A stretch of DNA of 64,000 nucleotides from Pseudohalioglobus sediminis. Lineage in GTDB: Bacteria; Pseudomonadota; Gammaproteobacteria; Pseudomonadales; Halieaceae. The translations under genes were made by a program, and so were the position numbers. Within the stretch, counting starts at the first letter, position 1. The number at the start of each line of letters is the position of its first letter. Of the stretch, positions 1 through 64,000 are shown piece by piece. The DNA is taken from NCBI RefSeq assembly GCF_008370495.1, contig NZ_VTUX01000001.1, positions 558,001 through 622,000 of the forward strand, given 5' to 3'. The notes under the pieces were generated by a model. It did no database searches and was not told where the DNA came from. It was given only the letters and a program-made list of their open reading frames with translations.

Positions 1-1
1 T

Positions 2-1417
2 GCGGTCATGGAGGACGTGGAGGATATTCCCGGCTCGGCGCTGCATGAGGGTGTGAGCTGGGACTGGGAGTCATTCCCTGAATACCTGGACGCCGTCGAG
101 CGCTTCCCGCGCGCCATCGATGTGGGCGCCCAGGTACCGCACTGCGCGGTGCGCACCTATGTCATGGGCGACCGCGGCACCAACAATGAAAAAGCCACAG
201 CGGAAGACATCAGCAAGATGGCCACGATCGTGCGTGAAGGTATAGAGGCCGGCGCGCTGGGTTTCACCACCTCCCGCACCGAACTGCACACCACGCGGGA
301 AGACCAGGCCATGCCCGGCACCTACGCTGACGAAGACGAACTGCTGGGCATCGGCAAGGCGATAGGCGAACTGGGCGGCAAGGGCATCTATGGCGTGGTC
401 TCGGACTGGACCAACTGGGAACAGGAGATGGACTGGATGAAACGCCTCTCCATCGACAACCAGTGCCAGATCAACTTCGTACTGTTCTTCCGTGAGGAGG
501 CTGACTGGCCCCGGGTCAAGGCCCAGCTGGACTATGTGCGCGAGGCGGCAAAAGAAGGCGCCCGGCTGATTCCCCACGTGGGCGCCAGGCCGGTCAACAT
601 CCTGCTGTCATGGGACGGCACCATCAATCCGTTCAGCTTTCACGCCAACTATGCCGCCCTGTCGATACTGTCTCACGAGGAGCGCCTGGCGGAGCTGCGC
701 AAACCGGAGGTACGGGCGGCGATACTGGCGGAGGACCTGCCACTGATGGGTGACGAGTTCATGGACACCATTATCGGTGGCTATGACAAGCTCTACGAAC
801 TCGGCAACCCGCCCAACTACGAACCGGCCCCCGAGGACAGCATTGCCGCGCGCGCGGCTGCCGCGGGTGTACCGCCCCAGGAGCTCTGCTATGACCTGAT
901 GATGCAGCGCGACGGCAAGAACGTGATCTACTTCCCCTGCTTCGGCTACAGCGCCGGCGACCTGAGCCGCCAGATGGCGTTGCTGGAAGACGAGAGCACC
1001 GTGCTGTCACTGGCCGACACCGGCGCCCACTGCGGCGTGCTCTGTGATGCCAGCGTACCCACCCAGATGCTCTCCTTCTACGTGCGCGACCGCCAGCGCG
1101 GCCACCGCCTCGCGCTGGAACAGGCGGTGAAAATGCAGACCATGGAAACCGCCCGCTGTGTCGGCCTGGAGGATCGCGGCACCCTGGAGGTCGGCATGAA
1201 AGCGGACCTCAACCTGATTGACTTCGACGCCCTGCAGCTGGAAGCACCGGAGATTATCTTTGACCTGCCCGCCGGCGGCCGGCGTATGTTCCAGGGCGCC
1301 AAAGGCTACCTGGCCACCATCGTCAGCGGCGAGGTGATCATGGAAAACGGTGAGCCTACCGGCGCCGTTCCCGGCGAACTGATTCGCGGTACGCGAGCGG
1401 CGCCCGTAGCAGCCTGA
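2..1417 (+). CDS. N-acyl-D-amino-acid deacylase family amidohydrolase, 3' part
   Basis: The frame is open to the window edge, so the N-terminus lies outside; about 470 residues are visible and family members are usually 480-580. The protein resembles D-aminoacylase/D-glutamate deacylase-type metal-dependent amidohydrolases, which remove N-acyl groups from D-amino acids. Visible marks are the long TIM-barrel region, the late [16 protein letters not shown] segment (about 1006-1053), where the family has its catalytic Asp, and the C-terminal [17 protein letters not shown] strand typical of amidohydrolase composite domains. The N-terminal metal-binding HxH would be upstream. The gene ends 3 bases before a strong hairpin terminator shared with the convergent esterase gene. 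Substrate is not resolved by sequence. Confidence 0.8.
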
Positions 1418-1420
1418 ACG

Positions 1421-1450
1421 AAAACGGGCCCCGCGGGGCCCGTTTTATTT
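1421..1450. terminator. Bidirectional Rho-independent terminator
   Basis: A near-perfect palindrome, AAAACGGGCCCC followed by GCGGGGCCCGTTTT (1421-1446), has a T tract on the plus side and an A tract that reads as T on the minus side. It lies between two convergent stop codons and can end both transcripts. Confidence 0.9.
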
Positions 1451-1464
1451 AACAGCTGTCGCTA

Positions 1465-2610
1465 TCAGTCCTGTGCGGACTGCCAGTCCGGCGAATCATC
1501 CAGCATCAGCTGAATCCACTCCAGCAGCGGTACACCGCCGGCGCTGCGTTCTATCTCATCAGACTGCAGGAAGGTGTGCCCGGTGGCGATCGGAATCCAG
1601 TACTTGCTGCGCTCGGGATGCGCATCTTCCAGCTGCTGCATTTCCGGATACAGCGCTTCTTTCCAGGCATCGAAGCCGATCATCAGGAAACCCAGGGCAA
1701 AGGTGGGATCGTCGCTGTGGCTGAGCATGCCTCGGCGCACGTCGGGATCCTGGTCCATTTGCCAGATATGGTAATCGCTGAAGTGACCGTCTTCGGGGAT
1801 ACAGTTTTCGCAGCTCTCCGGGATGAAGGCACGCGCGTTCCAGTCGTCGAACAACAATTCCAGATAGTCAGGCTGACCCGGGCGACCAACGCCAACGCCA
1901 GCGTCGTTAATCACATCAATACGCACGCCGGGGTACTGCAGGCGCACCAGCGGCAGCGCGAAGGTACTGCCCAGACCACCGGCACTGGATCCGGACAAGA
2001 CAATACGACGGGGATTGGGGAACGTCCGCGCGGCCACATCAAGCCCGGCGGAGAGATTGTGCAGACCACGCTGGAAGCGATCGGCCTCGCCGTCACCGTC
2101 GGTATCGTAATCGATGTCGCTGGCGAAGATACCGCCGTCACAGTACGGCAGGTAGGCGACGTTATAGCCCCTGACCGGGTTGTCCTGGCGTTCGGGGTCG
2201 AGGATGCCGTTCTCCGGGATACCGGGTGACGCATTCGGTGTGGCTGCGCACAACTCGGACCAGCAAGCCCCACCACCCTGCAGGAAGATCATCAGGTCCT
2301 CGGAACCGGCATCGCGGGTCGCCATGGTGTACTCGGACCCGTCAAGGCACAGGGGGCCGTCGCCGGCGCCGAATGAGTGATCCACGATACCGTCGGTTTC
2401 CTCCGAGAGCATGGGTGTGTATTCGCCGATGTAACGGTCAATACCCTGGTCGTACAGCTCCTGGAACGGCTGCGGCTCGGGTTGCGGCGGGTTGTTGGGG
2501 CGATCGCTGCTGTCGGAGCAGCCTGCCAGCAAACCCAGGGACAATATACCGGCTGCCATCAGGCTGGCGCGCGAACCGTACCGCAGGCGCGGCGTGGAGA
2601 TACTTTTCAT
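1465..2610 (-). CDS. Lipoprotein, pectinacetylesterase/Notum-like hydrolase
   Basis: 381 residues with a lipoprotein signal: a hydrophobic stretch ending in LLAGC (Cys about 30), then an SDSSDRPNNPP linker. The mature part carries the marks of the pectinacetylesterase/Notum serine hydrolases: the oxyanion-type LQGGGACWS block (about 109-117), the nucleophile elbow GSSAGGLGS (about 206-214) and a late ATGHTF histidine (about 342-347). It probably removes acyl esters from a carbohydrate or lipid outside the cytoplasm. Start ATG follows an AGGA box by 7 bases. The signal-linker sequence is nearly shared with the lipoproteins at 9162 and 10718, although the catalytic domains are unrelated. Confidence 0.8.
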   Translation of the reverse strand: MKSISTPRLRYGSRASLMAAGILSLGLLAGCSDSSDRPNNPPQPEPQPFQELYDQGIDRYIGEYTPMLSEETDGIVDHSFGAGDGPLCLDGSEYTMATRDAGSEDLMIFLQGGGACWSELCAATPNASPGIPENGILDPERQDNPVRGYNVAYLPYCDGGIFASDIDYDTDGDGEADRFQRGLHNLSAGLDVAARTFPNPRRIVLSGSSAGGLGSTFALPLVRLQYPGVRIDVINDAGVGVGRPGQPDYLELLFDDWNARAFIPESCENCIPEDGHFSDYHIWQMDQDPDVRRGMLSHSDDPTFALGFLMIGFDAWKEALYPEMQQLEDAHPERSKYWIPIATGHTFLQSDEIERSAGGVPLLEWIQLMLDDSPDWQSAQD

Positions 2611-2807
2611 GTTGGAATCCTGGCGGCAACTAAACGCCGCTTTATTGTTAAAGTTTGATGCGGATGCCCCGCAGTCTGCCCTGATAGGTTACGGAATTCA
2701 ATGCATTCCGGATTGCCGGCATGCGAGATTGCAGCGCATGTGGCCACTGCATTGGGGCAAGGCACCCTGCAATACGCTAAGCTGCGCCGATGCAAACAGG
2801 ATTCAGG

Positions 2808-3953
2808 ATGGTCTGGCTGCTGGCGGCAGTGAACGCCGTGGCCATGTCCGGCACACCCATGATGATGCTGGTAGGCAGCATTATCGGCGCGCGCCTGGCC
2901 AGCTCCGAGCAATGGGCCACCCTGCCCATCGCCCTGATGGTTATCGGCACCGCCCTCGGGGTACTCCCGGCGGCTCGCGGTATGGCGCGCCTCGGCCGCA
3001 AGCGAACGTTTCTGCTGTTTCTCGCCATAGGCGTGGCCGCTTGTGCACTCGCCGCCTCAGCGCTGGCCCGGGCCGACTTCACACTGTTCTGCTGCAGCGC
3101 ACTCTTGCTGGGTGTCACCAATGCGGCACTGCAGCAGGTGCGCTTTGCCGCCATGGAATGTGTGCCACTGGACGAAGGCCCCAGGGCCGCCTCGATTATC
3201 ATGTGCGCCGGTATCGTGGCGGCCTTTCTCGGCCCCGAACTGGCCGTTCTCGGCAAGGACCTGCTGGCGGTGGAATACGCCGGTTCCTTTCTGCTGGGGA
3301 TCGGCTGTTTTGTCGGCGGCGCAGCGTTGCTGCTGCTGTACACGCCGGCACCGCAATTCAGCCAGCCTGAGACCAGTGCGCACAGGCCCTGGAAGGCCAT
3401 GCTGGCCAACCCCACCCTGGTGCTCGCCATTACCAGCGGTGCCGTGGCCTACGTGGTCATGTCCTTTGTCATGACCGCAACGCCGATCAGCATGCACCTG
3501 CATCATGGCCACAGCCTGGAAGACACCAAGTGGGTCATACAGTCACATATCGCCGCCATGTTCCTGCCTTCGCTGCTCACTGCCTGGTTGTTCCGCGCCC
3601 TGACCATCCGCGGGCTGATGCTGGCGGGCCTGTTGTGCTATGGCGCCACCATTATCATTGGCCTGGTCGACGTGTCGGTGCTCGGTTTCTGGGGGCAACT
3701 GGTGATGCTGGGCATCGGCTGGAACTTCCTGTTCATATCTGGCACCGCTTTGCTGCCGCGCGCGCATCGGGAAGGTGAACAGTACCGGGCCCAGGCGCTC
3801 AATGACGGCATTGTATTCTCTACCCAGGCGGTGGCCTCATTGTCCGCGGGCTGGGCCATCAGCGCGCTGAGCTGGCAGGCAATACTGTTACTGTGCCTCG
3901 GCCCCATCGCGCTGATGATCGCGGCGCTGGCTGTGCATCGCGCGACTCAGTAA
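2808..3953 (+). CDS. MFS transporter
   Basis: About 381 residues with roughly twelve hydrophobic segments and the major-facilitator loop motif (GMARLGRKR, near residues 61-69) between helices 2 and 3. It is a single-polypeptide inner-membrane exporter or symporter; the ligand cannot be told. ATG 2808 is preferred because an AGGA box lies 6 bases upstream; the in-frame ATG at 2790 has no such box. Its stop overlaps the convergent beta-CASP gene by 7 bases. The 197 bases upstream hold the divergent promoters for this gene and the esterase; I see no other element there. Confidence 0.82.
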   Translation: MVWLLAAVNAVAMSGTPMMMLVGSIIGARLASSEQWATLPIALMVIGTALGVLPAARGMARLGRKRTFLLFLAIGVAACALAASALARADFTLFCCSALLLGVTNAALQQVRFAAMECVPLDEGPRAASIIMCAGIVAAFLGPELAVLGKDLLAVEYAGSFLLGIGCFVGGAALLLLYTPAPQFSQPETSAHRPWKAMLANPTLVLAITSGAVAYVVMSFVMTATPISMHLHHGHSLEDTKWVIQSHIAAMFLPSLLTAWLFRALTIRGLMLAGLLCYGATIIIGLVDVSVLGFWGQLVMLGIGWNFLFISGTALLPRAHREGEQYRAQALNDGIVFSTQAVASLSAGWAISALSWQAILLLCLGPIALMIAALAVHRATQ

Positions 3954-5350
3954 ACGATACTCTGGCCGCGGCTGGGGATCTCTGCGCGCAGCTGCTGCTG
4001 ATCCCAGAGGGCTTCGCGCAGCCCATCCAGCGCCCGCGATTCACCATGCACCAGCAGGGTACGCGGTGCTGGCTGGAAGTGGCCTATCCAGTCCAGCAGC
4101 CCGCCCTGTCCCGCGTGCGCAGATAAACCGCCGAGTGTTTCTATCTGCGCCTTGATCACATACTCCTCGTTGAACAGCTTCACCCGCTTCGCGCCGTCGA
4201 CCAGGATTCGGCCCAGCGTGCCCTGGGCCTGGTAGCCGGTGAAAATCACGGTATTGCGATCGTCCCAGATACGCTGCTTGAAATGATGCCGTATACGCCC
4301 GCCGGTGCACATACCGGAACCGGCAATAATGATGGCGCCGCCCTTGATGCGGTTGATCGCCATCGACTCCTCGGTGTCGATAGCCAGATTCAGCGTCGGC
4401 AGGAAGGTTTCCAGCGACGTCTTCTGCACGTCGCTGAGGTGGCGGACCTCGTCGCCATCGAGCAGGTCCAGCCAGCGGTCGTAGACCCGGGTCACCGCAA
4501 TTGCCATGGGGCTGTCGAGGAACACCTGCCAGTTATCCAGCTCCCCCTGGTAGTGCAGGCAACCGAGGTGGAACAGGATGTCCTGGGTTCGACCCACGGC
4601 AAAGGCAGGGATCATCACGCTGCCCCCGCGCCGCCAGGTTTGTTGCAGGATGTCCCGCAACTGCTGCAGTGAACTTTCCTCATCGCGGTGTTCGCGGTCG
4701 CCATAGGTGCTCTCCATCAGCACCACATCGGCCTGCTGCAATGTCGCAGGCTCGTTCATCAACACCGAGTCGCGCTTGCCCAGGTCACCAGAGAAAACCA
4801 GCGTTTTCTGCTGCGACTGCTCATTGAGCACCACCTCGACGATAGCCGAACCGAGAATGTGCCCGGCATCGTGGAAGCACACCACCCCTGCAGGGCCGTA
4901 GTCCACACGCTCGCCATAGAGAGAGCCGCGACACAGCTTGAGCACGCCTTCCACGTCCTCCATGTCGAACACCGGCTCCACAGCCGGCTTGCCGCGACGG
5001 GCATTGCGAATGTTGGTGCGCTCCAGGTCACGCAGGTACAGGCCTACGGAGTCGTGCAGCATCACACTCAGCAACTCTGCCGTGGCCCGGGTACAGAGGA
5101 TGTCACCGCGAAAACCTTCGTGGTAAAGCTTTGGCAGCATACCGGAGTGATCGAGGTGCGCATGGGATAGCAGCACCGCATCGATAGTGGAAGGGTCGAA
5201 GGCGAACTGTTCATCCTGTATGCGCTCTACCGCATCCCCGCCCTGGTGCATGCCGCAGTCCAGCAGCACCCTGCCCAGCGCCGGCGATTCCAGCATGTGG
5301 CAGGAACCGGTGACTTCCTGGGCGGCGCCGAGAAATGTAATCGTTGCCAT
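3947..5350 (-). CDS. Beta-CASP metallo-beta-lactamase fold RNA nuclease
   Basis: 467 residues. N-terminal metallo-beta-lactamase domain with HAHLDHSG (63-70), HDAGHILGSA and FSGDLGKRD, followed by the beta-CASP insert (ESTYGDREH, then the FAVGRTQ segment) and the C-terminal GLSAHAGQ histidine motif. These are the zinc ligands of the CPSF73/Ysh1-like RNA exonuclease family, so it most likely cleaves or trims RNA in the cytoplasm. ATG 5350 is chosen because AGAGGA lies 7 bases upstream; a TTG two codons earlier is less likely. It is monocistronic and overlaps the 3' end of the MFS gene. Confidence 0.85.
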   Translation of the reverse strand: MATITFLGAAQEVTGSCHMLESPALGRVLLDCGMHQGGDAVERIQDEQFAFDPSTIDAVLLSHAHLDHSGMLPKLYHEGFRGDILCTRATAELLSVMLHDSVGLYLRDLERTNIRNARRGKPAVEPVFDMEDVEGVLKLCRGSLYGERVDYGPAGVVCFHDAGHILGSAIVEVVLNEQSQQKTLVFSGDLGKRDSVLMNEPATLQQADVVLMESTYGDREHRDEESSLQQLRDILQQTWRRGGSVMIPAFAVGRTQDILFHLGCLHYQGELDNWQVFLDSPMAIAVTRVYDRWLDLLDGDEVRHLSDVQKTSLETFLPTLNLAIDTEESMAINRIKGGAIIIAGSGMCTGGRIRHHFKQRIWDDRNTVIFTGYQAQGTLGRILVDGAKRVKLFNEEYVIKAQIETLGGLSAHAGQGGLLDWIGHFQPAPRTLLVHGESRALDGLREALWDQQQLRAEIPSRGQSIVY

Positions 5351-5475
5351 CTGCAATTCCTCTGTTGTGTCTCAACTCAACGTAACAGGGTATGGAAAAG
5401 GCAGGCAAGCTCGCGGCGCTGTGATCTGCGTAAAGCCTGATCCGGGTCAACGGGCGCCAACCCGGGGCACAGCTG

Positions 5476-6342
5476 TCAGGGATTGAATACCACGGTCTTA
5501 TTGCCGCGCACGATAACCCGGTCTTCAAGATGAAAGCGCAGGCCCCTGGACAGCACGGAACGTTCCACGTCCCGCCCCAGTCGCACCAGGTCATCCTTGC
5601 TGCAGGAGTGGGTTACACGCACGACATCCTGCTCGATGATCGGGCCCTCGTCGAGGTCCTCGGTCACGTAGTGACAGGTGGCACCAATCAGTTTGACGCC
5701 ACGATCATAGGCCCTCTGGTAGGGGTTGGCGCCGATGAATGAAGGCAGGAAACTGTGGTGGATATTGATCAGTTGCCCCGCGTAGCGCTCACACAGGGAC
5801 GGCGGGATGATCTGCATGTACCGCGCCAGCACGATGGTCTCGCCACGGTGGCGCTCAACGATGTCGGACACCGCGGCAAATGCCGCGCTTTTGTCATCAA
5901 CCGGCACCGGTACATGGTGGAATGGTATGCCGTGCCACTCCACCATGCTGCGCAGGTTCTCATGATTGGAAATGACGCAGGGTATTTCGCAGTCGAGGTC
6001 GCCACTGTGCCAGCGGTGCAGGATATCGGCCAGGCAATGTGACGCATGGCTTGCCAGGATCACCACCCGTCGCCGGCTCTGGTTGTCGCGCAGGTACCAT
6101 TCCATGTTGTAACGTTCTGCAAGTGGCGCGAAGGCTTCCTGCAAAGCCCTGAGGTCCAGGTCCATGGCGGAAGCGTCAATGACGTTACGCATGAAAAACC
6201 ATTTTTGCGGCACATCGGTGTGGTTATTCGACTCGACCAGCGAGCCGCGATGTTCGGCAACAAAAGCAGACACGGCGGCCACCAGGCCAACCTGGTCGGG
6301 GCAGGAGATAACCAGCGTGTAAAGAGTGGGTTTTGGGGTCAT
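5476..6342 (-). CDS. purU: Formyltetrahydrofolate deformylase
   Basis: 288 residues, close to the usual 280. An N-terminal ACT domain (starting LYTLVISCPDQVGLVAAV) is followed by the formyltransferase-like domain with the NIHHSFLPSF segment and the GATCHYVTEDLDEGPII stretch that carries catalytic His and Asp. PurU hydrolyses 10-formyl-THF to formate and THF, balancing one-carbon units and feeding PurT-type purine synthesis. Start at the ATG ahead of TPKPTLY matches other PurU proteins; an upstream TTG would add seven residues. The ACT domain suggests control by methionine/glycine, as known in the family. Confidence 0.93.
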   Translation of the reverse strand: MTPKPTLYTLVISCPDQVGLVAAVSAFVAEHRGSLVESNNHTDVPQKWFFMRNVIDASAMDLDLRALQEAFAPLAERYNMEWYLRDNQSRRRVVILASHASHCLADILHRWHSGDLDCEIPCVISNHENLRSMVEWHGIPFHHVPVPVDDKSAAFAAVSDIVERHRGETIVLARYMQIIPPSLCERYAGQLINIHHSFLPSFIGANPYQRAYDRGVKLIGATCHYVTEDLDEGPIIEQDVVRVTHSCSKDDLVRLGRDVERSVLSRGLRFHLEDRVIVRGNKTVVFNP

Positions 6343-6457
6343 GGTATGAAGGTGCCGACGCAAAGTGGTGACACCATTCTAATACCGAAGCTGTGTTCGC
6401 CGGTAGTGCAGGCGACTATTGACTGGGATGTATAACCCGCCCCGGTGCGAGCCGGGG

Positions 6458-6703
6458 TCAAATGTCCCGATTCGCCTCCAGGATACATTCGGGGTCTTCA
6501 TCTGCCCGGTGTGAATTCAGATCGAGGATGTACCAGAGGTAACAGCGCGAGAATATGCCGTTAAGAATCAGGAACAGAGAGCACACGGCGACGAACCATT
6601 CCACGCCGTTCATCTTGTCCTGATTCAGGGTCCACAACGCCAGGGCGATACCCAGCAACAACCGTATCACCCGTTCCGCGTTGCCCAGATTGCGATCGAT
6701 CAT
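6458..6703 (-). CDS. Small DUF2892 inner-membrane protein
   Basis: 81 residues with the DUF2892/YgaP-like pattern: MIDRNLGNAERVIRLLLG start, two hydrophobic helices (about 14-25 and 35-50) and a CYLWYIL segment. Members are small membrane proteins often next to rhodanese or stress genes; function is unknown. It lies 27 bases downstream of folE on the same strand and is probably co-transcribed. Confidence 0.72.
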   Translation of the reverse strand: MIDRNLGNAERVIRLLLGIALALWTLNQDKMNGVEWFVAVCSLFLILNGIFSRCYLWYILDLNSHRADEDPECILEANRDI

Positions 6704-6730
6704 GATTCATATGCCTCAGCGCCGTACTGC

Positions 6731-7414
6731 TCAGCCGGCGAGGAACTCCGAACGACGGCGCTCGTCGTGGCGGAACTGGCCACCCAGGGCCGAAGTACGC
6801 GTGGAAGACGTCGCGTCCATGACGCCACGTGCCTTGACACAGTAATGAGCCGCATCAATCACCACCGCCACGTCGTCAGTGCCGAGCAGGGTCTGCAGCG
6901 CCACCATCACCTGCCTGGTCAGGCGCTCCTGCACCTGCGGGCGCTGGGCGAAGAAGCGCACGATACGGTTAATCTTGGACAGCCCGATTACCCGCCCCTT
7001 GGGGATGTAAGCCACCCGTGCAGTGCCATCGATGGTGATGAAGTGATGCTCGCAGGTGCTGACCAGGGTAATGTCATCCACGCGCACCATCTCGTCCACG
7101 CCCATCTTGTTGTCGATTGCCGTGGCCTTGGGGAAACGGCTGTAATCCAGGCCACTGAAAATCTCGTCGACATACATCTTGGCGATACGATTGGGGGTAT
7201 CACAGAGGCTGTCATCAGTCAGGTCCAGTTCCAGCGCCTGGGCGATATCGACAAAGGCCTCGCGAATTCTTTCCACTTTCTGGTCACGGGTCAGGCCGTT
7301 GCGCAACATCGGGGTTTCCAGTCCGTGCTCAACCAGGGCATCGCGCACCTTGCGCGCGTCTTCGGAAAGGGCGTGTACCGGGCTGGCTATCGATTCCATC
7401 ACTGCTGTTTTCAT
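6731..7414 (-). CDS. folE: GTP cyclohydrolase I
   Basis: 227 residues. Converts GTP to 7,8-dihydroneopterin triphosphate, the first step of folate/pterin synthesis. The zinc ligands are visible: Cys121 and His124 in STCEHHF and Cys192 in [10 protein letters not shown]; the QPQVQERL-like [12 protein letters not shown] block and the [10 protein letters not shown] segment are also canonical. It sits 98 bases after the TIGR01777 epimerase gene and before the DUF2892 gene. The N-terminal extension of about 40 residues is common in gammaproteobacterial paralogues. The neighbours suggest a stress or light-linked pterin role rather than housekeeping folate only, but that is inference. Confidence 0.95.
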
Positions 7415-7512
7415 AGGGGCTCTCGTTTGTCAGTCGTTTTGCCGGGCCGGGCCGACGCATTCATTGGAATATCAAAACTCAGAAACTTGTACGCTCTCGC
7501 GCCGGCGGCGGA

Positions 7513-8421
7513 TCATTGCAGCAGGTCCTGCAATGCGCCCTCCAGAGTCGGGTGGGAAAATTCAAAACCCATGGCCTGCACGCGCGCGGGCTCAACGCGC
7601 TGGCCCTGCAGCAGGATCTCGTCGGCAAACTCGCCGAGCATGAGCCGCGCCATAAAACCCGGCAGGGGCATGAAGGCGGGACGGTTGATGACATCGCCCA
7701 GCGCACTGGCAATGTCGCGCTGGCGCATGGGGTTGGGCGCGGTGCCGTTGAACACGCCGGAATAGGACGGATACTCGAGCAACCACAGCATCATCGCCAC
7801 CAGGTCGTCAATGTGAATCCACGACCACCACTGCTGGCCGCTGCCCATGGGCCCGCCAAGGCCCAGCTTCGCCGGCGTCAACATTTCCGGCAGGGAACCA
7901 CCCTCAGTGCCCAGCACCACGCCGATACGCACGATGCAGCAGCGGGTCTCCTCGCGCAGATCGGTTTTGGCGGCGCGCTCCCAGTCCGCGCACAGCTGGT
8001 GGCTGAACCCCGATCCCGGCTCGGAGACTTCGGTCAGCAGTTCATCGCCGCGGTGACCGTACCAGCCCACGGCGGAGCCGCTGAGCAGGGCGTCCGGGGC
8101 CCGGGTCTGGCGATTGATCCACTTTACCAGTTGCCCGGTCATGTCGATGCGACTGCGCCGCAACTCGGCCTTCAGCTTCGCGTTCCAGCGCCCGCTGTTC
8201 AGCGGCTCACCGGCCAGGTTGATCACCGAATAGGCCGCATCGGGGGCTGCGAAGTCGTCCAGCGAGCGAATGAAGCGCACCTTGTCACCGCTGGCATGCT
8301 CGCTGCGGCTCAGCACCGTCACCGTGGCCCCTTTCTCCACACAGGCGGCCACCAGGTGCCGGCCAATAAAACCTGTGCCGCCGGTGACCAGCACATGTTG
8401 CGGAAATGCCGCCGAATTCAT
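7513..8421 (-). CDS. TIGR01777/YfcH-like NAD-dependent epimerase
   Basis: About 302 residues. Extended short-chain dehydrogenase with the N-terminal nucleotide site VTGGTGFIGRHL (about 12-23), the INLAGEPLNSGRW signature and GSAVGWYG, all typical of the TIGR01777/SulA-like YfcH family. The substrate of the family is not established. Two consecutive ATG codons are possible starts; GGAG lies about 9 bases upstream. It follows the SOUL gene by about 15 bases, so the two are one transcription unit, with folE further down. Confidence 0.85.
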   Translation of the reverse strand: MNSAAFPQHVLVTGGTGFIGRHLVAACVEKGATVTVLSRSEHASGDKVRFIRSLDDFAAPDAAYSVINLAGEPLNSGRWNAKLKAELRRSRIDMTGQLVKWINRQTRAPDALLSGSAVGWYGHRGDELLTEVSEPGSGFSHQLCADWERAAKTDLREETRCCIVRIGVVLGTEGGSLPEMLTPAKLGLGGPMGSGQQWWSWIHIDDLVAMMLWLLEYPSYSGVFNGTAPNPMRQRDIASALGDVINRPAFMPLPGFMARLMLGEFADEILLQGQRVEPARVQAMGFEFSHPTLEGALQDLLQ

Positions 8422-8439
8422 CATCGTATTGTTCTCCGG

Positions 8440-9012
8440 TTATCGGGTCGCCACCGGCACCATCACTTCGTTGCGTCGCAGGAACGGCAGCGTCCAGGGC
8501 GGGTTGTACTGATTCAGTGTAGCAGCGCCAGTGACAGTGATATCCCGCTGCGCGAGGGCCTCGCGCAGTTCACGTTCGGCACGCGCCACTCTTCCCGCCG
8601 TGGCCCAACCAGAGAATTGCGTTACCGCGACCGTGCGTGCATCCACTTCGCGCAGCGTTACGGCTTCATTGTCGGGCTCGGGAAGCTCTGCCATGGTGTA
8701 CTCGGCCGGCATGGTAAAGGCCATCAACGGCTCCGGCACCCCCAGGGTTTCCTCGACGGGAGCGGTCATCGCGATCGATTTGCCTGCACTGTTGCCACCG
8801 AAAATGTAATCTGCCAGGCGGCGAAAGCCGCCGGTAGTATCACTGTTGGACGCCAGCGTGGTCACCGCGACGATGCGGGGCGCATACTCGCGGATCTCCA
8901 CCTCGCCAATCAGCTCGACCACCTCGTACTCGGGCTCTTCAATGGCGTTTGCTGAAGCACTGCCCAATATCAAACTCATCAACACCCCCATACCCAGACC
9001 GAAAAATTTCAT
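8440..9012 (-). CDS. SOUL-family heme-binding protein, exported
   Basis: 190 residues with a signal peptide (hydrophobic core about 3-16, cleavage near ASANA-IEEP). The mature protein follows the SOUL/HBP pattern: EYEVVELIGEVEIREYAP, GFRRLADYIFGGN, IAMTAPV and the C-terminal YNPPWTLPFLRRNEVMVPV. SOUL proteins bind heme or tetrapyrroles; this one should act in the periplasm. Start is GTG 9015 or ATG 9012, both behind GGAG. First gene of the minus-strand unit with the TIGR01777 epimerase and probably folE. Confidence 0.88.
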   Translation of the reverse strand: MKFFGLGMGVLMSLILGSASANAIEEPEYEVVELIGEVEIREYAPRIVAVTTLASNSDTTGGFRRLADYIFGGNSAGKSIAMTAPVEETLGVPEPLMAFTMPAEYTMAELPEPDNEAVTLREVDARTVAVTQFSGWATAGRVARAERELREALAQRDITVTGAATLNQYNPPWTLPFLRRNEVMVPVATR

Positions 9013-9161
9013 CACGCGTTACTCCATCGCTGACGTTTGTTCGTAGCAATATACGCAACAGCCCAGCAGCCTGATCACCTCGATACGGCCGGGAGTCGCT
9101 GGACTTTTAGCGCGGTCACGGGGCATATTACGGTCACGTGCCAGAATAAGGATGAATCATA

Positions 9162-10661
9162 GTGCGCAGCATCAAAGCTCTCTTTTCCACACTGTTAGTA
9201 ACGTTTTTTGTCGCCCTTACCGGGTGCAGTGACAGCAGTGACCGCCCTCCGCAAAACAACAATCCGTTTCTTCCCATAGCTGATCCCGCAATAGAAAATC
9301 CACCGGACGAGGGCGAGTTTTTCCTGCAGCTGACCAATTTCCCGCTGGCTGACCTCGGTTACCGCTCACGCGAGTTTTTCCTTTCCGGCACGGCGACGGC
9401 CTTCGTTAACCTCGAGGAACTCGGCAGTGATGGCCGCTGGAGCGCAGAGCCGGCGGAGACAGCCGACTACCGGACGCGGGTTGTCGTGGTCCGGCCCGAG
9501 AATGACGCCGAGTTCAGCGGCACCGTGTTCGTGGAGTGGCTGAACGTGACCAGCGGGTTTGATATTGCCCCGAGCTGGAATGCCGGTCGCACCGGCCTCC
9601 TGCGCGACGGCCACGCCTGGGTAGGCGTATCGGCACAGTTTGTTGGCATCGAAGGCAGCGACCGCGGCATCGTGCCTTTCCACCTGAAGGCCATCAACCC
9701 GCCACGTTACGAGTCACTGCTGCACCCGGGCGACAGTTTTTCCTACGATATGTTTTCCCAGGTTGCACAGGCCCTGCGCAATCCGCTGGATGTAGACCTG
9801 CTGGAAGGGCTTTCACCCCAGCGCCTGATCGCCATGGGTGAATCACAGTCCGCCAGCCGGCTCACTACCTACATCAACGCGGTGCACCCGCTGTACAACG
9901 CCTTCGACGGCTACCTGGTGCACAGCCGCGGCGACGGCAGCTCTGCCCTGGCACAGGATCCGCAGACGCCCATTCCCACCCCGGAAGTGGTTACCATCCG
10001 CACCGACCTCAACGCGCCGGTGCTGAACTTCCAGACCGAGACCGACATCCTGTTCCTGGGCTTTGTCAGTGACCGCCAGGATGACAGCGACACCTTCCGC
10101 CTCTGGGAGGTTACCGGCACGGCGCACGCCGACACCTACACCACCCTCATCGGCTTCGACGACCGAGGCGACGACCCGCAGTTCGCTGTCGTGGTGGAGG
10201 AGAACGCCGTCGCCGAAGGCCTGGTGACCTGCCCGGTGCCGCTGAACAACGGACCGCACCCCTGGGTCTTCAACGCCGCCCTGGATGCGCTCAACACCTG
10301 GGTGCGCGATGGTGTGGCACCACCGCAGGCCGAGCGACTCGCCCTGAACGACACCCAGGACGCCTTTGTACTGGATGACAACGGCAACGTGCTGGGCGGC
10401 ATCCGCACACCCTACGTGGATGTTCCCGCGGCGCGCCTGTCGGGCGAGGGCCAGGCGGGCGGCAGCTTCTGCTTCCTGTTCGGCACCACGGAACTGTTCG
10501 ATGCCGCCACCATGGCCATGCTCTATGTGGACAAACAGGGCTATGTCGACGCGGTGGCCGAGTCTACCGATGACGCCGTCGCCGCGGGCTTCCTGCTGCC
10601 ACCGGATGCAGAGCGCATCAAGGCCGCGGCGGCACTGCAGTGGGATGCCCTGGCGCCCTGA
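9162..10661 (+). CDS. Lipoprotein alpha/beta hydrolase-domain protein
   Basis: 499 residues starting at GTG, with AAGGA about 9 bases upstream. A lipoprotein signal ends in FVALTGC (Cys about 22), followed by SDSSDRPPQNNN. The body matches the large 'alpha/beta hydrolase domain' family (Abhydrolase_10 type), including VVVRPEN, FVEWLNVTSG and the nucleophile elbow MGESQSASRL with Ser about 228. A secreted or envelope-anchored esterase is likely; substrate is unknown. It is followed in the same direction, 57 bases later, by a penicillin-acylase-family lipoprotein, suggesting a joint role in breaking down an acylated compound. Confidence 0.8.
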   Translation: MRSIKALFSTLLVTFFVALTGCSDSSDRPPQNNNPFLPIADPAIENPPDEGEFFLQLTNFPLADLGYRSREFFLSGTATAFVNLEELGSDGRWSAEPAETADYRTRVVVVRPENDAEFSGTVFVEWLNVTSGFDIAPSWNAGRTGLLRDGHAWVGVSAQFVGIEGSDRGIVPFHLKAINPPRYESLLHPGDSFSYDMFSQVAQALRNPLDVDLLEGLSPQRLIAMGESQSASRLTTYINAVHPLYNAFDGYLVHSRGDGSSALAQDPQTPIPTPEVVTIRTDLNAPVLNFQTETDILFLGFVSDRQDDSDTFRLWEVTGTAHADTYTTLIGFDDRGDDPQFAVVVEENAVAEGLVTCPVPLNNGPHPWVFNAALDALNTWVRDGVAPPQAERLALNDTQDAFVLDDNGNVLGGIRTPYVDVPAARLSGEGQAGGSFCFLFGTTELFDAATMAMLYVDKQGYVDAVAESTDDAVAAGFLLPPDAERIKAAAALQWDALAP

Positions 10662-10717
10662 ACAGCACGATAACAACAACCTGGTTTACACCTGACAAGC
10701 TACCGCGAGGACGCACC

Positions 10718-13210
10718 ATGCGCACATTACACCGTATCTCGGCAGTCGCCCTGCTGAGCCTGGCTATCACCGCCTGCAGTGACTCATCGGACAGTAATGG
10801 CCCGGCTGAGCCACCTGTCGAGCCCCCCGTGCCGCCTCCGGTCGAGCCGGTCTTCTCCGCGGAAATCCGGCGCACGGAATACGGCATCCCCCACATCAAG
10901 GCCGACAACTGGGGCAGCCTGGGATACGGCTATGGCTATGCCTACGCGCAGGACAACTACTGCGTCACCATGCGCGAGGTAGCGCTGGCCAGTGGCCGCT
11001 GGGCGGAACTGACCGGTGACGGCATCGACAATGATTTCCTGTGGCGCTACATCAACGGCACGCGTGACGAGTTCAGCGAGAACTTCTACGTCAAGCTGCC
11101 ACAGCGCGACCGCGACCTGATCGACGGCTTCGCCGCGGGCATGAGCCGCTATCTCGATGAGACCGGCACGGATGCGCTGCCGGAAGGGGAAGCAGGCTGC
11201 CGCAATGAACCCTGGGTGTACGCCTTCGACGGTATCGACCTGATGATGTACCTGCGCAAGATAGCCCTGCAGGCCAGCACCGACCAGGGCATCGTGCGCG
11301 ACGCCATCCTGCGCGTGCAGGGTCCGGACGCCATGCAGACGGCCAGCGCGGCGCAGCTGGGCGTGCGCGCCGGACTGGCGCAGGACCTGCTGGCCATGGG
11401 CCGCGCTATCCGTCCTACCGAGGTAGGCAGTAACGCCATCGCCGCGGGCCGTGACGCCACCCAGGATGGCGGCGGCCTGCTGCTGGGCAACCCGCACCAG
11501 CCCTGGAACGGCAGTGGCCGCTGGTACGAGGCGCACCTGACTATTCCGGGAGAATACGACGCCGCCGGCGCATCGCTGCAGGGCCTGCCCTGGATCGGCA
11601 TCGGCTTCACCCGGGATGTCGCCTGGACCCACACTGTGGACTACGCTACCCGCTTCACCCTGTATGAAGTGCGGCTGAACCCGGATGACCCGATGCAGTA
11701 CGAGTACGATGGCGAGATGCGCGACATTACCGCCACCACCGTGCAGGCACAGCAGTTGCAGGAGGACGGCTCCCTGGAAACCCTCGAGCGCACGTTCTAT
11801 AGCACCCAGTACGGCCTGGTCATCGACCTGGCCGGCGTCAACCCGGCGCTGGGTGGCTGGCCCACGGCGGCGGGCACACTGATGACCATGCGCGACGGCA
11901 ACCTGGACACCGGCCTGCGCTCACTGCAGCAGTGGGTGGAAAAAGCCCAGGCCACCAACATGGAGGAATACCGGACCGCGCTGCGCTACATCGGCAACCC
12001 GGTGTTCCATGAGTTCGCGGCGGACCGCCACGGTAATATGTTCTATGGCCAGATCAGCGCCGTGCCCCACGTGGACCAGGCCAAGCTGGATGAATGCCTC
12101 AACGGTATCGGCGGGCTGATCGCCGCGGTCACCACCAACGCCCTGATCGGGCTCGACGGCAGCCGTTCGGATTGCGAATGGGGCGAAGACGCTGACAGCC
12201 CGGAAGGCACCAACCTGTTCGGCCTCGAGGCGCACCCGCAGATACTCGGCACCGGCACCGCCGGCAACAGCAACAACAGTTACTGGCTCACCGATGCCAC
12301 CATGCCGCTGGAGGGTTTTCCCTTCGTGTTTGGCTGGATGGGCCACGAGGGCAACCAGCAGTTCCTGCGCACGCGCATCACCCACAGCATGATTGCCGAC
12401 CGACTGGCCGGCGAGGATGAACTGAGTGAGACGCCCCTGTTCGACGCGGATACGCTCAAACGCCTGATGTACAGCAACCGCGTGCACGCAGCCGAACTGG
12501 TGCTCGACGATGTGCTGCAGATCTGCGCCGACTACCTCAACAGCCCCGACGCCGACCCCGCCAATGGGCCCATGCTCACAGAGACCTGCGAGGTGCTGGG
12601 CAACTGGGACCGCCGCGTGAACGTGGATAGCCGCGGCGCGCAGGTGTTTACCGAATTCTGGAGCGGCATCCGCGACGAGTACGGCAGCCAGTTCCAGAAT
12701 GTGGTTGTCAGCGATGAGTTCTGGGCAGTGGACTTCGACCCGGCCAGGCCGATCACCACCCCCGCCGGTATCGACACGGACATCGCCGCCAACCGCGACC
12801 TGGTCATCGACAAGCTGCTTTACGCCTACCAGCGCCTGAACGAGGCCGGTGTGCCGCTGGATGCGCCCTGGGGCGAGGTACAGTTCCTCGAACGCAACAA
12901 CGAACAGGTGCCCATCCACGGCGGCGCCGGCACCATGGGTGTGTTCGGTGCCATCAGCGCCAGCCTGCAGGAGGGCGGCTACAAGAACCCGCGCGCGGGC
13001 AACTCCTACATACAGGTGGTATCGTGGGACGAGAGCGAGTGCCCCATAGCGGACACCATGCTGACCCACTCCCAGAGCGTGCGCCCCGACTCAGACCACT
13101 ATGCCGACCAGAGCAGGCTCTATGCCGAGAAGCGCTGGGTGCGCTTCCCGTTCTGCGAGCAGGATATCCAGGCCGCGCAGATCGGCGAGACATTGATTAT
13201 CGAGGAATAG
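10718..13210 (+). CDS. Penicillin acylase-family Ntn hydrolase, lipoprotein
   Basis: 830 residues from ATG 10718, behind a GCGAGG box 7 bases upstream. A lipoprotein signal ends in LAITAC (Cys20), then SDSSDSNGP and a Pro/Glu-rich linker. Residues about 48-235 form the alpha-chain region (EIRRTEYGIPHIKA, GYGYAYAQDN). Ser238 in PTEVGSNA is the predicted N-terminal nucleophile created by autocatalytic cleavage. The beta chain follows with LLGNPHQPW and IPGEYDAAGASLQG. Relatives deacylate beta-lactams, aculeacin or acyl-homoserine lactones; which one applies here cannot be read from sequence. A GC-rich hairpin lies just after the stop. Confidence 0.88.
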   Translation: MRTLHRISAVALLSLAITACSDSSDSNGPAEPPVEPPVPPPVEPVFSAEIRRTEYGIPHIKADNWGSLGYGYGYAYAQDNYCVTMREVALASGRWAELTGDGIDNDFLWRYINGTRDEFSENFYVKLPQRDRDLIDGFAAGMSRYLDETGTDALPEGEAGCRNEPWVYAFDGIDLMMYLRKIALQASTDQGIVRDAILRVQGPDAMQTASAAQLGVRAGLAQDLLAMGRAIRPTEVGSNAIAAGRDATQDGGGLLLGNPHQPWNGSGRWYEAHLTIPGEYDAAGASLQGLPWIGIGFTRDVAWTHTVDYATRFTLYEVRLNPDDPMQYEYDGEMRDITATTVQAQQLQEDGSLETLERTFYSTQYGLVIDLAGVNPALGGWPTAAGTLMTMRDGNLDTGLRSLQQWVEKAQATNMEEYRTALRYIGNPVFHEFAADRHGNMFYGQISAVPHVDQAKLDECLNGIGGLIAAVTTNALIGLDGSRSDCEWGEDADSPEGTNLFGLEAHPQILGTGTAGNSNNSYWLTDATMPLEGFPFVFGWMGHEGNQQFLRTRITHSMIADRLAGEDELSETPLFDADTLKRLMYSNRVHAAELVLDDVLQICADYLNSPDADPANGPMLTETCEVLGNWDRRVNVDSRGAQVFTEFWSGIRDEYGSQFQNVVVSDEFWAVDFDPARPITTPAGIDTDIAANRDLVIDKLLYAYQRLNEAGVPLDAPWGEVQFLERNNEQVPIHGGAGTMGVFGAISASLQEGGYKNPRAGNSYIQVVSWDESECPIADTMLTHSQSVRPDSDHYADQSRLYAEKRWVRFPFCEQDIQAAQIGETLIIEE

Positions 13211-13231
13211 CGCAGCACCGCGACGTCCTTG

Positions 13232-13260
13232 CCGGGCCCTATCGCCAGGGCCCGGTCTCT
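13232..13260 (+). terminator. Probable terminator after the acylase gene
   Basis: A 9-base stem (CCGGGCCCT / AGGGCCCGG) with a 6-base loop begins 22 bases after the acylase stop and is followed by TCTCT. The T tract is weak, so it may be an mRNA-end hairpin rather than a full intrinsic terminator. Confidence 0.6.
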
Positions 13261-13331
13261 CACCGTCGCACCGTGGCAGTCTCGATGAGGCAGTTGCACT
13301 GCGCCGGTCGCACTCCGCCGCGTGCTGCTGA

Positions 13332-14303
13332 TCAGCCGCGGTGGTGCGGGCGCGTAAAGTCGATGTCCGGGCCCAGCGGCACCACACCGGTGGGATTGAT
13401 GGTGCCGTGCGAGGCGTAATAGTGCGTCTTGATATGGTCGAAGTCGACGGTCTCGCTCACACCCGGCAACTGGAAGATATCCCGCACGTATCCCGGCAGG
13501 TGCGCATAATCCTCAAGCCGCTGGCGGTTGCACTTGAAGTGGCCGTGGTACACGGCGTCGAAACGGATCAGCGTGGTGAACAGGCGGATATCCGCCTCGG
13601 TGAGCTGGTCACCGACCAGGAAGCGCTGCTTCGCCAGGTGGGCATCGAGTGCGTCCAGTTCGGCAAACACTTCCGCATAGGCCTCCTCGTAGGCCGCCTG
13701 GCTGGTGGCGAAACCGGCGCGGTAGACGCCGTTATTTACGCGCGGGTAGATGCGCTCGTTCCAGCGCTCAATGTCCTCGCGCAGGGCTTGCGGATAATAG
13801 TCATCTTTATTACCGGTAATGCCATCGAAGGCGCTGTTGAGCATGCGGATGATTTCCGAGGATTCATTACTGACAATGGTATTGCGCTGCTTGTCCCAGA
13901 GCACCGGCACGGTCACCCTGCCGGTATAGTCGGGGGCCGCATCTGTGTACACCTGGTAGTGGAAGTCGCGCCCTGCCAGCGCGTCGCCGGTGCTGCCCTC
14001 ATCCCGGTTAAAGGTCCAGCCATTTGCCAGCATGATCGGACTAACCACAGATACGTCGATGGCATCTTCAAGGCCCTTGAGTGCGCGCATGATCAGCGTC
14101 CTGTGCGCCCAGGGGCAGGCCAGGGAGACATACAGGTGATAGCGCCCCGCCTCTGCGGCAAAGCCCCCCTCGCCTTCCGGCCCCGGGGCGCCGTCAGCGG
14201 TCACCCAGTTGCGAAAGCGCGCGCTCTCGCGCTTGAAAGAACCCCCGGTGGACTCGGTGTCATACCATACGTCCTGCCACTGACCGTCTACCAACATACC
14301 CAT
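13332..14303 (-). CDS. yqjG: Glutathionyl-hydroquinone reductase (YqjG/Ecm4-like)
   Basis: About 323 residues; family size is 310-330. Omega/xi-type glutathione transferase that reduces glutathionyl-hydroquinones. The catalytic Cys63 is in the LACPWAHRT motif; the N-terminal DGQWQDVWYDTESTGGSFKR and the C-terminal RFDAVYHGHFKCN block are diagnostic. Of three clustered Met codons, the one at 14303 has AAGGAG 8 bases upstream and is preferred; 14309 is the alternative. It lies downstream of a LysR gene in the same direction, as in the Escherichia coli yqjG-yhaJ region, with a LysR-type box between them. Confidence 0.92.
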   Translation of the reverse strand: MGMLVDGQWQDVWYDTESTGGSFKRESARFRNWVTADGAPGPEGEGGFAAEAGRYHLYVSLACPWAHRTLIMRALKGLEDAIDVSVVSPIMLANGWTFNRDEGSTGDALAGRDFHYQVYTDAAPDYTGRVTVPVLWDKQRNTIVSNESSEIIRMLNSAFDGITGNKDDYYPQALREDIERWNERIYPRVNNGVYRAGFATSQAAYEEAYAEVFAELDALDAHLAKQRFLVGDQLTEADIRLFTTLIRFDAVYHGHFKCNRQRLEDYAHLPGYVRDIFQLPGVSETVDFDHIKTHYYASHGTINPTGVVPLGPDIDFTRPHHRG

Positions 14304-14361
14304 CGCCATCTCTCCTTGCTGTTGTGGTGGGGAACCTCCCCGGCAATGGCTATACCTTATG

Positions 14362-14376
14362 TTCGCAATAAGCGAA
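14362..14376. promoter_or_regulatory. LysR-type binding box upstream of yqjG
   Basis: TTCGCAATAAGCGAA is a 5-base inverted repeat of T-N11-A form embedded in an AT-rich stretch about 60 bases before the yqjG start. It is the expected operator for the LysR protein encoded immediately upstream. Confidence 0.55.
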
Positions 14377-14429
14377 TTAAAATCGCATTTTATTGGCTAT
14401 TAGTTTCGTTTTATTAGAATTATATGCTG

Positions 14430-15308
14430 CTACCGGCAGGCCTGTAGCAGCAGTTCACCCAGGTGCAGGGTGGCGGGACCGGCCCTGTCCCTGTCGGCAT
14501 ACACCAGGTAGACCTCGGTATATCGCGCACTCCCCTGCTCCAGCGCCAGCGGCTGCAGGCGCCCGGCCGCCAGCGCATCACTGATTCGCAGCGCCGGTAA
14601 CCACGCGAAGCCCATACCCCGCTCTATCATTTCGATGGACGTGGCCACGTGGCTTACAGTCCAGCGCTGCTCCGCACCCAGCCAGCCCGAGTCGGTGCTG
14701 CTGTCCTGGGCAGAATCCCGCACCACTATCTGGCGCTGCTGCTGCAGGTCCGCCAGTGCAGGCGCCCTGCCCAGCTGGTGCAGCGGATGCTCGGGATGGG
14801 CGACCGCGATGAACTCGGCCCGCATCATGGGCTCCCCCACAAACCCGCCGGGCACGTCACCGGTGACCAGCAGATCCACTTCGCCGGCAAGCAGGCGCTC
14901 GTTGCCCCCGGACAACACCGTTTCCAGCAATTGCACACGCGTGTGCGGGTAGGCATGCGACAGCGCCTGCAGTGCATCGGCGAGGAAGCGATTCGGATAA
15001 ATCGCATCCACCGCGATGCGTATCTCGGCTTCCGTGCCACAGGCCAGGCTGGCCGCGATCTCTTCCAGCTTGCCGGCCTGGTCCAGCAACTGCTCGGCCC
15101 GGCGTAACATCAATTCCCCGGCTTCGGTGAGCTGTGCCTTGCGTCCAACGACCTCCAGCAGCGGCAGGCCCAACAGGTCCTCCAGCTTGTGTACGGCGTG
15201 GTTGATCGTGGACTGGCTTTTGTGGATGGCTGCGGCCGCCTGGGCAAAACCGCCGTGGCGCACCACCGCCTGCAGCATGCGCCATTGTTCGAGCGTGGTC
15301 TTGTTCAT
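14430..15308 (-). CDS. LysR-family transcriptional regulator (YhaJ-like)
   Basis: 292 residues: N-terminal winged helix-turn-helix (about 1-60, with GGFAQAAAAIHKSQSTINHAV) and a periplasmic-binding-like effector domain from about 90. Gene order with yqjG and general similarity suggest a YhaJ-type regulator that senses quinone or aromatic compounds; this is inferred from context. It is divergent from the GST at 15387 (78-base intergenic) and may control both sides. Confidence 0.85.
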   Translation of the reverse strand: MNKTTLEQWRMLQAVVRHGGFAQAAAAIHKSQSTINHAVHKLEDLLGLPLLEVVGRKAQLTEAGELMLRRAEQLLDQAGKLEEIAASLACGTEAEIRIAVDAIYPNRFLADALQALSHAYPHTRVQLLETVLSGGNERLLAGEVDLLVTGDVPGGFVGEPMMRAEFIAVAHPEHPLHQLGRAPALADLQQQRQIVVRDSAQDSSTDSGWLGAEQRWTVSHVATSIEMIERGMGFAWLPALRISDALAAGRLQPLALEQGSARYTEVYLVYADRDRAGPATLHLGELLLQACR

Positions 15309-15386
15309 TATGATAAAACCCTGTCCTATCTGCCTGGGAGTGTACGCGATTAGCGCCTACGCAAAACGCATCAACCGGTACCCGAC

Positions 15387-16493
15387 ATGAATACAACCCA
15401 TCCCGCCATGACTCTCTACGGGCTGAAGGTATCCTACTTCACCGGGAAGATGGAGAACTACCTGCGCTACAAGGAGATACCCTTTAGCTACCAGTCGATG
15501 ACCGCTGAGCACTTCGAGCGCATCATCCCGGAGGCGACAGGCGCCCGGCAAATGCCCGCCATACAGCTGGCCGACGGGCGCTGGATGACCGACTCCACAC
15601 CGATGATCGAATGGCTGGAGACCCAGTGGCCCCGGCACAGTATCTATCCCGACGACCCGCTGCAGGATTTCGTCTGCCGGCTGATCGAGGACTATGCCGA
15701 CGAGTGGCTGTGGCGACCCGCCATGCATTATCGCTGGAGCTTTGCCGCGGGCCGCGCCATGCTCGGGCACCTCATTGTCGATGAAATGGCACCCACCACC
15801 CCGCTGCCCCGCGTCCTGATACGCTGGTCGGTCAGGCGGCGGCAGAAAAAATATTTTGTCGACGGGGACGGCGTCACGAGACAGACCCGCGCGCACGTGG
15901 AACAGGGCTACCTGCGCTTACTCGACATACTGGAGCGCGTGTTCACCCAGCGGCCCTTCGTCTTCGGTGAGCGACCGACGCTGGCGGACTTTGGTCTCTC
16001 CGGGCCGCTGTTCCGGCACTTTGCCAATGACCCCGACCCGGCCATGATCATGCGTGAACGCGCGCCGGCGGTGTACGCCTGGACAGCCAGGTTGTGGCGC
16101 ACACGCGGCTCTGCCTGCGGTACCGGGCTGGTCACCGGGATACCGGATGACCTGCTGCCGCTGCTTGCCGAGATCGGTGCCACCCACCTGCCCAACCTCG
16201 TTGCCAACGCCGCGGCCCACGCGCGGCAACAGCGCGAGTACTCGGTGGCACTGCAGGGCACAAGTTATACCCGGCTGCCGGTATCGCAATACCGCGTCTG
16301 GTGCCTGGAACGGTTGCAACACCGTGCCAGGGCGCTCCCTGAAGAGGTCGCGGCACTGGCGCGCCCCCTGCTGGAGGCGCAGCAGTGCTGGCAGCCCCTT
16401 TGGCAGGACGCGATGGTCAGCTCCGGTTATGACCCGGACCAGCAAGTGCCCTTCGGCCGCGGGCTGCCGGTTTATCATGTGCCCGGGCCCTGA
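15387..16493 (+). CDS. Glutathione S-transferase-family protein
   Basis: 368 residues, longer than the usual 200-230. The N-terminal thioredoxin-fold region (LYGLKVSYFTGKMENYLRYK, then ARQMPAIQLADGRWMTDSTPMIEWLE) and the alpha-helical domain with FGERPTLADFGLSGPLFRH (about 192-210) match GSTs. About 100 extra C-terminal residues have no recognised domain. No Shine-Dalgarno sequence is obvious; Met8 is an alternative start. Divergent from the LysR regulator, so probably part of the same electrophile or quinone response. Confidence 0.75.
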   Translation: MNTTHPAMTLYGLKVSYFTGKMENYLRYKEIPFSYQSMTAEHFERIIPEATGARQMPAIQLADGRWMTDSTPMIEWLETQWPRHSIYPDDPLQDFVCRLIEDYADEWLWRPAMHYRWSFAAGRAMLGHLIVDEMAPTTPLPRVLIRWSVRRRQKKYFVDGDGVTRQTRAHVEQGYLRLLDILERVFTQRPFVFGERPTLADFGLSGPLFRHFANDPDPAMIMRERAPAVYAWTARLWRTRGSACGTGLVTGIPDDLLPLLAEIGATHLPNLVANAAAHARQQREYSVALQGTSYTRLPVSQYRVWCLERLQHRARALPEEVAALARPLLEAQQCWQPLWQDAMVSSGYDPDQQVPFGRGLPVYHVPGP

Positions 16494-16552
16494 GCGGTGC
16501 ACGGGTATCGGCGGCACAGAACGGCCGGGCAAATTACCCTTGCGCCCGCGCC

Positions 16553-16571
16553 AATAATGAGAATAATTAGC
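16553..16571. promoter_or_regulatory. Fur box upstream of the iron ABC operon
   Basis: AATAATGAGAATAATTAGC matches 15 of 19 positions of the consensus Fur box GATAATGATAATCATTATC. It lies 28 bases upstream of the substrate-binding protein gene, where Fe-Fur would block transcription. Confidence 0.75.
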
Positions 16572-16598
16572 GTTCTCAAACCAGACCAAGCAGGAACC

Positions 16599-17657
16599 AT
16601 GATGCAAATACGTCGTCCACGCACCATTACAGGCCTGGCCCTCTTCTCGATCCTCACGGGCCTGCTACTGGGCGCAGGCGCCGCTGCGGCAGGCGAAATC
16701 AATGTCTATTCCGCGCGCAAGGAAGCGCTGATAAAACCCCTGCTGGACCAGTACAGCGCCGAGACCGGCACCAAAGTTAACCTGGTGACGGCGAAAGGGG
16801 ACGCACTGCTGACGCGGCTGCGCAGTGAGGGCAGCAACTCACCTGCGGATGTCCTGATCACCAGTGACGCCGGGCGTCTGTACCGGGCGCAGGAGGCCGG
16901 CGTGCTGCAAGCGGTGGAGTCGACGCAACTGAACGCCGCGATTCCGGCCAATCTGCGCAGCCCCGAGGGCTACTGGTATGGCCTCTCGGTGCGAGCGCGC
17001 GCCATCGTCTACGCGCTGGATCGGGTCCAGCCGGGAGAACTGAGCACCTATGCAGCGCTGGCGGAGCCCAAATGGAAAGGCCGCATCTGCGTGCGTTCCT
17101 CTGGGAATATCTACAACCAGTCGCTGGTGGCCGGCATGCTGGCCACCGATGGCGCCGAGCAAACCGATACCTGGCTCAAGGGCTTTGTCGCCAATTTCGC
17201 GCGCCCGCCGCAGGGTGGCGACCGCGACCAGATTGCCGCTGTTGCCGCCGGCCAATGTGACCTCGCCCTGGTGAACAGCTACTACCTTGGCGGCATGATC
17301 AACTCCGGGGATGACAGGCAGCGCAGCGCGGCGCAGCAGGTCGGCATCTTCTGGCCGGACCAGGATGGACCTAACCAGGCCGGCCGGGGCACCCATATCA
17401 ATGTCAGCGGCGCCGGCGTCACCGCGGCCAGCAAGCAGCCCGCCGAGGCGATCAAGCTGATCGAGTTCCTCGCCCGTGAAGACAGCCAGCGCTGGTATGC
17501 CGAGAGCAACAACGAGTACCCGGCACGTGCAGGCGTCGCACGCAGCGAACTGCTTGCGTCCTGGGGCGAGTTCAAGGCAGACCAGGTCAGCGCCAGCGAA
17601 CTCGGCCGCCTCAATGCGCAGGCAGTGATGGCCATGGATCGCGCCAATTGGAAATAG
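16599..17657 (+). CDS. fbpA: Ferric iron ABC transporter, periplasmic binding protein
   Basis: 352 residues. Signal peptide (hydrophobic about 11-26, cleavage near AAAAG-EINVYSAR), then the FbpA/AfuA/FutA fold. The consecutive tyrosines in LVNSYYLGG (about 226-234), which bind Fe(III) in this family, are present, as are WYGLSVRARAIVY and FVANFARPPQGGDRDQ. It captures ferric ions in the periplasm and delivers them to the permease. AGGA precedes the paired ATG codons. A Fur box upstream and the permease and ATPase genes downstream make the iron assignment firm. Confidence 0.92.
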   Translation: MMQIRRPRTITGLALFSILTGLLLGAGAAAAGEINVYSARKEALIKPLLDQYSAETGTKVNLVTAKGDALLTRLRSEGSNSPADVLITSDAGRLYRAQEAGVLQAVESTQLNAAIPANLRSPEGYWYGLSVRARAIVYALDRVQPGELSTYAALAEPKWKGRICVRSSGNIYNQSLVAGMLATDGAEQTDTWLKGFVANFARPPQGGDRDQIAAVAAGQCDLALVNSYYLGGMINSGDDRQRSAAQQVGIFWPDQDGPNQAGRGTHINVSGAGVTAASKQPAEAIKLIEFLAREDSQRWYAESNNEYPARAGVARSELLASWGEFKADQVSASELGRLNAQAVMAMDRANWK

Positions 17658-17701
17658 GTGCAGACGCACACACCAATCGCTCACTGTTGCAGCTCCCCCG
17701 G

Positions 17702-19315
17702 ATGACGCGCTGGCGCCTGGCACTGGTTGCCACCGCGCTGCTGTTGAGCCTGCCGGTGCTGGTCATCCTGGGCAGTCTCGCACTGCCCTTCAGCCCGGTA
17801 TGGCATCACCTGATTGAAACCGTCCTGTCGGACTACGTCGTGAATTCCCTGCTACTCATGGCCGGCGTGGGTGCCGGCACCTTCCTGCTGGGCGTGTCCA
17901 TGGCCTGGCTGGTGGCCATGTGTGAGTTTCCCGGGCGCCGTTTGTTCAGTTGGGCCCTGCTGTTACCCATGGCGATGCCCGCCTACATCATCGCTTACAC
18001 CTACACCGGCATGCTGGATTTTTCCGGGCCCTTGCAAAGCTGGCTGCGCGACAGTTTCGGTTGGCGTTACGGGGACTACTGGTTCCCGCAGATTCGCTCC
18101 CTGGGCGGCGCCATCTGCATGCTGTCGCTGGTGCTCTACCCCTATGTCTACCTGCTGGCGCGCACCGCCTTCGCCGCGCAGTCCACCGCCCTACTGGAGG
18201 CCAGTCGCAGCCTGGGGCTGGGTGCCGGCAGAACCTTTTTCAGCGTGGGCCTGCCGATGGCCAGGCCCGCCATCGCCGGCGGTGTCAGCCTGGCGCTGAT
18301 GGAAACCCTGGCCGACTTCGGCACCGTGGACTATTTCGGCGTCAGCGCCTTCACCACCGGCATTTTCCGTACCTGGTACGGACTGGGGGAGCTCAACACC
18401 GCGGCACAACTGTCCTCGTTCCTGTTGCTGTTCGTATTCACCCTGTTCGCAATCGAGCGCAGCTCACGCGGGCGTATGCGCTTCCACCACGCCGCCACCC
18501 GCGGCCAGGTAACGCGCATACAACTGCAGGGCTGGCGGCAGATTGTGTGCACGGCTGCGGCCGCCTGCGTGGTACTGGCCGGTTTCGCCTTGCCCGCAAC
18601 GCAGTTACTGCTGTGGGCTGCCGGCCCCGGCAGCGCGCAGTTCGATGCCGCATTCTTCGCGCTGGCGGGCAACACCTTCATGCTGGCAGCGCTGGCCAGT
18701 TGCTGCTGCCTGGGGGTGGCTCTGCTGCTGGCTTACGGCAAACGCCTGCACCCGCACCGCGTGGAGACGGTTGCCGTGCGCACGGCGGCGATGGGCTATG
18801 CCGTGCCCGGCACCGTGATCGCAGTAGGCGTGCTGGTGCCGTTTGCCTGGCTGGACAACCAGGTAGACGGCTTCCTGCGGGAACACTTCGGTATTTCCAG
18901 CGGGCTGCTGCTCAGTGGTTCGCTGGCGGCACTGGTATTTGCCTACCTGGTGCGCTTTCTCGCGGTGTCGCTGCAATCGGTTGAGGCCGGGCTGGCGCGC
19001 ATCCGGCCCAGCCTCGACGACTCGGCGCGCTCCCTTGGCGCCAGCCCCGCCTCCGTGCTGCGCCGCGTGCATGTGCCCATGCTGCGCGCCAGCCTGCTCT
19101 CGGCGCTGCTGCTGGTGTTCGTCGATGTGCTCAAGGAGCTGCCGGCAACGCTGATCCTGCGCCCCTTCAATTTCAACACCCTGGCGGTGCGCACCTACGA
19201 GCTGGCCTCTGATGAGCGCCTGGTCGACGCCGCCGCGCCCGCGCTTGCCATCGTTCTGATCGGCCTGCTACCTGTTATCCTGCTTAACCGCGGCGCCAGA
19301 GCCGGGAATGAATGA
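17702..19315 (+). CDS. fbpB: Ferric iron ABC transporter, fused permease
   Basis: 537 residues from ATG 17702; upstream TTG codons in frame (to 17648) could extend it slightly. Two homologous permease halves give about 12 membrane helices. Each half carries the inner-membrane EAA loop: EASRSLGLGAGRTFFSVGLP in the first and DDSARSLGASPASVLRRVH in the second. This is the usual FbpB-type double permease. The 3' end overlaps the ATPase gene by 8 bases, showing translational coupling. Confidence 0.9.
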   Translation: MTRWRLALVATALLLSLPVLVILGSLALPFSPVWHHLIETVLSDYVVNSLLLMAGVGAGTFLLGVSMAWLVAMCEFPGRRLFSWALLLPMAMPAYIIAYTYTGMLDFSGPLQSWLRDSFGWRYGDYWFPQIRSLGGAICMLSLVLYPYVYLLARTAFAAQSTALLEASRSLGLGAGRTFFSVGLPMARPAIAGGVSLALMETLADFGTVDYFGVSAFTTGIFRTWYGLGELNTAAQLSSFLLLFVFTLFAIERSSRGRMRFHHAATRGQVTRIQLQGWRQIVCTAAAACVVLAGFALPATQLLLWAAGPGSAQFDAAFFALAGNTFMLAALASCCCLGVALLLAYGKRLHPHRVETVAVRTAAMGYAVPGTVIAVGVLVPFAWLDNQVDGFLREHFGISSGLLLSGSLAALVFAYLVRFLAVSLQSVEAGLARIRPSLDDSARSLGASPASVLRRVHVPMLRASLLSALLLVFVDVLKELPATLILRPFNFNTLAVRTYELASDERLVDAAAPALAIVLIGLLPVILLNRGARAGNE

Positions 19316-20354
19316 GATGCCGAGACAACTTGAGCTGCAGTCCGTGTCCGTCAACTATGGCGATGTCGTCGCGGCAAAAGACATATCCTTTGGCCTTGGC
19401 GCCGGAGAGATCGGCTGCCTGCTGGGCCCCTCCGGCTGTGGCAAAACCACTTTGTTGCGTGCCATCGCCGGCTTTGAACCGGTGTCCGCAGGCAGCATCA
19501 GCCTGCACGGTGAGTTGATCTCGAGCCCCTCACACAATGTCCCGCCGGAGCAGCGGCGCGTGGGCATGGTGTTCCAGGACTTTGCCCTGTTTCCACACCT
19601 CAGCATCGAGGACAACGTCGGCTTCGGGCTGCGCACGCTGGCACGCCGGGAGCGGCGCAGGCGCGTCGAGGAACTGCTTGAACTGGTTGGCCTGGGTGAC
19701 TTCCACGCCCGCTTCCCACATGAGTTGTCGGGCGGACAGCAGCAGCGCGTGGCGCTGGCAAGGGCGCTGGCACCGGAGCCGGAAATCATCCTCCTGGATG
19801 AACCCTTCTCCAGCCTGGATAGCGCACTGCGCGAGACACTGGCGGTGGAGGTACGCGCACTGCTGAAGGCGCGCAACGTCACCGCGGTACTGGTCACACA
19901 CGACCAGCACGAGGCCTTTGCCATGGCCGATTCCATCACCCTGCTCAACGAGGGTGAGATCGTGCAATCGGACTCCGCCTACAACCTGTACCATCACCCC
20001 AGGACCCGGTTTGCCGCCGCCTTTATCGGCGATGGCGCCCTGCTCACACTGACCGCCGCGGATGACAAACAGTGGTTGCCCGAAATCGGCCTCAGCCCGG
20101 ACAGCGAGACCGGGCACCCTGAACCCGGGGCGCTGGTACAGGTACTGGTGCGGCCGGAAGACGTTGTTTATGACCCGCAAAGCCGCGTGCAGCTGACGGT
20201 ATTGCGGCGTGCATTTCGCGGCGCCGAGTTCCTCTACACGCTGGCCCTGCCGGATGGACAGCAGGTGCAATGCCTGGCCTCAAGCCAGGTCGACGTGGCC
20301 ACGGGTGAGGCCCTGCCGGTGCGCTTCAACCAGCGTCATATTGTGCTGCTTTAG
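19308..20354 (+). CDS. fbpC: Ferric iron ABC transporter, ATPase
   Basis: 348 residues. Walker A GPSGCGKTT (about 39-47), Q-loop VFQDFALFPH, signature LSGGQQQRVALARAL, Walker B IILLDEPFSSLD and the H-loop VLVTHDQHEAF are all intact. The C-terminal third is the TOBE-type regulatory domain found in FbpC/PotA relatives. It drives ferric iron uptake with the two upstream proteins. The stop is followed within 25 bases by a REP cluster. Confidence 0.92.
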   Translation: MNEMPRQLELQSVSVNYGDVVAAKDISFGLGAGEIGCLLGPSGCGKTTLLRAIAGFEPVSAGSISLHGELISSPSHNVPPEQRRVGMVFQDFALFPHLSIEDNVGFGLRTLARRERRRRVEELLELVGLGDFHARFPHELSGGQQQRVALARALAPEPEIILLDEPFSSLDSALRETLAVEVRALLKARNVTAVLVTHDQHEAFAMADSITLLNEGEIVQSDSAYNLYHHPRTRFAAAFIGDGALLTLTAADDKQWLPEIGLSPDSETGHPEPGALVQVLVRPEDVVYDPQSRVQLTVLRRAFRGAEFLYTLALPDGQQVQCLASSQVDVATGEALPVRFNQRHIVLL

Positions 20355-20375
20355 AACTAGTGTACTTCCGGGTGA

Positions 20376-20567
20376 TCGCGGCTGTAGCCGCTCCTACAGC
20401 GGCTTTGCCGGATCCGTAGGAGCGGCTACAGCCGCGAGGGTCTTGGCGCGCGCCTGGGGTTCGCGGCCGTGGCCGCTCCTGCAGGGGCTTTGCCGGATCC
20501 GTAGGAGCGGCTACAGCCGCGAGGGTTTTGGCGCGCGCCTGGGTATCGCGGCCGTGGCCGCTCCTAC
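20376..20567. repeat. REP/BIME cluster, five palindromic units
   Basis: Five 22-base units related to GTAGGAGCGGCTACAGCCGC(GA) alternate in orientation: 20376-20397 (inverted), 20416-20437 (direct), 20461-20482 (inverted), 20501-20522 (direct), 20546-20567 (inverted). Spacers are also repeated (a GGCTTTGCCGGATCC type and a TTGGCGCGCGCCTGGG type), giving an 85-base period. It lies between the convergent fbpC and quinone reductase genes, and the last unit supplies the TAG stop of the latter. Confidence 0.9.
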
Positions 20568-21598
20568 AAGGTGTCGTCAGCGCAGCGCAGCACCACCTTG
20601 CCGGCGATCTCCGCGGCGTCGATTTGCCGGTGCACCTCTTGCACCTCCTGCAGTGGCACCACTGCCTGTATCGCGGGCTTGAGTTTGCCCCCGACCAGCA
20701 TGCCAAACAGGGCGGCGACGTCTTCTTTGAACTCCTCGGGATGTTTCTCCCGGCGTGTCTGGATGTTGTAGAACACCGAGGCGCGGCCATCGGGGATCAG
20801 ACGCCAACCGGCCATGAGCTTGAAAAAGCCCCACAGCAACGAAGGCACCTTCTCCTCGCCGGTAGTCAACTGCAGCGCCCCGAACGCGATCAGGATGCCA
20901 CCCCGCGCGACACAGCGGTAAGAGCGCGACCAGTTCTTGCCGCCGATGGTATCGAACACCGCGTCGACACCCCGGCCATTGGTATCCGCGAGAATGCGTT
21001 CGACAAAATCCTCCCGCCGATAATCAATAGGCGTGGCACCAAAGCCACGCACCAGTTCATGCTTGGCCGTCGACGCGGTGCCGTACATCTGTAGCCCCAT
21101 CTCGCGTCCCAGTTCCAGCAGCGCGGTACCCACCGCCCCGCCGGCCGCATGCACCAGGCAGGTGCTGCCGGGCTTGAGCTCCCGTATACGGGTCAGCATC
21201 TGGTAGGCGGTGGTATAAGACAGGATCATCGCCACTGCCTCAGCCGGATCCAGGCCGTCCGGTGCCGGCACCACACGCTCTGCATCAACACAGAGATACT
21301 GGGTGTAGCCGCCAATTACCGGCATATCGGCCACGTACTGCCCCACCGCCAGGCCCTTCACGTTGGACCCGAGCTTGTCCACCACGCCGAACCAGTCATA
21401 GCCCGGGGTAAACGGCGGTTTTTCCTTCACCCCCACGTACTGCCCCTGACGGATAATCGTATCGGTAAACCCGGTGCCGGCGGTGAGCACCTTTACTCGC
21501 ACCTCGCCTGCCGCCGGCTCTGGCAGCTGCTCTACTGTTTCCAGTTGCAACTGCTCCGGTCCGCCAAATGCTTTCAGATTCACTCTGTTATAGCTCAC
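20564..21598 (-). CDS. MDR-family NADPH:quinone reductase-like protein
   Basis: 344 residues. Medium-chain dehydrogenase/reductase without the zinc ligands: GroES-like N-domain with PPFTPGYDWFGVVDKLG and a Rossmann domain with the VHAAGGAVGTALLELGREMG nucleotide loop (about 148-167). It probably reduces quinones or enones with NADPH. GTG start, with GGGAG 7 bases upstream. Its stop codon lies within the terminal REP unit. Cofactor and substrate are inferred from family. Confidence 0.83.
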   Translation of the reverse strand: MSYNRVNLKAFGGPEQLQLETVEQLPEPAAGEVRVKVLTAGTGFTDTIIRQGQYVGVKEKPPFTPGYDWFGVVDKLGSNVKGLAVGQYVADMPVIGGYTQYLCVDAERVVPAPDGLDPAEAVAMILSYTTAYQMLTRIRELKPGSTCLVHAAGGAVGTALLELGREMGLQMYGTASTAKHELVRGFGATPIDYRREDFVERILADTNGRGVDAVFDTIGGKNWSRSYRCVARGGILIAFGALQLTTGEEKVPSLLWGFFKLMAGWRLIPDGRASVFYNIQTRREKHPEEFKEDVAALFGMLVGGKLKPAIQAVVPLQEVQEVHRQIDAAEIAGKVVLRCADDTL

Positions 21599-21798
21599 AC
21601 GCCTGCTCCCTAATCATTTTAGCCATGCACCTTATCGCGCAAAGCCTGGGTCGTCACCCGGTCCAGCCACAAAACCACCGCGCAGTTAAAGAAGTCAATC
21701 CGGCGACATGGCGATGCCGCCATCTCCTCCATGATTACCAAATGCAGCTCGCCATCAGCGGTGGTGAACAAAACCCGGCACTATTGCCCGGGCCACCC

Positions 21799-21814
21799 TG
21801 TCACTTGGGTGACA
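21799..21814. promoter_or_regulatory. Crp/Fnr-type operator 1, upstream of TonB receptor
   Basis: TGTCACTTGGGTGACA is a perfect 6-base inverted repeat with a 4-base centre, 76 bases upstream of the TonB receptor ATG. The inner GTCAC-N4-GTGAC form recurs ahead of the facing operon at 28616-28629. The rest of 21599-21798 holds no recognised feature. Confidence 0.65.
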
Positions 21815-21890
21815 AGGAGGTTCAAGGCGTTGCAGATATATTCCATGTGTAAGGCAGAGTTACCAATAATCACTTAACAGGAATAACCGC

Positions 21891-24251
21891 ATGAATACCA
21901 AACACAGAATCATGGCCGCAGCTGTTTGCGCAGCTACCACAAGTCTGCCAGTAGTCGCCGAATCGATGCTGGAAGAGGTTATCGTCACCGCGCAGAAGCG
22001 CGAAACAGGTTTGCAGGACACCTCCATCGCCATCACCGCACTCAGCGGAGACGCCCTGGACGATCTCAACATTACCAGCGCAGGCGACTACGAGGCCCTG
22101 GTACCTTCGCTGTCCGTGCGCGAAGAGCCGTCGAGGCTGTTTCTGCGCGGTATAGGTCGCGTTACCAACACACTGGGCACCGAACCGGGCATTGGCCTGT
22201 ACCGGGATGGGATCTACTCTTCCGAGCTAAACGAGCTGAATCGCAGCACATCGCTCACCACGGAGCGCATAGAAGTACTACGTGGACCTCAGGGTACCCT
22301 GTTCGGTCGCAATACCAGCGGCGGCGCCATCAATATCATTTCCAAGCGACCCACGGAGAACTTTGAACACCAGGTACGCGGCACTATCGGGAATTACGAT
22401 CGACTCGACTGGGGCGTGTCTTCATCCGGGCCAATTACCGATGCGCTGGGGTATCGCGTCTACGCCAAGCAGCAGACTCGCGACGGCTATATCGAAAATA
22501 TCAGTGGCAAGGACATCTGGGACCAGGACAACCGCAGCTGGGGAGCGCAACTCAGCTGGGATGTCAGCGACACATTCAATATCTGGTTCAGCTATGCCAG
22601 CGATGAAACCGACGACTACCGCAATGGGCTGCTCGCAAATGGCACACTGATCACGCCCTATATCACTGATCAAGTCACCCAGGACGGGTTCTTCCTGAGC
22701 GAGCAGTTCGGTTGGGACAAGGAAAACCCAACACTGAAGGATCCTTACAAGGTAGATTACAACGATGCTTTACGCACCCGCGACTACCGCAGCAACAAGT
22801 ATGCAACCCACCTGACCTGGGACCTCTCTTCGGTCACACTGAAGTACATTGGGAGTTACAGCGAAAACGACTGGGAGGCGGAAAACGGTGACTTCGGCTT
22901 TACCTCCAATCCCGATGTCCGCGGCCTGGAGTATTCCGGCCAGTTCCAGGATAGCCAGAGCCACGAAATTCAACTGTTGTCCGCAAGTGACGGCGCACTG
23001 CAATGGGTGGTCGGCTTCTACTACTACGAAAGCGACAAAGATCAGCCTTACATCGCCTCCACGCCAACAGCCGACCCGCTTGAGTACGCCATCCTGGTTG
23101 CGGACGCCACCAACCCTGCCGCGGAACTGTTCTTTAATCCGGGCAGGCGACAGGTGGACCAGTTTACCAGCCTCGAGACAGAGTCAAAGGCGGTCTACGC
23201 TGACGGGAACTACTCCTTCAATCCCGAGTGGAAGCTGACACTGGGCGTGCGATACACCGAGGATGAAAAGGACGGCTACGAGGCGCAGACCATTATTGCC
23301 GACCCCCGCGTCGCGTTCGTCGCACCGGGCGTCTCTGCCTACGATGCTTTGAAACCATTGTGGAACGCCTACGGTTTCCCCGAGAATTGCTGCGGCTTCC
23401 TGGATCGCGAGCAGGAAACATTTAACCGTCGTCTCAAGGATGACTGGAGCAATGTATCCGGACGCATGGTGCTCGATTACACGCCAAACGACGACATACT
23501 GTTGTATGCCAGCATCGCCAACGGTTACAAGGCGGGAGGATTCAATCTCGGACCGGTACAACCCGACGGCAGTTTTGACGAGGAAACCGTCCTCTCGTAC
23601 GAGTTGGGATTCAAGGGCACATTCGCCGATGTCTTGCGCGTGAATGCTGCAGCGTTCTTCTACACCTACGATGACATGCAGGTGCAGACCAATACCATCA
23701 TCAACGGCTTGCTGGTGGAGCAACTGGTGAATGCCGGTGAATCAGAGGTCAAGGGACTTGAGATTGAGGCGACCTGGCTGGCCACTGAGAATCTGACACT
23801 GATGGCAAACTACAGCTACCTGGACGGTGAATACACCGAATTTGATGGCCAGATTGATACCATTTCCGGCGATGGCCCGGGTGATGAGCAGGACTTGTCT
23901 GGCAACCCGCTGACACAGGCACCCAAGAACAAGGTCTACCTCAACGCGGCCTATGCAATTCCGACACAGTCAATCGGTGAGTTCGTCCTTTCCGGCGCAT
24001 ACTCCTGGGTCGATGAGCGCCAGTACGATGCCTTCAATACCGATGCTACATTGGGCGACAGCTACTACCGCGTTGACGCCATGGCTACCTGGTTCAGCCC
24101 TTCACAGGACCTGCGCGTCATTCTGGCGGGACGTAACCTGACGGAGGAAGAAACCTACATGAGCCTGGAGCGTCTCAACTCTGCAGGCGCTGTGGTCGGT
24201 TTCCCCAACGCACCGCGGACCTATAGCCTGGAGGTTCAATACAGCTTCTAG
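21891..24251 (+). CDS. TonB-dependent outer-membrane receptor (catabolic island)
   Basis: 786 residues. Signal peptide (1 to about 23, ending PVVAES), TonB box EEVIVTAQK (about 28-36), plug domain with RIEVLRGPQGTLFGRNTSGGAI (about 126-147) and a beta-barrel ending in aromatic VQYSF. AGGA lies 8 bases before the ATG. It should import a scarce or bulky ligand across the outer membrane. It points at a four-gene catabolic operon and shares its putative operator, which suggests that the ligand is that pathway's substrate rather than a siderophore. Ligand unknown. Confidence 0.9.
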   Translation: MNTKHRIMAAAVCAATTSLPVVAESMLEEVIVTAQKRETGLQDTSIAITALSGDALDDLNITSAGDYEALVPSLSVREEPSRLFLRGIGRVTNTLGTEPGIGLYRDGIYSSELNELNRSTSLTTERIEVLRGPQGTLFGRNTSGGAINIISKRPTENFEHQVRGTIGNYDRLDWGVSSSGPITDALGYRVYAKQQTRDGYIENISGKDIWDQDNRSWGAQLSWDVSDTFNIWFSYASDETDDYRNGLLANGTLITPYITDQVTQDGFFLSEQFGWDKENPTLKDPYKVDYNDALRTRDYRSNKYATHLTWDLSSVTLKYIGSYSENDWEAENGDFGFTSNPDVRGLEYSGQFQDSQSHEIQLLSASDGALQWVVGFYYYESDKDQPYIASTPTADPLEYAILVADATNPAAELFFNPGRRQVDQFTSLETESKAVYADGNYSFNPEWKLTLGVRYTEDEKDGYEAQTIIADPRVAFVAPGVSAYDALKPLWNAYGFPENCCGFLDREQETFNRRLKDDWSNVSGRMVLDYTPNDDILLYASIANGYKAGGFNLGPVQPDGSFDEETVLSYELGFKGTFADVLRVNAAAFFYTYDDMQVQTNTIINGLLVEQLVNAGESEVKGLEIEATWLATENLTLMANYSYLDGEYTEFDGQIDTISGDGPGDEQDLSGNPLTQAPKNKVYLNAAYAIPTQSIGEFVLSGAYSWVDERQYDAFNTDATLGDSYYRVDAMATWFSPSQDLRVILAGRNLTEEETYMSLERLNSAGAVVGFPNAPRTYSLEVQYSF

Positions 24252-24264
24252 TCGCCAGGGCGAA

Positions 24265-24297
24265 GGGGATCAGGGTGCAGTTTTGGCCCCGATCCCC
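24265..24297. terminator. Hairpin between convergent TonB receptor and transporter genes
   Basis: GGGGATC and GATCCCC form a 7-base stem around a loop containing TTTTGG, bridging the end of the transporter gene just after the TonB receptor stop. It may terminate both transcripts, but no clear T tract follows. Confidence 0.4.
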
Positions 24298-25691
24298 TCC
24301 ATGATGTGCCGATGACGGGAGGCATTCATGGGATAGCGGTTGGAAATCAGTACCGTGGCTATAAAGAGCGTCAACATCATGGGCCCGGAGAAAATCGCCA
24401 GGTGCATTACAGCTTCAGGCGGGACGGTTTCTGGTGTCGCCTCACGTGGAAAGCGAATGACGTCAAGACCAATGCCCGCAAAGAAGCTGCCAAGACCATA
24501 GCTCGCCTTGGCGGCGAAGGAGCGCGCAGCAAAAAACAGGCCTTCTTCACGCCTGCCACTCTCCAACTCGTGCTCGTCGATACTGTCGGAGAGCATCGAG
24601 TCCAGCAGAATGATATAGCCAATGAAGAACACCTGGGATATCCCGTTCAAGCAGAAAATCAGCGCAAATTTGGTCGAGGCGCTCATCATCGGCAGGAGCC
24701 CACCGAAATACAGTATCTGCGGCGAAAATGCGAATACCCCCCCCAGAATGACGCAAGTGGCCAGTGCTCTTTTCTTGTCATATCGGCGTGACAGGTACTG
24801 CGCAACGGGCGAAGCAAACACAATACCGACCAACACAGAACTTGCCAGCCCGGCGAGGTGGCCAGGTTGGAACTCGAACACGTAGGTCGCGACATAGATC
24901 AGCAGGGTCTGGGTAATACCCGCCAGCGTACTGAATACAAGAACCGACAGGAACAGTATCCTGAATGAGTGAAGCCTTAGCGTGCGAAATACTTCGACAA
25001 ACGCCCATAGGGCTGAGCCATCGCCAGGACGGCTCACCGGCCTGGTAAGGTACGGGATCGCCTTCCGAGTGCCGAAGGTCGAGACCAGCATTGCCAGAGT
25101 ACCGGTCAAGGCGCAGAAAACACCAAAATGAGGATAACTCTCCCGATTGAGCATGCCGTTGCTGTATGCATCAGAAGGCGGGAAAAACACGGCAAAGCCG
25201 ATGACGCTGGTCATGAGAATACCGGCGTAAGTGAAAAACACACGGTAGCCAATCAGCGACGTTCGCCCGTGATAATCCGTCACCAATTCCGCGCCAAGAG
25301 ACAAATGAGGCACAAAAAACAGTGTCAGCGTGAGACGAACAGCGACCGCCCCACCGAGCATCCAGCAAAACAGTCCCATTTGAGAGAGTCCCTCAGGCGG
25401 GCTGAACAAGAGCACCATCGCCAGGCCAAATGGAATGGCACCTGCAAGCATGAACGGGTGCCGGCGGCCCCAGCGCGACCGGAAGCGGTCGGAAAGTTGC
25501 CCCACCATCGGGTCCGTTATTGCATCGACAACCAATGCCAGCAACGCTGCCATGCCCGCCAGGCTGCCGGGCAGGCCCAAAACCTGGTTGTAGTAGAAAA
25601 ATAGAAAGGTGGTAAACGCAGACTGCTTTATGCCATCTGATAGCTGACCCACACCGTAGCTGAGCTTCCTGCCAAAACCGAGCTCAGTCAT
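24270..25691 (-). CDS. GPH-family (melibiose-type) MFS symporter
   Basis: 473 residues, about 12 membrane helices. The opening GRKLSYGVGQLSDGIKQ, DAITDPMVGQLSDRFRSRWGRR (about 66-87) and a C-terminal half with ILLDSMLSDSIDEHELESGRR are hallmarks of glycoside-pentoside-hexuronide cation symporters. It probably brings the island's substrate across the inner membrane with Na+ or H+. ATG 25691 is chosen over the much longer frame because it overlaps the SDR stop by 8 bases (translational coupling) and begins at the family's conserved start. Last gene of the operon. Confidence 0.87.
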   Translation of the reverse strand: MTELGFGRKLSYGVGQLSDGIKQSAFTTFLFFYYNQVLGLPGSLAGMAALLALVVDAITDPMVGQLSDRFRSRWGRRHPFMLAGAIPFGLAMVLLFSPPEGLSQMGLFCWMLGGAVAVRLTLTLFFVPHLSLGAELVTDYHGRTSLIGYRVFFTYAGILMTSVIGFAVFFPPSDAYSNGMLNRESYPHFGVFCALTGTLAMLVSTFGTRKAIPYLTRPVSRPGDGSALWAFVEVFRTLRLHSFRILFLSVLVFSTLAGITQTLLIYVATYVFEFQPGHLAGLASSVLVGIVFASPVAQYLSRRYDKKRALATCVILGGVFAFSPQILYFGGLLPMMSASTKFALIFCLNGISQVFFIGYIILLDSMLSDSIDEHELESGRREEGLFFAARSFAAKASYGLGSFFAGIGLDVIRFPREATPETVPPEAVMHLAIFSGPMMLTLFIATVLISNRYPMNASRHRHIMEGIGAKTAP

Positions 25692-26517
25692 TGGTGGGAA
25701 CGGTTGTGGCGGCGTGCTGATGGTTGACGCTGGTGCCCCCGTCAACCGGGATGACAGCGCCGTGCGTATAGGCACCCGCTCTTGAAGCCAGGTATACGGC
25801 AATACCCGCCATCTCTTCCGGCTCCCCTACCCTGCCGAGCAGACTGTTACCCTCAATCCGTTCGCGGGCAGACTCGAATACGTGAGCTGTCATACGGCTG
25901 GAAAAAAAGCCCGGTGCAACAGCGTTTACCGTGATCTGCCGCTGCCCGAGTTCGACCGCGAGGTGTCGTGTAAGATGGTGCACCGCTGCCTTGCTGGCAG
26001 TATAGGCATAGTTGCCGACACCGTGCACTGTAGGGATATGTAGCCCTTCCATAGAGCCGATATTGATGACCCTTGCGGGATCGCGATCAGTCGCCGCTCT
26101 CTCCAGCAATGGTGTCAGATCCCGTGTAAAGCAGAACATCGCCCCGACGTTGGTCTGCATCACCTTGTCGAAGGCACTTTGCGGGTAACTTTCGTATACA
26201 TCACCCCAGGCGGTACCCGCATTGTTTACCAGGATGTTTAAACAGGCCTCTCGCTCGCCCAACCTGGCGAGAATTGACTTGCGGCCTATCTCACTCGTTA
26301 CATCCCCGGGCAAGGCAACACAGTGGCCATAGGCACTGAGTGACTCCGCTGCCTCCTCACATGAGCCAGCATTGCGAGCGGTAATGTAGACCCTGGCCCC
26401 GGCCTGCAATAAGCCCTGGGCAATCATATAGCCTATGCCCCGCGAGCCGCCGGTGACCAGGGCCACCTTGCCAGTTAGCGAAAACAGGTAAGCGATATCC
26501 AGACTCTTTTCAGACAT
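25684..26517 (-). CDS. Short-chain dehydrogenase/reductase
   Basis: 277 residues. Classical SDR: TGGSRGIG cofactor loop (22-29), NNAGTAWGD, catalytic YTASK and the PGFFSSRMT loop; C-terminal VIPVDGGTSV. Oxidises or reduces a hydroxy/keto group with NAD(P). ATG 26517 has AGGAGG 8 bases upstream; it overlaps the stop of the preceding dehydrogenase by 8 bases. Third gene of the catabolic operon; substrate unknown. Confidence 0.87.
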   Translation of the reverse strand: MSEKSLDIAYLFSLTGKVALVTGGSRGIGYMIAQGLLQAGARVYITARNAGSCEEAAESLSAYGHCVALPGDVTSEIGRKSILARLGEREACLNILVNNAGTAWGDVYESYPQSAFDKVMQTNVGAMFCFTRDLTPLLERAATDRDPARVINIGSMEGLHIPTVHGVGNYAYTASKAAVHHLTRHLAVELGQRQITVNAVAPGFFSSRMTAHVFESARERIEGNSLLGRVGEPEEMAGIAVYLASRAGAYTHGAVIPVDGGTSVNHQHAATTVPTND

Positions 26518-27700
26518 GGTGAAAACCTCCTGTCCTGGCGAATTCTGTCCCCAGATAATCCTTGACGCGTGCGGCAGCCACGTCACTGAATCTGGCGCCT
26601 GCTACTTCTCGCGAGAGCATCCGGCTGAATGCCTCGAACCCCATCGACGATAAAATCTCGAACGGGCCACTGTTAAGATAAGTACCTGCTTGCCAGGCCT
26701 GATCGACTTGTTCTGCATCCGCCACGCCTGCGGCTGCGATCAAAACAGCATTGCCGATCAGGGCGACCTCCAGCGCTGCCGCCAGATCTTCCAGCCCCCT
26801 CGCTTCGGAGAGAAACTCGGGGCGCTGGTAAGCAGGCTCCGGATAACGGTAAAAACCCCGACCGCTCTTCATGCCCAGATGGCCTTGCTTCATATAAGAA
26901 CCAAGAAAATCCAGCGCCTGTTCTCGCAACGCGGGCAGGTAGTGGCTGCGCTCTTGCTGCTCCCAGGTATCGTGAATAAGGTTTATACCGAACAAATCGA
27001 TCATGCCGAATGGCCCCATAACGGCACTGCGCGAGGTCATCCAGGCGCGGTCCACGTCTTCGACGGTCGCGCCCCCATCGAGCACCAGCGATTGAGCCAC
27101 GCTCAGCACCGGGCCCAGCATGGCATTGAGCACGTAACCCGGATACTCCTTTTTCAACACCAGCGGCACGCCGCTGATACTGAGTACATAGCGCCTCAAC
27201 AGTTCCACGCAGGCCGCGTCCGTGCGCGGACCGGGCACAATATCCACCAGCGGTGACCCGAGGTGTGAGTGTAGTGCTGCGAAACGCTCACCGTGCTGCA
27301 GCACGTCTTCAATCTGCGATACCTGCAAAATAGAAGAATTCGTCGTGATGAGCGTACGCGGCGAACACATGCTATCGAGTTTTGCGTGCACATCCCGCTT
27401 TATATCGAGTCGCTCAAACACTGATTCACTGACAAGGTCTGCATCGGCTACGGCCTGGGCCAGGTCCGGTTGGATCGTCACACGCGCGAGCGCCGCCGGG
27501 ATCGCATCCTGCCCACAGTAACCACCGCCGACCAGCATTGCCGCAAACTCTTGATGGCGCTGGCCAACCCCTGCCAGTGTTTCGGGGTTCACATCCTGCA
27601 AGACCACGTCGTAACCCGAGATAGCTGCCGCGAGAGAGTTGTAACAACCCATGGTGCCGGCGCCTACATAGCAGACGGTATTGATCCCCGGTACGGTCAT
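26510..27700 (-). CDS. 3-hydroxyacyl-CoA dehydrogenase-family protein
   Basis: 396 residues. N-terminal Rossmann domain with GAGTMG (13-18), LVSESVFERLDIKRDVHAKLD and TNSSILQVSQIE, then the C-terminal helical domain with YPGYVLNAMLGPVLSVAQSLV and GVATVEDVD-like GATVEDVDRAWM. Oxidises a 3-hydroxyacyl-CoA to the 3-keto form with NAD; here no fused hydratase is present. Its ATG overlaps the preceding stop as TGATG. In this operon a keto product could be the substrate of the decarboxylase-like protein encoded upstream. Confidence 0.85.
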   Translation of the reverse strand: MTVPGINTVCYVGAGTMGCYNSLAAAISGYDVVLQDVNPETLAGVGQRHQEFAAMLVGGGYCGQDAIPAALARVTIQPDLAQAVADADLVSESVFERLDIKRDVHAKLDSMCSPRTLITTNSSILQVSQIEDVLQHGERFAALHSHLGSPLVDIVPGPRTDAACVELLRRYVLSISGVPLVLKKEYPGYVLNAMLGPVLSVAQSLVLDGGATVEDVDRAWMTSRSAVMGPFGMIDLFGINLIHDTWEQQERSHYLPALREQALDFLGSYMKQGHLGMKSGRGFYRYPEPAYQRPEFLSEARGLEDLAAALEVALIGNAVLIAAAGVADAEQVDQAWQAGTYLNSGPFEILSSMGFEAFSRMLSREVAGARFSDVAAARVKDYLGTEFARTGGFHHV

Positions 27701-28509
27701 CAGTTGATCACCCGCGGCAATCTCTCAGCCACGACCAGATTGGTGCTGCCTTTTACCACCACAGCAGGTCGCCATTCCAGCACGGGGAGATCAGCCAGTG
27801 CATTAATTATGTGAAACTGCGTCGGATTCTGCTCCCAGGAAAGGTGTTGCCAGCGCGCCTCACCCTCACCTACCCAGGCATCGGTGATCCGATTCTCCGA
27901 GGGGAAGGTTGTGTACTCGTTAATGCTCTCGCCAAAACCGCCCACGCCGGGATAAAGCCGCCAGGCCATGGGATTGTCACGACCCAGCCTTGCGGCCGCA
28001 TCGGCAGCAATTTCATCTTCGCTGGGGTCTCGCAAATTGCTGACGTCAAGATCAAGGAACTTGTGCCCAAAATGACTGGCGCTGGTGTGCCAATCACCGT
28101 GCAGGACCGTGTGATCCTGGATGTCAGCGTAGACTTTGGGTATGCCCTGTAGTTCACGCCCAGTGAGTATGGGATCCGTCAGGTTTTCCCACATGACCAG
28201 TGCATAGTCGCCGGAAAGTGTCTCTTGCTCGCCAATGAAATCAGCAGCTGCGCTGACCGCAACAAGGTTGTAGCCGTTACCAGCCAACCAATCGACCTGG
28301 CGATTGCACGCATAAGTGATGGTGACCACTGCCTCCTCAGCCACACGAAACGGTGACGGCAGATAGCGCCCCAACTGCTCACGGTCAGTCACGAAGGAGA
28401 CCACCATACTGGTGACATCCCTGTACCACCCTGATGCTTTTGTCGAAAAAGGTCGTGGGCCAAAATGCGCAGGCATCATGTAGCTCGCCCTGGGGTCAAG
28501 TTCAAACAT
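27700..28509 (-). CDS. Acetoacetate decarboxylase-like protein
   Basis: 269 residues from ATG 28509; a longer frame to 28623 would run through the intergenic operator and is rejected. The GRELQGIPKVYADI segment (about 117-130) resembles the catalytic region of acetoacetate decarboxylase, with Lys125 aligned to the Schiff-base lysine; the second lysine of the classical pair is replaced by Val. Many such homologues are not true acetoacetate decarboxylases and act as aldolase- or dehydratase-like enzymes, so the exact reaction is open. First gene of the four-gene operon. Confidence 0.75.
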   Translation of the reverse strand: MFELDPRASYMMPAHFGPRPFSTKASGWYRDVTSMVVSFVTDREQLGRYLPSPFRVAEEAVVTITYACNRQVDWLAGNGYNLVAVSAAADFIGEQETLSGDYALVMWENLTDPILTGRELQGIPKVYADIQDHTVLHGDWHTSASHFGHKFLDLDVSNLRDPSEDEIAADAAARLGRDNPMAWRLYPGVGGFGESINEYTTFPSENRITDAWVGEGEARWQHLSWEQNPTQFHIINALADLPVLEWRPAVVVKGSTNLVVAERLPRVIN

Positions 28510-28615
28510 TGCGCTCACCGCTGTCTGTTTATCGGTTAAGCCAGCAAACACTCGCCGCCAGGCGATTGGGCTGACTATCGATGAAGAGACTAGCAGTCGA
28601 AATGAAAACCCACCT

Positions 28616-28629
28616 GTCACCAAGGTGAC
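28616..28629. promoter_or_regulatory. Crp/Fnr-type operator 2, upstream of the decarboxylase operon
   Basis: GTCACCAAGGTGAC, a perfect 5-base inverted repeat with a 4-base centre, lies in the 123-base gap between the regulator stop (28633) and the operon's first ATG (28509). It has the same architecture as operator 1 at 21799-21814. Confidence 0.65.
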
Positions 28630-28632
28630 TGC

Positions 28633-29331
28633 CTACTCAAACAGGCTTATTTCCCCCTCCAGGTTTTCGATACTGGGAATCAGTAGATATTCATCGCGGG
28701 TAATTACAATGCCGCGCTCGCTCCATTCGCGAAATACCTTGTTGACTCTTTGACGGGACCCGAGTGAGAGTCGGGCAAACTCACTCTGGCTAATCTTGAT
28801 GTCCAGCAGCAACCCCTCCGCCGTGTCTTTACCATGATCGCGGGCAAAGTCGAGCAGGCGCCCCGCCACCCTGGACCGCAGCGGGTAGAAAAGAATGCCT
28901 GCCATCAGGACATGCAAGCCACGCAACATCTCCTGGTTGTGGTAAAACAGGTTGCGATACATCACTGGGTGTTCATCACCGACCGCCAGCACAACCTCAC
29001 GTGGCAACACCAGCAAGCGCGAGGACTCAATTACACGAGCGTCGATCACGCGCTGCTGATCACCCATCAGGGCCGGCAAACCCAACCATGTACCCTGCTC
29101 GTGGTCTACCAGCGCAAATTCCTGGCCATTCGGGCTGGAAATCGAAACCCTCACTCGCCCCGACAAGAGACAGCAGATCTCTCGAGTGGGCAAGCCCTGC
29201 TCGTAGATATAGCTGAGAACCGGCAATTCCCGAATTACCGCGGCCGCCGCCAACTGGTCCAGGGCGGACCCTGGCAGGCCCTGGAACCAGGATCCACTTT
29301 CGATAACTTGCCTGGGATTGATATCTTGCAT
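28633..29331 (-). CDS. Crp/Fnr-family transcriptional regulator
   Basis: 232 residues. N-terminal cyclic-nucleotide-binding-type jelly roll (about 20-140, with LLSGRVRVSISSPNGQEF and GTWLGLPALMGD), a dimerisation helix, and a C-terminal winged helix with ISQSEFARLSLGSRQRVNKVFREW (about 174-197). No FNR-type iron-sulfur cysteine cluster is seen at the N-terminus, and the phosphate-cassette of a cAMP receptor is not obvious, so the effector is unknown. Encoded directly upstream of and in line with the catabolic operon. Two matching palindromes flanking the island are the likely operators; none was seen ahead of its own gene. Confidence 0.88.
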   Translation of the reverse strand: MQDINPRQVIESGSWFQGLPGSALDQLAAAAVIRELPVLSYIYEQGLPTREICCLLSGRVRVSISSPNGQEFALVDHEQGTWLGLPALMGDQQRVIDARVIESSRLLVLPREVVLAVGDEHPVMYRNLFYHNQEMLRGLHVLMAGILFYPLRSRVAGRLLDFARDHGKDTAEGLLLDIKISQSEFARLSLGSRQRVNKVFREWSERGIVITRDEYLLIPSIENLEGEISLFE

Positions 29332-29449
29332 GTACTAAGCCTATGTAACTTTTATCGAAAATCAAACGGCGACTGGTAACGCAGGTAGAACCGCCATGCA
29401 GCCTGGGCGAGCGCAGCGGCGACTTGCGCAAGCTGCACAGTAACCACGC

Positions 29450-29839
29450 TCACTTCGCGGACGACGACTCACAAACGGGCGACATCGGTTCGCTGCGCTC
29501 TGCCCACAACCCGTTGGCGCGGCTCCATCGATACAGCACCAGGGGCTCGGGGCTGCTGTGATCCACGATTTCATAGACCCGCCCGCTAACCGCGTCCCAT
29601 TCAAAACGGCAGTTGAAATGTGCACTGTAGGTCCGGTACTGCACATGCACCACATGGCGCCCTGGGGGCAGGTGCAGACGGTAGGGATCTTCAGGTGCCT
29701 CGCCATCGAGTTGAAGAATGCGTTGCGAACTCAGCAGCAATGCGCGGTCACTGTCGGAACGGGCAAGATGGGGCTGCACACAGCCCTGCAACAAGGTCAG
29801 CGCAAGCAACAGCAGGTACCTGGCAACATGCACGCGCAT
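29450..29839 (-). CDS. Hypothetical lipoprotein
   Basis: 129 residues with a short lipoprotein signal ending LTLLQGC (Cys about 20). The rest has no recognised family; it contains a run of alternating hydrophobic/polar residues (GRHVVHVQYRTYSAHFNCRFEW) suggesting a small beta domain. Its ATG overlaps the stop of the outer-membrane protein gene as TGATG, so the two are translated together and may form a complex. The 118 bases after it hold nothing recognised. Confidence 0.6.
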   Translation of the reverse strand: MRVHVARYLLLLALTLLQGCVQPHLARSDSDRALLLSSQRILQLDGEAPEDPYRLHLPPGRHVVHVQYRTYSAHFNCRFEWDAVSGRVYEIVDHSSPEPLVLYRWSRANGLWAERSEPMSPVCESSSAK

Positions 29840-30810
29840 CAGAAGGTAATCCCCACTGAGAAGCCGTCCACGCCATCGCCGAACAGGTAACCGACCTTGA
29901 ACCCCACAAAGCGCATACCGAACCAGTTCAATGGCCGGATATTGATTTCGTAATCGATGCCGACACCGAGCTCGTGATAGGCGTTGAATCCCAGGGCACG
30001 CTCATCCAGATCGAAAAATTCGGTATGAATGGCATAGGCATTCCAGCGCCAGGGCTTGCCCCGGGTAGACTGCGGCAAGGCGTCACTGTAACGGAAGCGG
30101 AGCAACAGGGTGTTGTTCCAACCCCAGGTTTCCAGCCCTGCGTCCGAGGCATTGAAGGTGTCTGTATAGGCGAGGTTATAGTGGCCCTTGATTTCCACGC
30201 GGCGGGTTCCCTGCCAGCGATCGTATTCTGCCACCAGGCTCGCGGTAGTCGTCAATGCGTCAACGCTACTGTCGCGATAGATCTCGGGCAAGTTGATCTC
30301 ATCCGGCCCCTGGATACGGGTATTCGTCTCCAGTCGAGAGCCTGCAACAGAAAGGTACGGTCGCACAGTGAGGTGTTGGCTGACCGGCAGATTGAAACCG
30401 GCGCTTCCCCGCAGCGAGATGATACTGCGCTCGACGTTCAGCCTGAGCCGGCGCCCACCTACACCGAGTGCCTCCAGTTCGTCATCCAGTGCGCCATAGG
30501 CAAGCGCGCCACCCCAGTAAAAATCGGCGACCGTGTCCTTGAGCGTGTAGTCTCCCGCGACCTCCAGGCCACCACGCAGCAGATCCGATTCGCGGTTGCG
30601 CTGGTCAACCCGAAGGGTGGCACCGCCCAGTCCGGGCCCGGTGGTAACGTTGACGAAGGCAATCATTGACTCGCGAATATTCTCCGCCGTGATCACCTGG
30701 AGATCGTCAGTATCCACTTCCAGCGCCAGCACTTTGCAGGACAACAGACAGACCAGCACCGACAGATAGCGGCGCAGCAGCACGTTACTCCGTTGCGTTC
30801 CAGGCTTCAT
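29839..30810 (-). CDS. Predicted outer-membrane beta-barrel protein
   Basis: About 323 residues. An N-terminal hydrophobic segment (LSVLVCLLSCKVLALE) acts as signal. The remainder is rich in alternating strands with aromatic ends (for example DFYWGGALAYGAL, YDRWQGTRRVEIKGHYNLAY) and ends in VGITF, the terminal-Phe signature recognised by the Bam machinery. No family recognised. Start is uncertain: Met at 30810 or the GTG/ATG codons further out to 30864. Co-transcribed with the downstream lipoprotein. Confidence 0.65.
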   Translation of the reverse strand: MKPGTQRSNVLLRRYLSVLVCLLSCKVLALEVDTDDLQVITAENIRESMIAFVNVTTGPGLGGATLRVDQRNRESDLLRGGLEVAGDYTLKDTVADFYWGGALAYGALDDELEALGVGGRRLRLNVERSIISLRGSAGFNLPVSQHLTVRPYLSVAGSRLETNTRIQGPDEINLPEIYRDSSVDALTTTASLVAEYDRWQGTRRVEIKGHYNLAYTDTFNASDAGLETWGWNNTLLLRFRYSDALPQSTRGKPWRWNAYAIHTEFFDLDERALGFNAYHELGVGIDYEINIRPLNWFGMRFVGFKVGYLFGDGVDGFSVGITF

Positions 30811-30897
30811 TCCCAGCGTAATGCCGTGGGTCCTGTTGGCTGATAACGTGACCGCGACAGGCATTCAGCACCGGAGGGCCGGGCGACCTGCCAAAGC

Positions 30898-31617
30898 CTA
30901 GCCTGAGACATCAATCCGACCGCCATTTTCAAACGGTTGCGTCAGCACGGCAAAAACGTTGTTGGCAACAATGCCCGGATCGACCAACGCATTGTGCGCC
31001 TTGAAATCCCTGAACATGTTTACCTGACTCAACTCTGCCGCACTGGATTCCCGAATATCCGCCTGCATCCCGGTATCCATGATGCCCGGATTCAGGTTGG
31101 CGCACTCAATGGGAAACGGCAACCGCGCCTGTTCCAGCGCCATCGACCTGATGAAGTGTTCAACACCCGCCTTGGTTGCGCAGTACAGGCTGGAACCATC
31201 CATCGCAGACACCGCCAGGCCCGAGGAGACAAACCCGGCGACTTTCCGGCATTCCACCCCCTGGAAATGCCTTTGCAGGCAGCCCAGTATGGAAATGGGC
31301 AGGGTGAAGTTGATATCCATATGCCGCCACCAGGCCTCAGGTTCACTGCCGGACAAGGGCCCCAGCGGATCAACCACGGCAGCATTGAGAATCAGGTGCA
31401 CTTCATCCCACGACCGGGTTTTCTGTTCTGCAAACACCTCGTCAATGGCGCCGATGGCGGCTTCGCGCGAGCCGAGATCCACCGCAACATGGCCTTCACC
31501 CTCGCCGCTGCGCGAGAACTCGATCACCTGGAAATTTTCATTCAGGTATTTTTTCAGCAGGGCCGCGCCCAGGCCACGACTTCCCCCAACCAGTAAACAC
31601 AGTTTCTGCATGATCAT
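30898..31617 (-). CDS. SDR-family oxidoreductase (sepiapterin/benzil reductase-like)
   Basis: 239 residues. Cofactor loop GGSRGLGAAL (11-20), LNAAVVDPLGPL, catalytic YCATKAGVEHF and PGIMDTGMQ. The GSRGLG loop and NPGIMDTGMQ resemble sepiapterin reductase/YueD benzil reductase relatives, which use NADPH on vicinal diketones or pterins. Stands alone on the minus strand; 31618-31772 downstream of the dipeptidase gene shows no promoter or hairpin I can support. Confidence 0.8.
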   Translation of the reverse strand: MIMQKLCLLVGGSRGLGAALLKKYLNENFQVIEFSRSGEGEGHVAVDLGSREAAIGAIDEVFAEQKTRSWDEVHLILNAAVVDPLGPLSGSEPEAWWRHMDINFTLPISILGCLQRHFQGVECRKVAGFVSSGLAVSAMDGSSLYCATKAGVEHFIRSMALEQARLPFPIECANLNPGIMDTGMQADIRESSAAELSQVNMFRDFKAHNALVDPGIVANNVFAVLTQPFENGGRIDVSG

Positions 31618-31772
31618 TCTCCAACAGCTGCCAGTGGGTGAGAATACAGGCAGCCTGATCCGCGAATAAACACTTTTCTGCGCTCAAGACACAGCCCAAC
31701 GCCCGCGGCAGAACGCTTCGAGCCAACATCAAAACTGGTGAGTCTATGCCGACAGGCTTTGCCCTTAAGTCA

Positions 31773-32444
31773 CTACCTGACGGGCATATCCAGGTAAGTG
31801 TCCGGCATCGGCTCATTGCGCAGCGTGTAATGCCACCACTCCTGGGCATAATTTTGAAAGCCGTGCCGCTCCATTAGATCTCGCAGCAGGAGACGATTAA
31901 GCCTCGCCGCTGCCGATACCGCCGGGCTCTCAGTCCAGGAAAGTGGATCAAAATAATCCCAGGGTGTACCCATATCCACAAGTTCGCCGTCGGCGCGGGC
32001 GAGCGTCAGGTCAATAGTGCTGCCTCGAGAGTGGCCGGATTTCTCAGCGATATAGCCCTCCGGCACCAGCGCGGATTTTGCCACGTTGGGATAATATTCC
32101 GCCCGGCTCGCCGCGTCGTCTGGCAGAGTTGTCCAGCGCATAAAATGATCCACTGCGCGCTGCGGACGGTAACAGTCAAACACCACAAGGCGCAGGCCCA
32201 GCTCACTGGCATCCTGCGCGACGCGGGCCAGCGCCGCTGCGGCAGGCTCAGTCAGCAGGCAACGCGGCGCATCGTAACCGTCTACGCGGGTGCCGGTGAA
32301 GTTGTCATGACTGGCGTAGCGAATACGCACATCCAGTCCGGGCAAGGTGATGCCCACATCTATGAGTGGGGACTGCTCTACGCCATTAGTCGCGAGGGCG
32401 ACAGCAAGCAACAGCAGGGGCAAACGTGAAGTCATGGCGTTCAT
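31773..32444 (-). CDS. ddpX: VanX-type D-Ala-D-Ala dipeptidase
   Basis: 223 residues. M15 peptidase with the zinc-site motif KSGHSRGSTIDLTL (His and Asp ligands), the catalytic Glu and final ligand in QEWWHYTL, and the VFDCYRPQRAV arginine segment. A hydrophobic N-terminus (LPLLLLAVALA) exports it to the periplasm. Known DdpX/VanX enzymes hydrolyse D-Ala-D-Ala. Met codons at 32444 and 32435 are both possible. Divergent from an LD-carboxypeptidase gene only about 50 bases away: both act on peptidoglycan peptides. Confidence 0.88.
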   Translation of the reverse strand: MNAMTSRLPLLLLAVALATNGVEQSPLIDVGITLPGLDVRIRYASHDNFTGTRVDGYDAPRCLLTEPAAAALARVAQDASELGLRLVVFDCYRPQRAVDHFMRWTTLPDDAASRAEYYPNVAKSALVPEGYIAEKSGHSRGSTIDLTLARADGELVDMGTPWDYFDPLSWTESPAVSAAARLNRLLLRDLMERHGFQNYAQEWWHYTLRNEPMPDTYLDMPVR

Positions 32445-32494
32445 CTGGTTTACTGTATCGTGAGTCACGGGCTTTCACAAAATCGGTGGACAAA

Positions 32495-33529
32495 ATGCAA
32501 ATGAATCGCAGGCAACTGATCCAGTGGGCAGGTGCTACAGCTGCCCTCGCCTCTCTACCCGCTACCACTTTTGCCGCACAGGATCACCTCAAACCAGCAC
32601 GCCTGCGTGCGGGCGATGCGGTCGCCCTGGTGGCCCCGGCCACGGTCAACTATGATCGCTTGCGCGTGCAGCTTGCGGTGGAAACACTGGAGGCGATGGG
32701 ATTACAAGTCGATGTTGGCAAGCACGTGCTGGATCGATTCGGCTACCTCGCCGGGACGGATGCCGACAGGGCTGCGGACCTGAACCGTGCATTTGCCGAC
32801 CCCGATATCAAAGCCATCTTTCCCCTAACCGGAGGCTGGGGCGCGAGCCGCTTGCTGCCCCTGCTCGATTACCGCAGTATCGCCCGCAACCCCAAAATCC
32901 TGCTGGGATACTCGGACATCACCAGTCTGCTCAACGGTATCCACGCCCGCACCGGCCTGGTCACCTTCCACGGCCCGAATGCCTGGTCGGAGTGGAACGA
33001 GTTTAGCTACCGCTCAATGCATCAACTGCTGTTTGAGGCCGAGCCACTCGCCTACAACAACCCGCAGGACAGGGGCGTTGACCTGGTCGCCAAGGACAAT
33101 CGCACCCGCACCATCAACGGCGGCCTGGCCAGTGGAAAATTGATCGGGGGCAACCTCACCCTCGTCGCAGCGCTGCTGGGAACACCCTACCTGCCCGCCT
33201 TTGACGGCCGCATCCTGTTTCTTGAGGACGTGGGCGAGGCCATCTACCGCGTCGACAGAATGCTCACGCAACTGGCGCTGGCGGGCCAGCTTCAGCGGCT
33301 GGCAGGTATCGTTTTCGGACAGTTCACCGGTGTGGCTCCGCAACCCGGGTTGGGCAATTTCTCACTGATGGATATCCTGCGCCAGCACTGTGAGCCGCTG
33401 GGTGTACCTTGCTACTACGGCGCCATGTTCGGCCACGTGAACCACAACAGCACCCTGCCCGTGGGCATCTCGGCCACGATGGACGCCACTGCCGGCACCC
33501 TGGTTCTCAATGAGCCCGCCGTGACCTGA
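32495..33529 (+). CDS. ldcA: LD-carboxypeptidase (muramoyltetrapeptide carboxypeptidase), Tat-exported
   Basis: 344 residues. N-terminal RRQLIQWAGATAALASLP is a twin-arginine signal, unlike the cytoplasmic LdcA of enteric bacteria. The S66 serine-peptidase fold shows the LLGYSDIT nucleophile elbow and the C-terminal FGHVNHNSTLPVG histidine. It trims the terminal D-Ala from murein tetrapeptides. GGTGGA lies upstream of ATG 32495. Followed by a hairpin terminator and then a TonB receptor. Confidence 0.88.
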   Translation: MQMNRRQLIQWAGATAALASLPATTFAAQDHLKPARLRAGDAVALVAPATVNYDRLRVQLAVETLEAMGLQVDVGKHVLDRFGYLAGTDADRAADLNRAFADPDIKAIFPLTGGWGASRLLPLLDYRSIARNPKILLGYSDITSLLNGIHARTGLVTFHGPNAWSEWNEFSYRSMHQLLFEAEPLAYNNPQDRGVDLVAKDNRTRTINGGLASGKLIGGNLTLVAALLGTPYLPAFDGRILFLEDVGEAIYRVDRMLTQLALAGQLQRLAGIVFGQFTGVAPQPGLGNFSLMDILRQHCEPLGVPCYYGAMFGHVNHNSTLPVGISATMDATAGTLVLNEPAVT

Positions 33530-33534
33530 ACAAC

Positions 33535-33559
33535 CTATCGCCATACGCGATAGTTTTTA
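33535..33559 (+). terminator. Rho-independent terminator after ldcA
   Basis: CTATCGC and GCGATAG form a 7-base stem around CATAC, followed at once by TTTTTAA. It begins 6 bases after the ldcA stop. Confidence 0.75.
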
Positions 33560-33631
33560 ACTTTACCTAACATAGATGGGGCAGTAGTTTGCCAAAGCTA
33601 CAACCACTGTTCTGCTTGGGGTCTCACCGCT

Positions 33632-35950
33632 ATGTTCCAGAAAAGGAAGATTTGTCTCGCCGTTACTACTGCCGTCCTGCTGCCTACGCCGGTTTTGGTC
33701 AATGCCCAGGAGGGCGCGCTTGAGGAGGTGATCGTCACCGCCAGCCGCCGCGCCGAAAGCGTGCAGGACATCCCTTTTAACGTGTCGGCATTGTCCCAGG
33801 AAGACCTGATCGAGGCCGGCATCACCCGACCTGAAGACCTGGCCAAGCGCATTGCCGGCGTCAGTGTGATCGATGGCGGCGCCCGTTTCCGCAATTCCCT
33901 GAGCATCCGTGGTATCGGCGCCCCGGGCGCGAGTTCCAGCGACTTCTTCACCACCGAGGCCACCTCCTACTACGTCGGTGAGACCCCGATGGAGAATCTC
34001 AACCTGCGGATCAAGGATGTTGAGCGCATGGAAGTACTGCGCGGTCCGCAGGGCACGCTCTATGGCGGCGGCGCCATGGGCGGCACCGTACGCTACATAC
34101 TCAATCGCCCGGATCCCGACGCTTTTGGGGCAAAAGTGGCCACCAATCTCTACGACATCGACGGCGCCGACAGTGTCAGCAGCGACACTGAATTCATGCT
34201 GAACATCCCTATAGGCGACAATTTTGCCTTGAGAGCCGTCGGCAACTACCTGGACCAGAAAGGCTTTATCGACTACGTCACCTTCCCGGACAAGCTTGCC
34301 TCGGGCGCCCTGCCGGAGATCAGCGAAGATAACTACAACACCGAAGAAACCTGGATGGGCCGCGTTGCCGCCCGCTGGCTGATCAATGACAGCTGGGATG
34401 CGGAACTCGCCTACATTGCCCAGGATCAGGAAAGTTATGGCCGCCAGGCCTTTTCGGGGCCGTCAACGGATGTATTTGGCGACCCTATTGAATCCGATTT
34501 TGTCGATGAGGACACACACACCGGTTTCAACGACGAATCCTCGCAACGCGATATCAAGCTGGTGAGCTTCGACCTGCGTGGTTCACTGGATTTCGCCGAC
34601 CTCACTTTCCACGCCTCCCACTATGAAGACGACTACGACACCGAGGGTGACGTCACGCGTTTCCTTGAAGGCCTCTATGTCGGCTTCTACCCTGAATTCG
34701 ATGATTTCAACGCCTGGAATGAGAACGAAATCACCACCGAGACAGACACCGTAGAGCTGCGCCTGCAGTCGACCGGCGAGACCTTCGACTGGGTCGTGGG
34801 TACGTTCTATACCCAGCAGGACCGCGAATGGAACCTGCTGGAGTACACCCCCGGCCTGAACGAATTCTTCTGGGGTGAAGGCACCAGTGTGCCGCCAAAC
34901 GATTTCAACCTGGAATCAGAGGGTGACTATTCGCAGCTGGCCTTCTACGCCGAGGGCACATGGCACGCCACCGACAACCTCGATGTCACCCTCGGCATAC
35001 GCCATTTCGACATGGAAGACGAAATCGATATGTTTATCTGGTACCCGATTTATGAGGGCCTGGATGACTTCGACGACCGCAGTGACCCCTGCCTGACAGA
35101 CCCGGATTCCATCTGTTTCTCCGACAGTTCGAAGGGCGACTTTGACGACCAGTTCTACAAGCTCAACCTCTCCTATACCTTCTCCGACGACGTGCTGACC
35201 TACTTCACCTATTCGGAAGGTTTCCGCCGCGGCGGCGCGAACGCCGCTTCAGGCGGCCAGGCCAGCGACTCCGAAGCAGTTGAAAAGCTGTTTGAGGAAG
35301 CGCGTTTCTACCAGCCCGACAGCCTGAATAACTACGAAATCGGTGTGAAATCGACCCTGATGGATGGCCGCATGACCCTCAACGGCGCGGTCTACTACAT
35401 TGAGTGGGAAGACATGCAGATCATCGTCGGCAGTGTCGACGACGATCAGGGTAACTCCATTTCCCTGCCGATTGACCAGCGCGTCAATGCCGGCGATGCA
35501 GAGAGCATCGGCGCTGAAGTGGAACTGTCGGCCATGTTGGGTGAAACCCTGCGTCTCGATGCCTCCGCCTCGTACAACAAAATTGAGGCCGATGGCGACA
35601 ACGCTTACTTCGAAGACGGCGAAGCCATCTACGGCAAGCCCGAGTGGCAGGCCAGCCTGGCGCTGAATGGCGATTACCAGTTGAACAACGGGCTGCAGTG
35701 GGGCTGGTATGCCGCCGTGGCCTATCGCGACGATGTCGCTACCGGTAACGACTTCCTGTCTGAGCTCTCCAGCTATACCCTGTTGGACGCAGCACTGTCC
35801 CTCTATGGCAGCAACTGGACCGCTTCGCTGTATGGTGACAATTTGACTGATGAAGACTACGAGACTTCGGTCTCATCGGCCGAGTTCCGCAATCGCATCT
35901 ACACCGGCAGGCCCCGTACGCTGGGAATTCGACTGTCCTACGATTTCTAG
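33632..35950 (+). CDS. TonB-dependent receptor
   Basis: 772 residues. Signal peptide ending VLVNAQE, TonB box EEVIVTASRR (about 31-40), plug with MEVLRGPQGTLYGGGAMGGTVRYI, and a long barrel with many acidic loops (for instance DEDTHTGFNDESSQRD) ending in RLSYDF. The acidic external loops resemble those of receptors for cations or small organics, but the ligand is unknown. Monocistronic with a terminator downstream; no Fur box was seen in its 75-base leader, so an iron role is not supported. Confidence 0.9.
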   Translation: MFQKRKICLAVTTAVLLPTPVLVNAQEGALEEVIVTASRRAESVQDIPFNVSALSQEDLIEAGITRPEDLAKRIAGVSVIDGGARFRNSLSIRGIGAPGASSSDFFTTEATSYYVGETPMENLNLRIKDVERMEVLRGPQGTLYGGGAMGGTVRYILNRPDPDAFGAKVATNLYDIDGADSVSSDTEFMLNIPIGDNFALRAVGNYLDQKGFIDYVTFPDKLASGALPEISEDNYNTEETWMGRVAARWLINDSWDAELAYIAQDQESYGRQAFSGPSTDVFGDPIESDFVDEDTHTGFNDESSQRDIKLVSFDLRGSLDFADLTFHASHYEDDYDTEGDVTRFLEGLYVGFYPEFDDFNAWNENEITTETDTVELRLQSTGETFDWVVGTFYTQQDREWNLLEYTPGLNEFFWGEGTSVPPNDFNLESEGDYSQLAFYAEGTWHATDNLDVTLGIRHFDMEDEIDMFIWYPIYEGLDDFDDRSDPCLTDPDSICFSDSSKGDFDDQFYKLNLSYTFSDDVLTYFTYSEGFRRGGANAASGGQASDSEAVEKLFEEARFYQPDSLNNYEIGVKSTLMDGRMTLNGAVYYIEWEDMQIIVGSVDDDQGNSISLPIDQRVNAGDAESIGAEVELSAMLGETLRLDASASYNKIEADGDNAYFEDGEAIYGKPEWQASLALNGDYQLNNGLQWGWYAAVAYRDDVATGNDFLSELSSYTLLDAALSLYGSNWTASLYGDNLTDEDYETSVSSAEFRNRIYTGRPRTLGIRLSYDF

Positions 35951-35977
35951 AAAGCGGAGTACAGCAAGTTTTCTTGC

Positions 35978-36001
35978 GGCCGCAACTGCGGCCCTTTTTT
36001 T
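35978..36001 (+). terminator. Rho-independent terminator after TonB receptor
   Basis: GGCCGC-AACT-GCGGCC stem-loop followed by CTTTTTTT. It sits between the convergent TonB receptor and the TPR-sulfotransferase gene. Confidence 0.85.
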
Positions 36002-36006
36002 GCCTC

Positions 36007-37581
36007 TCAGATTTCCACGCCTGCGGCGACCAGCACATCCCGCATCGGCTGCAACTGCTGTTCGTAACAACGCCACTTCTGCACCGAGCTGGTATACACC
36101 GGCTGGCGCACCTGCGCAGTGCTGGCTGTGCCCACCGCCTGTTTGAGGCGATGGTACTGCAGGCAATCCTCCTGCCAGTCCAGCTCGAGAAAATCCATTA
36201 CCCGGCGCGCCTCGTTCTCGGTATCCGACACCAGCTGTTCATAGGACACCCGACAGATACGCCCGGGGAAACAGCTTTCCCAGTGCGCCATCAGGTCACG
36301 ATACAGCAGGTAATAGCCAGCCATTTCCTCCTGGGTATAGGAGTAGGGGCAGGCATTGCGCCCAAACAATTGCTTGTAATTGGAATAGCAGGTGTCCATG
36401 GGGTGGCGCGTCATGTGCAGTATTTTCGCCTGCGGCAGTGCCAGTGCGATCGCGCCGAGATAGAGAAAATTGTTGGGCATCTTGTCGATAAAACGCATCG
36501 AGTGGCCTGTGCGCGGTCGTGTACTGGCGACGTAGTCGTCACCGAGCCGCGCAAAATCCAGCTGCGCACCGCATGCCATGGTCGCCAGCGGGGTCACCCG
36601 CTCAAGCTGCGACCGTGCCTGGGCTACCCACGCGGCAAAAAAGTTCTGCAGTTCTCCCGCCGCGAACACCTCGGTGTGGGCCCCGACAATCTGCTCGAGT
36701 AAAGTCGTACCGGTGCGCGGCATACCGAGGATGAAAATGGGTTCACCGTTATCCGATGCCGCGGTTTCCCGCTGGCAGAAGGCCGGACTGAAGGTGTCCT
36801 GTAAGGTAGTGAACAGCCGGCGATCCTGCTCCAGGTCGTACTTGAGCCGGCGGCGCTTGTTGGCCATACCGGCCTGCAGGTACTCGAAGCTCTGCGCATA
36901 CTCACCGAGGTCTTCCAGCTCCTTGGCCAGGGCCAGATTCAGGTGCAAGCCGCCGTCGGGGTGAGACGCATAACGCTGCAGTTGCGCTCGCAACAAGGCG
37001 ATATTGTTGTCTGCGGCTGTCTGCTTTTTCATCTGTGACAGCGACCAATAACTGAGAAACCGGGTCGGCTCCAGACGCAGGGCCTCGCGGTAAACGGCCT
37101 CGGACTCAGCGATTTCGTGGCAGAAATTCAACATACCTGCGAGGTTGAAAAGGTTGCGCGCACTGTCCGGTCGCAGCTCGCGAACCCGGCGAAACATCCG
37201 CACCGCCTCCTGGTACTCATGTAATTGCCCGTAGACGACACCGATGGCGTCCCATACCTCGGCATTGTCCGACGCAAGAGTCTCCGCTTGCCTGGCCGTT
37301 TCCAGCGCGTCACGATGGCGGCCCTGGCCGATAAGACAGCGGCCCAGCAGCGAGAGACTTTCCGCATGCTGTGCATCGATCGCCAGAGCCTTCCGCAATG
37401 GGGTTTCAGCCTGTTGCGGTTTGCGCAGCCGCATAAGGCAGTAGCCCTCCCAGTAGTGAGCTGCCGGATTGCCTGGCTCTGCTGCAGCGTACTTGCGTGC
37501 AGATAACAGGGCCGCGTCAAACTGCTTGAGCTTGACTCGTTGCTGCAATTGCCGCAGGTGACGCTCAGCAGACCCCGTCAT
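36007..37581 (-). CDS. TPR-repeat sulfotransferase
   Basis: 524 residues. N-terminal half of tetratricopeptide repeats (about 10-260; for example AAHYWEGYCLMRLRKPQQAE and WDAIGVVYGQLHEYQEA). The C-terminal half is a sulfotransferase domain with the PAPS-binding loop ILGMPRTGTTLLEQI (about 280-294) and the 3'-phosphate segment KILHMTRHPMDTCYSNYKQ. Transfers sulfate from PAPS to an unknown acceptor. It starts 2 bases after the M20D hydrolase stop and is the last gene of a six-gene minus-strand operon. Confidence 0.85.
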   Translation of the reverse strand: MTGSAERHLRQLQQRVKLKQFDAALLSARKYAAAEPGNPAAHYWEGYCLMRLRKPQQAETPLRKALAIDAQHAESLSLLGRCLIGQGRHRDALETARQAETLASDNAEVWDAIGVVYGQLHEYQEAVRMFRRVRELRPDSARNLFNLAGMLNFCHEIAESEAVYREALRLEPTRFLSYWSLSQMKKQTAADNNIALLRAQLQRYASHPDGGLHLNLALAKELEDLGEYAQSFEYLQAGMANKRRRLKYDLEQDRRLFTTLQDTFSPAFCQRETAASDNGEPIFILGMPRTGTTLLEQIVGAHTEVFAAGELQNFFAAWVAQARSQLERVTPLATMACGAQLDFARLGDDYVASTRPRTGHSMRFIDKMPNNFLYLGAIALALPQAKILHMTRHPMDTCYSNYKQLFGRNACPYSYTQEEMAGYYLLYRDLMAHWESCFPGRICRVSYEQLVSDTENEARRVMDFLELDWQEDCLQYHRLKQAVGTASTAQVRQPVYTSSVQKWRCYEQQLQPMRDVLVAAGVEI

Positions 37582-37583
37582 GA

Positions 37584-38876
37584 TCAGCGACTGCGTTTTT
37601 CCAGGTAGGCATAGGCCAGCTCCACCAGGGCCGCGACACCGGTACGCATCGCGGCATCATCAATAACAAAGCGCGGTGAGTGATTGGCTGGGACCTTGTC
37701 CAGACCCGGCGGCGCGATACCCAGGTAGAAGTAGAAACCGGGGATACGCTCGGCGAAGAAACTGAAATCTTCGGCACCAGTCACGGGCGGATAGGTATAG
37801 ACGCGGTCTTCACCAAAGCGCTGTTTGAGTACCGCCACCATCTCCGCAGTGAGCGCGTCGTCGTTAACCGTGACAGGGTAGCCCTCCTCCGTGTCGATAT
37901 GCACTTCCGCCTCGGCACCGGCCGAGGACGCTATCGCACTGACGGTGCGACGGATGTGCTGGTGAATTTGCGTGCGTACCTCCGGGTCCAGGGTGCGAAT
38001 GGTGCCGCGCATAACCACTTCGTCGGGGATCACGTTGCCCCGGTTGCCACCGTGAATGGAACCGATGGTAATGACCGCCGGCGAGGTCACCAGGTCAGTC
38101 TGTCGACTGACCACGGTTTGCAGGCCCATGACGATCTGCGCCGCGGCGACGATGGGATCAACACCCAGCCAGGGGCTGGCGCCGTGCACGCCCTCGCCCC
38201 TGACCGTTATGGTCAGTGGGTCAGAGCTGGCCAGGGCCGCGCCTGGCGTATAGGTAATGTGCCCCGACGGGTCAGGCGCCACGTGCAAACCGATGATCGC
38301 CTCCGGCGCGGGGTTTTCCAGCACGCCCTCCTGCACCATCTGGTAGGCGCCGCCAGTCTCTCCCGGGGGCACGCCCTCTTCCGCCGGCTGGAAAATCAAC
38401 ACCACTGTACCCGGTAGTTCATCGCGCAACTCAGCAAACAGCGTCGCAGCGCCCATCAGCATGGCGACATGGGCGTCGTGACCGCAGGCATGCATCACCC
38501 CCACGGTCTCACCCGCCCACTGCGCCGTTGCGGTGGAGGCATAGGGCAGGCCGGTCTTCTCGGTCACCGGCAAGGCATCCATATCGGCGCGCAGCGCAAT
38601 CACGGGGCCGGATTTTCCGCCCCGCAGCACGCCCACAACACCGGTGTGGGCCACACCCGTGCGCACTTCGTAGCCGAGAGTCTTGAGGTGCTCCGCGACA
38701 ATGCCAGCAGTGCGAAACTCTCGGTTACCCAACTCGGGATGCCGGTGAAAGTCATGGCGCCAGTCAATGACCTGTTGCTCGATCGCCAGCGCCCGTTCTG
38801 CGATCTGTGGCGACGGGTCTGCACTGACCGTACCAACAAAAAGCGCCAGGCAAAGCAGCAGTATCATCTTGTTCAA
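37584..38876 (-). CDS. M20D amidohydrolase (hippurate/IAA-conjugate hydrolase type), exported
   Basis: 430 residues. Signal peptide MILLLCLALFVGTVSA, then M20D signatures: DFHRHPELGNREFRTA (metal-site His), ALRADMDALPVTE (Asp), VMHACGHDAHVAM and EEGVPPGETGG. Cleaves N-acyl amino acids or amide conjugates in the periplasm. A TTG start at 38876 is favoured: GGGAG lies 6 bases upstream and TTGA overlaps the antiporter stop. ATG 38867 is the alternative. Confidence 0.86.
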   Translation of the reverse strand: MNKMILLLCLALFVGTVSADPSPQIAERALAIEQQVIDWRHDFHRHPELGNREFRTAGIVAEHLKTLGYEVRTGVAHTGVVGVLRGGKSGPVIALRADMDALPVTEKTGLPYASTATAQWAGETVGVMHACGHDAHVAMLMGAATLFAELRDELPGTVVLIFQPAEEGVPPGETGGAYQMVQEGVLENPAPEAIIGLHVAPDPSGHITYTPGAALASSDPLTITVRGEGVHGASPWLGVDPIVAAAQIVMGLQTVVSRQTDLVTSPAVITIGSIHGGNRGNVIPDEVVMRGTIRTLDPEVRTQIHQHIRRTVSAIASSAGAEAEVHIDTEEGYPVTVNDDALTAEMVAVLKQRFGEDRVYTYPPVTGAEDFSFFAERIPGFYFYLGIAPPGLDKVPANHSPRFVIDDAAMRTGVAALVELAYAYLEKRSR

Positions 38877-40279
38877 AGCGTAGCTCCCATAACGGCAAAA
38901 CCCAGCGCCGCCGCCGCGCCGGCCAGCAAGGCGTAAGGCAGTTGCGTGCGGACATGTTCAATGTGATCGGTCCCCGTCGCCATCGACGAAATTACCGTGG
39001 TGTCACTGATCGGCGAGGCGTGATCACCAAACACACCGCCCGACAGTACCGCGGCAAGAAAAGGCGCTGGCGGCAGACCCAAAGCGGCGGCGGCGGGAAT
39101 GGCGATGGGGATCATAATGGCAAACGTACCCCAACTGGAACCAACCGAAAAGGCGATAAATGCGGAACAGAAAAACACTGCCGGTAGCATCAGCGAGGGT
39201 GTGATATCACGAGGCACCAGATCCGCCACATATTGGCCCGTGCCCAGTTCCCGGGCGACGCCACCCAGGGCGAGTGCAAACAGCAGGATCAGCGCCATCG
39301 GCAGCAGCGCCGCCGCCCCTTTCAGGAACAGCTGCATCAACCGATCTATGCCCATGGCACGCTGCGACAACAGCAGCGCCCAGCTGGTGGCAAGCGCGGC
39401 CAGTACCGCCCACAGCACACTTGTCGATCCCGACCCCCGGGCCAGCTCGCCCTCGCCGGTGATCCACAAGCCCAGCGGCATGAACAACACCATGACCAGC
39501 ATGGGCAGAACCATGTTCACCGCCCGGCCCGGCTGCGCACCAAGCCGGGGCGAGTCCATAGTCTCTGTTTCCTCCGACGGTTCTTTCCAGTGCAAGCGGC
39601 CACTCCCGGTGCGGCGCTGGGCCGCCTTCATCGGGCCGATATCCCAGCCGAATGCGATTACCAGGGCGGTCAGGATAACCGCCAGGATGGCGTACAGGTT
39701 GAGTGGGATCGAGGACAGGAACACCTGCAAAGGCTGTTCCACGCCGACGTTGTCCAACAAGCTGAGATTGAAGGCACCCCAGGCGTTAAGCGGGATTAAA
39801 ATACAAATCGGGGCGGAGGTGGAATCCACAATATAAGCGAGCTTCTCCCGGGCCACCCGGTAGCGGTCTACCAGCGGGCGAGCGACAGACCCGGCCACCA
39901 GGATGGTGATATTGGATTCTATGAAAATCAGGATACCGGTGAAGAACGGCAGCCACTGCGCACGCCGGCCATCATTGACCCAGCGGCGTCGCTCCAGCCA
40001 GGCGATAAATCCGCTGACCCCGCCGCTGGCCTCCACCGTGGCAATCAAGCCACCTATCACCAGGGTGAACATGATGACCCGGGCATCGCCGGCATTGCCC
40101 AGCACCGCTACCAGCGATTCGATGGCGGCGGCGAGGCCGGCGAGGATATCCCCACCCGCCAGCAAAACCGAGCCCAGCCAGATACCACCGAACAGGGCCA
40201 GGAAGACCTGGCGCGTGGTCAGTGCCAGTCCGATTGCCAGCAGCGGTGGCAACAGGGACGTCCAGCCCGGCTCATACAC
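38873..40279 (-). CDS. Na+/H+ antiporter (NhaC-type ion transporter superfamily)
   Basis: 468 residues, about 11-12 membrane helices. Repeated glycine-rich hairpins (GLALTTRQVFLALFGGIWLG near the start, FSVGSSWGTFAIMIPIAIP and LSGGVFGDHASPISDTTVIS near the end) are typical of the NhaC family. GTG start behind AAGGAG at 9 bases. It probably energises or buffers the peptide/amide uptake encoded by the same operon; ion specificity is unproven. Confidence 0.83.
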   Translation of the reverse strand: MYEPGWTSLLPPLLAIGLALTTRQVFLALFGGIWLGSVLLAGGDILAGLAAAIESLVAVLGNAGDARVIMFTLVIGGLIATVEASGGVSGFIAWLERRRWVNDGRRAQWLPFFTGILIFIESNITILVAGSVARPLVDRYRVAREKLAYIVDSTSAPICILIPLNAWGAFNLSLLDNVGVEQPLQVFLSSIPLNLYAILAVILTALVIAFGWDIGPMKAAQRRTGSGRLHWKEPSEETETMDSPRLGAQPGRAVNMVLPMLVMVLFMPLGLWITGEGELARGSGSTSVLWAVLAALATSWALLLSQRAMGIDRLMQLFLKGAAALLPMALILLFALALGGVARELGTGQYVADLVPRDITPSLMLPAVFFCSAFIAFSVGSSWGTFAIMIPIAIPAAAALGLPPAPFLAAVLSGGVFGDHASPISDTTVISSMATGTDHIEHVRTQLPYALLAGAAAALGFAVMGATL

Positions 40280-40324
40280 TATCGCTTACTCCTTGTGGTT
40301 TCCGTTTCAGGGCAAACACCGATA

Positions 40325-41752
40325 TCAACCCAGGGCCGGTCTGCGGTCTACTCCAAACCAGCGCGGCAGCGCGCGCTCACAGGCGGCAGCCAGGGCCATC
40401 AGTTGCCGATCGCGATAAGGCGATCCCACCAGCTGCATGCCGGTGGGCACGCCCCGCGCGCTGAACCCCGTGGGCATGGAGAGGACCGGGCAGCGCCCGA
40501 CCGCGTTGAAGGGATAAGTAAGGAACCATCCCTTGTTGGCATCCACTGGCTTACCACTGATCACACACTGATCGCGACTGTAGTCGAAATCAGCGGCGAT
40601 CTCGGGGCTGGCAACAGTGGGGCAGATAAAGCCATCGACTTTCGCCAGCACCGGACCCAGCTGTGCCCAGATATGATTGGCCCGCTCGTTCGCCCAACGT
40701 ACCTGTTCCGGTGTGACATCGCCAGTGTGTTCCAGGTGCCATCGCGTGTAGTCACACAGTTGCTCGGCCTGCTCGGGAGCACCATAATTCTGCCGCAGCA
40801 TCGTGCCCATCAGGAATCCCTGGTGCGTGCGTGCCATCTCGATAACCCAGTCGCCAAGTTGGATATCGACCTCTATCAGCGTTGCACCGGCGTCTGCCAG
40901 CCTGGCCAATGTGTCCAGGGTATTGCTACGCACGCAGGCATCCAGTTCATAGAAGCCAAGATCCAGTGAGTAGCCAAGTGTCACGCCGCATAAATCCTGC
41001 ACCGGCTCCACTGCCGATTCGCGCGGCAGTTGCGAGGCGATGTCGCACAGATGCGGGCCGGCGACGCAGTCATAGGCCAGTGCAAGATCGGGCACATTGC
41101 GCGCCAGTACCCCGTGGTGGCAGTAGGGATCAATGTTATAGGGGAATATCTCCGGCACCCTCCCGTAGCTCGCCTTGAAACCCACCAGGCCACACTGGCT
41201 GGCTGGAATGCGTATGGAACCGCCGATATCGGTGCCATTGGACAGCGTGGTCATGCCCGCTGCCAGTGACGCCGCGCCACCGCCGGTGGAACCGCCGGGA
41301 GTGTATTCCCTGTTCCAGGGGTTGCGGGTCACACCCCACAGGCGCGACCAGGTATACGATGCCACTGAGAATTCCGGCGTGCAGGTGCGCTGGTGCACAA
41401 TCGCGCCAGCCGCGAGCAGGCGCTCTGGCACCGGGTCTGTGGTTGTCGCCACGGCGTCGCGCAGCAGCAACGAGCCATTGGTCGTCACCTGGCCGGCGAT
41501 GTACGTTTCATCCTTGATAGCGCAGGTAAGGCCCTCCAACGCCCGGGCAGTACCCTGCGTATAGGCCTGTTCTGCCTTGCGGGCAGCCGCAAGCGCCTCC
41601 TCGTCGAAGGTGAACGCCAATGCGTTGATCTCGCTATTGACCGCGTCACGGCGCGCTATCTGCGCCTCCAGCACTTCCAGTGGCGACAGCTCGCCACGGC
41701 GGAATGCGGCCAGAAGTTCCGTTGCCGAGGCGTAACACAGATCGTCGGACAT
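40325..41752 (-). CDS. Amidase signature-family amidase
   Basis: 475 residues. The Ser-cisSer-Lys triad is visible: Lys80 in TCAIKDE, Ser155 in PGGSTGGGAAS and Ser179 in DIGGSIRIPAS. No signal peptide, so it acts in the cytoplasm on an amide such as an aryl or amino-acid amide. ATG 41752 overlaps the stop of the M1 peptidase gene as TAATG, which fixes the start; the longer frame is rejected. 45 bases separate it from the antiporter gene. Confidence 0.88.
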   Translation of the reverse strand: MSDDLCYASATELLAAFRRGELSPLEVLEAQIARRDAVNSEINALAFTFDEEALAAARKAEQAYTQGTARALEGLTCAIKDETYIAGQVTTNGSLLLRDAVATTTDPVPERLLAAGAIVHQRTCTPEFSVASYTWSRLWGVTRNPWNREYTPGGSTGGGAASLAAGMTTLSNGTDIGGSIRIPASQCGLVGFKASYGRVPEIFPYNIDPYCHHGVLARNVPDLALAYDCVAGPHLCDIASQLPRESAVEPVQDLCGVTLGYSLDLGFYELDACVRSNTLDTLARLADAGATLIEVDIQLGDWVIEMARTHQGFLMGTMLRQNYGAPEQAEQLCDYTRWHLEHTGDVTPEQVRWANERANHIWAQLGPVLAKVDGFICPTVASPEIAADFDYSRDQCVISGKPVDANKGWFLTYPFNAVGRCPVLSMPTGFSARGVPTGMQLVGSPYRDRQLMALAAACERALPRWFGVDRRPALG

Positions 41753-43377
41753 TATCGGCACCCCTCGTGCACCCGGCTTTCGCAATCGCGCTGTACGCTG
41801 TAGAACCATTCTTCCCAGAAAGCACTGAGATCACGTCCGCTGCCCGCTTCCATGGCGCGGAAAAAATCCTCCGCTGTTGCGCGTTTGAATTTCCAGCTGT
41901 TGGCGTAGTGGGCAAATGCCCGATCAAACAGTTGTGGGCCGAGCACATCCCGGCGCAGGATATTGAGTGCGGCAGCGGCGTAGTCATAGGCGTTATCAAT
42001 GCGGTGGGTCAGCTCGTCCGCCGGCGTCATCAGTGGCTGCTGGTAGGCCTTACCACGGTAGCGCTCGAGATTCTCCGGTTCACCGTAGATGATCAGGAAG
42101 TCTTCGTCCCAGGACTTTTCCACGTGGTACTCGACAAAACTGACCAGGCCTTCGTCGAGCCAGGCATAGCGGCGCTCATTGGAGTTGACACTCATGGGAA
42201 ACCAGTTGTGGCCAACCTCGTGGATGACGCCGCCAATCATATCCCAGCGGGCGTTCTCACCCATGCCGCGCTCTGCATTGGTGCCCAGCATCGGGTACTC
42301 CATACCCAGGCCCGCGATGTTGACCATACTTGCCACCGGCCAGGGATAGGGAAACAGGCGAGCACTGAATTCGCGCAGGGTATGTGCGATGGCGTCGAGA
42401 CCGTAGCGCCCCCAGAGGTGCTGTCCTGCCCTGGGGTAGAACACCTGGGTCAACACCCGGTGTTCGCCAAGGGTTACGGCGGAGGCTTGCCAGTAAAAGC
42501 TGGCTGAAGTGGCAAATGTGAAATCGCGCACGCCCTCAGCCCGGAACTCCCAACGTCGCCGACCCTGCCCCTCCCGCCCCGGGGTACTGACCACCTCCGG
42601 GTGGCCGGCGCGCGCCGACAGCAATCTACGGTGTTCTTCCTTCGCGAGGACTGAGTCTGCATTCAGCAGTTCGCCGGTAGCCGCCACCACATGATCTGCG
42701 GGAACCGTGATGGCCACGCGGTAATTGCCGAACTCCAGTGAAAACTCTCCCTGTCCCAGGAAGGGGTCGAGGTGCCAGCCGTCATCGTGGAATACCGCTG
42801 CCCGCGGAAACCACTGGGCTGCCAGGTGGATCGCTTCACCGCCCGGCAGTTGTTCGTATCCGGAGCGGGCCTTTACCAGGCTGCGATCGAGCAGGTTGAG
42901 TTGCCACTCCAGCTGCAATTCGATCGACGCGCCCGAAGCAAGCGCCTCCGCGAGCTCAACCCGGGCGTAGGTGTCTTGCAATTCAACTTGCAAGGTACGG
43001 CCGTCCTGGTCGCGAACCCGCAAATTGCGTATACCCGGATCTGCCTCACGCAAATAGTCGAGTGTTGCCTGTTCGACTGTCTTTCCCTTTTGCAGCGACA
43101 GAGAGCCCGGTCGAAAGCGATTCTGGTCGAGCTGCAGCCAAATTACAGGCAAGGCTACCGGCGACTCATTGTGGTAGCGCATGCGCCCCGTACCGGACAA
43201 CACATGGTTTGCCGGATTGAGTTCGACCTCAATATCGTAATCCACCCATTGCTGCCAGTAGTCCGGACCGGGTGTCCCGTCGTCATTCCGGACCTGGGCC
43301 GCGGAAGCCACGGAAAGCAGGCCGCAGACAAAGCCGGACAGGAATAGTCGCCATACTGGCAGCTTGCACAGAATCAC
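41752..43377 (-). CDS. M1-family zinc metallopeptidase, exported
   Basis: About 541 residues from GTG 43377, just after the MFS stop. Signal peptide with LFLSGFVCGLLSVASA, then an N-terminal beta domain and the catalytic domain with HEVGHNW (His386/His390) and the downstream Glu ligand in WLDEGLVSFVEYH, the gluzincin HExxH-x18-E layout. The GAMEN-like substrate motif appears as GLGMEYPML. A periplasmic aminopeptidase-like enzyme that would release amino acids from peptides. Confidence 0.83.
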   Translation of the reverse strand: MILCKLPVWRLFLSGFVCGLLSVASAAQVRNDDGTPGPDYWQQWVDYDIEVELNPANHVLSGTGRMRYHNESPVALPVIWLQLDQNRFRPGSLSLQKGKTVEQATLDYLREADPGIRNLRVRDQDGRTLQVELQDTYARVELAEALASGASIELQLEWQLNLLDRSLVKARSGYEQLPGGEAIHLAAQWFPRAAVFHDDGWHLDPFLGQGEFSLEFGNYRVAITVPADHVVAATGELLNADSVLAKEEHRRLLSARAGHPEVVSTPGREGQGRRRWEFRAEGVRDFTFATSASFYWQASAVTLGEHRVLTQVFYPRAGQHLWGRYGLDAIAHTLREFSARLFPYPWPVASMVNIAGLGMEYPMLGTNAERGMGENARWDMIGGVIHEVGHNWFPMSVNSNERRYAWLDEGLVSFVEYHVEKSWDEDFLIIYGEPENLERYRGKAYQQPLMTPADELTHRIDNAYDYAAAALNILRRDVLGPQLFDRAFAHYANSWKFKRATAEDFFRAMEAGSGRDLSAFWEEWFYSVQRDCESRVHEGCR

Positions 43378-43393
43378 CGCTGTCAGCCCCGAC

Positions 43394-44581
43394 TCACGTC
43401 GCCACCCGGGCGCGCTGGTCGACCAGCACCAACAGACCGATGCCAATCACCGCGCACACGCCACCCAGCCAGAGAACCGGCTGGTACTGGCTGTCCACGA
43501 TCCAGAATGCGGCCATGGGTGGACCGATAATTTCTCCGATCTTGAACGCCGGTGAGCACAGCACGATGAACCTGCCGGACTCGTCGACCGCGTTGAAGGT
43601 AGCCATCAACGGTGGCAATACGAAACTCCAGAAAAACTGGAACACAACGGTAGACGCGATATAGGTCCAGAGTGCATTACCCTGTTCCATCATACCCAGG
43701 CCGGCGAAAGTGCAGAGCATTACCACCAGGGCCAGCAGCATTGCGGCGGTACGGCCAACTTTCTGGCTCACCGCGGGCGCCGCAATCGAGCCCAGTATGC
43801 TGATCAAATAGCCCCAGCCGATGATTTCACTGACCCGGCTGGACGCCAGCTCCGCCCCCACACCCATACGCTCCATGTAACCCCACACCGCGGAAATAGC
43901 GATATAAAGTATGACCGTACCGAAGAATGCGGCCCCGGCCAGGCCGCCGATGTCGCGGAACCGGAGCGCGACACCGTCCCTGACCGGCGCGCCTGCCCGC
44001 GGGAACAAGACGGCGCTCAGTAATAGCGCCAGGATCAACCAGGCATTGAGGTAAAGAAAAAAGGCATTGAGGCCCTGTGCCTCGATCAAACCCGGCAGCA
44101 CTTCGAAACCGATAAAACCGAATGCGACCTGGGCCGTGACCATCAGGCCAAAGGACCAATCCGGATTGCGGGTATCGCCCAGCGCCGCCAGGGCCACCGC
44201 ATAGGCAGCACCACAACCGAGGCCGGCAACCACTCTCAAACCGTAGAGGTGGGCAAAGTCCCTGCTGTACATGCTGCCCACGTTACCAATCAGGAACAAG
44301 GTCAGCCCCAACAGCACCACCCAACGCCAGGGCCAATGGCGGACCCACAGAACCGCGCTGGTACTGGTTATGAAGATGCCCACCATATCCGCGGACGCAA
44401 GAAAACCCACCTGCTGCTGGGTAAAGCCCAGTCCCTCGCTAAGGGTACCGACCCAAAGTGGCAGCAAGGTGAGCACGGCAGCGCCCATCATGGCGACAGG
44501 CAACATGGCTACCAAAGCGGGTAGCCGCTGTACATCGTGTACCACCGCCTCTATGACCCGGGGGTCATCAGTTGAATGCAT
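43394..44581 (-). CDS. MFS transporter, first gene of amide/peptide operon
   Basis: 395 residues, about 12 membrane helices, with a degenerate helix 2-3 loop and charged VRHWPWR segment. Substrate not identifiable. It is divergent from a LysR regulator with 86 bases between starts, and heads the operon MFS-M1 peptidase-amidase-antiporter-M20D-sulfotransferase, so uptake of an amide-containing compound is a fair guess. Confidence 0.82.
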   Translation of the reverse strand: MHSTDDPRVIEAVVHDVQRLPALVAMLPVAMMGAAVLTLLPLWVGTLSEGLGFTQQQVGFLASADMVGIFITSTSAVLWVRHWPWRWVVLLGLTLFLIGNVGSMYSRDFAHLYGLRVVAGLGCGAAYAVALAALGDTRNPDWSFGLMVTAQVAFGFIGFEVLPGLIEAQGLNAFFLYLNAWLILALLLSAVLFPRAGAPVRDGVALRFRDIGGLAGAAFFGTVILYIAISAVWGYMERMGVGAELASSRVSEIIGWGYLISILGSIAAPAVSQKVGRTAAMLLALVVMLCTFAGLGMMEQGNALWTYIASTVVFQFFWSFVLPPLMATFNAVDESGRFIVLCSPAFKIGEIIGPPMAAFWIVDSQYQPVLWLGGVCAVIGIGLLVLVDQRARVAT

Positions 44582-44630
44582 GGGTCAGGCCAGCCTGGTT
44601 ACCGTGACACTTGGATTCTAATGTCTGTTC

Positions 44631-44643
44631 CTGTAAAAAACAG
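44631..44643. promoter_or_regulatory. Possible LysR box between MFS and LysR genes
   Basis: CTGTAAAAAACAG is a short inverted repeat in the AT-rich 86-base divergent promoter. The arrangement suits a LysR operator, but the arms are only four bases and other short palindromes (GTTATAAC) are nearby. Confidence 0.3.
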
Positions 44644-44667
44644 TTATAACCTATCGGATTTAACTAT

Positions 44668-45546
44668 ATGAGCGTCCAATTCGAGCAACTCAAGGCCTTC
44701 GTCACAGCCGCCGAGTTAGGGTCTTTTTCGGCTGCCGCACGCAAACTCGGCAAGGCACAGTCATCCGTGAGCGCCCTGGTACAGAATCTCGAGATTGACC
44801 TGGGCCTGACCTTGTTCGACCGCAGTTCCAGAAGCCCGCGCCTGACTGAAGAGGGGCATGCCATCATCCGGGAGGCCAAAGCCGTTCTACAAAGTGTCGA
44901 GGTTGTAGAAGTGAAAGCCCACGGCCTCAGCGCGGGGGTGGAGAGCAACCTCACACTGGCCGTCGATGACGCCATGTACCCGATCCGGAAGCTGCACCCG
45001 GTCATTACTGAATTCGTTGCGCAGTTTCCGTCGACTCACCTGGTGTTACTGGTGCGTGCGCACACCGGCCCCGGCCAACTGGTACTGAACAACCAGGCTG
45101 ATCTCGCCATCATGCGCAGCACCGAGGACTACCCTGAAGAGTTCCATCTGCGTGGCATCGGCTCATCGGAATTCCTGACCGTTTGTGGCGCCTCCCATCC
45201 GCTGGCCCAGTTGCATCCGGTGTCGGAGGAGGAACTTATGCAGCACTGCCACGTCAGGATCACCACCGCGGAAGAAGGCGCCAGGCAGCAGGACAGTGAA
45301 ATCAGCCACAGGCGCATCTACGTTAACGACTACAACTGCCTGATTGATCTGGTAATAGGTGGCTTCGGCTGGGCGCAGATTCCTGCACACATGCTGGGAA
45401 GTCATCCGGCGTCTGCGCAACTGGTACAACTGGGCTCACTTTACCAGTCAGTGCCATACACCTGTGCTGTGGATCTTGTGTGGCACCGCAGCAGACAACT
45501 GGGCACCGCGGGGCGTTGGCTGCTGGATAGACTATCGGGCGTGTAA
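44668..45546 (+). CDS. LysR-family transcriptional regulator
   Basis: 292 residues: helix-turn-helix near the start (FEQLKAFVTAAELGSFSAAARKLGKAQSSVSALVQ) and an effector-binding domain with DLAIMRSTEDYPEEFHLRGIGSSEF. Transcribed away from the MFS-led operon, the standard layout for a LysR activator of that operon. Effector unknown. The 99 bases to recX show nothing recognised. Confidence 0.87.
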   Translation: MSVQFEQLKAFVTAAELGSFSAAARKLGKAQSSVSALVQNLEIDLGLTLFDRSSRSPRLTEEGHAIIREAKAVLQSVEVVEVKAHGLSAGVESNLTLAVDDAMYPIRKLHPVITEFVAQFPSTHLVLLVRAHTGPGQLVLNNQADLAIMRSTEDYPEEFHLRGIGSSEFLTVCGASHPLAQLHPVSEEELMQHCHVRITTAEEGARQQDSEISHRRIYVNDYNCLIDLVIGGFGWAQIPAHMLGSHPASAQLVQLGSLYQSVPYTCAVDLVWHRSRQLGTAGRWLLDRLSGV

Positions 45547-45645
45547 CCGCCAAACCCAAGTGACGGGTACTAGCAGTGCTATTGCGTGTTGCAGGGAGCG
45601 ACCCATGCGCACATGCAAAAGACCTGATTCCCGGCCACGCAAGCG

Positions 45646-46137
45646 CTAGATATAATCAGCATAATGTTCAGCACTAAACCCGCGATACTGCATAAACCGA
45701 TCGCGGCGAGCCTTGTCCTTTATGTCGACCGCTGGCTCGACACCAAACTTCCGCTCCAGGACAGACTGCGCGCTTGAATACCAGTCGTAATCTTCGGATT
45801 TCATGGCGGCTTCTATGTCCGCATCGGGAATTCCTTTCTGCCGCATTTCCCGGCGAATCCTCAGCGGCCCATGACCACGATTAAATCGCTGGCGAACAAA
45901 GCTTTCAGCATAGCGCGCATCTGACTGCAAATTCTCCTCGGCCAGCACATCAAGCTGCTGGTCTATCAGGTCGCCATCACCGAAGCGCTTGAGCAGCTTC
46001 TGCTTGAGTTCACTGCGGGAGTGCTCGCGCCGCGCCAGCAGGTCCATGGCTTTGGTGCGCACATCAACGGGGTTCACCGCAGTTAGCTCGGCGAAGTCGC
46101 CCGCATGGGGATCGTTTTGAAGCAGGGAATCAGACAT
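45646..46137 (-). CDS. recX: Regulatory protein RecX
   Basis: 163 residues of three-helix repeats: REHSRSELKQKLLKRFG, EENLQSDARYAESFVRQRFNRGHGPLRIRREMRQKGI and the C-terminal QYRGFSAEHYADYI. RecX binds and caps or dissolves RecA filaments. It lies 94 bases after recA with a strong terminator hairpin in between; its ATG follows the T tract directly and no Shine-Dalgarno sequence is seen, so expression depends on read-through. Confidence 0.93.
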   Translation of the reverse strand: MSDSLLQNDPHAGDFAELTAVNPVDVRTKAMDLLARREHSRSELKQKLLKRFGDGDLIDQQLDVLAEENLQSDARYAESFVRQRFNRGHGPLRIRREMRQKGIPDADIEAAMKSEDYDWYSSAQSVLERKFGVEPAVDIKDKARRDRFMQYRGFSAEHYADYI

Positions 46138-46139
46138 GA

Positions 46140-46193
46140 AAAAAGAAAGAGGCGCCGGGGCCGAGAGTGGGATAAGTGGAGCCCCGGCGCCTC
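46140..46193 (-). terminator. recA-recX intercistronic terminator
   Basis: On the minus strand a 12-base perfect stem (AGGCGCCGGGGC / GCCCCGGCGCCT, about 19-base loop) is followed by CTTTCTTTTTTC and then the recX ATG. It should end most recA transcripts and let a fraction read into recX, as known in enteric bacteria. Confidence 0.85.
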
Positions 46194-46231
46194 GTGGGAA
46201 AAATCAGAAAAGATTCAGGCATTGAGCAGGA

Positions 46232-47275
46232 TTATTCCTGCTCCTGTTCCGCCTCTGCGGCCTGTTCAGGCGCCGCTTCCGGCTTGCCGACATTCAGGGT
46301 CTGGGCGCGAATGGCGGACTCGATTTCGTTCGCCACGGCAGGGTTGTCTTCAAGGAACTTGGAGGCATTGGCCTTGCCCTGGCCGATCTTGTCACCCTTG
46401 TAGGCGTACCAGGCGCCGGACTTGTCCACCAGGTTGAGCTTCACACCCCAGTCGATGACCTCGCCCATGTGGTAAATGCCCTTGCCGTACATGATCTGGA
46501 ACTCGGCCTGCTTGAACGGCGGAGACACCTTGTTCTTGACGACTTTCACCCGGGTCTCGTTGCCCACGACCTCGTCGCCATCCTTCACCGCGCCAATACG
46601 ACGGATGTCCAGGCGTACGGAGGAGTAGAACTTGAGCGCGTTACCGCCGGTGGTGGTTTCCGGGGAGCCGAACATCACGCCAATCTTCATGCGAATCTGG
46701 TTGATAAAAATCACCAGGCAGTTGGTCTGCTTGATCGCGGCGGTGAGCTTGCGCATGGCCTGGGACAGCAGGCGCGCCTGCAGGCCCACGTGGGAGTCGC
46801 CCATCTCGCCTTCGATTTCCGCCTTGGGCGTCAGTGCCGCCACCGAGTCCACCACCAGGACGTCTACCGCACCGGAGCGTACCAGCATCTCGGCCACTTC
46901 CAGCGCCTGTTCGCCAGTGTCCGGCTGGGACATGATCAGTTCGTCCATCTGTACGCCCAGTTTCTCTGCGTACTGCGGGTCCAGTGCATGCTCGGCGTCG
47001 ATAAAGGCCGCGGTGCCGCCGGCTTTCTGAGCTTCGGCGATCACCTGCAGGGTCAGTGTGGTTTTACCGGAGGATTCCGGCCCGTAAATTTCACAGATGC
47101 GCCCCTTGGGCAGGCCACCGATGCCGAGGGCAATATCGAGGCCCAGTGAACCGGTGGAAATCGCGGGAATCGCCACGGGCTCCTGGTCGCCCATGCGCAT
47201 CACCGTGCCCTTGCCGAACTGGCGTTCGATCTGGGTCAGTGCCGCCTCGAGTGCTTTTTCTTTATTGGCATCCAT
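46232..47275 (-). CDS. recA: Recombinase A
   Basis: 347 residues, standard length. Walker [10 protein letters not shown] (65-73), [20 protein letters not shown], the L2-loop [27 protein letters not shown] stretch (cited by region) and the acidic C-terminus are all present. Drives strand exchange and LexA self-cleavage. ATG 47275 has AGGGAG 7 bases upstream. A LexA box lies 76 bases upstream. Confidence 0.98.
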
Positions 47276-47351
47276 CGTCTTGCTCCCTTTACTCTTCTTG
47301 ACCACTGTTCACGTCCGTCTGGTTTATGTAACTGGCTATACAGTAAAACTA

Positions 47352-47367
47352 CTGTATATATACTCAG
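47352..47367. promoter_or_regulatory. LexA (SOS) box of recA
   Basis: CTGTATATATACTCAG matches CTGT-N8-ACAG with one mismatch in the right arm. A second palindrome (TATACAGTA/TACTGTATA, 47337-47358) overlaps it. The 257 bases from here to the acyltransferase start hold no other feature I can support. Confidence 0.8.
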
Positions 47368-47624
47368 TGCTTTGAAATCGAAATGCAAGCCCCAAAAGCC
47401 ATTAATTTCCGCCAGCACCGGCACCTGTAGCCCAGGCAGGCAGGTCTCGACCTGGTTAGGCCGTAGCGCGCTGATTAGCGCCTGATCAGACCTGGATAAA
47501 GCTGCCGTGGCAAGCGCACCCACCCTTAACATGGGCGAATTCGCCAGTTCCGTCTACGCTTAAACAATATCACTGGACGCAGCTTTCCGTGCTCGATAGC
47601 TGACAGCAACAGGGGCCGATAACA

Positions 47625-49052
47625 ATGATAAGACGAATGGGCGGAGCCGATGCATTTTTCCTCGCGCTGGAGACACCGCGTGCCTACATGCATACCTTCA
47701 AGATCGCCATCCTCGACCCCAGCGAACACCCGGAGGCCTGGAGCTTCGACATCTACCGCGAGCGCGTGCGCCGCCGCCTGCACCGTATCCCGCCGTTTCG
47801 CTGGCGCTACGTGCACAGCCCGCTGGGGCTGGCCTACCCGCTGTGGGCGGAGGACCCGGACTTCAACCTCGACTACCACCTGCGCCACGTCGCCTGCCCC
47901 GCGCCGGGGGACCAGCGTGCCCTGTGCGAGTTCATGTCCGCGGCCTATGCCTACCAGCTGGATCGCAGCCGGCCGCTGTGGATCACCTGGGTGGTGGAAG
48001 GGCTCGAGGACGGCAAGGTGGCGCTGGTGACCCTGGTGCATCACGCCTACTTCGATGGTGCCGGCGCCTCCAATGCCATGATGCGCTTCTTCAATGCCGA
48101 GCCGAACCGGGATGAGGACCCGGAGCCGCCCCCCTGGGCACCGGGGAAAATTCCCGCCTGGCCCATGCGCCTGCTGACCGGCGCCTGTGCCCTGCCCCTC
48201 ATCCTGGCCAAAGGCATTCCCCATGCTATCACCGGGGTACGCAAGATTCGCCGGCTGAGCAAAGAGCGCGAGGCATCGGGCCGCCCGCCGCATCCAAACA
48301 TTTCCAACATGCCGTGGACACCGCTGAACCGCAGCGTCAGCCATGGCCGCACCCTGGTTTGCGACTCCATCCCGCTTGAGCGCATGCAGCGCGCCCGCGC
48401 CATCCTGCCCGGCGCCACAATTAATGACGTGTTCATCAGTTGCAGCGCCGGCGCCCTGCGCAGCCTGCTCAAGGAGATGCAGTACGCGGTAGACAGCGGC
48501 CCGCTGGTGGGCGGCATCCCGGTGTCCAAGAAACGCCCTCCCGGCATGGACATCCAGGGCAACTTCGCGACCGCAGACTACACCTGGCTGCATACCGAGA
48601 TCGCCGACCCCGTCGCGCGCATGCAGGCGACTCACCGGAGCTGCGCGGAAACCAAGGAACACATCGCCGCCTCAGACGGCGCCGACATCAACTCCCTGGT
48701 GTCGCTGGCGCCGGAATGGCTGACCCGGCTGATCAGCTGGTGGGTGCGCAGCCGCGAGGGTCGCGTGGGCATCTTCGGCAATGCGCTGCTGTCCAACGTG
48801 CCCGGGCCGCGGCAGCCGCTGTACCTCGGCCCGACCCGGGTCAGCAACTGGTTCTCCACCGGGCAGGTGTTCGACGGCACCTCCCTGAATCTCACCATGT
48901 GGTCCTACTGCGGCAAGGCCAACCTGTGCATTTTCGCGGACAAGTCCGTGCTTCCGGACGGCTGGAAGCTGTTCGACTATTTCACCCGCGAACTGGACAC
49001 GCTGATTGAACTGGCGGAAACACAGGGCGGAGCCGCTGACGAGGCTGGCTGA
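47625..49052 (+). CDS. Wax ester synthase/diacylglycerol acyltransferase family protein
   Basis: 475 residues. The active-site motif HHAYFDGAG (about 138-146) corresponds to HHxxxDG, preceded by the PPFRWRYV and DRSRPLW motifs; the C-terminal region has NVPGPRQPLYLGPTRVSNWFSTGQVFDG. Transfers acyl groups from acyl-CoA to an alcohol or diacylglycerol, making storage lipids at the membrane. Monocistronic. The start is ATG 47625 with AGGGG about 10 bases upstream. Confidence 0.88.
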   Translation: MIRRMGGADAFFLALETPRAYMHTFKIAILDPSEHPEAWSFDIYRERVRRRLHRIPPFRWRYVHSPLGLAYPLWAEDPDFNLDYHLRHVACPAPGDQRALCEFMSAAYAYQLDRSRPLWITWVVEGLEDGKVALVTLVHHAYFDGAGASNAMMRFFNAEPNRDEDPEPPPWAPGKIPAWPMRLLTGACALPLILAKGIPHAITGVRKIRRLSKEREASGRPPHPNISNMPWTPLNRSVSHGRTLVCDSIPLERMQRARAILPGATINDVFISCSAGALRSLLKEMQYAVDSGPLVGGIPVSKKRPPGMDIQGNFATADYTWLHTEIADPVARMQATHRSCAETKEHIAASDGADINSLVSLAPEWLTRLISWWVRSREGRVGIFGNALLSNVPGPRQPLYLGPTRVSNWFSTGQVFDGTSLNLTMWSYCGKANLCIFADKSVLPDGWKLFDYFTRELDTLIELAETQGGAADEAG

Positions 49053-49278
49053 AGGGGAGCGCTCAATCAATACTTCGCGCAGGCGCTTGATACCCGTCCG
49101 GTCATTGCTACAACAGTGTGGCAGACGGCCGAGCCAGGCTATATGTACTGATGCAATTCGGGCGAAGAGAGTTCATGAATAACCGCTACGGGGCGAAGGT
49201 GAACAATGTTCGCTCTCATAAATTTCATCCAGCTGTTAGGATCAGGTATCACCAGCTTGTTTGCAGGAGACACGCACA

Positions 49279-49782
49279 ATGGAATTTGGGACCCTCGTTC
49301 GATCCTATCCAGAACACATGCAATCAGTGATTGCCTTGCACCAGACCGTGATGCGCGACATCCAGTCTCCGTTTACCGTCGCCGAGAGAGAACTGATCGC
49401 GGCCTACACCCCCGCACTCAACGCCTGCGCATTCTGTTACGGTTCCCACCGGGCCGTGGCGGAGGCGCTCGGCGTAGACAGTGAGCTGCTCGATGCCCTG
49501 GTAGGTGACATCGAATCGGCTCCGATAGGTGACAATCTCAAGCCAGTCTTCAGGCTGGTGAAGAAGCTGACCGAGTCGCCGTCAAAAGTCAGCCCGGCAG
49601 ACCGGTCCGACGTGCTCGCTGCGGGCTGGGCCGAGCAGGCTATCGTCGATTCGTGCCTGATATGCGGCATGTTCAACATGATGAATCGTCTTGTTGACGG
49701 CACCGGCATCGAGGCAGACGCGTCCCTGTTCGCAGGCCTCGCCAATGAGCAGGCAGCAATCGATTTATACAGGATGGGCTGA
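49279..49782 (+). CDS. AhpD/carboxymuconolactone decarboxylase-like protein
   Basis: 167 residues. The redox pair CAFCYGSHR (about 46-54) is the AhpD CxxC-x-x-H motif of the carboxymuconolactone decarboxylase family, seen in peroxidase-related proteins. AGGAG lies 9 bases before ATG 49279; the frame extends upstream only to a TTG. The 226 bases upstream show nothing recognised. It may work with the cupin gene 130 bases downstream against peroxides; this is inference. Confidence 0.8.
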   Translation: MEFGTLVRSYPEHMQSVIALHQTVMRDIQSPFTVAERELIAAYTPALNACAFCYGSHRAVAEALGVDSELLDALVGDIESAPIGDNLKPVFRLVKKLTESPSKVSPADRSDVLAAGWAEQAIVDSCLICGMFNMMNRLVDGTGIEADASLFAGLANEQAAIDLYRMG

Positions 49783-49912
49783 GCGCGTTTTCAAGCCACG
49801 CTTGGCCCGGGCAGAAACTGTATCGGGCCTGTCATCTGGGCGTGCTCGCTATTGCCTCGCGGTGACAGTTTCGCGTAAACACCAGGTAATGGATTCTGCA
49901 AAGGAGGCCGAT

Positions 49913-50362
49913 ATGGCTATGTCGTTTCAAGAGCTGGACCAGGCAAACATTGTCTGGCAGCAACTACCGATAGAACAACACCTGTCCTTCTTTGTCATGA
50001 GCCTGGATGAAGACAATAAAATCGTCGACGTCCTCATCAAGATGTCCGCTAATCAAAAGGTTTTTCTGCACCGGCATACCGCGCCGAACTATATGTTGGT
50101 CCTCAGTGGTGAGCATCGATTGTACGCAGCCGATGGCACCCTGAAAGACGTCCGACCCGCGGGACGCTACACCGCCAGCCCGGCTGACGTTGAGCCCCAT
50201 CGCGAAGGCGGTGGTGACACAGACGTCCTTGTACTGTTCAGCATTCGCAGCGGCGGCGGCTCTTGCTACGAGGTTCTGGACGACGATCACAATGTTGTCG
50301 CCTCCCTGGGCTGGGAGGACTTCAAAGGGCTATATGCTGCCCAACTTGAAAGCCTTCAGTAA
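49913..50362 (+). CDS. Cupin-fold protein (ChrR/acetophenone dioxygenase-like)
   Basis: 149 residues. Single cupin barrel with FLHRHTAPNYMLVLSGEHRLY (about 45-65), whose two His and downstream residues may hold a metal. AAGGAGG lies 5 bases before ATG 49913; an in-frame ATG at 49889 exists. Reaction unknown; relatives include ChrR-type anti-sigma sensor domains and dihydroxyacetophenone dioxygenase. Confidence 0.7.
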   Translation: MAMSFQELDQANIVWQQLPIEQHLSFFVMSLDEDNKIVDVLIKMSANQKVFLHRHTAPNYMLVLSGEHRLYAADGTLKDVRPAGRYTASPADVEPHREGGGDTDVLVLFSIRSGGGSCYEVLDDDHNVVASLGWEDFKGLYAAQLESLQ

Positions 50363-50590
50363 GCGGCACAGCGACCCACTCCCATAGCCTCCAGGATGTC
50401 TGCTTCTGTTTGGGAACCTTCGGCAATCGAGCGCCAAGTCTCCGACGTGCCGGGTAGCAAGTGCCTGCCTGGTCAATCTGACGCATGTAATGGGCTACGC
50501 GGTGCTTTATGGCAAAGCGCATTGACGCGACACCATGACAACGTAATATGCTTCTTGTTGCCCTGTTTTGAATACCAGAGGTCTTTCTTC

Positions 50591-51220
50591 TTGAATGAGC
50601 TGAGCGCGCACTTCCTGGCGGTGCTGATGGGGTTCTTCGCCATCATGAACCCGATCGCCAACACGGCCATCTTTGTCGGACTGACGGCGGAGCAGCCGAA
50701 AAGCACCCAGGTTGCCATTGCCCTGAGGGCCTTATTGACATCGTTCGCCATCGTAGCAATCTTCGCACTGGCGGGAAAAACGATATTCCATCTCTTCGAT
50801 ATCACCTTGCCAGCCCTGCGCATCACGGGAGGCATCCTGCTGTTCATCATTGGTTACCAGATGTTACATGGCGGCTCGTCCACACTGCATGCGGCACCTA
50901 ATGAACCGGTCGATGTGAATGTGGCTTACTCGCCGCTGGCGGTGCCGATTCTCGCCGGCCCTGGCACGATTGCTACCGCCATGAACTATTCAGCCTCCGG
51001 TGACTGGGTAGCCATCTCCACCACCGTTGCTACCTTTGCCCTCCTGTGCGTTGTGACATTCTTCTGCTTCATTTTCGGCCAGGGCTTGATCGGCATCATA
51101 GGTAATGCGGGGCTGACCATGGTGACCCGGCTTATGGGGCTGATCATTGCAGTGATCGGCACACAGATGGTCATGGTAGGCCTGCGCACGAGTGATTTCG
51201 TTGCGGCACTCATGCAATAA
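50591..51220 (+). CDS. MarC-family inner-membrane protein
   Basis: 209 residues from a TTG codon with AGAGG 9 bases upstream; six membrane helices. GFFAIMNPIANTAIFVGLT at the start and YSPLAVPILAGPGTIATAMNY near residue 113 are the two MarC signature repeats. Function of MarC is unsettled (once linked to multidrug resistance). The longer frame to 50396 lacks a family match. It marks the left flank of the integron. Confidence 0.85.
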   Translation: MNELSAHFLAVLMGFFAIMNPIANTAIFVGLTAEQPKSTQVAIALRALLTSFAIVAIFALAGKTIFHLFDITLPALRITGGILLFIIGYQMLHGGSSTLHAAPNEPVDVNVAYSPLAVPILAGPGTIATAMNYSASGDWVAISTTVATFALLCVVTFFCFIFGQGLIGIIGNAGLTMVTRLMGLIIAVIGTQMVMVGLRTSDFVAALMQ

Positions 51221-51382
51221 TTTACCTCTCTGGCAGGCAAGTCGACACTGTGGCTTCAGACGGCATGCCAACACAGCGGCTTTCTGAACGTCACTCCCGG
51301 CACCCGAGTATCTGAGAATCCAGACCATCGGCTTCCGCCTCAGAAGAGACGTTTATCGCGAATCGCCGCCGCGTTAATGTCC

Positions 51383-51420
51383 CAGTAACCGAAGGGAACG
51401 TGTTGAGCGCCTTGTTAGAT
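51383..51420. repeat. Terminal attC site, apparently truncated
   Basis: Ends with CTTGTTAGAT (core GTTAGAT at 51414-51420) like the other attC sites, but the opposite core is only a weak GTTACTG-type match at 51383-51389, too close to allow a normal stem. Left end of the array; 51221-51382 holds nothing else recognised. Confidence 0.45.
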
Positions 51421-51426
51421 GCCTCT

Positions 51427-51816
51427 TTACAGATGAGCGATGCATTTAATTTCAATCTTTAATTCCGGTTGAACAAGTGCGCCTACCTGAACAACTGTTT
51501 GGCTAACTTCGGGCATGCCTCCGTATGCAGATTCTCTTTCGCCGTAGACGGCTTCTACGTTCTCCATCAATTCACTTATGTCTGTAACGAAAAACGTTTC
51601 ATCGACAACATTTTCAAGATCCGCCCCGAACTGGGATAAAACATGTTTCATATTTGCGTAAGCAATAGCTGTCTGTTCTGCAATGTTAGCTGGAACATTT
51701 CCGCTATCGTTTATCCCCACCTGCCCCGCCAGGTAAAGCACGTTTCCAACTTGGGTACCTTGTGCAATAAAATCTTTGAAGGGGCCATTTCGATAGGTTT
51801 TCTTCTTAATTGTCAT
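51427..51816 (-). CDS. Cassette 6: RidA/YjgF-family protein
   Basis: 129 residues, the family's usual length. GTQVGNVLYLAGQVGI (about 20-35), NMKHVLSQFGADLENVV and PELKIEIKCIAHL match RidA-like enamine/imine deaminases; the usual arginine late in the fold (Rxx-x-ARVA type) is not clear, so it may belong to a non-deaminase subfamily. ATG 51816 is favoured over 51846. It is the last cassette gene before the array end. Confidence 0.82.
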   Translation of the reverse strand: MTIKKKTYRNGPFKDFIAQGTQVGNVLYLAGQVGINDSGNVPANIAEQTAIAYANMKHVLSQFGADLENVVDETFFVTDISELMENVEAVYGERESAYGGMPEVSQTVVQVGALVQPELKIEIKCIAHL

Positions 51817-51828
51817 TGTTGAGAATTC

Positions 51829-51928
51829 CTCTAAGTTATGGGGCATCTATCGCCTTGCGCACAGGCAGCCGAACCGAAGCTTGGGCTGCCCAGCCACGAC
51901 GCGGCGATTTTGCCGTAACTTCTTAGGT
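51829..51928. repeat. attC site of cassette 5, diverged
   Basis: Imperfect palindrome with CTCTAAG at one end and ACTTCTTAGGT at the other. Compared with the other sites, the invariant G of both GTTRRRY cores reads C (CTTAGAG, CTTAGGT). It is recognisable by position and symmetry but may be inactive. Confidence 0.5.
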
Positions 51929-51934
51929 GTTTTG

Positions 51935-52324
51935 CTAACCACCAAATATCCAAGTGTGAATGGTTCTCCCGGGCATAAGCGTGAATGATCCCGCAATGAG
52001 GATACCTCCAATATAGAGTCCGATCATATGCTTCCTATGCGATGAAATGTCACCACGGCGTATTGCTGCAAGGGCGGATGCGACGGAAAACAGAACCACT
52101 ACGCTTAACAGATGAAGCAGACCAAAGTGTGAGAATAGGGTTGGCCCTACAAAAGCAGGCATAAACAAAGCAAGTATTGCTGTGAACACCATGAGGGCCA
52201 TGTAAATCTTGCCGAGCGACTTGTGTATGGGCGTCCCTTTAGTTGAAAAAAGTAAAAATGCACCAATGAATATGCAAGGGACTACCGTGAATAGGTGCAA
52301 ATAAACTAGGTGCATATAAGCCAT
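51935..52324 (-). CDS. Cassette 5: DUF2306-like membrane protein
   Basis: 129 residues with four predicted membrane helices. TKGTPIHKSLGKIYMALMVF (about 29-48) and RRGDISSHRKHMIGLYIGG (about 89-107) are typical DUF2306 segments; function unknown. Starts 6 bases inside the cassette boundary and its TAG lies next to the diverged attC. Confidence 0.75.
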   Translation of the reverse strand: MAYMHLVYLHLFTVVPCIFIGAFLLFSTKGTPIHKSLGKIYMALMVFTAILALFMPAFVGPTLFSHFGLLHLLSVVVLFSVASALAAIRRGDISSHRKHMIGLYIGGILIAGSFTLMPGRTIHTWIFGG

Positions 52325-52329
52325 GAATC

Positions 52330-52418
52330 ACCTAACGCCTCAAAAACCGGCAGCCTGCAGCGAAGCCGCTTTTAGGCTGTCCGGCGCCGAAGGCGCGTAG
52401 TTGATTGACTTGTTAGAT
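52330..52418. repeat. attC site of cassette 4
   Basis: 89 bases. Cores ACCTAAC (52330-52336, i.e. GTTAGGT on the integron strand) and GTTAGAT (52412-52418). An inner hairpin is formed by the CGGCAGCCTGCAGCG...CGCGTAGTTGATTG region. Ends match the other sites. Confidence 0.8.
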
Positions 52419-52449
52419 GGCATCTGCGCGCTACCCCAAGTTGATGTTG

Positions 52450-52914
52450 CTAGAGGACCCCCAACATTTTGAATGTTTCTTTGATTTCTTCTAAAGAACT
52501 CTGTTGTTCTTCCATCTGGAAATCTTTTGGGGCTGCAGCTGGAAACCAATCATGTAAGTCGCACGTCCAAACAGCGACATCCGGAGCTGCAAAGTTAGAA
52601 TCAAAGAAGCACCCTACAGGAATCTCGTAAAGATCCTCCTCAAAGACCGCATTGATTGATGGCGTTTCAGCTATTACGGTGCTGCCACAATTAGGACAGA
52701 AGTGGAACGTCATCGAGCTACCAGAAAGTGTACCGCGCGTATAGACTTTCTGCTCTCCAGCTATTTTTACCTGGCTCGCTTTGTAATAAGCGTTAAAGCT
52801 GGACGGCGTTCCAGTACGTCTTTGACAATCTACGCAGCCACATTGAATCTGAAACAAGTGCTCGTCGGGACAGGCGGCAGTCAATTGTCCGCACTGACAT
52901 GATGCTACTTTCAT
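52450..52914 (-). CDS. Cassette 4: GFA/CENP-V-type zinc protein
   Basis: 154 residues. Glutathione-dependent formaldehyde-activating (GFA) fold with zinc cysteines in SCQCGQL, QCGCVDCQRRTG (about 25-36) and FCPNCGS (about 72-78), and the YEIPVGCFFDSNF segment. Possibly handles glutathione or formaldehyde adducts; GFA assignments are often only structural. A chromosomal relative is at 58083-58550. Confidence 0.85.
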   Translation of the reverse strand: MKVASCQCGQLTAACPDEHLFQIQCGCVDCQRRTGTPSSFNAYYKASQVKIAGEQKVYTRGTLSGSSMTFHFCPNCGSTVIAETPSINAVFEEDLYEIPVGCFFDSNFAAPDVAVWTCDLHDWFPAAAPKDFQMEEQQSSLEEIKETFKMLGVL

Positions 52915-52936
52915 GTGTGTATCTCCGAACTATGGC

Positions 52937-52995
52937 ATTTAACGCCTACGGCAGGGGGCGCGGTACTTGCGTCCTGCTGGCCGTACTTGTTAGAG
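52937..52995. repeat. attC site of cassette 3 (59 bases)
   Basis: Cores ATTTAAC (52937-52943) and GTTAGAG (52989-52995), with TAACGCCTACGGC near one end pairing with GGCCGTACTTGTTA at the other. Exactly the classic 59-base-element length. Confidence 0.85.
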
Positions 52996-53005
52996 AGCCT
53001 TTTGC

Positions 53006-53512
53006 TCATAGCTTGTAAGTTACCTTTTCGTCCGTAACCACAATTTTTCCAGTTGAAGAAAGATGCTCAATGACTGATTTTACCTGCTGATCATTAAGTT
53101 TAAGCTGCGGTAGTGACTTTATGGTGGACGAGAGGGTCTTAACTTTACGTGGCCTAGCATTTCCTCTGGATTTGAGGTTCTTCACAATGGCGTCCAGGGT
53201 CTCATTGGACAAGTTACTTATTTTGGTGGAAGGGGCTTTCGTCTTTGGCTTGGCTCCACCAACTCCGTTCGGACACTTAAAATTTCCCTTCTGGTTCAAT
53301 ACAACCCTAATTTTCTCCTTCAGAGACATGCTGCCAAGCAAAGCATTTACTGCCTTGCAGCACGCAACACAATTATCATCGCTATTACTGCCGGCCCTGG
53401 AGGACGGCACTAGATGCTCGACGCTTGCCTCTGCCTTCGGCAACTTTTCATTGCAAAAGAAACACAGGCCGCCTTGTGCAAACATTAGTCGATCTAGGGG
53501 CTTAGTTGGCAT
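53006..53512 (-). CDS. Cassette 3: HNH endonuclease with C-terminal helical domain
   Basis: 168 residues. N-terminal HNH domain with zinc cysteines C17-x-x-C20 (CFFC) and C48-x-x-C51 (CVAC), catalytic EHLVPSS (His33) and a following Asn. A Lys/Pro-rich linker (about 85-100) leads to LSSTIKSLPQLKLNDQQV and VIEHLSSTGKIVV, which look like a winged-helix nucleic-acid-binding domain. Probably a DNA or RNA nuclease; target unknown. The nuclease domain is complete. Confidence 0.75.
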   Translation of the reverse strand: MPTKPLDRLMFAQGGLCFFCNEKLPKAEASVEHLVPSSRAGSNSDDNCVACCKAVNALLGSMSLKEKIRVVLNQKGNFKCPNGVGGAKPKTKAPSTKISNLSNETLDAIVKNLKSRGNARPRKVKTLSSTIKSLPQLKLNDQQVKSVIEHLSSTGKIVVTDEKVTYKL

Positions 53513-53516
53513 GGCT

Positions 53517-53604
53517 CTCTAACGCCTGCCGCAGTGGCGCGGAAACCGCGCTGCGGTTTTTGCGTCCGGCCCCGCCAGGGTCGCACTGGCGCTACTTGTT
53601 AATG
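53517..53604. repeat. attC site of cassette 2
   Basis: 88 bases. Cores CTCTAAC (53517-53523) and GTTAATG (53598-53604). Strong inner stem from GCCGCAGTGGCGCGG and its partner CACTGGCGC; loop CGCTGCGGTTTTTGCG. Confidence 0.82.
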
Positions 53605-53757
53605 GGACGCGATGGTCCAATAGACACCCAGGGTACGGACAGATACTGGACAATAATGATTGGTGACGTTTCCGCGGGAACGTTTTTTGGTTATAAGCAA
53701 GGAAAGCTAAGCGCAATAAGAAACATGTACCTTCCTGGTCTGGTGAAATTTTTCTGA
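53602..53757 (+). CDS. Cassette 2: small antisense ORF, doubtful
   Basis: A 51-residue plus-strand frame (MGRDGPIDTQGTDRYW at its start, ending VKFF), opposite to every other cassette gene. The ATG is in the attC core and no ribosome binding site is visible. The minus frame (53519-53797, 92 codons) runs through the attC and ends in its core, so neither is convincing. Cassette 2 may be a promoter or RNA cassette, or carry a decayed gene. Confidence 0.25.
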   Translation: MGRDGPIDTQGTDRYWTIMIGDVSAGTFFGYKQGKLSAIRNMYLPGLVKFF

Positions 53758-53841
53758 AGCGCTTTTGCACGAGAGAACGTCCTTTTCCCTGCATCATTTT
53801 CTCTAGTTTATCTCACGATCCTGCTGGCTGCACAAGCGTAC

Positions 53842-53916
53842 CGTTAACGCTTCAAGCTGAGGCGTGCGTTAGCGCGTCCCGGCGCGAAGCGCCCTTGCAG
53901 CCTTGACTTGTTAAAG
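53842..53916. repeat. attC site of cassette 1
   Basis: 75 bases. Cores CGTTAAC (53842-53848) and GTTAAAG (53910-53916), with GCTTCAAGCTGAGGCG and CGCCCTTGCAGCC arms around a GCGCGTCCCGGCGCG centre. Confidence 0.8.
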
Positions 53917-53922
53917 GGAAAG

Positions 53923-54321
53923 CTAAACATTTAGGTAGTATCGAATCGAATAGACATAAACAGCAGATAACAACATCGATACCAGGAACAGCCCCATTTT
54001 TATCCAAGCGTCTGGCTTTGCATTCACCCCGAATAGCTTTTCTTCGGTGAATCTGTCCAGTTTGCTTAGAACGTAGCCCGAAAAAAATAGCGTTATTGCC
54101 TGGCCAAGACCTTTAAAAACCATCGCCTCATCAGTATTGAATGGTGCTACTAAAGCACCCAGTACCCACCCCACTACTATACCGAGCAAAATAACAAGGT
54201 AATTGCTTGCTCGATCTGAGTTAGTTTCAGTGCTTGATCTTACAATCCATCTCAACATGACCAGTATCACAATGGCAACGATAGTGCTGCTAACGACTGT
54301 CGGTAAGTGTTCGGTGCTCAT
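53923..54321 (-). CDS. Cassette 1: hypothetical membrane protein
   Basis: 132 residues with about four membrane helices (about 8-24, 42-60, 68-86, 108-126) and a charged loop DRFTEEKLFGVNAKPDAW between the last two. No family recognised. It is the first cassette after attI and so nearest the likely cassette promoter. Confidence 0.65.
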   Translation of the reverse strand: MSTEHLPTVVSSTIVAIVILVMLRWIVRSSTETNSDRASNYLVILLGIVVGWVLGALVAPFNTDEAMVFKGLGQAITLFFSGYVLSKLDRFTEEKLFGVNAKPDAWIKMGLFLVSMLLSAVYVYSIRYYLNV

Positions 54322-54328
54322 TCTTTCC

Positions 54329-54335
54329 CTTTAAC
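54329..54335 (-). other. attI/cassette 1 recombination core
   Basis: CTTTAAC (GTTAAAG on the integron strand) marks where cassette 1 meets attI. attI itself should lie within 54330-54620, between this core and the LexA box; this stretch has no gene. Confidence 0.6.
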
Positions 54336-54340
54336 AGCTA

Positions 54341-54368
54341 AGTATATAGACAGGTCTAAAAATGACAT
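54341..54368 (-). promoter_or_regulatory. Possible cassette promoter (Pc)
   Basis: On the minus strand ATGTCA (54363-54368), 16 bases, then TATACT (54341-54346), about 20 bases before cassette 1. Four and five of six positions match the sigma-70 boxes. Position suits Pc, but it is only a sequence match. Confidence 0.35.
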
Positions 54369-54621
54369 GGGCCCAGTATGTAGAAGAATGAGGGGGAAAC
54401 ATTGGCTAAAAGTCCCTTTCTATCAATGAGTTAAAAAACGTTACCCCAAAAGAGCGGAAAACAATAGCCATATTTTCGGTGCCTGAGCCATCATAATTGA
54501 CCGTAAAGCACGTAGCACGCCTCGAATAAATCATTGTTAATCAACAACATATGGCTCTATGGGCATTACTCTTGGCCGGGGTCCCCTGAAAAACGGCTTG
54601 CAATATCCATACATGGATTTA

Positions 54622-54637
54622 CTGTATGTATATACAG
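54622..54637. promoter_or_regulatory. LexA (SOS) box of the integron integrase
   Basis: CTGTATGTATATACAG is a perfect CTGT-N8-ACAG site, extended TACTGTATGTATATACAGTC, 21 bases before the intI ATG. The ATG inside it is not the start. Confidence 0.88.
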
Positions 54638-54658
54638 TCTAGATACAAGGTAGGCTTC

Positions 54659-55630
54659 ATGGATGATATTCGCCCCGCTACCCCTCAACGGTCTCAGCGC
54701 TTCGTTCACCAGATACAGCAAGATCTTCGCGATAAAGGATATGCATTTCAGACAGAGAAAACATATCTACACTGGATCAAGCGCTACATTATCTTCCACA
54801 ACAAACGTCATCCTGCACAGATGGGAGCGGATGACATAAATGTATTTCTCAGCCATCTTGGGAGCCAACGGAATTGCTCGCCTGCCACCCAGCGAATAGC
54901 ACTTAATGCGCTTATCTACCTGTATCGGAAATTCCTGAAGGTTGACCTTGAACCTTTGGCTTTTGAAAAAGCACGTCAACGTCGGCGCCTGCCAGTAGTA
55001 CTCAGCCATGGTGAAGTAAACGGTATTCTGACTTGTCTGGATGGCAAATACCATTTGATGGTGTCATTGCTCTACGGTGCAGGCCTTCGGCAGAGCGAAC
55101 TACTGAATCTGCGAATCAAAGACATTGACTTCGAGCTGAATACACTCACAGTTCGTTCCGGCAAAGGTGATAAAGATCGAACAACACTGCTACCCACAAC
55201 CCTGCTGGTGCCTCTTCAGCGCCAGATCGCGGAGGTACAGAAGCTACACACACGAGACATTGAAGACGGATTTGGCGAGGTCTACCTACCCAATGCGCTT
55301 GCCCAAAAAAATCCCCGAGCCGCCTTCGAGCTTGGCTGGCAGTTTTTGTTCCCTTCTACTCGTATCGGAGCCTGTCCTCGAACAGGTGTCATGCGTCGAC
55401 ACCATCTACACCACACAGCGCTACGTAAACATGTCATGAAAGCACGCCTAAAAGCGGGAATAACCAAACCCGTGAAATGTCATACCTTTCGTCACAGCTT
55501 CGCCACACGACTGCTCCAGAAAGTCTACGACCTGCGTACCATGCAGAAGTTACTCGGCCACAATGATGTAAAAACGACGGAAATCTATACCCATGTTTTG
55601 GGGCAGCGTGCCAACAGCTCAGAACAGTGA
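54659..55630 (+). CDS. intI: Integron integrase (IntI-type tyrosine recombinase)
   Basis: 323 residues, the usual size of IntI proteins. Catalytic residues are complete: Arg144 in GAGLRQSELLNLR, Lys169 in SGKGDKD, His275 and Arg278 in CHTFRHSFATRLL, His301 in LLGHNDVKTTEIYTHV and Tyr310. The IntI-specific insert between patches II and III is present (GVMRRHHLHHTALRKHVMKA, 243-262). It recombines attC with attI. ATG 54659 has AAGG 8 bases upstream. Divergent from the cassettes. Confidence 0.93.
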   Translation: MDDIRPATPQRSQRFVHQIQQDLRDKGYAFQTEKTYLHWIKRYIIFHNKRHPAQMGADDINVFLSHLGSQRNCSPATQRIALNALIYLYRKFLKVDLEPLAFEKARQRRRLPVVLSHGEVNGILTCLDGKYHLMVSLLYGAGLRQSELLNLRIKDIDFELNTLTVRSGKGDKDRTTLLPTTLLVPLQRQIAEVQKLHTRDIEDGFGEVYLPNALAQKNPRAAFELGWQFLFPSTRIGACPRTGVMRRHHLHHTALRKHVMKARLKAGITKPVKCHTFRHSFATRLLQKVYDLRTMQKLLGHNDVKTTEIYTHVLGQRANSSEQ

Positions 55631-55746
55631 AGAAAGAATGAGTCCACATCTCAGGTATGTAGATGCACTGCAGGCGAAAACCCGCCTTTCCGTCTACGCT
55701 TGGAAGCAGACCTGTCTTCGGCAGGCGATCGTGAAACAACAAGGGG

Positions 55747-56424
55747 ATGCACGTGCACATCACTCACCTGAAACTCTATCACTTCCCCATGTCGCGCAGT
55801 GCGCGTGTGAAGTGGCTACTGCACGAACTGGTGGACGACGCGTTCGAGTTGGAAACGATGCGCCTGTACGAGGGCCAGCAATACCAGCCAGACTTTCTCA
55901 AACGCAATCCCAATCACGCGGTACCCGTGCTGGAGATCACACACTCCGACGGCAGCGTATTCACCATGATTGAAAGCGGCGCCATCGTGGCGCTGCTGGC
56001 GGATAGCTACCCAGAGCGACGCCTGGCCCCGCCCCCTGCAACCTACTCCGCCGAGCGCGCGGACTACCTGCAAATGCTGCACTTCGGAGCGTCCTGGTTC
56101 GACATGATGCTCTGGCAGATCAGGATGAATCGCGACCTCCTGCCGCAGGAGGCGCGCGATGAGGGCACAATCGACCGATACATGGAGAAAATAGCCAAGG
56201 AAGTGGAGCCCCAACTCGAGGCCCGCCTGAATGGCGGCGGCTACATCGCCGGGGAAGATTTCAGTGCAGCGGACTGTGTTATGGGCCACAACGTCATCTG
56301 GGCCAGGCTCTACGGGCTGTGCGGCGGTGACAGCTTCTCTCGCTACCTGGAAACTCTCACCGCCAGGCCCGGTTTCAAGGCGGCCTTTGCCGACAGTGAC
56401 CGCTTCAAGTTGTCCCCACGCTGA
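55747..56424 (+). CDS. Glutathione S-transferase
   Basis: 225 residues (or 223 from GTG 55753, which has a better-spaced AAGGGG). N-terminal thioredoxin fold with HLKLYHFPMSRSARVKWLLHE and the cis-Pro segment NHAVPVLEI, and a helical domain with YIAGEDFSAADCVMGHNVIW. Conjugates or reduces electrophiles with glutathione. 116 bases after intI. No attC follows it. Confidence 0.85.
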   Translation: MHVHITHLKLYHFPMSRSARVKWLLHELVDDAFELETMRLYEGQQYQPDFLKRNPNHAVPVLEITHSDGSVFTMIESGAIVALLADSYPERRLAPPPATYSAERADYLQMLHFGASWFDMMLWQIRMNRDLLPQEARDEGTIDRYMEKIAKEVEPQLEARLNGGGYIAGEDFSAADCVMGHNVIWARLYGLCGGDSFSRYLETLTARPGFKAAFADSDRFKLSPR

Positions 56425-56460
56425 GGGCCCAGAACACTATTCTAGTTCAGGCTCACACCG

Positions 56461-57228
56461 CTAATCCCGCTGGCGCCTGCCCAGGGGCAGCAGTTGCGGG
56501 ACGCGCGCCATGTAGTCACTGTAGCGGTCTCCGAAGCGTTCGAGGAGATCGCGCTCTTCGTAGCCTATCCCCACGAAGACGTAGACAGACCATATCGCTG
56601 CCATCAGTAAATGACCGACCGACATCACCGGCGTTGCCCACAGCACCATCAGCACACCGAGGTACATCGGGTGGCGAGAATACTTGTAGAGCGCCGGCTC
56701 AGTGAATTCTTCCTGCGGCGGTTGCGTACCCATCAGGCTGTGCCACGCCTGTGACAGACCAAACAACTGCCAGTGGCTGATCATGAACGTTGACCACAGC
56801 ACCAGGCCGGCCCCCGCCAGGAATACAACCAACAGCACGTGGGAAATCGTGCCATACGCCTCCCAGACGAGTGTGGGCATCGGCATCCACGCCAGATATA
56901 TCCACAGCAGCACCAGGCAGGTCATCAGCACGTAGGTGCTGCGCTCCATGTCATCGGGCACCAGGCCCGCTATCAGCGCCTTGAACTCTTTGCGTGCCAT
57001 GACGCTGTGTTGTATCGCAAAGGCCAGCAAAAGGACGATATTGTTCACTACCGCCGGGACAAGCGGTAGCGAGAGTATTGCGGGACCACTATCAACCGAC
57101 TTCAACGCGGCCAGCGCGGGCAGAAACTCGGCCAACGGCCCCGCGCCAATGAACAGCACGAGGTAGGTGAATATGCCCAGAAAGGCACTGTAGACTCCGA
57201 GGCTATAACCGAACTTTACATATTTCAT
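56461..57228 (-). CDS. MddA-like membrane methyltransferase (NnrU/ICMT fold)
   Basis: 255 residues, about six to seven membrane helices. LAFAIQHSVMARKEFKAL, VPDDMERSTYVLMT and LYKYSRHPMYLGVLM are very similar to the methanethiol S-methyltransferase MddA, which makes dimethylsulfide from methanethiol with SAM; the SAM-binding RHPMY loop is intact. Other isoprenylcysteine methyltransferase-fold proteins remain possible. AGGAG 7 bases upstream. 18 bases after the hydrolase gene. Confidence 0.7.
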   Translation of the reverse strand: MKYVKFGYSLGVYSAFLGIFTYLVLFIGAGPLAEFLPALAALKSVDSGPAILSLPLVPAVVNNIVLLLAFAIQHSVMARKEFKALIAGLVPDDMERSTYVLMTCLVLLWIYLAWMPMPTLVWEAYGTISHVLLVVFLAGAGLVLWSTFMISHWQLFGLSQAWHSLMGTQPPQEEFTEPALYKYSRHPMYLGVLMVLWATPVMSVGHLLMAAIWSVYVFVGIGYEERDLLERFGDRYSDYMARVPQLLPLGRRQRD

Positions 57229-57246
57229 AGCGTAACTCCTGTTAGA

Positions 57247-58089
57247 TCAGACGTTCACCGATGCCGGGCTATGTTCTACCGGCAAGGTTTGCGGTTGGTG
57301 ATTCTCAGCGTGGTCAAGCCACGCCCTAATGGCAGCATTGACAGTCTCCGGATGCGTACACGGCCCCATGTGCCCCATGCCTGCCATACTGGAACGGCTA
57401 CTGTTCGGCAGCAGCTCCGCGAGCAGCGCTGCCATGCGGGTTGCGTGGACTGTCGCATCCCCACCCGCGACGATGTGTGCCGGAGCGGAAAAACGACGAA
57501 GTGCTGTGCCGGGCAGCGGGTGCGCAAACGCCTCACGAAAGTCCTGGAGAACAACGTTGGCCTGCATCGCCAGCAGCGCCTGTCGGCTGGCCGATAGATG
57601 CTGCCAGCAGGCGCCGCCATGCCAGAAATCGATGAAGGCCGCCATAGCCACACCAGCATTGGCCCGGTCCAGCATGTCCGCGAGGCAGGCGAGATCCGAA
57701 CGCAGGGCCAGGTCGCGCTCCGTTCCTGCCGTTTGCAGCAGGCTCGGCACCACGGGTTCGTACAGCCACAGGCTGCGCACGGCCCCCGGTAAGGTGCGCA
57801 CCAGTTCCAGCGCGATGGCTGCGCCAAAGCTGTGCGCTACCACATGCACCGGGTATGACAAGCTAGCCAGCAAATCCACCAGGGGCTGCGCCCGGGCACC
57901 CAGCCCCACCTGTTTGCCGGGAAGAGGATTGAGGTTGTCACCGTAGCCAGGGAGATCCGGCGCCAGCACCGCACGCGCCTCACCAATCTGGTCTCGCAAA
58001 CTGTCCCATTGCCTGCCGGTAGCGGCAGAACCATGGATGGCGAGAAGCGGAGCGTTTGTTACCAAACGGAGGTCGCCTGCCTTCAGCAT
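57247..58089 (-). CDS. Alpha/beta hydrolase
   Basis: 280 residues from ATG 58089, which overlaps the GFA gene's TGA by 7 bases. LLAIHGSAATGRQWDSLRDQ near the start, nucleophile elbow VVAHSFGAAIA (Ser about 94) and a GHMGP histidine near residue 247. Substrate unknown. Confidence 0.83.
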   Translation of the reverse strand: MLKAGDLRLVTNAPLLAIHGSAATGRQWDSLRDQIGEARAVLAPDLPGYGDNLNPLPGKQVGLGARAQPLVDLLASLSYPVHVVAHSFGAAIALELVRTLPGAVRSLWLYEPVVPSLLQTAGTERDLALRSDLACLADMLDRANAGVAMAAFIDFWHGGACWQHLSASRQALLAMQANVVLQDFREAFAHPLPGTALRRFSAPAHIVAGGDATVHATRMAALLAELLPNSSRSSMAGMGHMGPCTHPETVNAAIRAWLDHAENHQPQTLPVEHSPASVNV

Positions 58090-58550
58090 GACACTGGCTC
58101 CCGTGCCGCTACCGGGTCTTCGGCCCCCTCTGCCAGCGCCTGGCCGGGATCCTGTTCCGGCAGGCGCATCCAGTCGCAGGGGAACTCTACCCAATCCAGC
58201 TTCGAGTTATGCCAGGCGGCGATATTGGGTGCGGGAAAATCCTGCTCATTGAAACAGCCCACCGCCACGCCGATCATTCCGGGGAACAGTTCCGCCTGCC
58301 AGTGCACGGTAGAACCGCAATGGGGACAGAAGGTGCGCTCGAGCCTGCGCTTGCTGTCACTCAGGTGGGTGAATTGCCGCCCTTCGCCACGCCGCGCCAG
58401 GACCTTGCTGCGTTCAAAGTAGGCGACGACGCCAAATGCAGACCCCGTTCGCCGCTGGCAGTTGGTGCAATTGCACGCCATGGTGATTTCTGGGTCGCCG
58501 TCAGTGGTGATTTGTAACGCTCCGCAGGAGCATTGAGCTGTACGTGTCAT
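58083..58550 (-). CDS. GFA/CENP-V-type zinc protein
   Basis: 155 residues. Cysteine pairs CSCG, CNCTNCQRRTG (26-36) and FCPHCGS, as in the cassette 4 homologue, here with a C-terminal extension. GGGAGG lies 6 bases before ATG 58550. In an operon with the hydrolase and MddA-like genes, suggesting thiol or formaldehyde adduct handling (inference). Confidence 0.85.
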   Translation of the reverse strand: MTRTAQCSCGALQITTDGDPEITMACNCTNCQRRTGSAFGVVAYFERSKVLARRGEGRQFTHLSDSKRRLERTFCPHCGSTVHWQAELFPGMIGVAVGCFNEQDFPAPNIAAWHNSKLDWVEFPCDWMRLPEQDPGQALAEGAEDPVAAREPVSC

Positions 58551-58653
58551 GAGAGACCTCCCGTATCTGAATCGCACTCGTAGTGCTTGCAGATGCAATT
58601 AGCGCAGATACGCGAGGCAATAACTTGCAGAAAGTCTGGGGAAACCTGCAGAT

Positions 58654-60225
58654 TCAGTCGTTGGTATGCTCAAGACCCAACTGGGAAAGGGCGTCCTGTA
58701 TACGCTGCCTGACGCTGCCCTCGGCGAAAGGCAGGGCCTGGAACAGGTAGTCGATGTCGATATCGGGCTTGCGCTGCCTGGCGCGTTGCAGCCAGTCGAG
58801 CGCGCTATCCTGCTGGCCCGCCAGCTGGCACCCGGCGGCAGCCACCAGGTCCATAACGACAATAGCGCCGGGCTGACGTGCCGCGCTCTCGGCCCAGCGT
58901 CGGGCGTTTTCATCGTCACCGTCTGCGATGTGTGAGAAAGCGCGGATGCCGTAGAAACCGTACATAAACGGATCCAGTGGGCTCAATGCCTCGGCGGCCC
59001 GGGCGTCGTCATAACCGCGCATGGCATCATCCGCCATCAGGCAGGCGAGACCGTGGGCGTAGTAGCCCTGGGCGTAGTTGGGATTGAGGGCAATGGCACG
59101 CTCCAACCAGCCTACGCTGCTGCCGGGATCACCGCTGAGCCAGTGGCATCGGCCCATCACGAAATTGGCCAGCGGGTCCATCTGGTCCAGCTCAATGCTT
59201 TTTTCTGCTGCGCTTAGCGCCGCCTTCCTGGATCTGGCAGTATCCGTGCCGGGATAGCGATTGAAGGCGTTCTGGAACTCCGCTGCGGACAAACCCGCAT
59301 GGCCTCGCGCAAAACCGGGCTCCAGCTGCACCGCCCGGTTGAAGAGCTCCACGGCAATCTGGTTGTCGGCCTGGTTGAAACGGTACAGGTGAGATGTCGC
59401 CAGGTGATAGGAACGCCACGCGTCGAGGTTCTCAGGTGAAGTCAGTTGCGCACGCCTGGCTTCTAGGTCGGACAGCTTCAATTCCAGCAGGTTAATGGCT
59501 TTACTGACAATACTCAGGCGCAGCCCATGGAGATCGTCCTGCGAGCCGGCGAGGCTGTCAGCCCACAACACCGTGTTGGCTCGCGCATCGATCAACTGCA
59601 TGTGTAACCTGAGTCGCCCAGTCACCAGTTCAACATATCCACAGAGGCAATAATCGATATCAAAGAGGCGGTGCAGGTCTTCGTTTCCGAGCTGAGAATT
59701 CGCCAGCCGGAACGCGCTGGCCCTGGCGATGACTTTCAACCAGTGGAGTCGCGACAGGCTGGTGATGATATCGTGGGTTATACCACTTGCCAGGACATCG
59801 TCCTCCCGCGTTTTGCCGTGCACTTCGAGGGGTAATACGACAAGCGAGGCCCGCCGGTCCCGGGGTTGATCGGCAGGCTCCTGGAGCGCTTCGTTGCTGG
59901 ATGGGGTAAGCGCTTGCGCCTGGCACACATCGGCGACAAACTTGAAGCCGAAGCTGTGAATCGTCTTGATCAGCCTCTGCTGCCTGCCGTCGTCCCCGAC
60001 AGCCTGACGCGCGCTCTTTATGCGACTGGAGATGGCGGCATCTGAGACCACCCTGCCCCTCCAGACCATTGCCACCAGTTCTTCCTTGCTGATCGCGCGG
60101 TCGCGGTTCTCAATCAATGCCTGCAGCACGGCAAACACCTGTGGCTCGACATCCACCGGCTCGCCCTCTCGCAACAGCGCGAGCGTGCCGGTGTTCAGGG
60201 TATAGCTCTCAAACCTGTAAATCAT
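58654..60225 (-). CDS. CadC-like winged-helix regulator with TPR repeats
   Basis: 523 residues. N-terminal OmpR/PhoB-type winged helix (about 1-100; VDVEPQVFAVLQALIEN, then LIKTIHSFGFKFVADV), a middle region with VVLPLEVHGKTREDDVLASGIT, and C-terminal TPRs (about 270-500). No membrane helix separates them, unlike CadC. Lies 103 bases upstream of the GFA gene, same strand; possible regulator of that operon. The 196 bases upstream (60226-60421) hold nothing I can support. Confidence 0.83.
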   Translation of the reverse strand: MIYRFESYTLNTGTLALLREGEPVDVEPQVFAVLQALIENRDRAISKEELVAMVWRGRVVSDAAISSRIKSARQAVGDDGRQQRLIKTIHSFGFKFVADVCQAQALTPSSNEALQEPADQPRDRRASLVVLPLEVHGKTREDDVLASGITHDIITSLSRLHWLKVIARASAFRLANSQLGNEDLHRLFDIDYCLCGYVELVTGRLRLHMQLIDARANTVLWADSLAGSQDDLHGLRLSIVSKAINLLELKLSDLEARRAQLTSPENLDAWRSYHLATSHLYRFNQADNQIAVELFNRAVQLEPGFARGHAGLSAAEFQNAFNRYPGTDTARSRKAALSAAEKSIELDQMDPLANFVMGRCHWLSGDPGSSVGWLERAIALNPNYAQGYYAHGLACLMADDAMRGYDDARAAEALSPLDPFMYGFYGIRAFSHIADGDDENARRWAESAARQPGAIVVMDLVAAAGCQLAGQQDSALDWLQRARQRKPDIDIDYLFQALPFAEGSVRQRIQDALSQLGLEHTND

Positions 60226-60421
60226 GAGAGTGCCATGAGTATGATCGCTGGGGTTATTGCAGAATAGTAGCAGCTACGCGATGCAAACACCTCAGGGCAT
60301 AATCCCTGTCAGCCCGGGTGGGCTATCGTCCAGCAATCTCCTCAAAACGGGTGCACGCCATGAAGACAGGTCAGCTGCTCGCGACGGTATTGACCATGAC
60401 GATGGTGCCCTGATCGACGCC

Positions 60422-61306
60422 TCAGGCCTTTAACTGTTCCAGTACCGAGGAGAAGTCGCGCTGGCCGTTGCCCTCGCCCTGGTGCTGTTCGTAGATGGCG
60501 CGTGCCAGCTTACCGAGCTGGTTGTCCACGCCGGACTGCTCGGCGATTTCCAGGGCCAGGCCAAGGTCCTTCACCATCAGGTCCACCATAAAGCCTGGCT
60601 TGTAGTCGTTGCTGGCCGGTGCGGTTTCCATCACGCCGGGATAGGGGTTGTACACCTCCAGCGACCAGTTGCGACCTGAACTGGCCAGCATGATCTCGGA
60701 GAGTACCTTCGGGTCCAGCCCGTTGCGTACGCCCATCTCCAGTGCCTCGCAGGTGCCGATCATGTGAATGGCCAGCAGCATGTTGTTGCAGCCCTTGGCG
60801 ACCTGGCCGGCACCGGCGGGGCCGGCGTGGAAAATGTTCTTGCCCATCGCCGCGAGGATAATTCTGGCCTTCTCGAAAGTCTCGGCGCTGCCGCCGCACA
60901 TGAAGGCCAGGGTACCGGCCGCCGCCGCGGCGACGCCACCGGACACGGGTGAATCCATGAAGCCGATACCCTGTGCCGCAGCCGCCTCGCCAACCTCGCG
61001 CGCGGTGGCGGCATCGATGGTGCTGCAATCCAGCAAGGTGGTCGTGCTGTCGAGTTGCGCCAGCAGGCCGTCGTCGCCGAGGTAGGTGGCGGCGACATGC
61101 TTGCCGGCGGGCAGCATGGAAATGACGTAGTCCTTGCCGTGCGCCGCAGCGCTCGCAGAGTCGGCCACCGCCGCGCCGGCCTGCTGCAGGTCTGCGCAGG
61201 CTGCTGGCACCAGGTCGAATACGGTGACCTCGTGGCCGGCGGCCAGGAGGTTTTTTGCCATGGGTGCGCCCATGTTGCCTAGGCCGATAAATGCTACTGA
61301 GGACAT
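60422..61306 (-). CDS. mmsB: 3-hydroxyisobutyrate dehydrogenase
   Basis: 294 residues. GLGNMGAPMAKNL (8-20), DSPVSGGVAAAAAGTLAFMCGG and the catalytic Lys in GQVAKGCNN (about 165-173) identify it. Oxidises 3-hydroxyisobutyrate to methylmalonate semialdehyde in valine breakdown. AGGAG 8 bases before ATG. Last of the valine genes, behind a REP triplet. Confidence 0.93.
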   Translation of the reverse strand: MSSVAFIGLGNMGAPMAKNLLAAGHEVTVFDLVPAACADLQQAGAAVADSASAAAHGKDYVISMLPAGKHVAATYLGDDGLLAQLDSTTTLLDCSTIDAATAREVGEAAAAQGIGFMDSPVSGGVAAAAAGTLAFMCGGSAETFEKARIILAAMGKNIFHAGPAGAGQVAKGCNNMLLAIHMIGTCEALEMGVRNGLDPKVLSEIMLASSGRNWSLEVYNPYPGVMETAPASNDYKPGFMVDLMVKDLGLALEIAEQSGVDNQLGKLARAIYEQHQGEGNGQRDFSSVLEQLKA

Positions 61307-61382
61307 ATTCTGGTCTCCTGTTATTCATTGTCCACGAACGCGGCTCTGGCCGCTTCGGGGGCTATCTTTTCGCCCGTTTACT

Positions 61383-61493
61383 TCGCGGCTGTAGCCGCTC
61401 CTACGGGGTGATCTTTTTGGCCAGCGATCGCGGCTGTAGCCGCTCCTACGGGGCGGTTTTTCCGCCAGGGATCGCGGCTGTAGCCGCTCCTAC
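61383..61493. repeat. Three direct REP copies
   Basis: Three identical 22-base copies, TCGCGGCTGTAGCCGCTCCT(AC), at 61383-61404, 61428-61449 and 61472-61493, spaced 44-45 bases and all in one orientation. They are the same sequence as the REP units at 20376-20567. Confidence 0.9.
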
Positions 61494-61545
61494 GGGGGCG
61501 GTCTCGACGCGATGGATCGCACGTCGCAAGCCCGCGGGGCCGGTC

Positions 61546-62658
61546 TCAGGCCAGGTCCGCGAGGGGGTTTTCGTCCCAGGGCGCGGTAAAGAACGCGTCT
61601 ATCACTGACTGCGGTACATCCCTCGAACATGGGTACTGCCACGCCGGGTTGCGATCCTTGTCGATCAACAAGGCGCGCACACCCTCGGCAAACTCCGGGT
61701 GACGCACGACATTGGTGGCCAGCTGAATTTCCGACTGGAACACCTCGGCCAGCCCCGCGTGGCGGGTTTCCCACAGCTGCCGGTGAATCCATAACGCCGC
61801 CAGGCTGGATCCGTGGGCCAGACCATCCCGCGCCTTGGCCAGCCAGGGATCATCGGTTTCCTGCCCGGTGATGCGGTCGATAATGTCGTGCACGTCGTCG
61901 CCGTCCAGCAGCTGGGCAATCGTCGCCGCGTGAGGCTCCACCTGCCCTGCCGGCGAGGCCGACAGGCTGCGCTCGGCGAAGGGTCGCAGCGCATGTCGCA
62001 CCAGGGCATGGTTCCCCTCTGCGCTGGCGCTCCACTGCTGCGCCAGCAGCGCATCGATCACTGCCTGTTTGTGTTCGCTGCCGATAAAACGGTCGGCGAT
62101 GCCGATGTAGATCGCGTCGGCGGCATTGATAGAGGCGCCGGTCAGCGCAAGGAATTCACCGGTTTTACCGGGGGCGTGGTTAAGAAACCAGCTGCCACCG
62201 ACATCGGGGAACAGGGCAATGGTGATTTCCGGCATGGCGATACGCGTGCGCTCGGTCACCACCCGGTGCGAGCAACCCGCCATCACCCCCAGCCCGCCGC
62301 CCATGACGATACCGTGGCCCCAACAGAGCAGCGGCTTGGCGTAGGTGTGCAGGGTGTAATTCATGCGATATTCGCGGGCGAAGAACGCCTCGGCATACTC
62401 GCAGGGCCCACCCGGTGTTTCGGTGGCAGAGCGGTACAGCGCCTGCACATCGCCGCCCGCACAAAACGCCTTCTCGCCGGCGCCCTCGACAAACACGGCG
62501 GCGATGTCGTCATCCTCAGCCCAGGCGTCGAGCTGTGCCTGCAACAGGTCCACCATTTCCAGCGTCAGGGAATTCAGGGTCGATTCCACACTGAGTGTAA
62601 TACGCCCGACCTTGCCCGCGGCAGCGGGCAACTCTGCAAACAGAACCGGCGCGCTCAT
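61546..62658 (-). CDS. 3-hydroxyisobutyryl-CoA hydrolase
   Basis: 370 residues. Crotonase fold with EKAFCAGGDVQALYRS (about 61-76), GIVMGGGLGVMAGCSHRVVTERT and MPEITIALFPDVGG; the length and ALFPDVGGSWFL block fit HIBCH rather than a simple hydratase. Its ATG overlaps the hydratase stop as TGATG. Confidence 0.88.
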   Translation of the reverse strand: MSAPVLFAELPAAAGKVGRITLSVESTLNSLTLEMVDLLQAQLDAWAEDDDIAAVFVEGAGEKAFCAGGDVQALYRSATETPGGPCEYAEAFFAREYRMNYTLHTYAKPLLCWGHGIVMGGGLGVMAGCSHRVVTERTRIAMPEITIALFPDVGGSWFLNHAPGKTGEFLALTGASINAADAIYIGIADRFIGSEHKQAVIDALLAQQWSASAEGNHALVRHALRPFAERSLSASPAGQVEPHAATIAQLLDGDDVHDIIDRITGQETDDPWLAKARDGLAHGSSLAALWIHRQLWETRHAGLAEVFQSEIQLATNVVRHPEFAEGVRALLIDKDRNPAWQYPCSRDVPQSVIDAFFTAPWDENPLADLA

Positions 62659-63446
62659 CAGCGGTTCTTCCACTCGGGCTTGCGCTTCTCCAGGAACGCA
62701 TTCACGCCTTCGCGCTGGTCCTCGGTGGAGAACAGTTCAACGAACTCGGTGCGCTCGTCCGCCAGGCCGCCGGCGATAGTAATATCCCGTGCGGCGTGGA
62801 TCAGGCGCTTGCAGGCGGCAACCGAGGTGGGGCTCTGCTCGCCCACCTGCTCCGCCAGGGCCAGGGCACGCTCCAGGGCGGTACCAGTGGGTACCACTTC
62901 CTCCACCAGGCCGATCTCCAGTGCCGTCGCGGCCTTGATCCGCTCTCCACAAAGAATGATTTTTTTGGCCCAGCCCAGCCCCACCAGCTGGGTCAGGCGC
63001 TGGGTGCCACCGGCGCAGGGCAGCAGGCCCACACGCGCTTCCGGCAATGCCATTTGCGCCTGCTCCTCGGCAATGCGGATGTCACAGGCCATGGCCACTT
63101 CCAGGCCGCCGCCCATGGCAAAGCCATTCACCGCAGCCACAGACACGCCGCGGAAGTCCGCCAGAGTTTCAAATGCCTGGCCGAAAAAACCGGCCATGCG
63201 CCCGGCCGTAGCGGGGTCACCGTCGGCAAACAGCTTGAGGTCGGCGCCGGCGGAGAAGAACTTGTCTCCGGCTCCGGTCAATACCAGTGCGTAGACATTG
63301 CTGTCCTGGTTGAGTTTCTCCACCAGGTCGGCCAGCGCGGGCAGGCTCTCCTCGTCCCAGGTATTGGCGGCGGGATTATCGATGGTTACCAGGGCTGTGT
63401 GGCCGCGGATTTCTACCTTGATCTTGTCAGATTGACTCAGGCTCAT
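62658..63446 (-). CDS. Enoyl-CoA hydratase (valine pathway)
   Basis: 262 residues. Oxyanion loops DKFFSAGADLKLF (about 61-73) and VNGFAMGGGLEVAMACDIRIA, catalytic Glu in LPEARVGLLPCAGGTQRL. Hydrates methacrylyl-CoA in this operon by context. ATG overlaps the acyl-CoA dehydrogenase stop as ATGA. Confidence 0.88.
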   Translation of the reverse strand: MSLSQSDKIKVEIRGHTALVTIDNPAANTWDEESLPALADLVEKLNQDSNVYALVLTGAGDKFFSAGADLKLFADGDPATAGRMAGFFGQAFETLADFRGVSVAAVNGFAMGGGLEVAMACDIRIAEEQAQMALPEARVGLLPCAGGTQRLTQLVGLGWAKKIILCGERIKAATALEIGLVEEVVPTGTALERALALAEQVGEQSPTSVAACKRLIHAARDITIAGGLADERTEFVELFSTEDQREGVNAFLEKRKPEWKNR

Positions 63447-64000
63447 TTGATTACCTCCAGTGCACCGTCCATCAGCAGGCGGCGTGAAATGATGACTCGC
63501 ATGATCTCGTTAGTCCCCTCCAGGATCTGGTGCACGCGGGTGTCGCGCACGTGCCGCTCCATGGGGTATTCCTTGATATAGCCGTAACCGCCGTACAGTT
63601 GCAGGGCATCGTTGCAGACGTTGAAGCCCACGTCGGTGGCGAAGCGCTTGGCCATGGCGCAGTAGGTAGAGGCCTGGCTATCCTTGTGGTCGAGTTTGCT
63701 CGCGGCCAGGCGCACCATCTGTCGCGCCGCCACCAGCTCCGTCAGCATATCGGCCAGCTTGAACTGCGTGGCCTGGAAATCGGCGATGGCGGTATCGAAC
63801 TGCTTGCGCTCCTGCACATAGGCAACCGCTTCTTCCAGGGCCTGCTGCGCGGTGCCAATGGAACAGGTGGCGATGTTAATGCGGCCGCCGTCCAGGCCTT
63901 CCATGGCAATAGCAAAGCCCTGCCCTTCCTCACCGAGGCGATTAGCCACCGGCACGCGCACGTTGTCGAAGCTGACCATGCGCGTGGGCTGTGCGTTCCA
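63443..64000 (-). CDS. Acyl-CoA dehydrogenase, 3' part (isobutyryl-CoA type)
   Basis: 186 C-terminal residues visible; the 5' part is outside. Shows GRINIATCSIGTAQQALEEA, ERKQFDTAIADFQATQFKLAD, YGGYGYIKEYPMERHVRDTR and the catalytic-Glu loop QILEGTNEIMRVII. With the downstream genes it best fits isobutyryl-CoA dehydrogenase. Confidence 0.87.
   Translation of the reverse strand, partial: WNAQPTRMVSFDNVRVPVANRLGEEGQGFAIAMEGLDGGRINIATCSIGTAQQALEEAVAYVQERKQFDTAIADFQATQFKLADMLTELVAARQMVRLAASKLDHKDSQASTYCAMAKRFATDVGFNVCNDALQLYGGYGYIKEYPMERHVRDTRVHQILEGTNEIMRVIISRRLLMDGALEVIK

Follow-up and report, generated by a model that had tools for sequence, protein, structure and literature searches.

What kind of element do the recombinase gene and the neighbouring palindromes of this locus form, and how did it come to lie where it does? 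The locus is part of a window (the whole stretch of DNA analysed, 64,000 nucleotides) on contig C11 of the genome of a marine bacterium of the Halieaceae. The recombinase gene, intI, corresponds to an open reading frame of 334 amino acids on the + strand (54626-55630), and in a profile search its product matches TIGR02249 (integrase_gron) with 396 bits against a cut-off of 265, compared with 133 bits for XerD and 123 bits for XerC. In the phylogenetic tree it groups with IntI and not with XerC/D; a grouping with XerC/D was one of two outcomes that a preliminary description of this locus had named as refuting it. A XerC/XerD identity is thus ruled out by the profile scores and the tree. That there is no integron here, and that a Xer-type recombinase merely adjoins chance palindromes, is refuted by these scores, by the tree and by an attC model built with the window held out, and we regard it as practically excluded. 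The catalytic stretches align with those of V. cholerae IntI4 (PDB 2a3v), in line with the initial reading of a complete catalytic set, and they are intact, as is the reading frame. A LexA (SOS) box recognized by sequence match, CTGTATGTATATACAG, precedes intI (54622-54637, + strand), and because it overlaps the upstream ATG, the ATG at 54659 is the more likely start of the protein. A predicted LexA box occurs at the equivalent place in 22 of the 31 Halieaceae loci examined, and its position at the promoter predicts that the window intI is SOS-regulated.

The cassettes share one orientation and are directed away from intI, as had been described. An attI-like core, GTTAAAG (54329-54335, - strand), is the putative entry point of the first cassette; the DNA immediately 5' of intI in two other genomes (G114 and G121) matches the window stretch from 54327 or 54332 to 54362. 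With bounds taken from the core sites, cassette 1 (53848-54334, - strand, like all the following units) encodes a membrane-like protein of 132 amino acids (ORF 53923-54321), for which nothing exceeded the cut-off in Pfam or NCBIfam and PADLOC returned no match. Cassette 2 (53523-53847) has no recognizable gene: its 92-amino-acid ORF extends through attC2 and found no match in Pfam, NCBIfam or PADLOC. Cassette 3 (52943-53522) carries an HNH endonuclease (ORF 53006-53512; PF14279, 30.5 bits against a cut-off of 27.5), cassette 4 (52336-52942) a GFA-family protein (ORF 52450-52914; PF04828, 75.4 bits), cassette 5 (51851-52335) a DUF2306 membrane protein (ORF 51935-52324; PF10067, 53.4 bits) and unit 6 (51370-51850) a RidA-like protein (ORF 51427-51846; PF01042, 78.2 bits). 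With regard to a defence role of the cassettes, PADLOC gave only weak matches, which reached 24 bits at best for the HNH protein and 36 bits for the RidA protein. The lower GC reported at the outset is real: the array has a GC content of 0.473, compared with 0.608 in the remainder of the window, where 540 stretches of equal size range from 0.555 to 0.657.

Because scanning the window against Rfam with gathering thresholds returned nothing, the attC sites were tested with a purpose-built covariance model, made from 49 candidate attC sites in other Halieaceae and run over the 64 kb with filters off. The candidates came from a scan that requires stem pairing, so that their pair counts lean towards structure; the search of the held-out window is free of that bias. 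The model found five sites, all within the array and on the + strand (i.e. the bottom strand of the cassettes), with the next-best match at 12.0 bits: attC1 (53841-53917, 83.5 bits), attC2 (53516-53605, 35.9 bits), attC3 (52936-52996, 46.5 bits), attC4 (52329-52419, 48.7 bits) and attC5 (51844-51929, 27.1 bits). Four of the five have intact cores; in attC5 both core triplets are mutated (AAC to ATC and GTT to CTT) and the core pairs are broken. No sixth attC was matched by the model at the end of unit 6, which closes with half a site (R'' only). Folded singly, attC1, attC3 and attC4, three of the six candidates, form the two-box hairpin, attC1 with an extrahelical base; attC2, attC5 and the half site did not do so in the stretches used. 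Hence, the preliminary description was right about a genuine integron, given the IntI score, the IntI grouping and five attC sites recovered by a model trained elsewhere, and its details need amendment: five of its six cassettes end in an attC site and the sixth in a half site, its conserved attC ends hold for four sites, its rule of one gene per cassette breaks down at cassette 2, and the folding that it proposed as a check succeeded for half of the candidates. Since the array has an integrase, it is not a CALIN (an array lacking one). Elsewhere on the contig, a solitary attC (C11:156299) adjoins an amidohydrolase gene. We do not claim insertion of a cassette outside an att site there, because the amidohydrolase homologue of another genome (G020) also adjoins an attC and no empty site was found at 44-54% identity.

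Is this integron still active? The profile match of IntI stops at position 306 of 315, and the C-terminal tail is without the S-P motif (mostly G-V-x-S-P) that is present in the 34 other rows printed. This altered tail, together with the mutated cores of attC5 and the half site at the end, would fit an integrase that is already inactive and an array that is a relic, a reading to which we assign roughly one chance in three, against which stand the intact catalytic stretches and reading frame, the retained LexA box and the good folds of attC1, attC3 and attC4. For the same reasons of lost cores, a final half site and a modified tail, we consider an array that is slow or partly frozen probable.

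The host group had been thought an unusual carrier of integrons, a view that does not survive a wider survey, as IntI exceeds the cut-off in 33 of 140 Halieaceae genomes and in 106 of 244 genomes of the order. The suggestion of a distinct lineage fares better: 29 of the 32 Halieaceae rows of the IntI tree fall into one clade (support 98/89) that includes the window, although the three-row group of the window with G128 and G113 has poor support (87/4).

These integrons usually reside in the SOS mutasome region, where intI points into dnaE2, the gene for the error-prone SOS polymerase. Of the 33 intI-bearing Halieaceae genomes, 23 have dnaE2 (NF004225, 1403 bits against a cut-off of 939) behind intI in the same orientation; in the other 10, the window included, dnaE2 is absent from the flank examined. 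Among linked genomes, predicted LexA boxes precede intI only in 14, dnaE2 only in six and both genes in two (Fisher p 0.0004 for 22 rows that are not independent). Two of the 24 rows were left out of this test: G031, where the first search was misplaced because the alignment began inside the gene and a later check shows a box before intI, and G051, which has no upstream sequence to search. Of the entries without a box before intI, G042 is unsure because its IntI match is partial. In the 14 genomes whose sole detected box precedes intI, the gap to dnaE2 is at most 24 nucleotides, and since the genes nearly abut behind that one box, intI and dnaE2 probably form a single SOS operon there, as far as sequence can tell; the state is not universal, because six genomes have the box before dnaE2 and none before intI. 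Chromatocurvus halotolerans DSM 23344 exemplifies the former class (3-nucleotide gap, box before intI only), and in Mangrovimicrobium sediminis SAOS 164 intI is also next to dnaE2, with a gap of 57 nucleotides and boxes before both genes. Pairwise IntI and DnaE2 distances in 19 of the 23 linked genomes (G055, G118, G122 and G042 left out) correlate only weakly, with r 0.27 and 40 of 5000 permutations as high, and the correlation is clear only in a subset of 14 rows, with r 0.62 (0 of 5000); this subset differs from the 14-genome box class in that it includes G051 and is without G118. In the literature searched, we found no earlier report of an arrangement of intI with the mutasome.

The integron also appears in the middle of the mutagenesis genes. 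In eight genomes, dnaE2 is preceded on its own strand by imuB at a distance of 6.5-35.6 kb, and therefore the imuA-imuB-dnaE2 operon is split; as imuB, where located, is upstream on that strand, the array lies between imuB and dnaE2. The gap contains an intact intI in G114 and G020, a frameshifted one in G031, a remnant in G027 and a 3' scar in the window genome (G000), and none was detected in G013, G025 and G028. Since an intact intI is present in the gap of just two of the eight, we infer rather than observe that the integron caused every split. On the cassette strand lie 111 of 138 gap ORFs (seven of the eight genomes, G027 left out), and the stretches before imuA in G000, G031, G013 and G114 run the opposite way (25 of 27 ORFs). 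In each of four ordinary window stretches of 12.8 kb, 0.58-0.83 of the ORFs share a strand, and the strand bias of a gap is by itself weak evidence. The window genus as a whole shows stages of loss, from intact to frameshifted, remnant, scar and none.

Two explanations for this address have to be weighed. The first, for which the chances seem to us about even, is that the Halieaceae integron is built into the SOS mutasome, with imuA, imuB, array, attI, intI and dnaE2 as one locus: a single LexA-repressed message would encode IntI and the polymerase, damage would trigger gene capture and mutagenesis together, and the link would have been selected through integrase swaps and have re-arisen near imuA in another family. 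From the arrangement we infer co-transcription and a shared function of intI and dnaE2. The second, only somewhat less probable, is that dnaE2 marks a neutral ancestral insertion site, where the neighbours stay together by inheritance and without a shared purpose. A single ancestral insertion passed through the family would yield much of the pattern, LexA box positions vary, 10 of the 33 members are unlinked, and Xanthomonas integrons likewise have a fixed neighbour, ilvD, according to an excerpt of PMC12444791. A neutral site accounts less readily for genes that nearly abut, with the sole box found before intI in 14 genomes, so that dnaE2 would depend on that box; for a second IntI lineage in the same dnaE2 spot (G055); or for another family (f20), in which intI lies just upstream of imuA-imuB-dnaE2 in two of the seven genomes with both genes. 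In G035, too, attC sites lie directly upstream of imuA.

The window copy is off this address. The window genome has its dnaE2 on a different contig (C20:88629), preceded by a separate LexA box and by a scar of the intI C-terminus. Behind the window intI, dnaE2 is absent within 8.4 kb, and a glutathione S-transferase gene (55747-56424, + strand) stands where the 23 linked genomes have dnaE2; past the array end lies a gene for a MarC-family membrane protein (50396-51220, + strand). A comparison with six linked genomes revealed no significant vestige of dnaE2 behind the window intI; G130 has a clear vestige of this kind and G115 a weak one. Because none was found here, the case for descent of the window copy from a dnaE2-linked one is made by the tree alone. 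None of the three flank proteins scanned (MarC, glutathione S-transferase and a methyltransferase) belongs to a mobile element, and the element is embedded in a contig of 926,694 bases; on the flanks scanned it thus has no mobile vehicle, as is typical of sedentary chromosomal integrons. A search for a shared address in seven genus mates gave no MarC protein above 32% identity, and the best glutathione S-transferase match (56%, G031) is situated elsewhere; a stable address was not found among them.

Among the rows compared, the IntI nearest to that of the window belong to other genera (G127 and G128), and the DnaE2 nearest to that of the window genome belongs to its own genus (G026). On this discordance, the integron was most likely acquired from another Halieaceae lineage. 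It might instead have moved from the dnaE2 locus of the same genome, where C20 retains nothing of intI but its 3' end, together with a series of cassette-strand genes, and the window IntI is indeed without the conserved tail. We consider such a move unlikely, given the discordance and given that the genus mates G026, G029 and G030 carry IntI of different sub-clades at dnaE2.

Taken together, the locus is very probably a small chromosomal integron of a Halieaceae IntI lineage, whose usual address is the SOS mutasome and whose window copy is displaced from it. By analogy with established integron biology, LexA would repress intI until DNA damage occurs, and IntI would then recombine attC sites, in the form of folded bottom strands, with attI or with one another. 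At the usual address the order, where imuB could be located, is imuB, cassette array, intI, dnaE2; the window genome lost intI from the dnaE2 address, leaving the scar on C20, and carries the present integron on C11. As a rule, the SOS regulation of integrons is treated apart from SOS mutagenesis, each as its own arm of stress-driven change. With intI and dnaE2 physically and probably transcriptionally joined, the coordination of gene capture with point mutation becomes testable.

Sedentary chromosomal integrons, as in V. cholerae, Xanthomonas and other Gammaproteobacteria, resemble the window element in IntI, attI-like core, attC sites, divergent cassettes, LexA box and chromosomal location. 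The window array differs in being small and in having an IntI from a family-specific clade, and its relatives adjoin dnaE2 in 23 of 33 cases, not ilvD or other genes, while the window copy itself is off that address. Class 1 and class 2 mobile integrons have homologous IntI (45-50% identity) but form separate branches of the tree, in contrast to this element on its long contig. The imuA-imuB-dnaE2 SOS mutagenesis cassette shares its three genes and their LexA boxes with the loci on C20 and in relatives; here, however, it is split in eight genomes and intI, where present, takes the place before dnaE2. In Vibrio, possession of imuA-imuB-dnaE2 is correlated with the chromosome on which the superintegron lies, as stated in an excerpt of PMC3323433; on that excerpt, the two there are reported only to share a chromosome, whereas in the linked Halieaceae intI and dnaE2 are directly adjacent.

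The 334-aa ORF at window 54626-55630 (+ strand) is an integron integrase: it scores 396 bits on the NCBIfam family TIGR02249, whose cut-off is 265, compared with 133 bits for XerD and 123 for XerC, and in the phylogeny below it falls in a clade among the IntI sequences rather than with the Xer recombinases. Pfam matches are Phage_int_SAM_4 and Phage_integrase, and 305 residues align with V. cholerae IntI4 (PDB 2a3v) with conserved catalytic stretches, in agreement with the catalytic residues read in the preliminary description. It is the sole IntI-type match in the window's genome (G000; G, C and L numbers denote the genomes compared, their contigs and the loci extracted from them), the rest being weak matches, in two places, to Xer-like genes. 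The ORFs antiparallel to intI encode a membrane-like protein, an HNH endonuclease, a GFA protein, a DUF2306 protein and a RidA-like protein. Six single-gene cassettes running away from intI had been proposed; the direction holds, but cassette 2 contains no recognisable gene and only R'' is visible at the sixth site (51370-51426). The lower GC ascribed to the array is confirmed (0.473, against 0.608 for the remainder of the window and 0.555-0.657 in 540 equal-size windows outside the array). The RidA unit has an 85% identical copy in another genus (L094 4524-4991, G017:C1:244523-244990), where no site is found by either the motif scan or the attC model.

Scanning other Halieaceae loci for motif and stem yielded 49 attC candidates, which we aligned. 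In this alignment 83% of cells are paired (69% in shuffles), two-sided changes number 159 (63 in shuffles), and covariation is 0.352 (0.140 in shuffles, with 0 of 500 reaching the observed value), but these pair counts lean towards structure because the scan demands stem pairing, and a cleaner test comes from the attC model made from these candidates, with the window held out. Run with filters off, this model recovers five window sites, each inside the array and on the + strand (83.5, 48.7, 46.5, 35.9 and 27.1 bits), followed by a next-best match of 12.0 bits. The bottom strands of attC1, attC3 and attC4 fold into the expected two-box structure (R and L boxes with an extrahelical base); those of attC2, attC5 and the half site, in the stretches used, do not do so alone. 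In attC5 (window 51844-51929) L-box pairing is retained and both invariant core triplets are altered (AAC to ATC, GTT to CTT), mutations that would tie the DUF2306 and RidA units to each other. A solitary attC lies elsewhere in the same genome (C11:156299-156375, L095 6300-6376; 39.1 bits), with a 123-aa ORF, and follows an amidohydrolase gene. In G020 and G017, too, homologues of this amidohydrolase have either an attC or an orphan cassette gene as neighbour.

The host group had been considered an atypical integron carrier, a view that the distribution of the integrase contradicts. Of 140 Halieaceae genomes, 33 pass the TIGR02249 cut-off, as do 106 of 244 genomes sampled from the order, and thus the Halieaceae are regular integron carriers; our literature search for integrons in this family found no paper on the subject. 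Named relatives belong to the Halieaceae (Mangrovimicrobium sediminis, 73% IntI identity; a Halioglobus MAG, 70%; an uncultured Halieaceae MAG, 66%; Chromatocurvus halotolerans, 62%). In the IntI tree (70 rows, PMSF model), one clade (98/89) unites 29 of the 32 Halieaceae rows, in keeping with the distinct lineage of chromosomal integron suggested earlier, with the window inside an eight-row set (99/93) and the class 1, class 2 and V. cholerae IntI4 integrases outside. The three Halieaceae rows beyond this clade are G055, G018, whose IntI is near IntI2 and a Shewanella plasmid IntI, and G017, whose IntI is identical to class 1 IntI1. The class 1 integron of G017 (L064, G017:C9:58000-77999, IntI around 13700, identical over 338 aa) adjoins sequence matching plasmid segments annotated sul1 and qacE-delta1. 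The single-contig Halieaceae genome G012 carries two intI loci on C1 (L059 and L060); at one of them two stop codons interrupt the integrase frame, and 15 strict attC candidates lie next to it.

An all-against-all comparison of the 3' flanks of intI revealed a conserved gene whose product has about 1030 aa, the error-prone DNA polymerase gene dnaE2 (NF004225, 1403 bits, cut-off 939). Of the 33 genomes with intI, 23 carry it behind intI in the same orientation (G055, G015, G014, G030, G020, G051, G019, G132, G138, G119, G127, G011, G047, G041, G121, G026, G128, G113, G029, G118, G122, where it lies 445 nt behind, G114 and G042). No dnaE2 was seen in the 3' flanks examined (1.5-9.9 kb) of G017, G115, G130, G135, G012, G126, G039, G038, G018 and the window itself; in G130 the first dnaE2 codons remain directly 3' of intI, clearly above chance. 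It is also absent behind intI in L009, L010 and 29 order-level loci (L106-L134; flanks of 1.3-1.5 kb). Outside the Halieaceae, 63 genomes of the order sample have both genes; compared by eye, two of these, G281 and G303, have imuA and imuB between intI and dnaE2, which are separated by about 3 kb. Both belong to one genus of another family of the order, in which seven genomes have both genes; at these loci (L180, G303:C6; L181, G281:C11) intI lies upstream of imuA-imuB-dnaE2, with separate predicted LexA boxes for intI and at imuA.

LexA binds the pattern CTG-N10-CAG, which CTGTATGTATATACAG at window 54622-54637 fits; this box overlaps the first ATG of intI, so that translation probably starts at 54659. 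A predicted box occupies the same place in 22 of 31 loci (window and L012-L041; at least 6 of 10 A/T in the centre, two loci being without upstream sequence). In 14 linked genomes, those with dnaE2 behind intI, the only box found precedes intI, and the intI stop is at most 24 nt from the dnaE2 start, which was extrapolated; in six the only box lies shortly before dnaE2 (gaps of 49-73 nt; G042 is unsure), and G113 and G122 have both. The two positions seldom coincide (Fisher p 0.0004, 22 rows, relatedness uncorrected). Over 19 linked rows, IntI and DnaE2 protein distances correlate with r 0.27, a value reached in 40 of 5000 permutations; dropping G026, G029, G030, G119 and G113 leaves 14 rows with r 0.62 (0 of 5000). 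Judging from these correlations, some loci seem to have exchanged integrases at a constant address.

In 8 of 14 genomes searched upstream, imuB lies on the dnaE2 strand 6.5-35.6 kb away. Within this gap intI is intact in G020 (28.5 kb) and G114 (35.6 kb), frameshifted in G031 (15.9 kb), a remnant in G027 (19.5 kb) and a scar in G000 (13.0 kb); none was detected in G013 (9.0 kb), G025 (12.4 kb) or G028 (6.5 kb). imuB is absent from 32 kb upstream in G055 and 24 kb in G124, and the search was bounded by the contig end in G026, G138 and G047. In G035 (L097 209-7999, G035:C26) imuA-imuB-dnaE2 is contiguous, and immediately ahead of imuA lie attC sites that have no adjacent intI. A LexA box is predicted at the imuB start in six of seven genomes scanned, the exception being G114, whose imuA and imuB adjoin. 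Between imuB and intI or dnaE2, 111 of 138 ORFs lie on the cassette strand, in seven of the eight genomes, a bias that is weak evidence alone because four ordinary 12.8 kb stretches of the window, taken as a control, reach one-strand shares of 0.58-0.83. Before imuA (G000, G031, G013, G114), however, 25 of 27 ORFs run opposite to the gap ORFs. The gaps of G020, G114 and G031 contain recognisable arrays.

The window's own genome has its dnaE2 at C20:88629 (89% identical to that of G026), on a separate contig from the window integron (C11), with its own predicted LexA box and, ahead of it, the last codons of intI (alignment score 48, maximum 36 in 2000 shuffles). In the 13 kb gap 16 of 18 ORFs are on the cassette strand, and no attC rises above noise (80000-96000 with filters off, 60001-80000 with default filters); its sequence points to a likely fossil integron at the home address. 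By sequence reading rather than family search, G000:C20:75672-88500 (L171/L189) holds GFA, glyoxalase-like and acetyltransferase-like genes on the cassette strand. Among genus mates, intI is intact in G026, G029 and G030, frameshifted in G031 and a remnant in G027, and none was found in G025 or G028. The window integron may have moved within its genome or come from another Halieaceae; among the rows compared, its IntI is nearest G127 and G128, of another genus, and the DnaE2 of G000 is nearest G026, of the same genus, which favours acquisition, without certainty. The window IntI terminates in QRANSSEQ; in its place the 34 other rows inspected carry an S-P tail, in most cases G-V-x-S-P. Its family profile match stops at 306 of 315, nearly all other full-length family matches reaching 313-315. 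The altered tail, attC5 and the half site together suggest an array that is slowing.

In the literature searched, mostly non-subscription and seen in part, we found no report of intI adjoining dnaE2, imuC or imuB, and an earlier description is possible. LexA regulation is reported to be prevalent in integrons of marine species (PMC3108266), SOS control is established for both integrons and imuA-imuB-dnaE2 (PMC3323433, PMC9578287), and in Vibrio the mutagenesis cassette correlates with the chromosome bearing the superintegron (PMC3323433).
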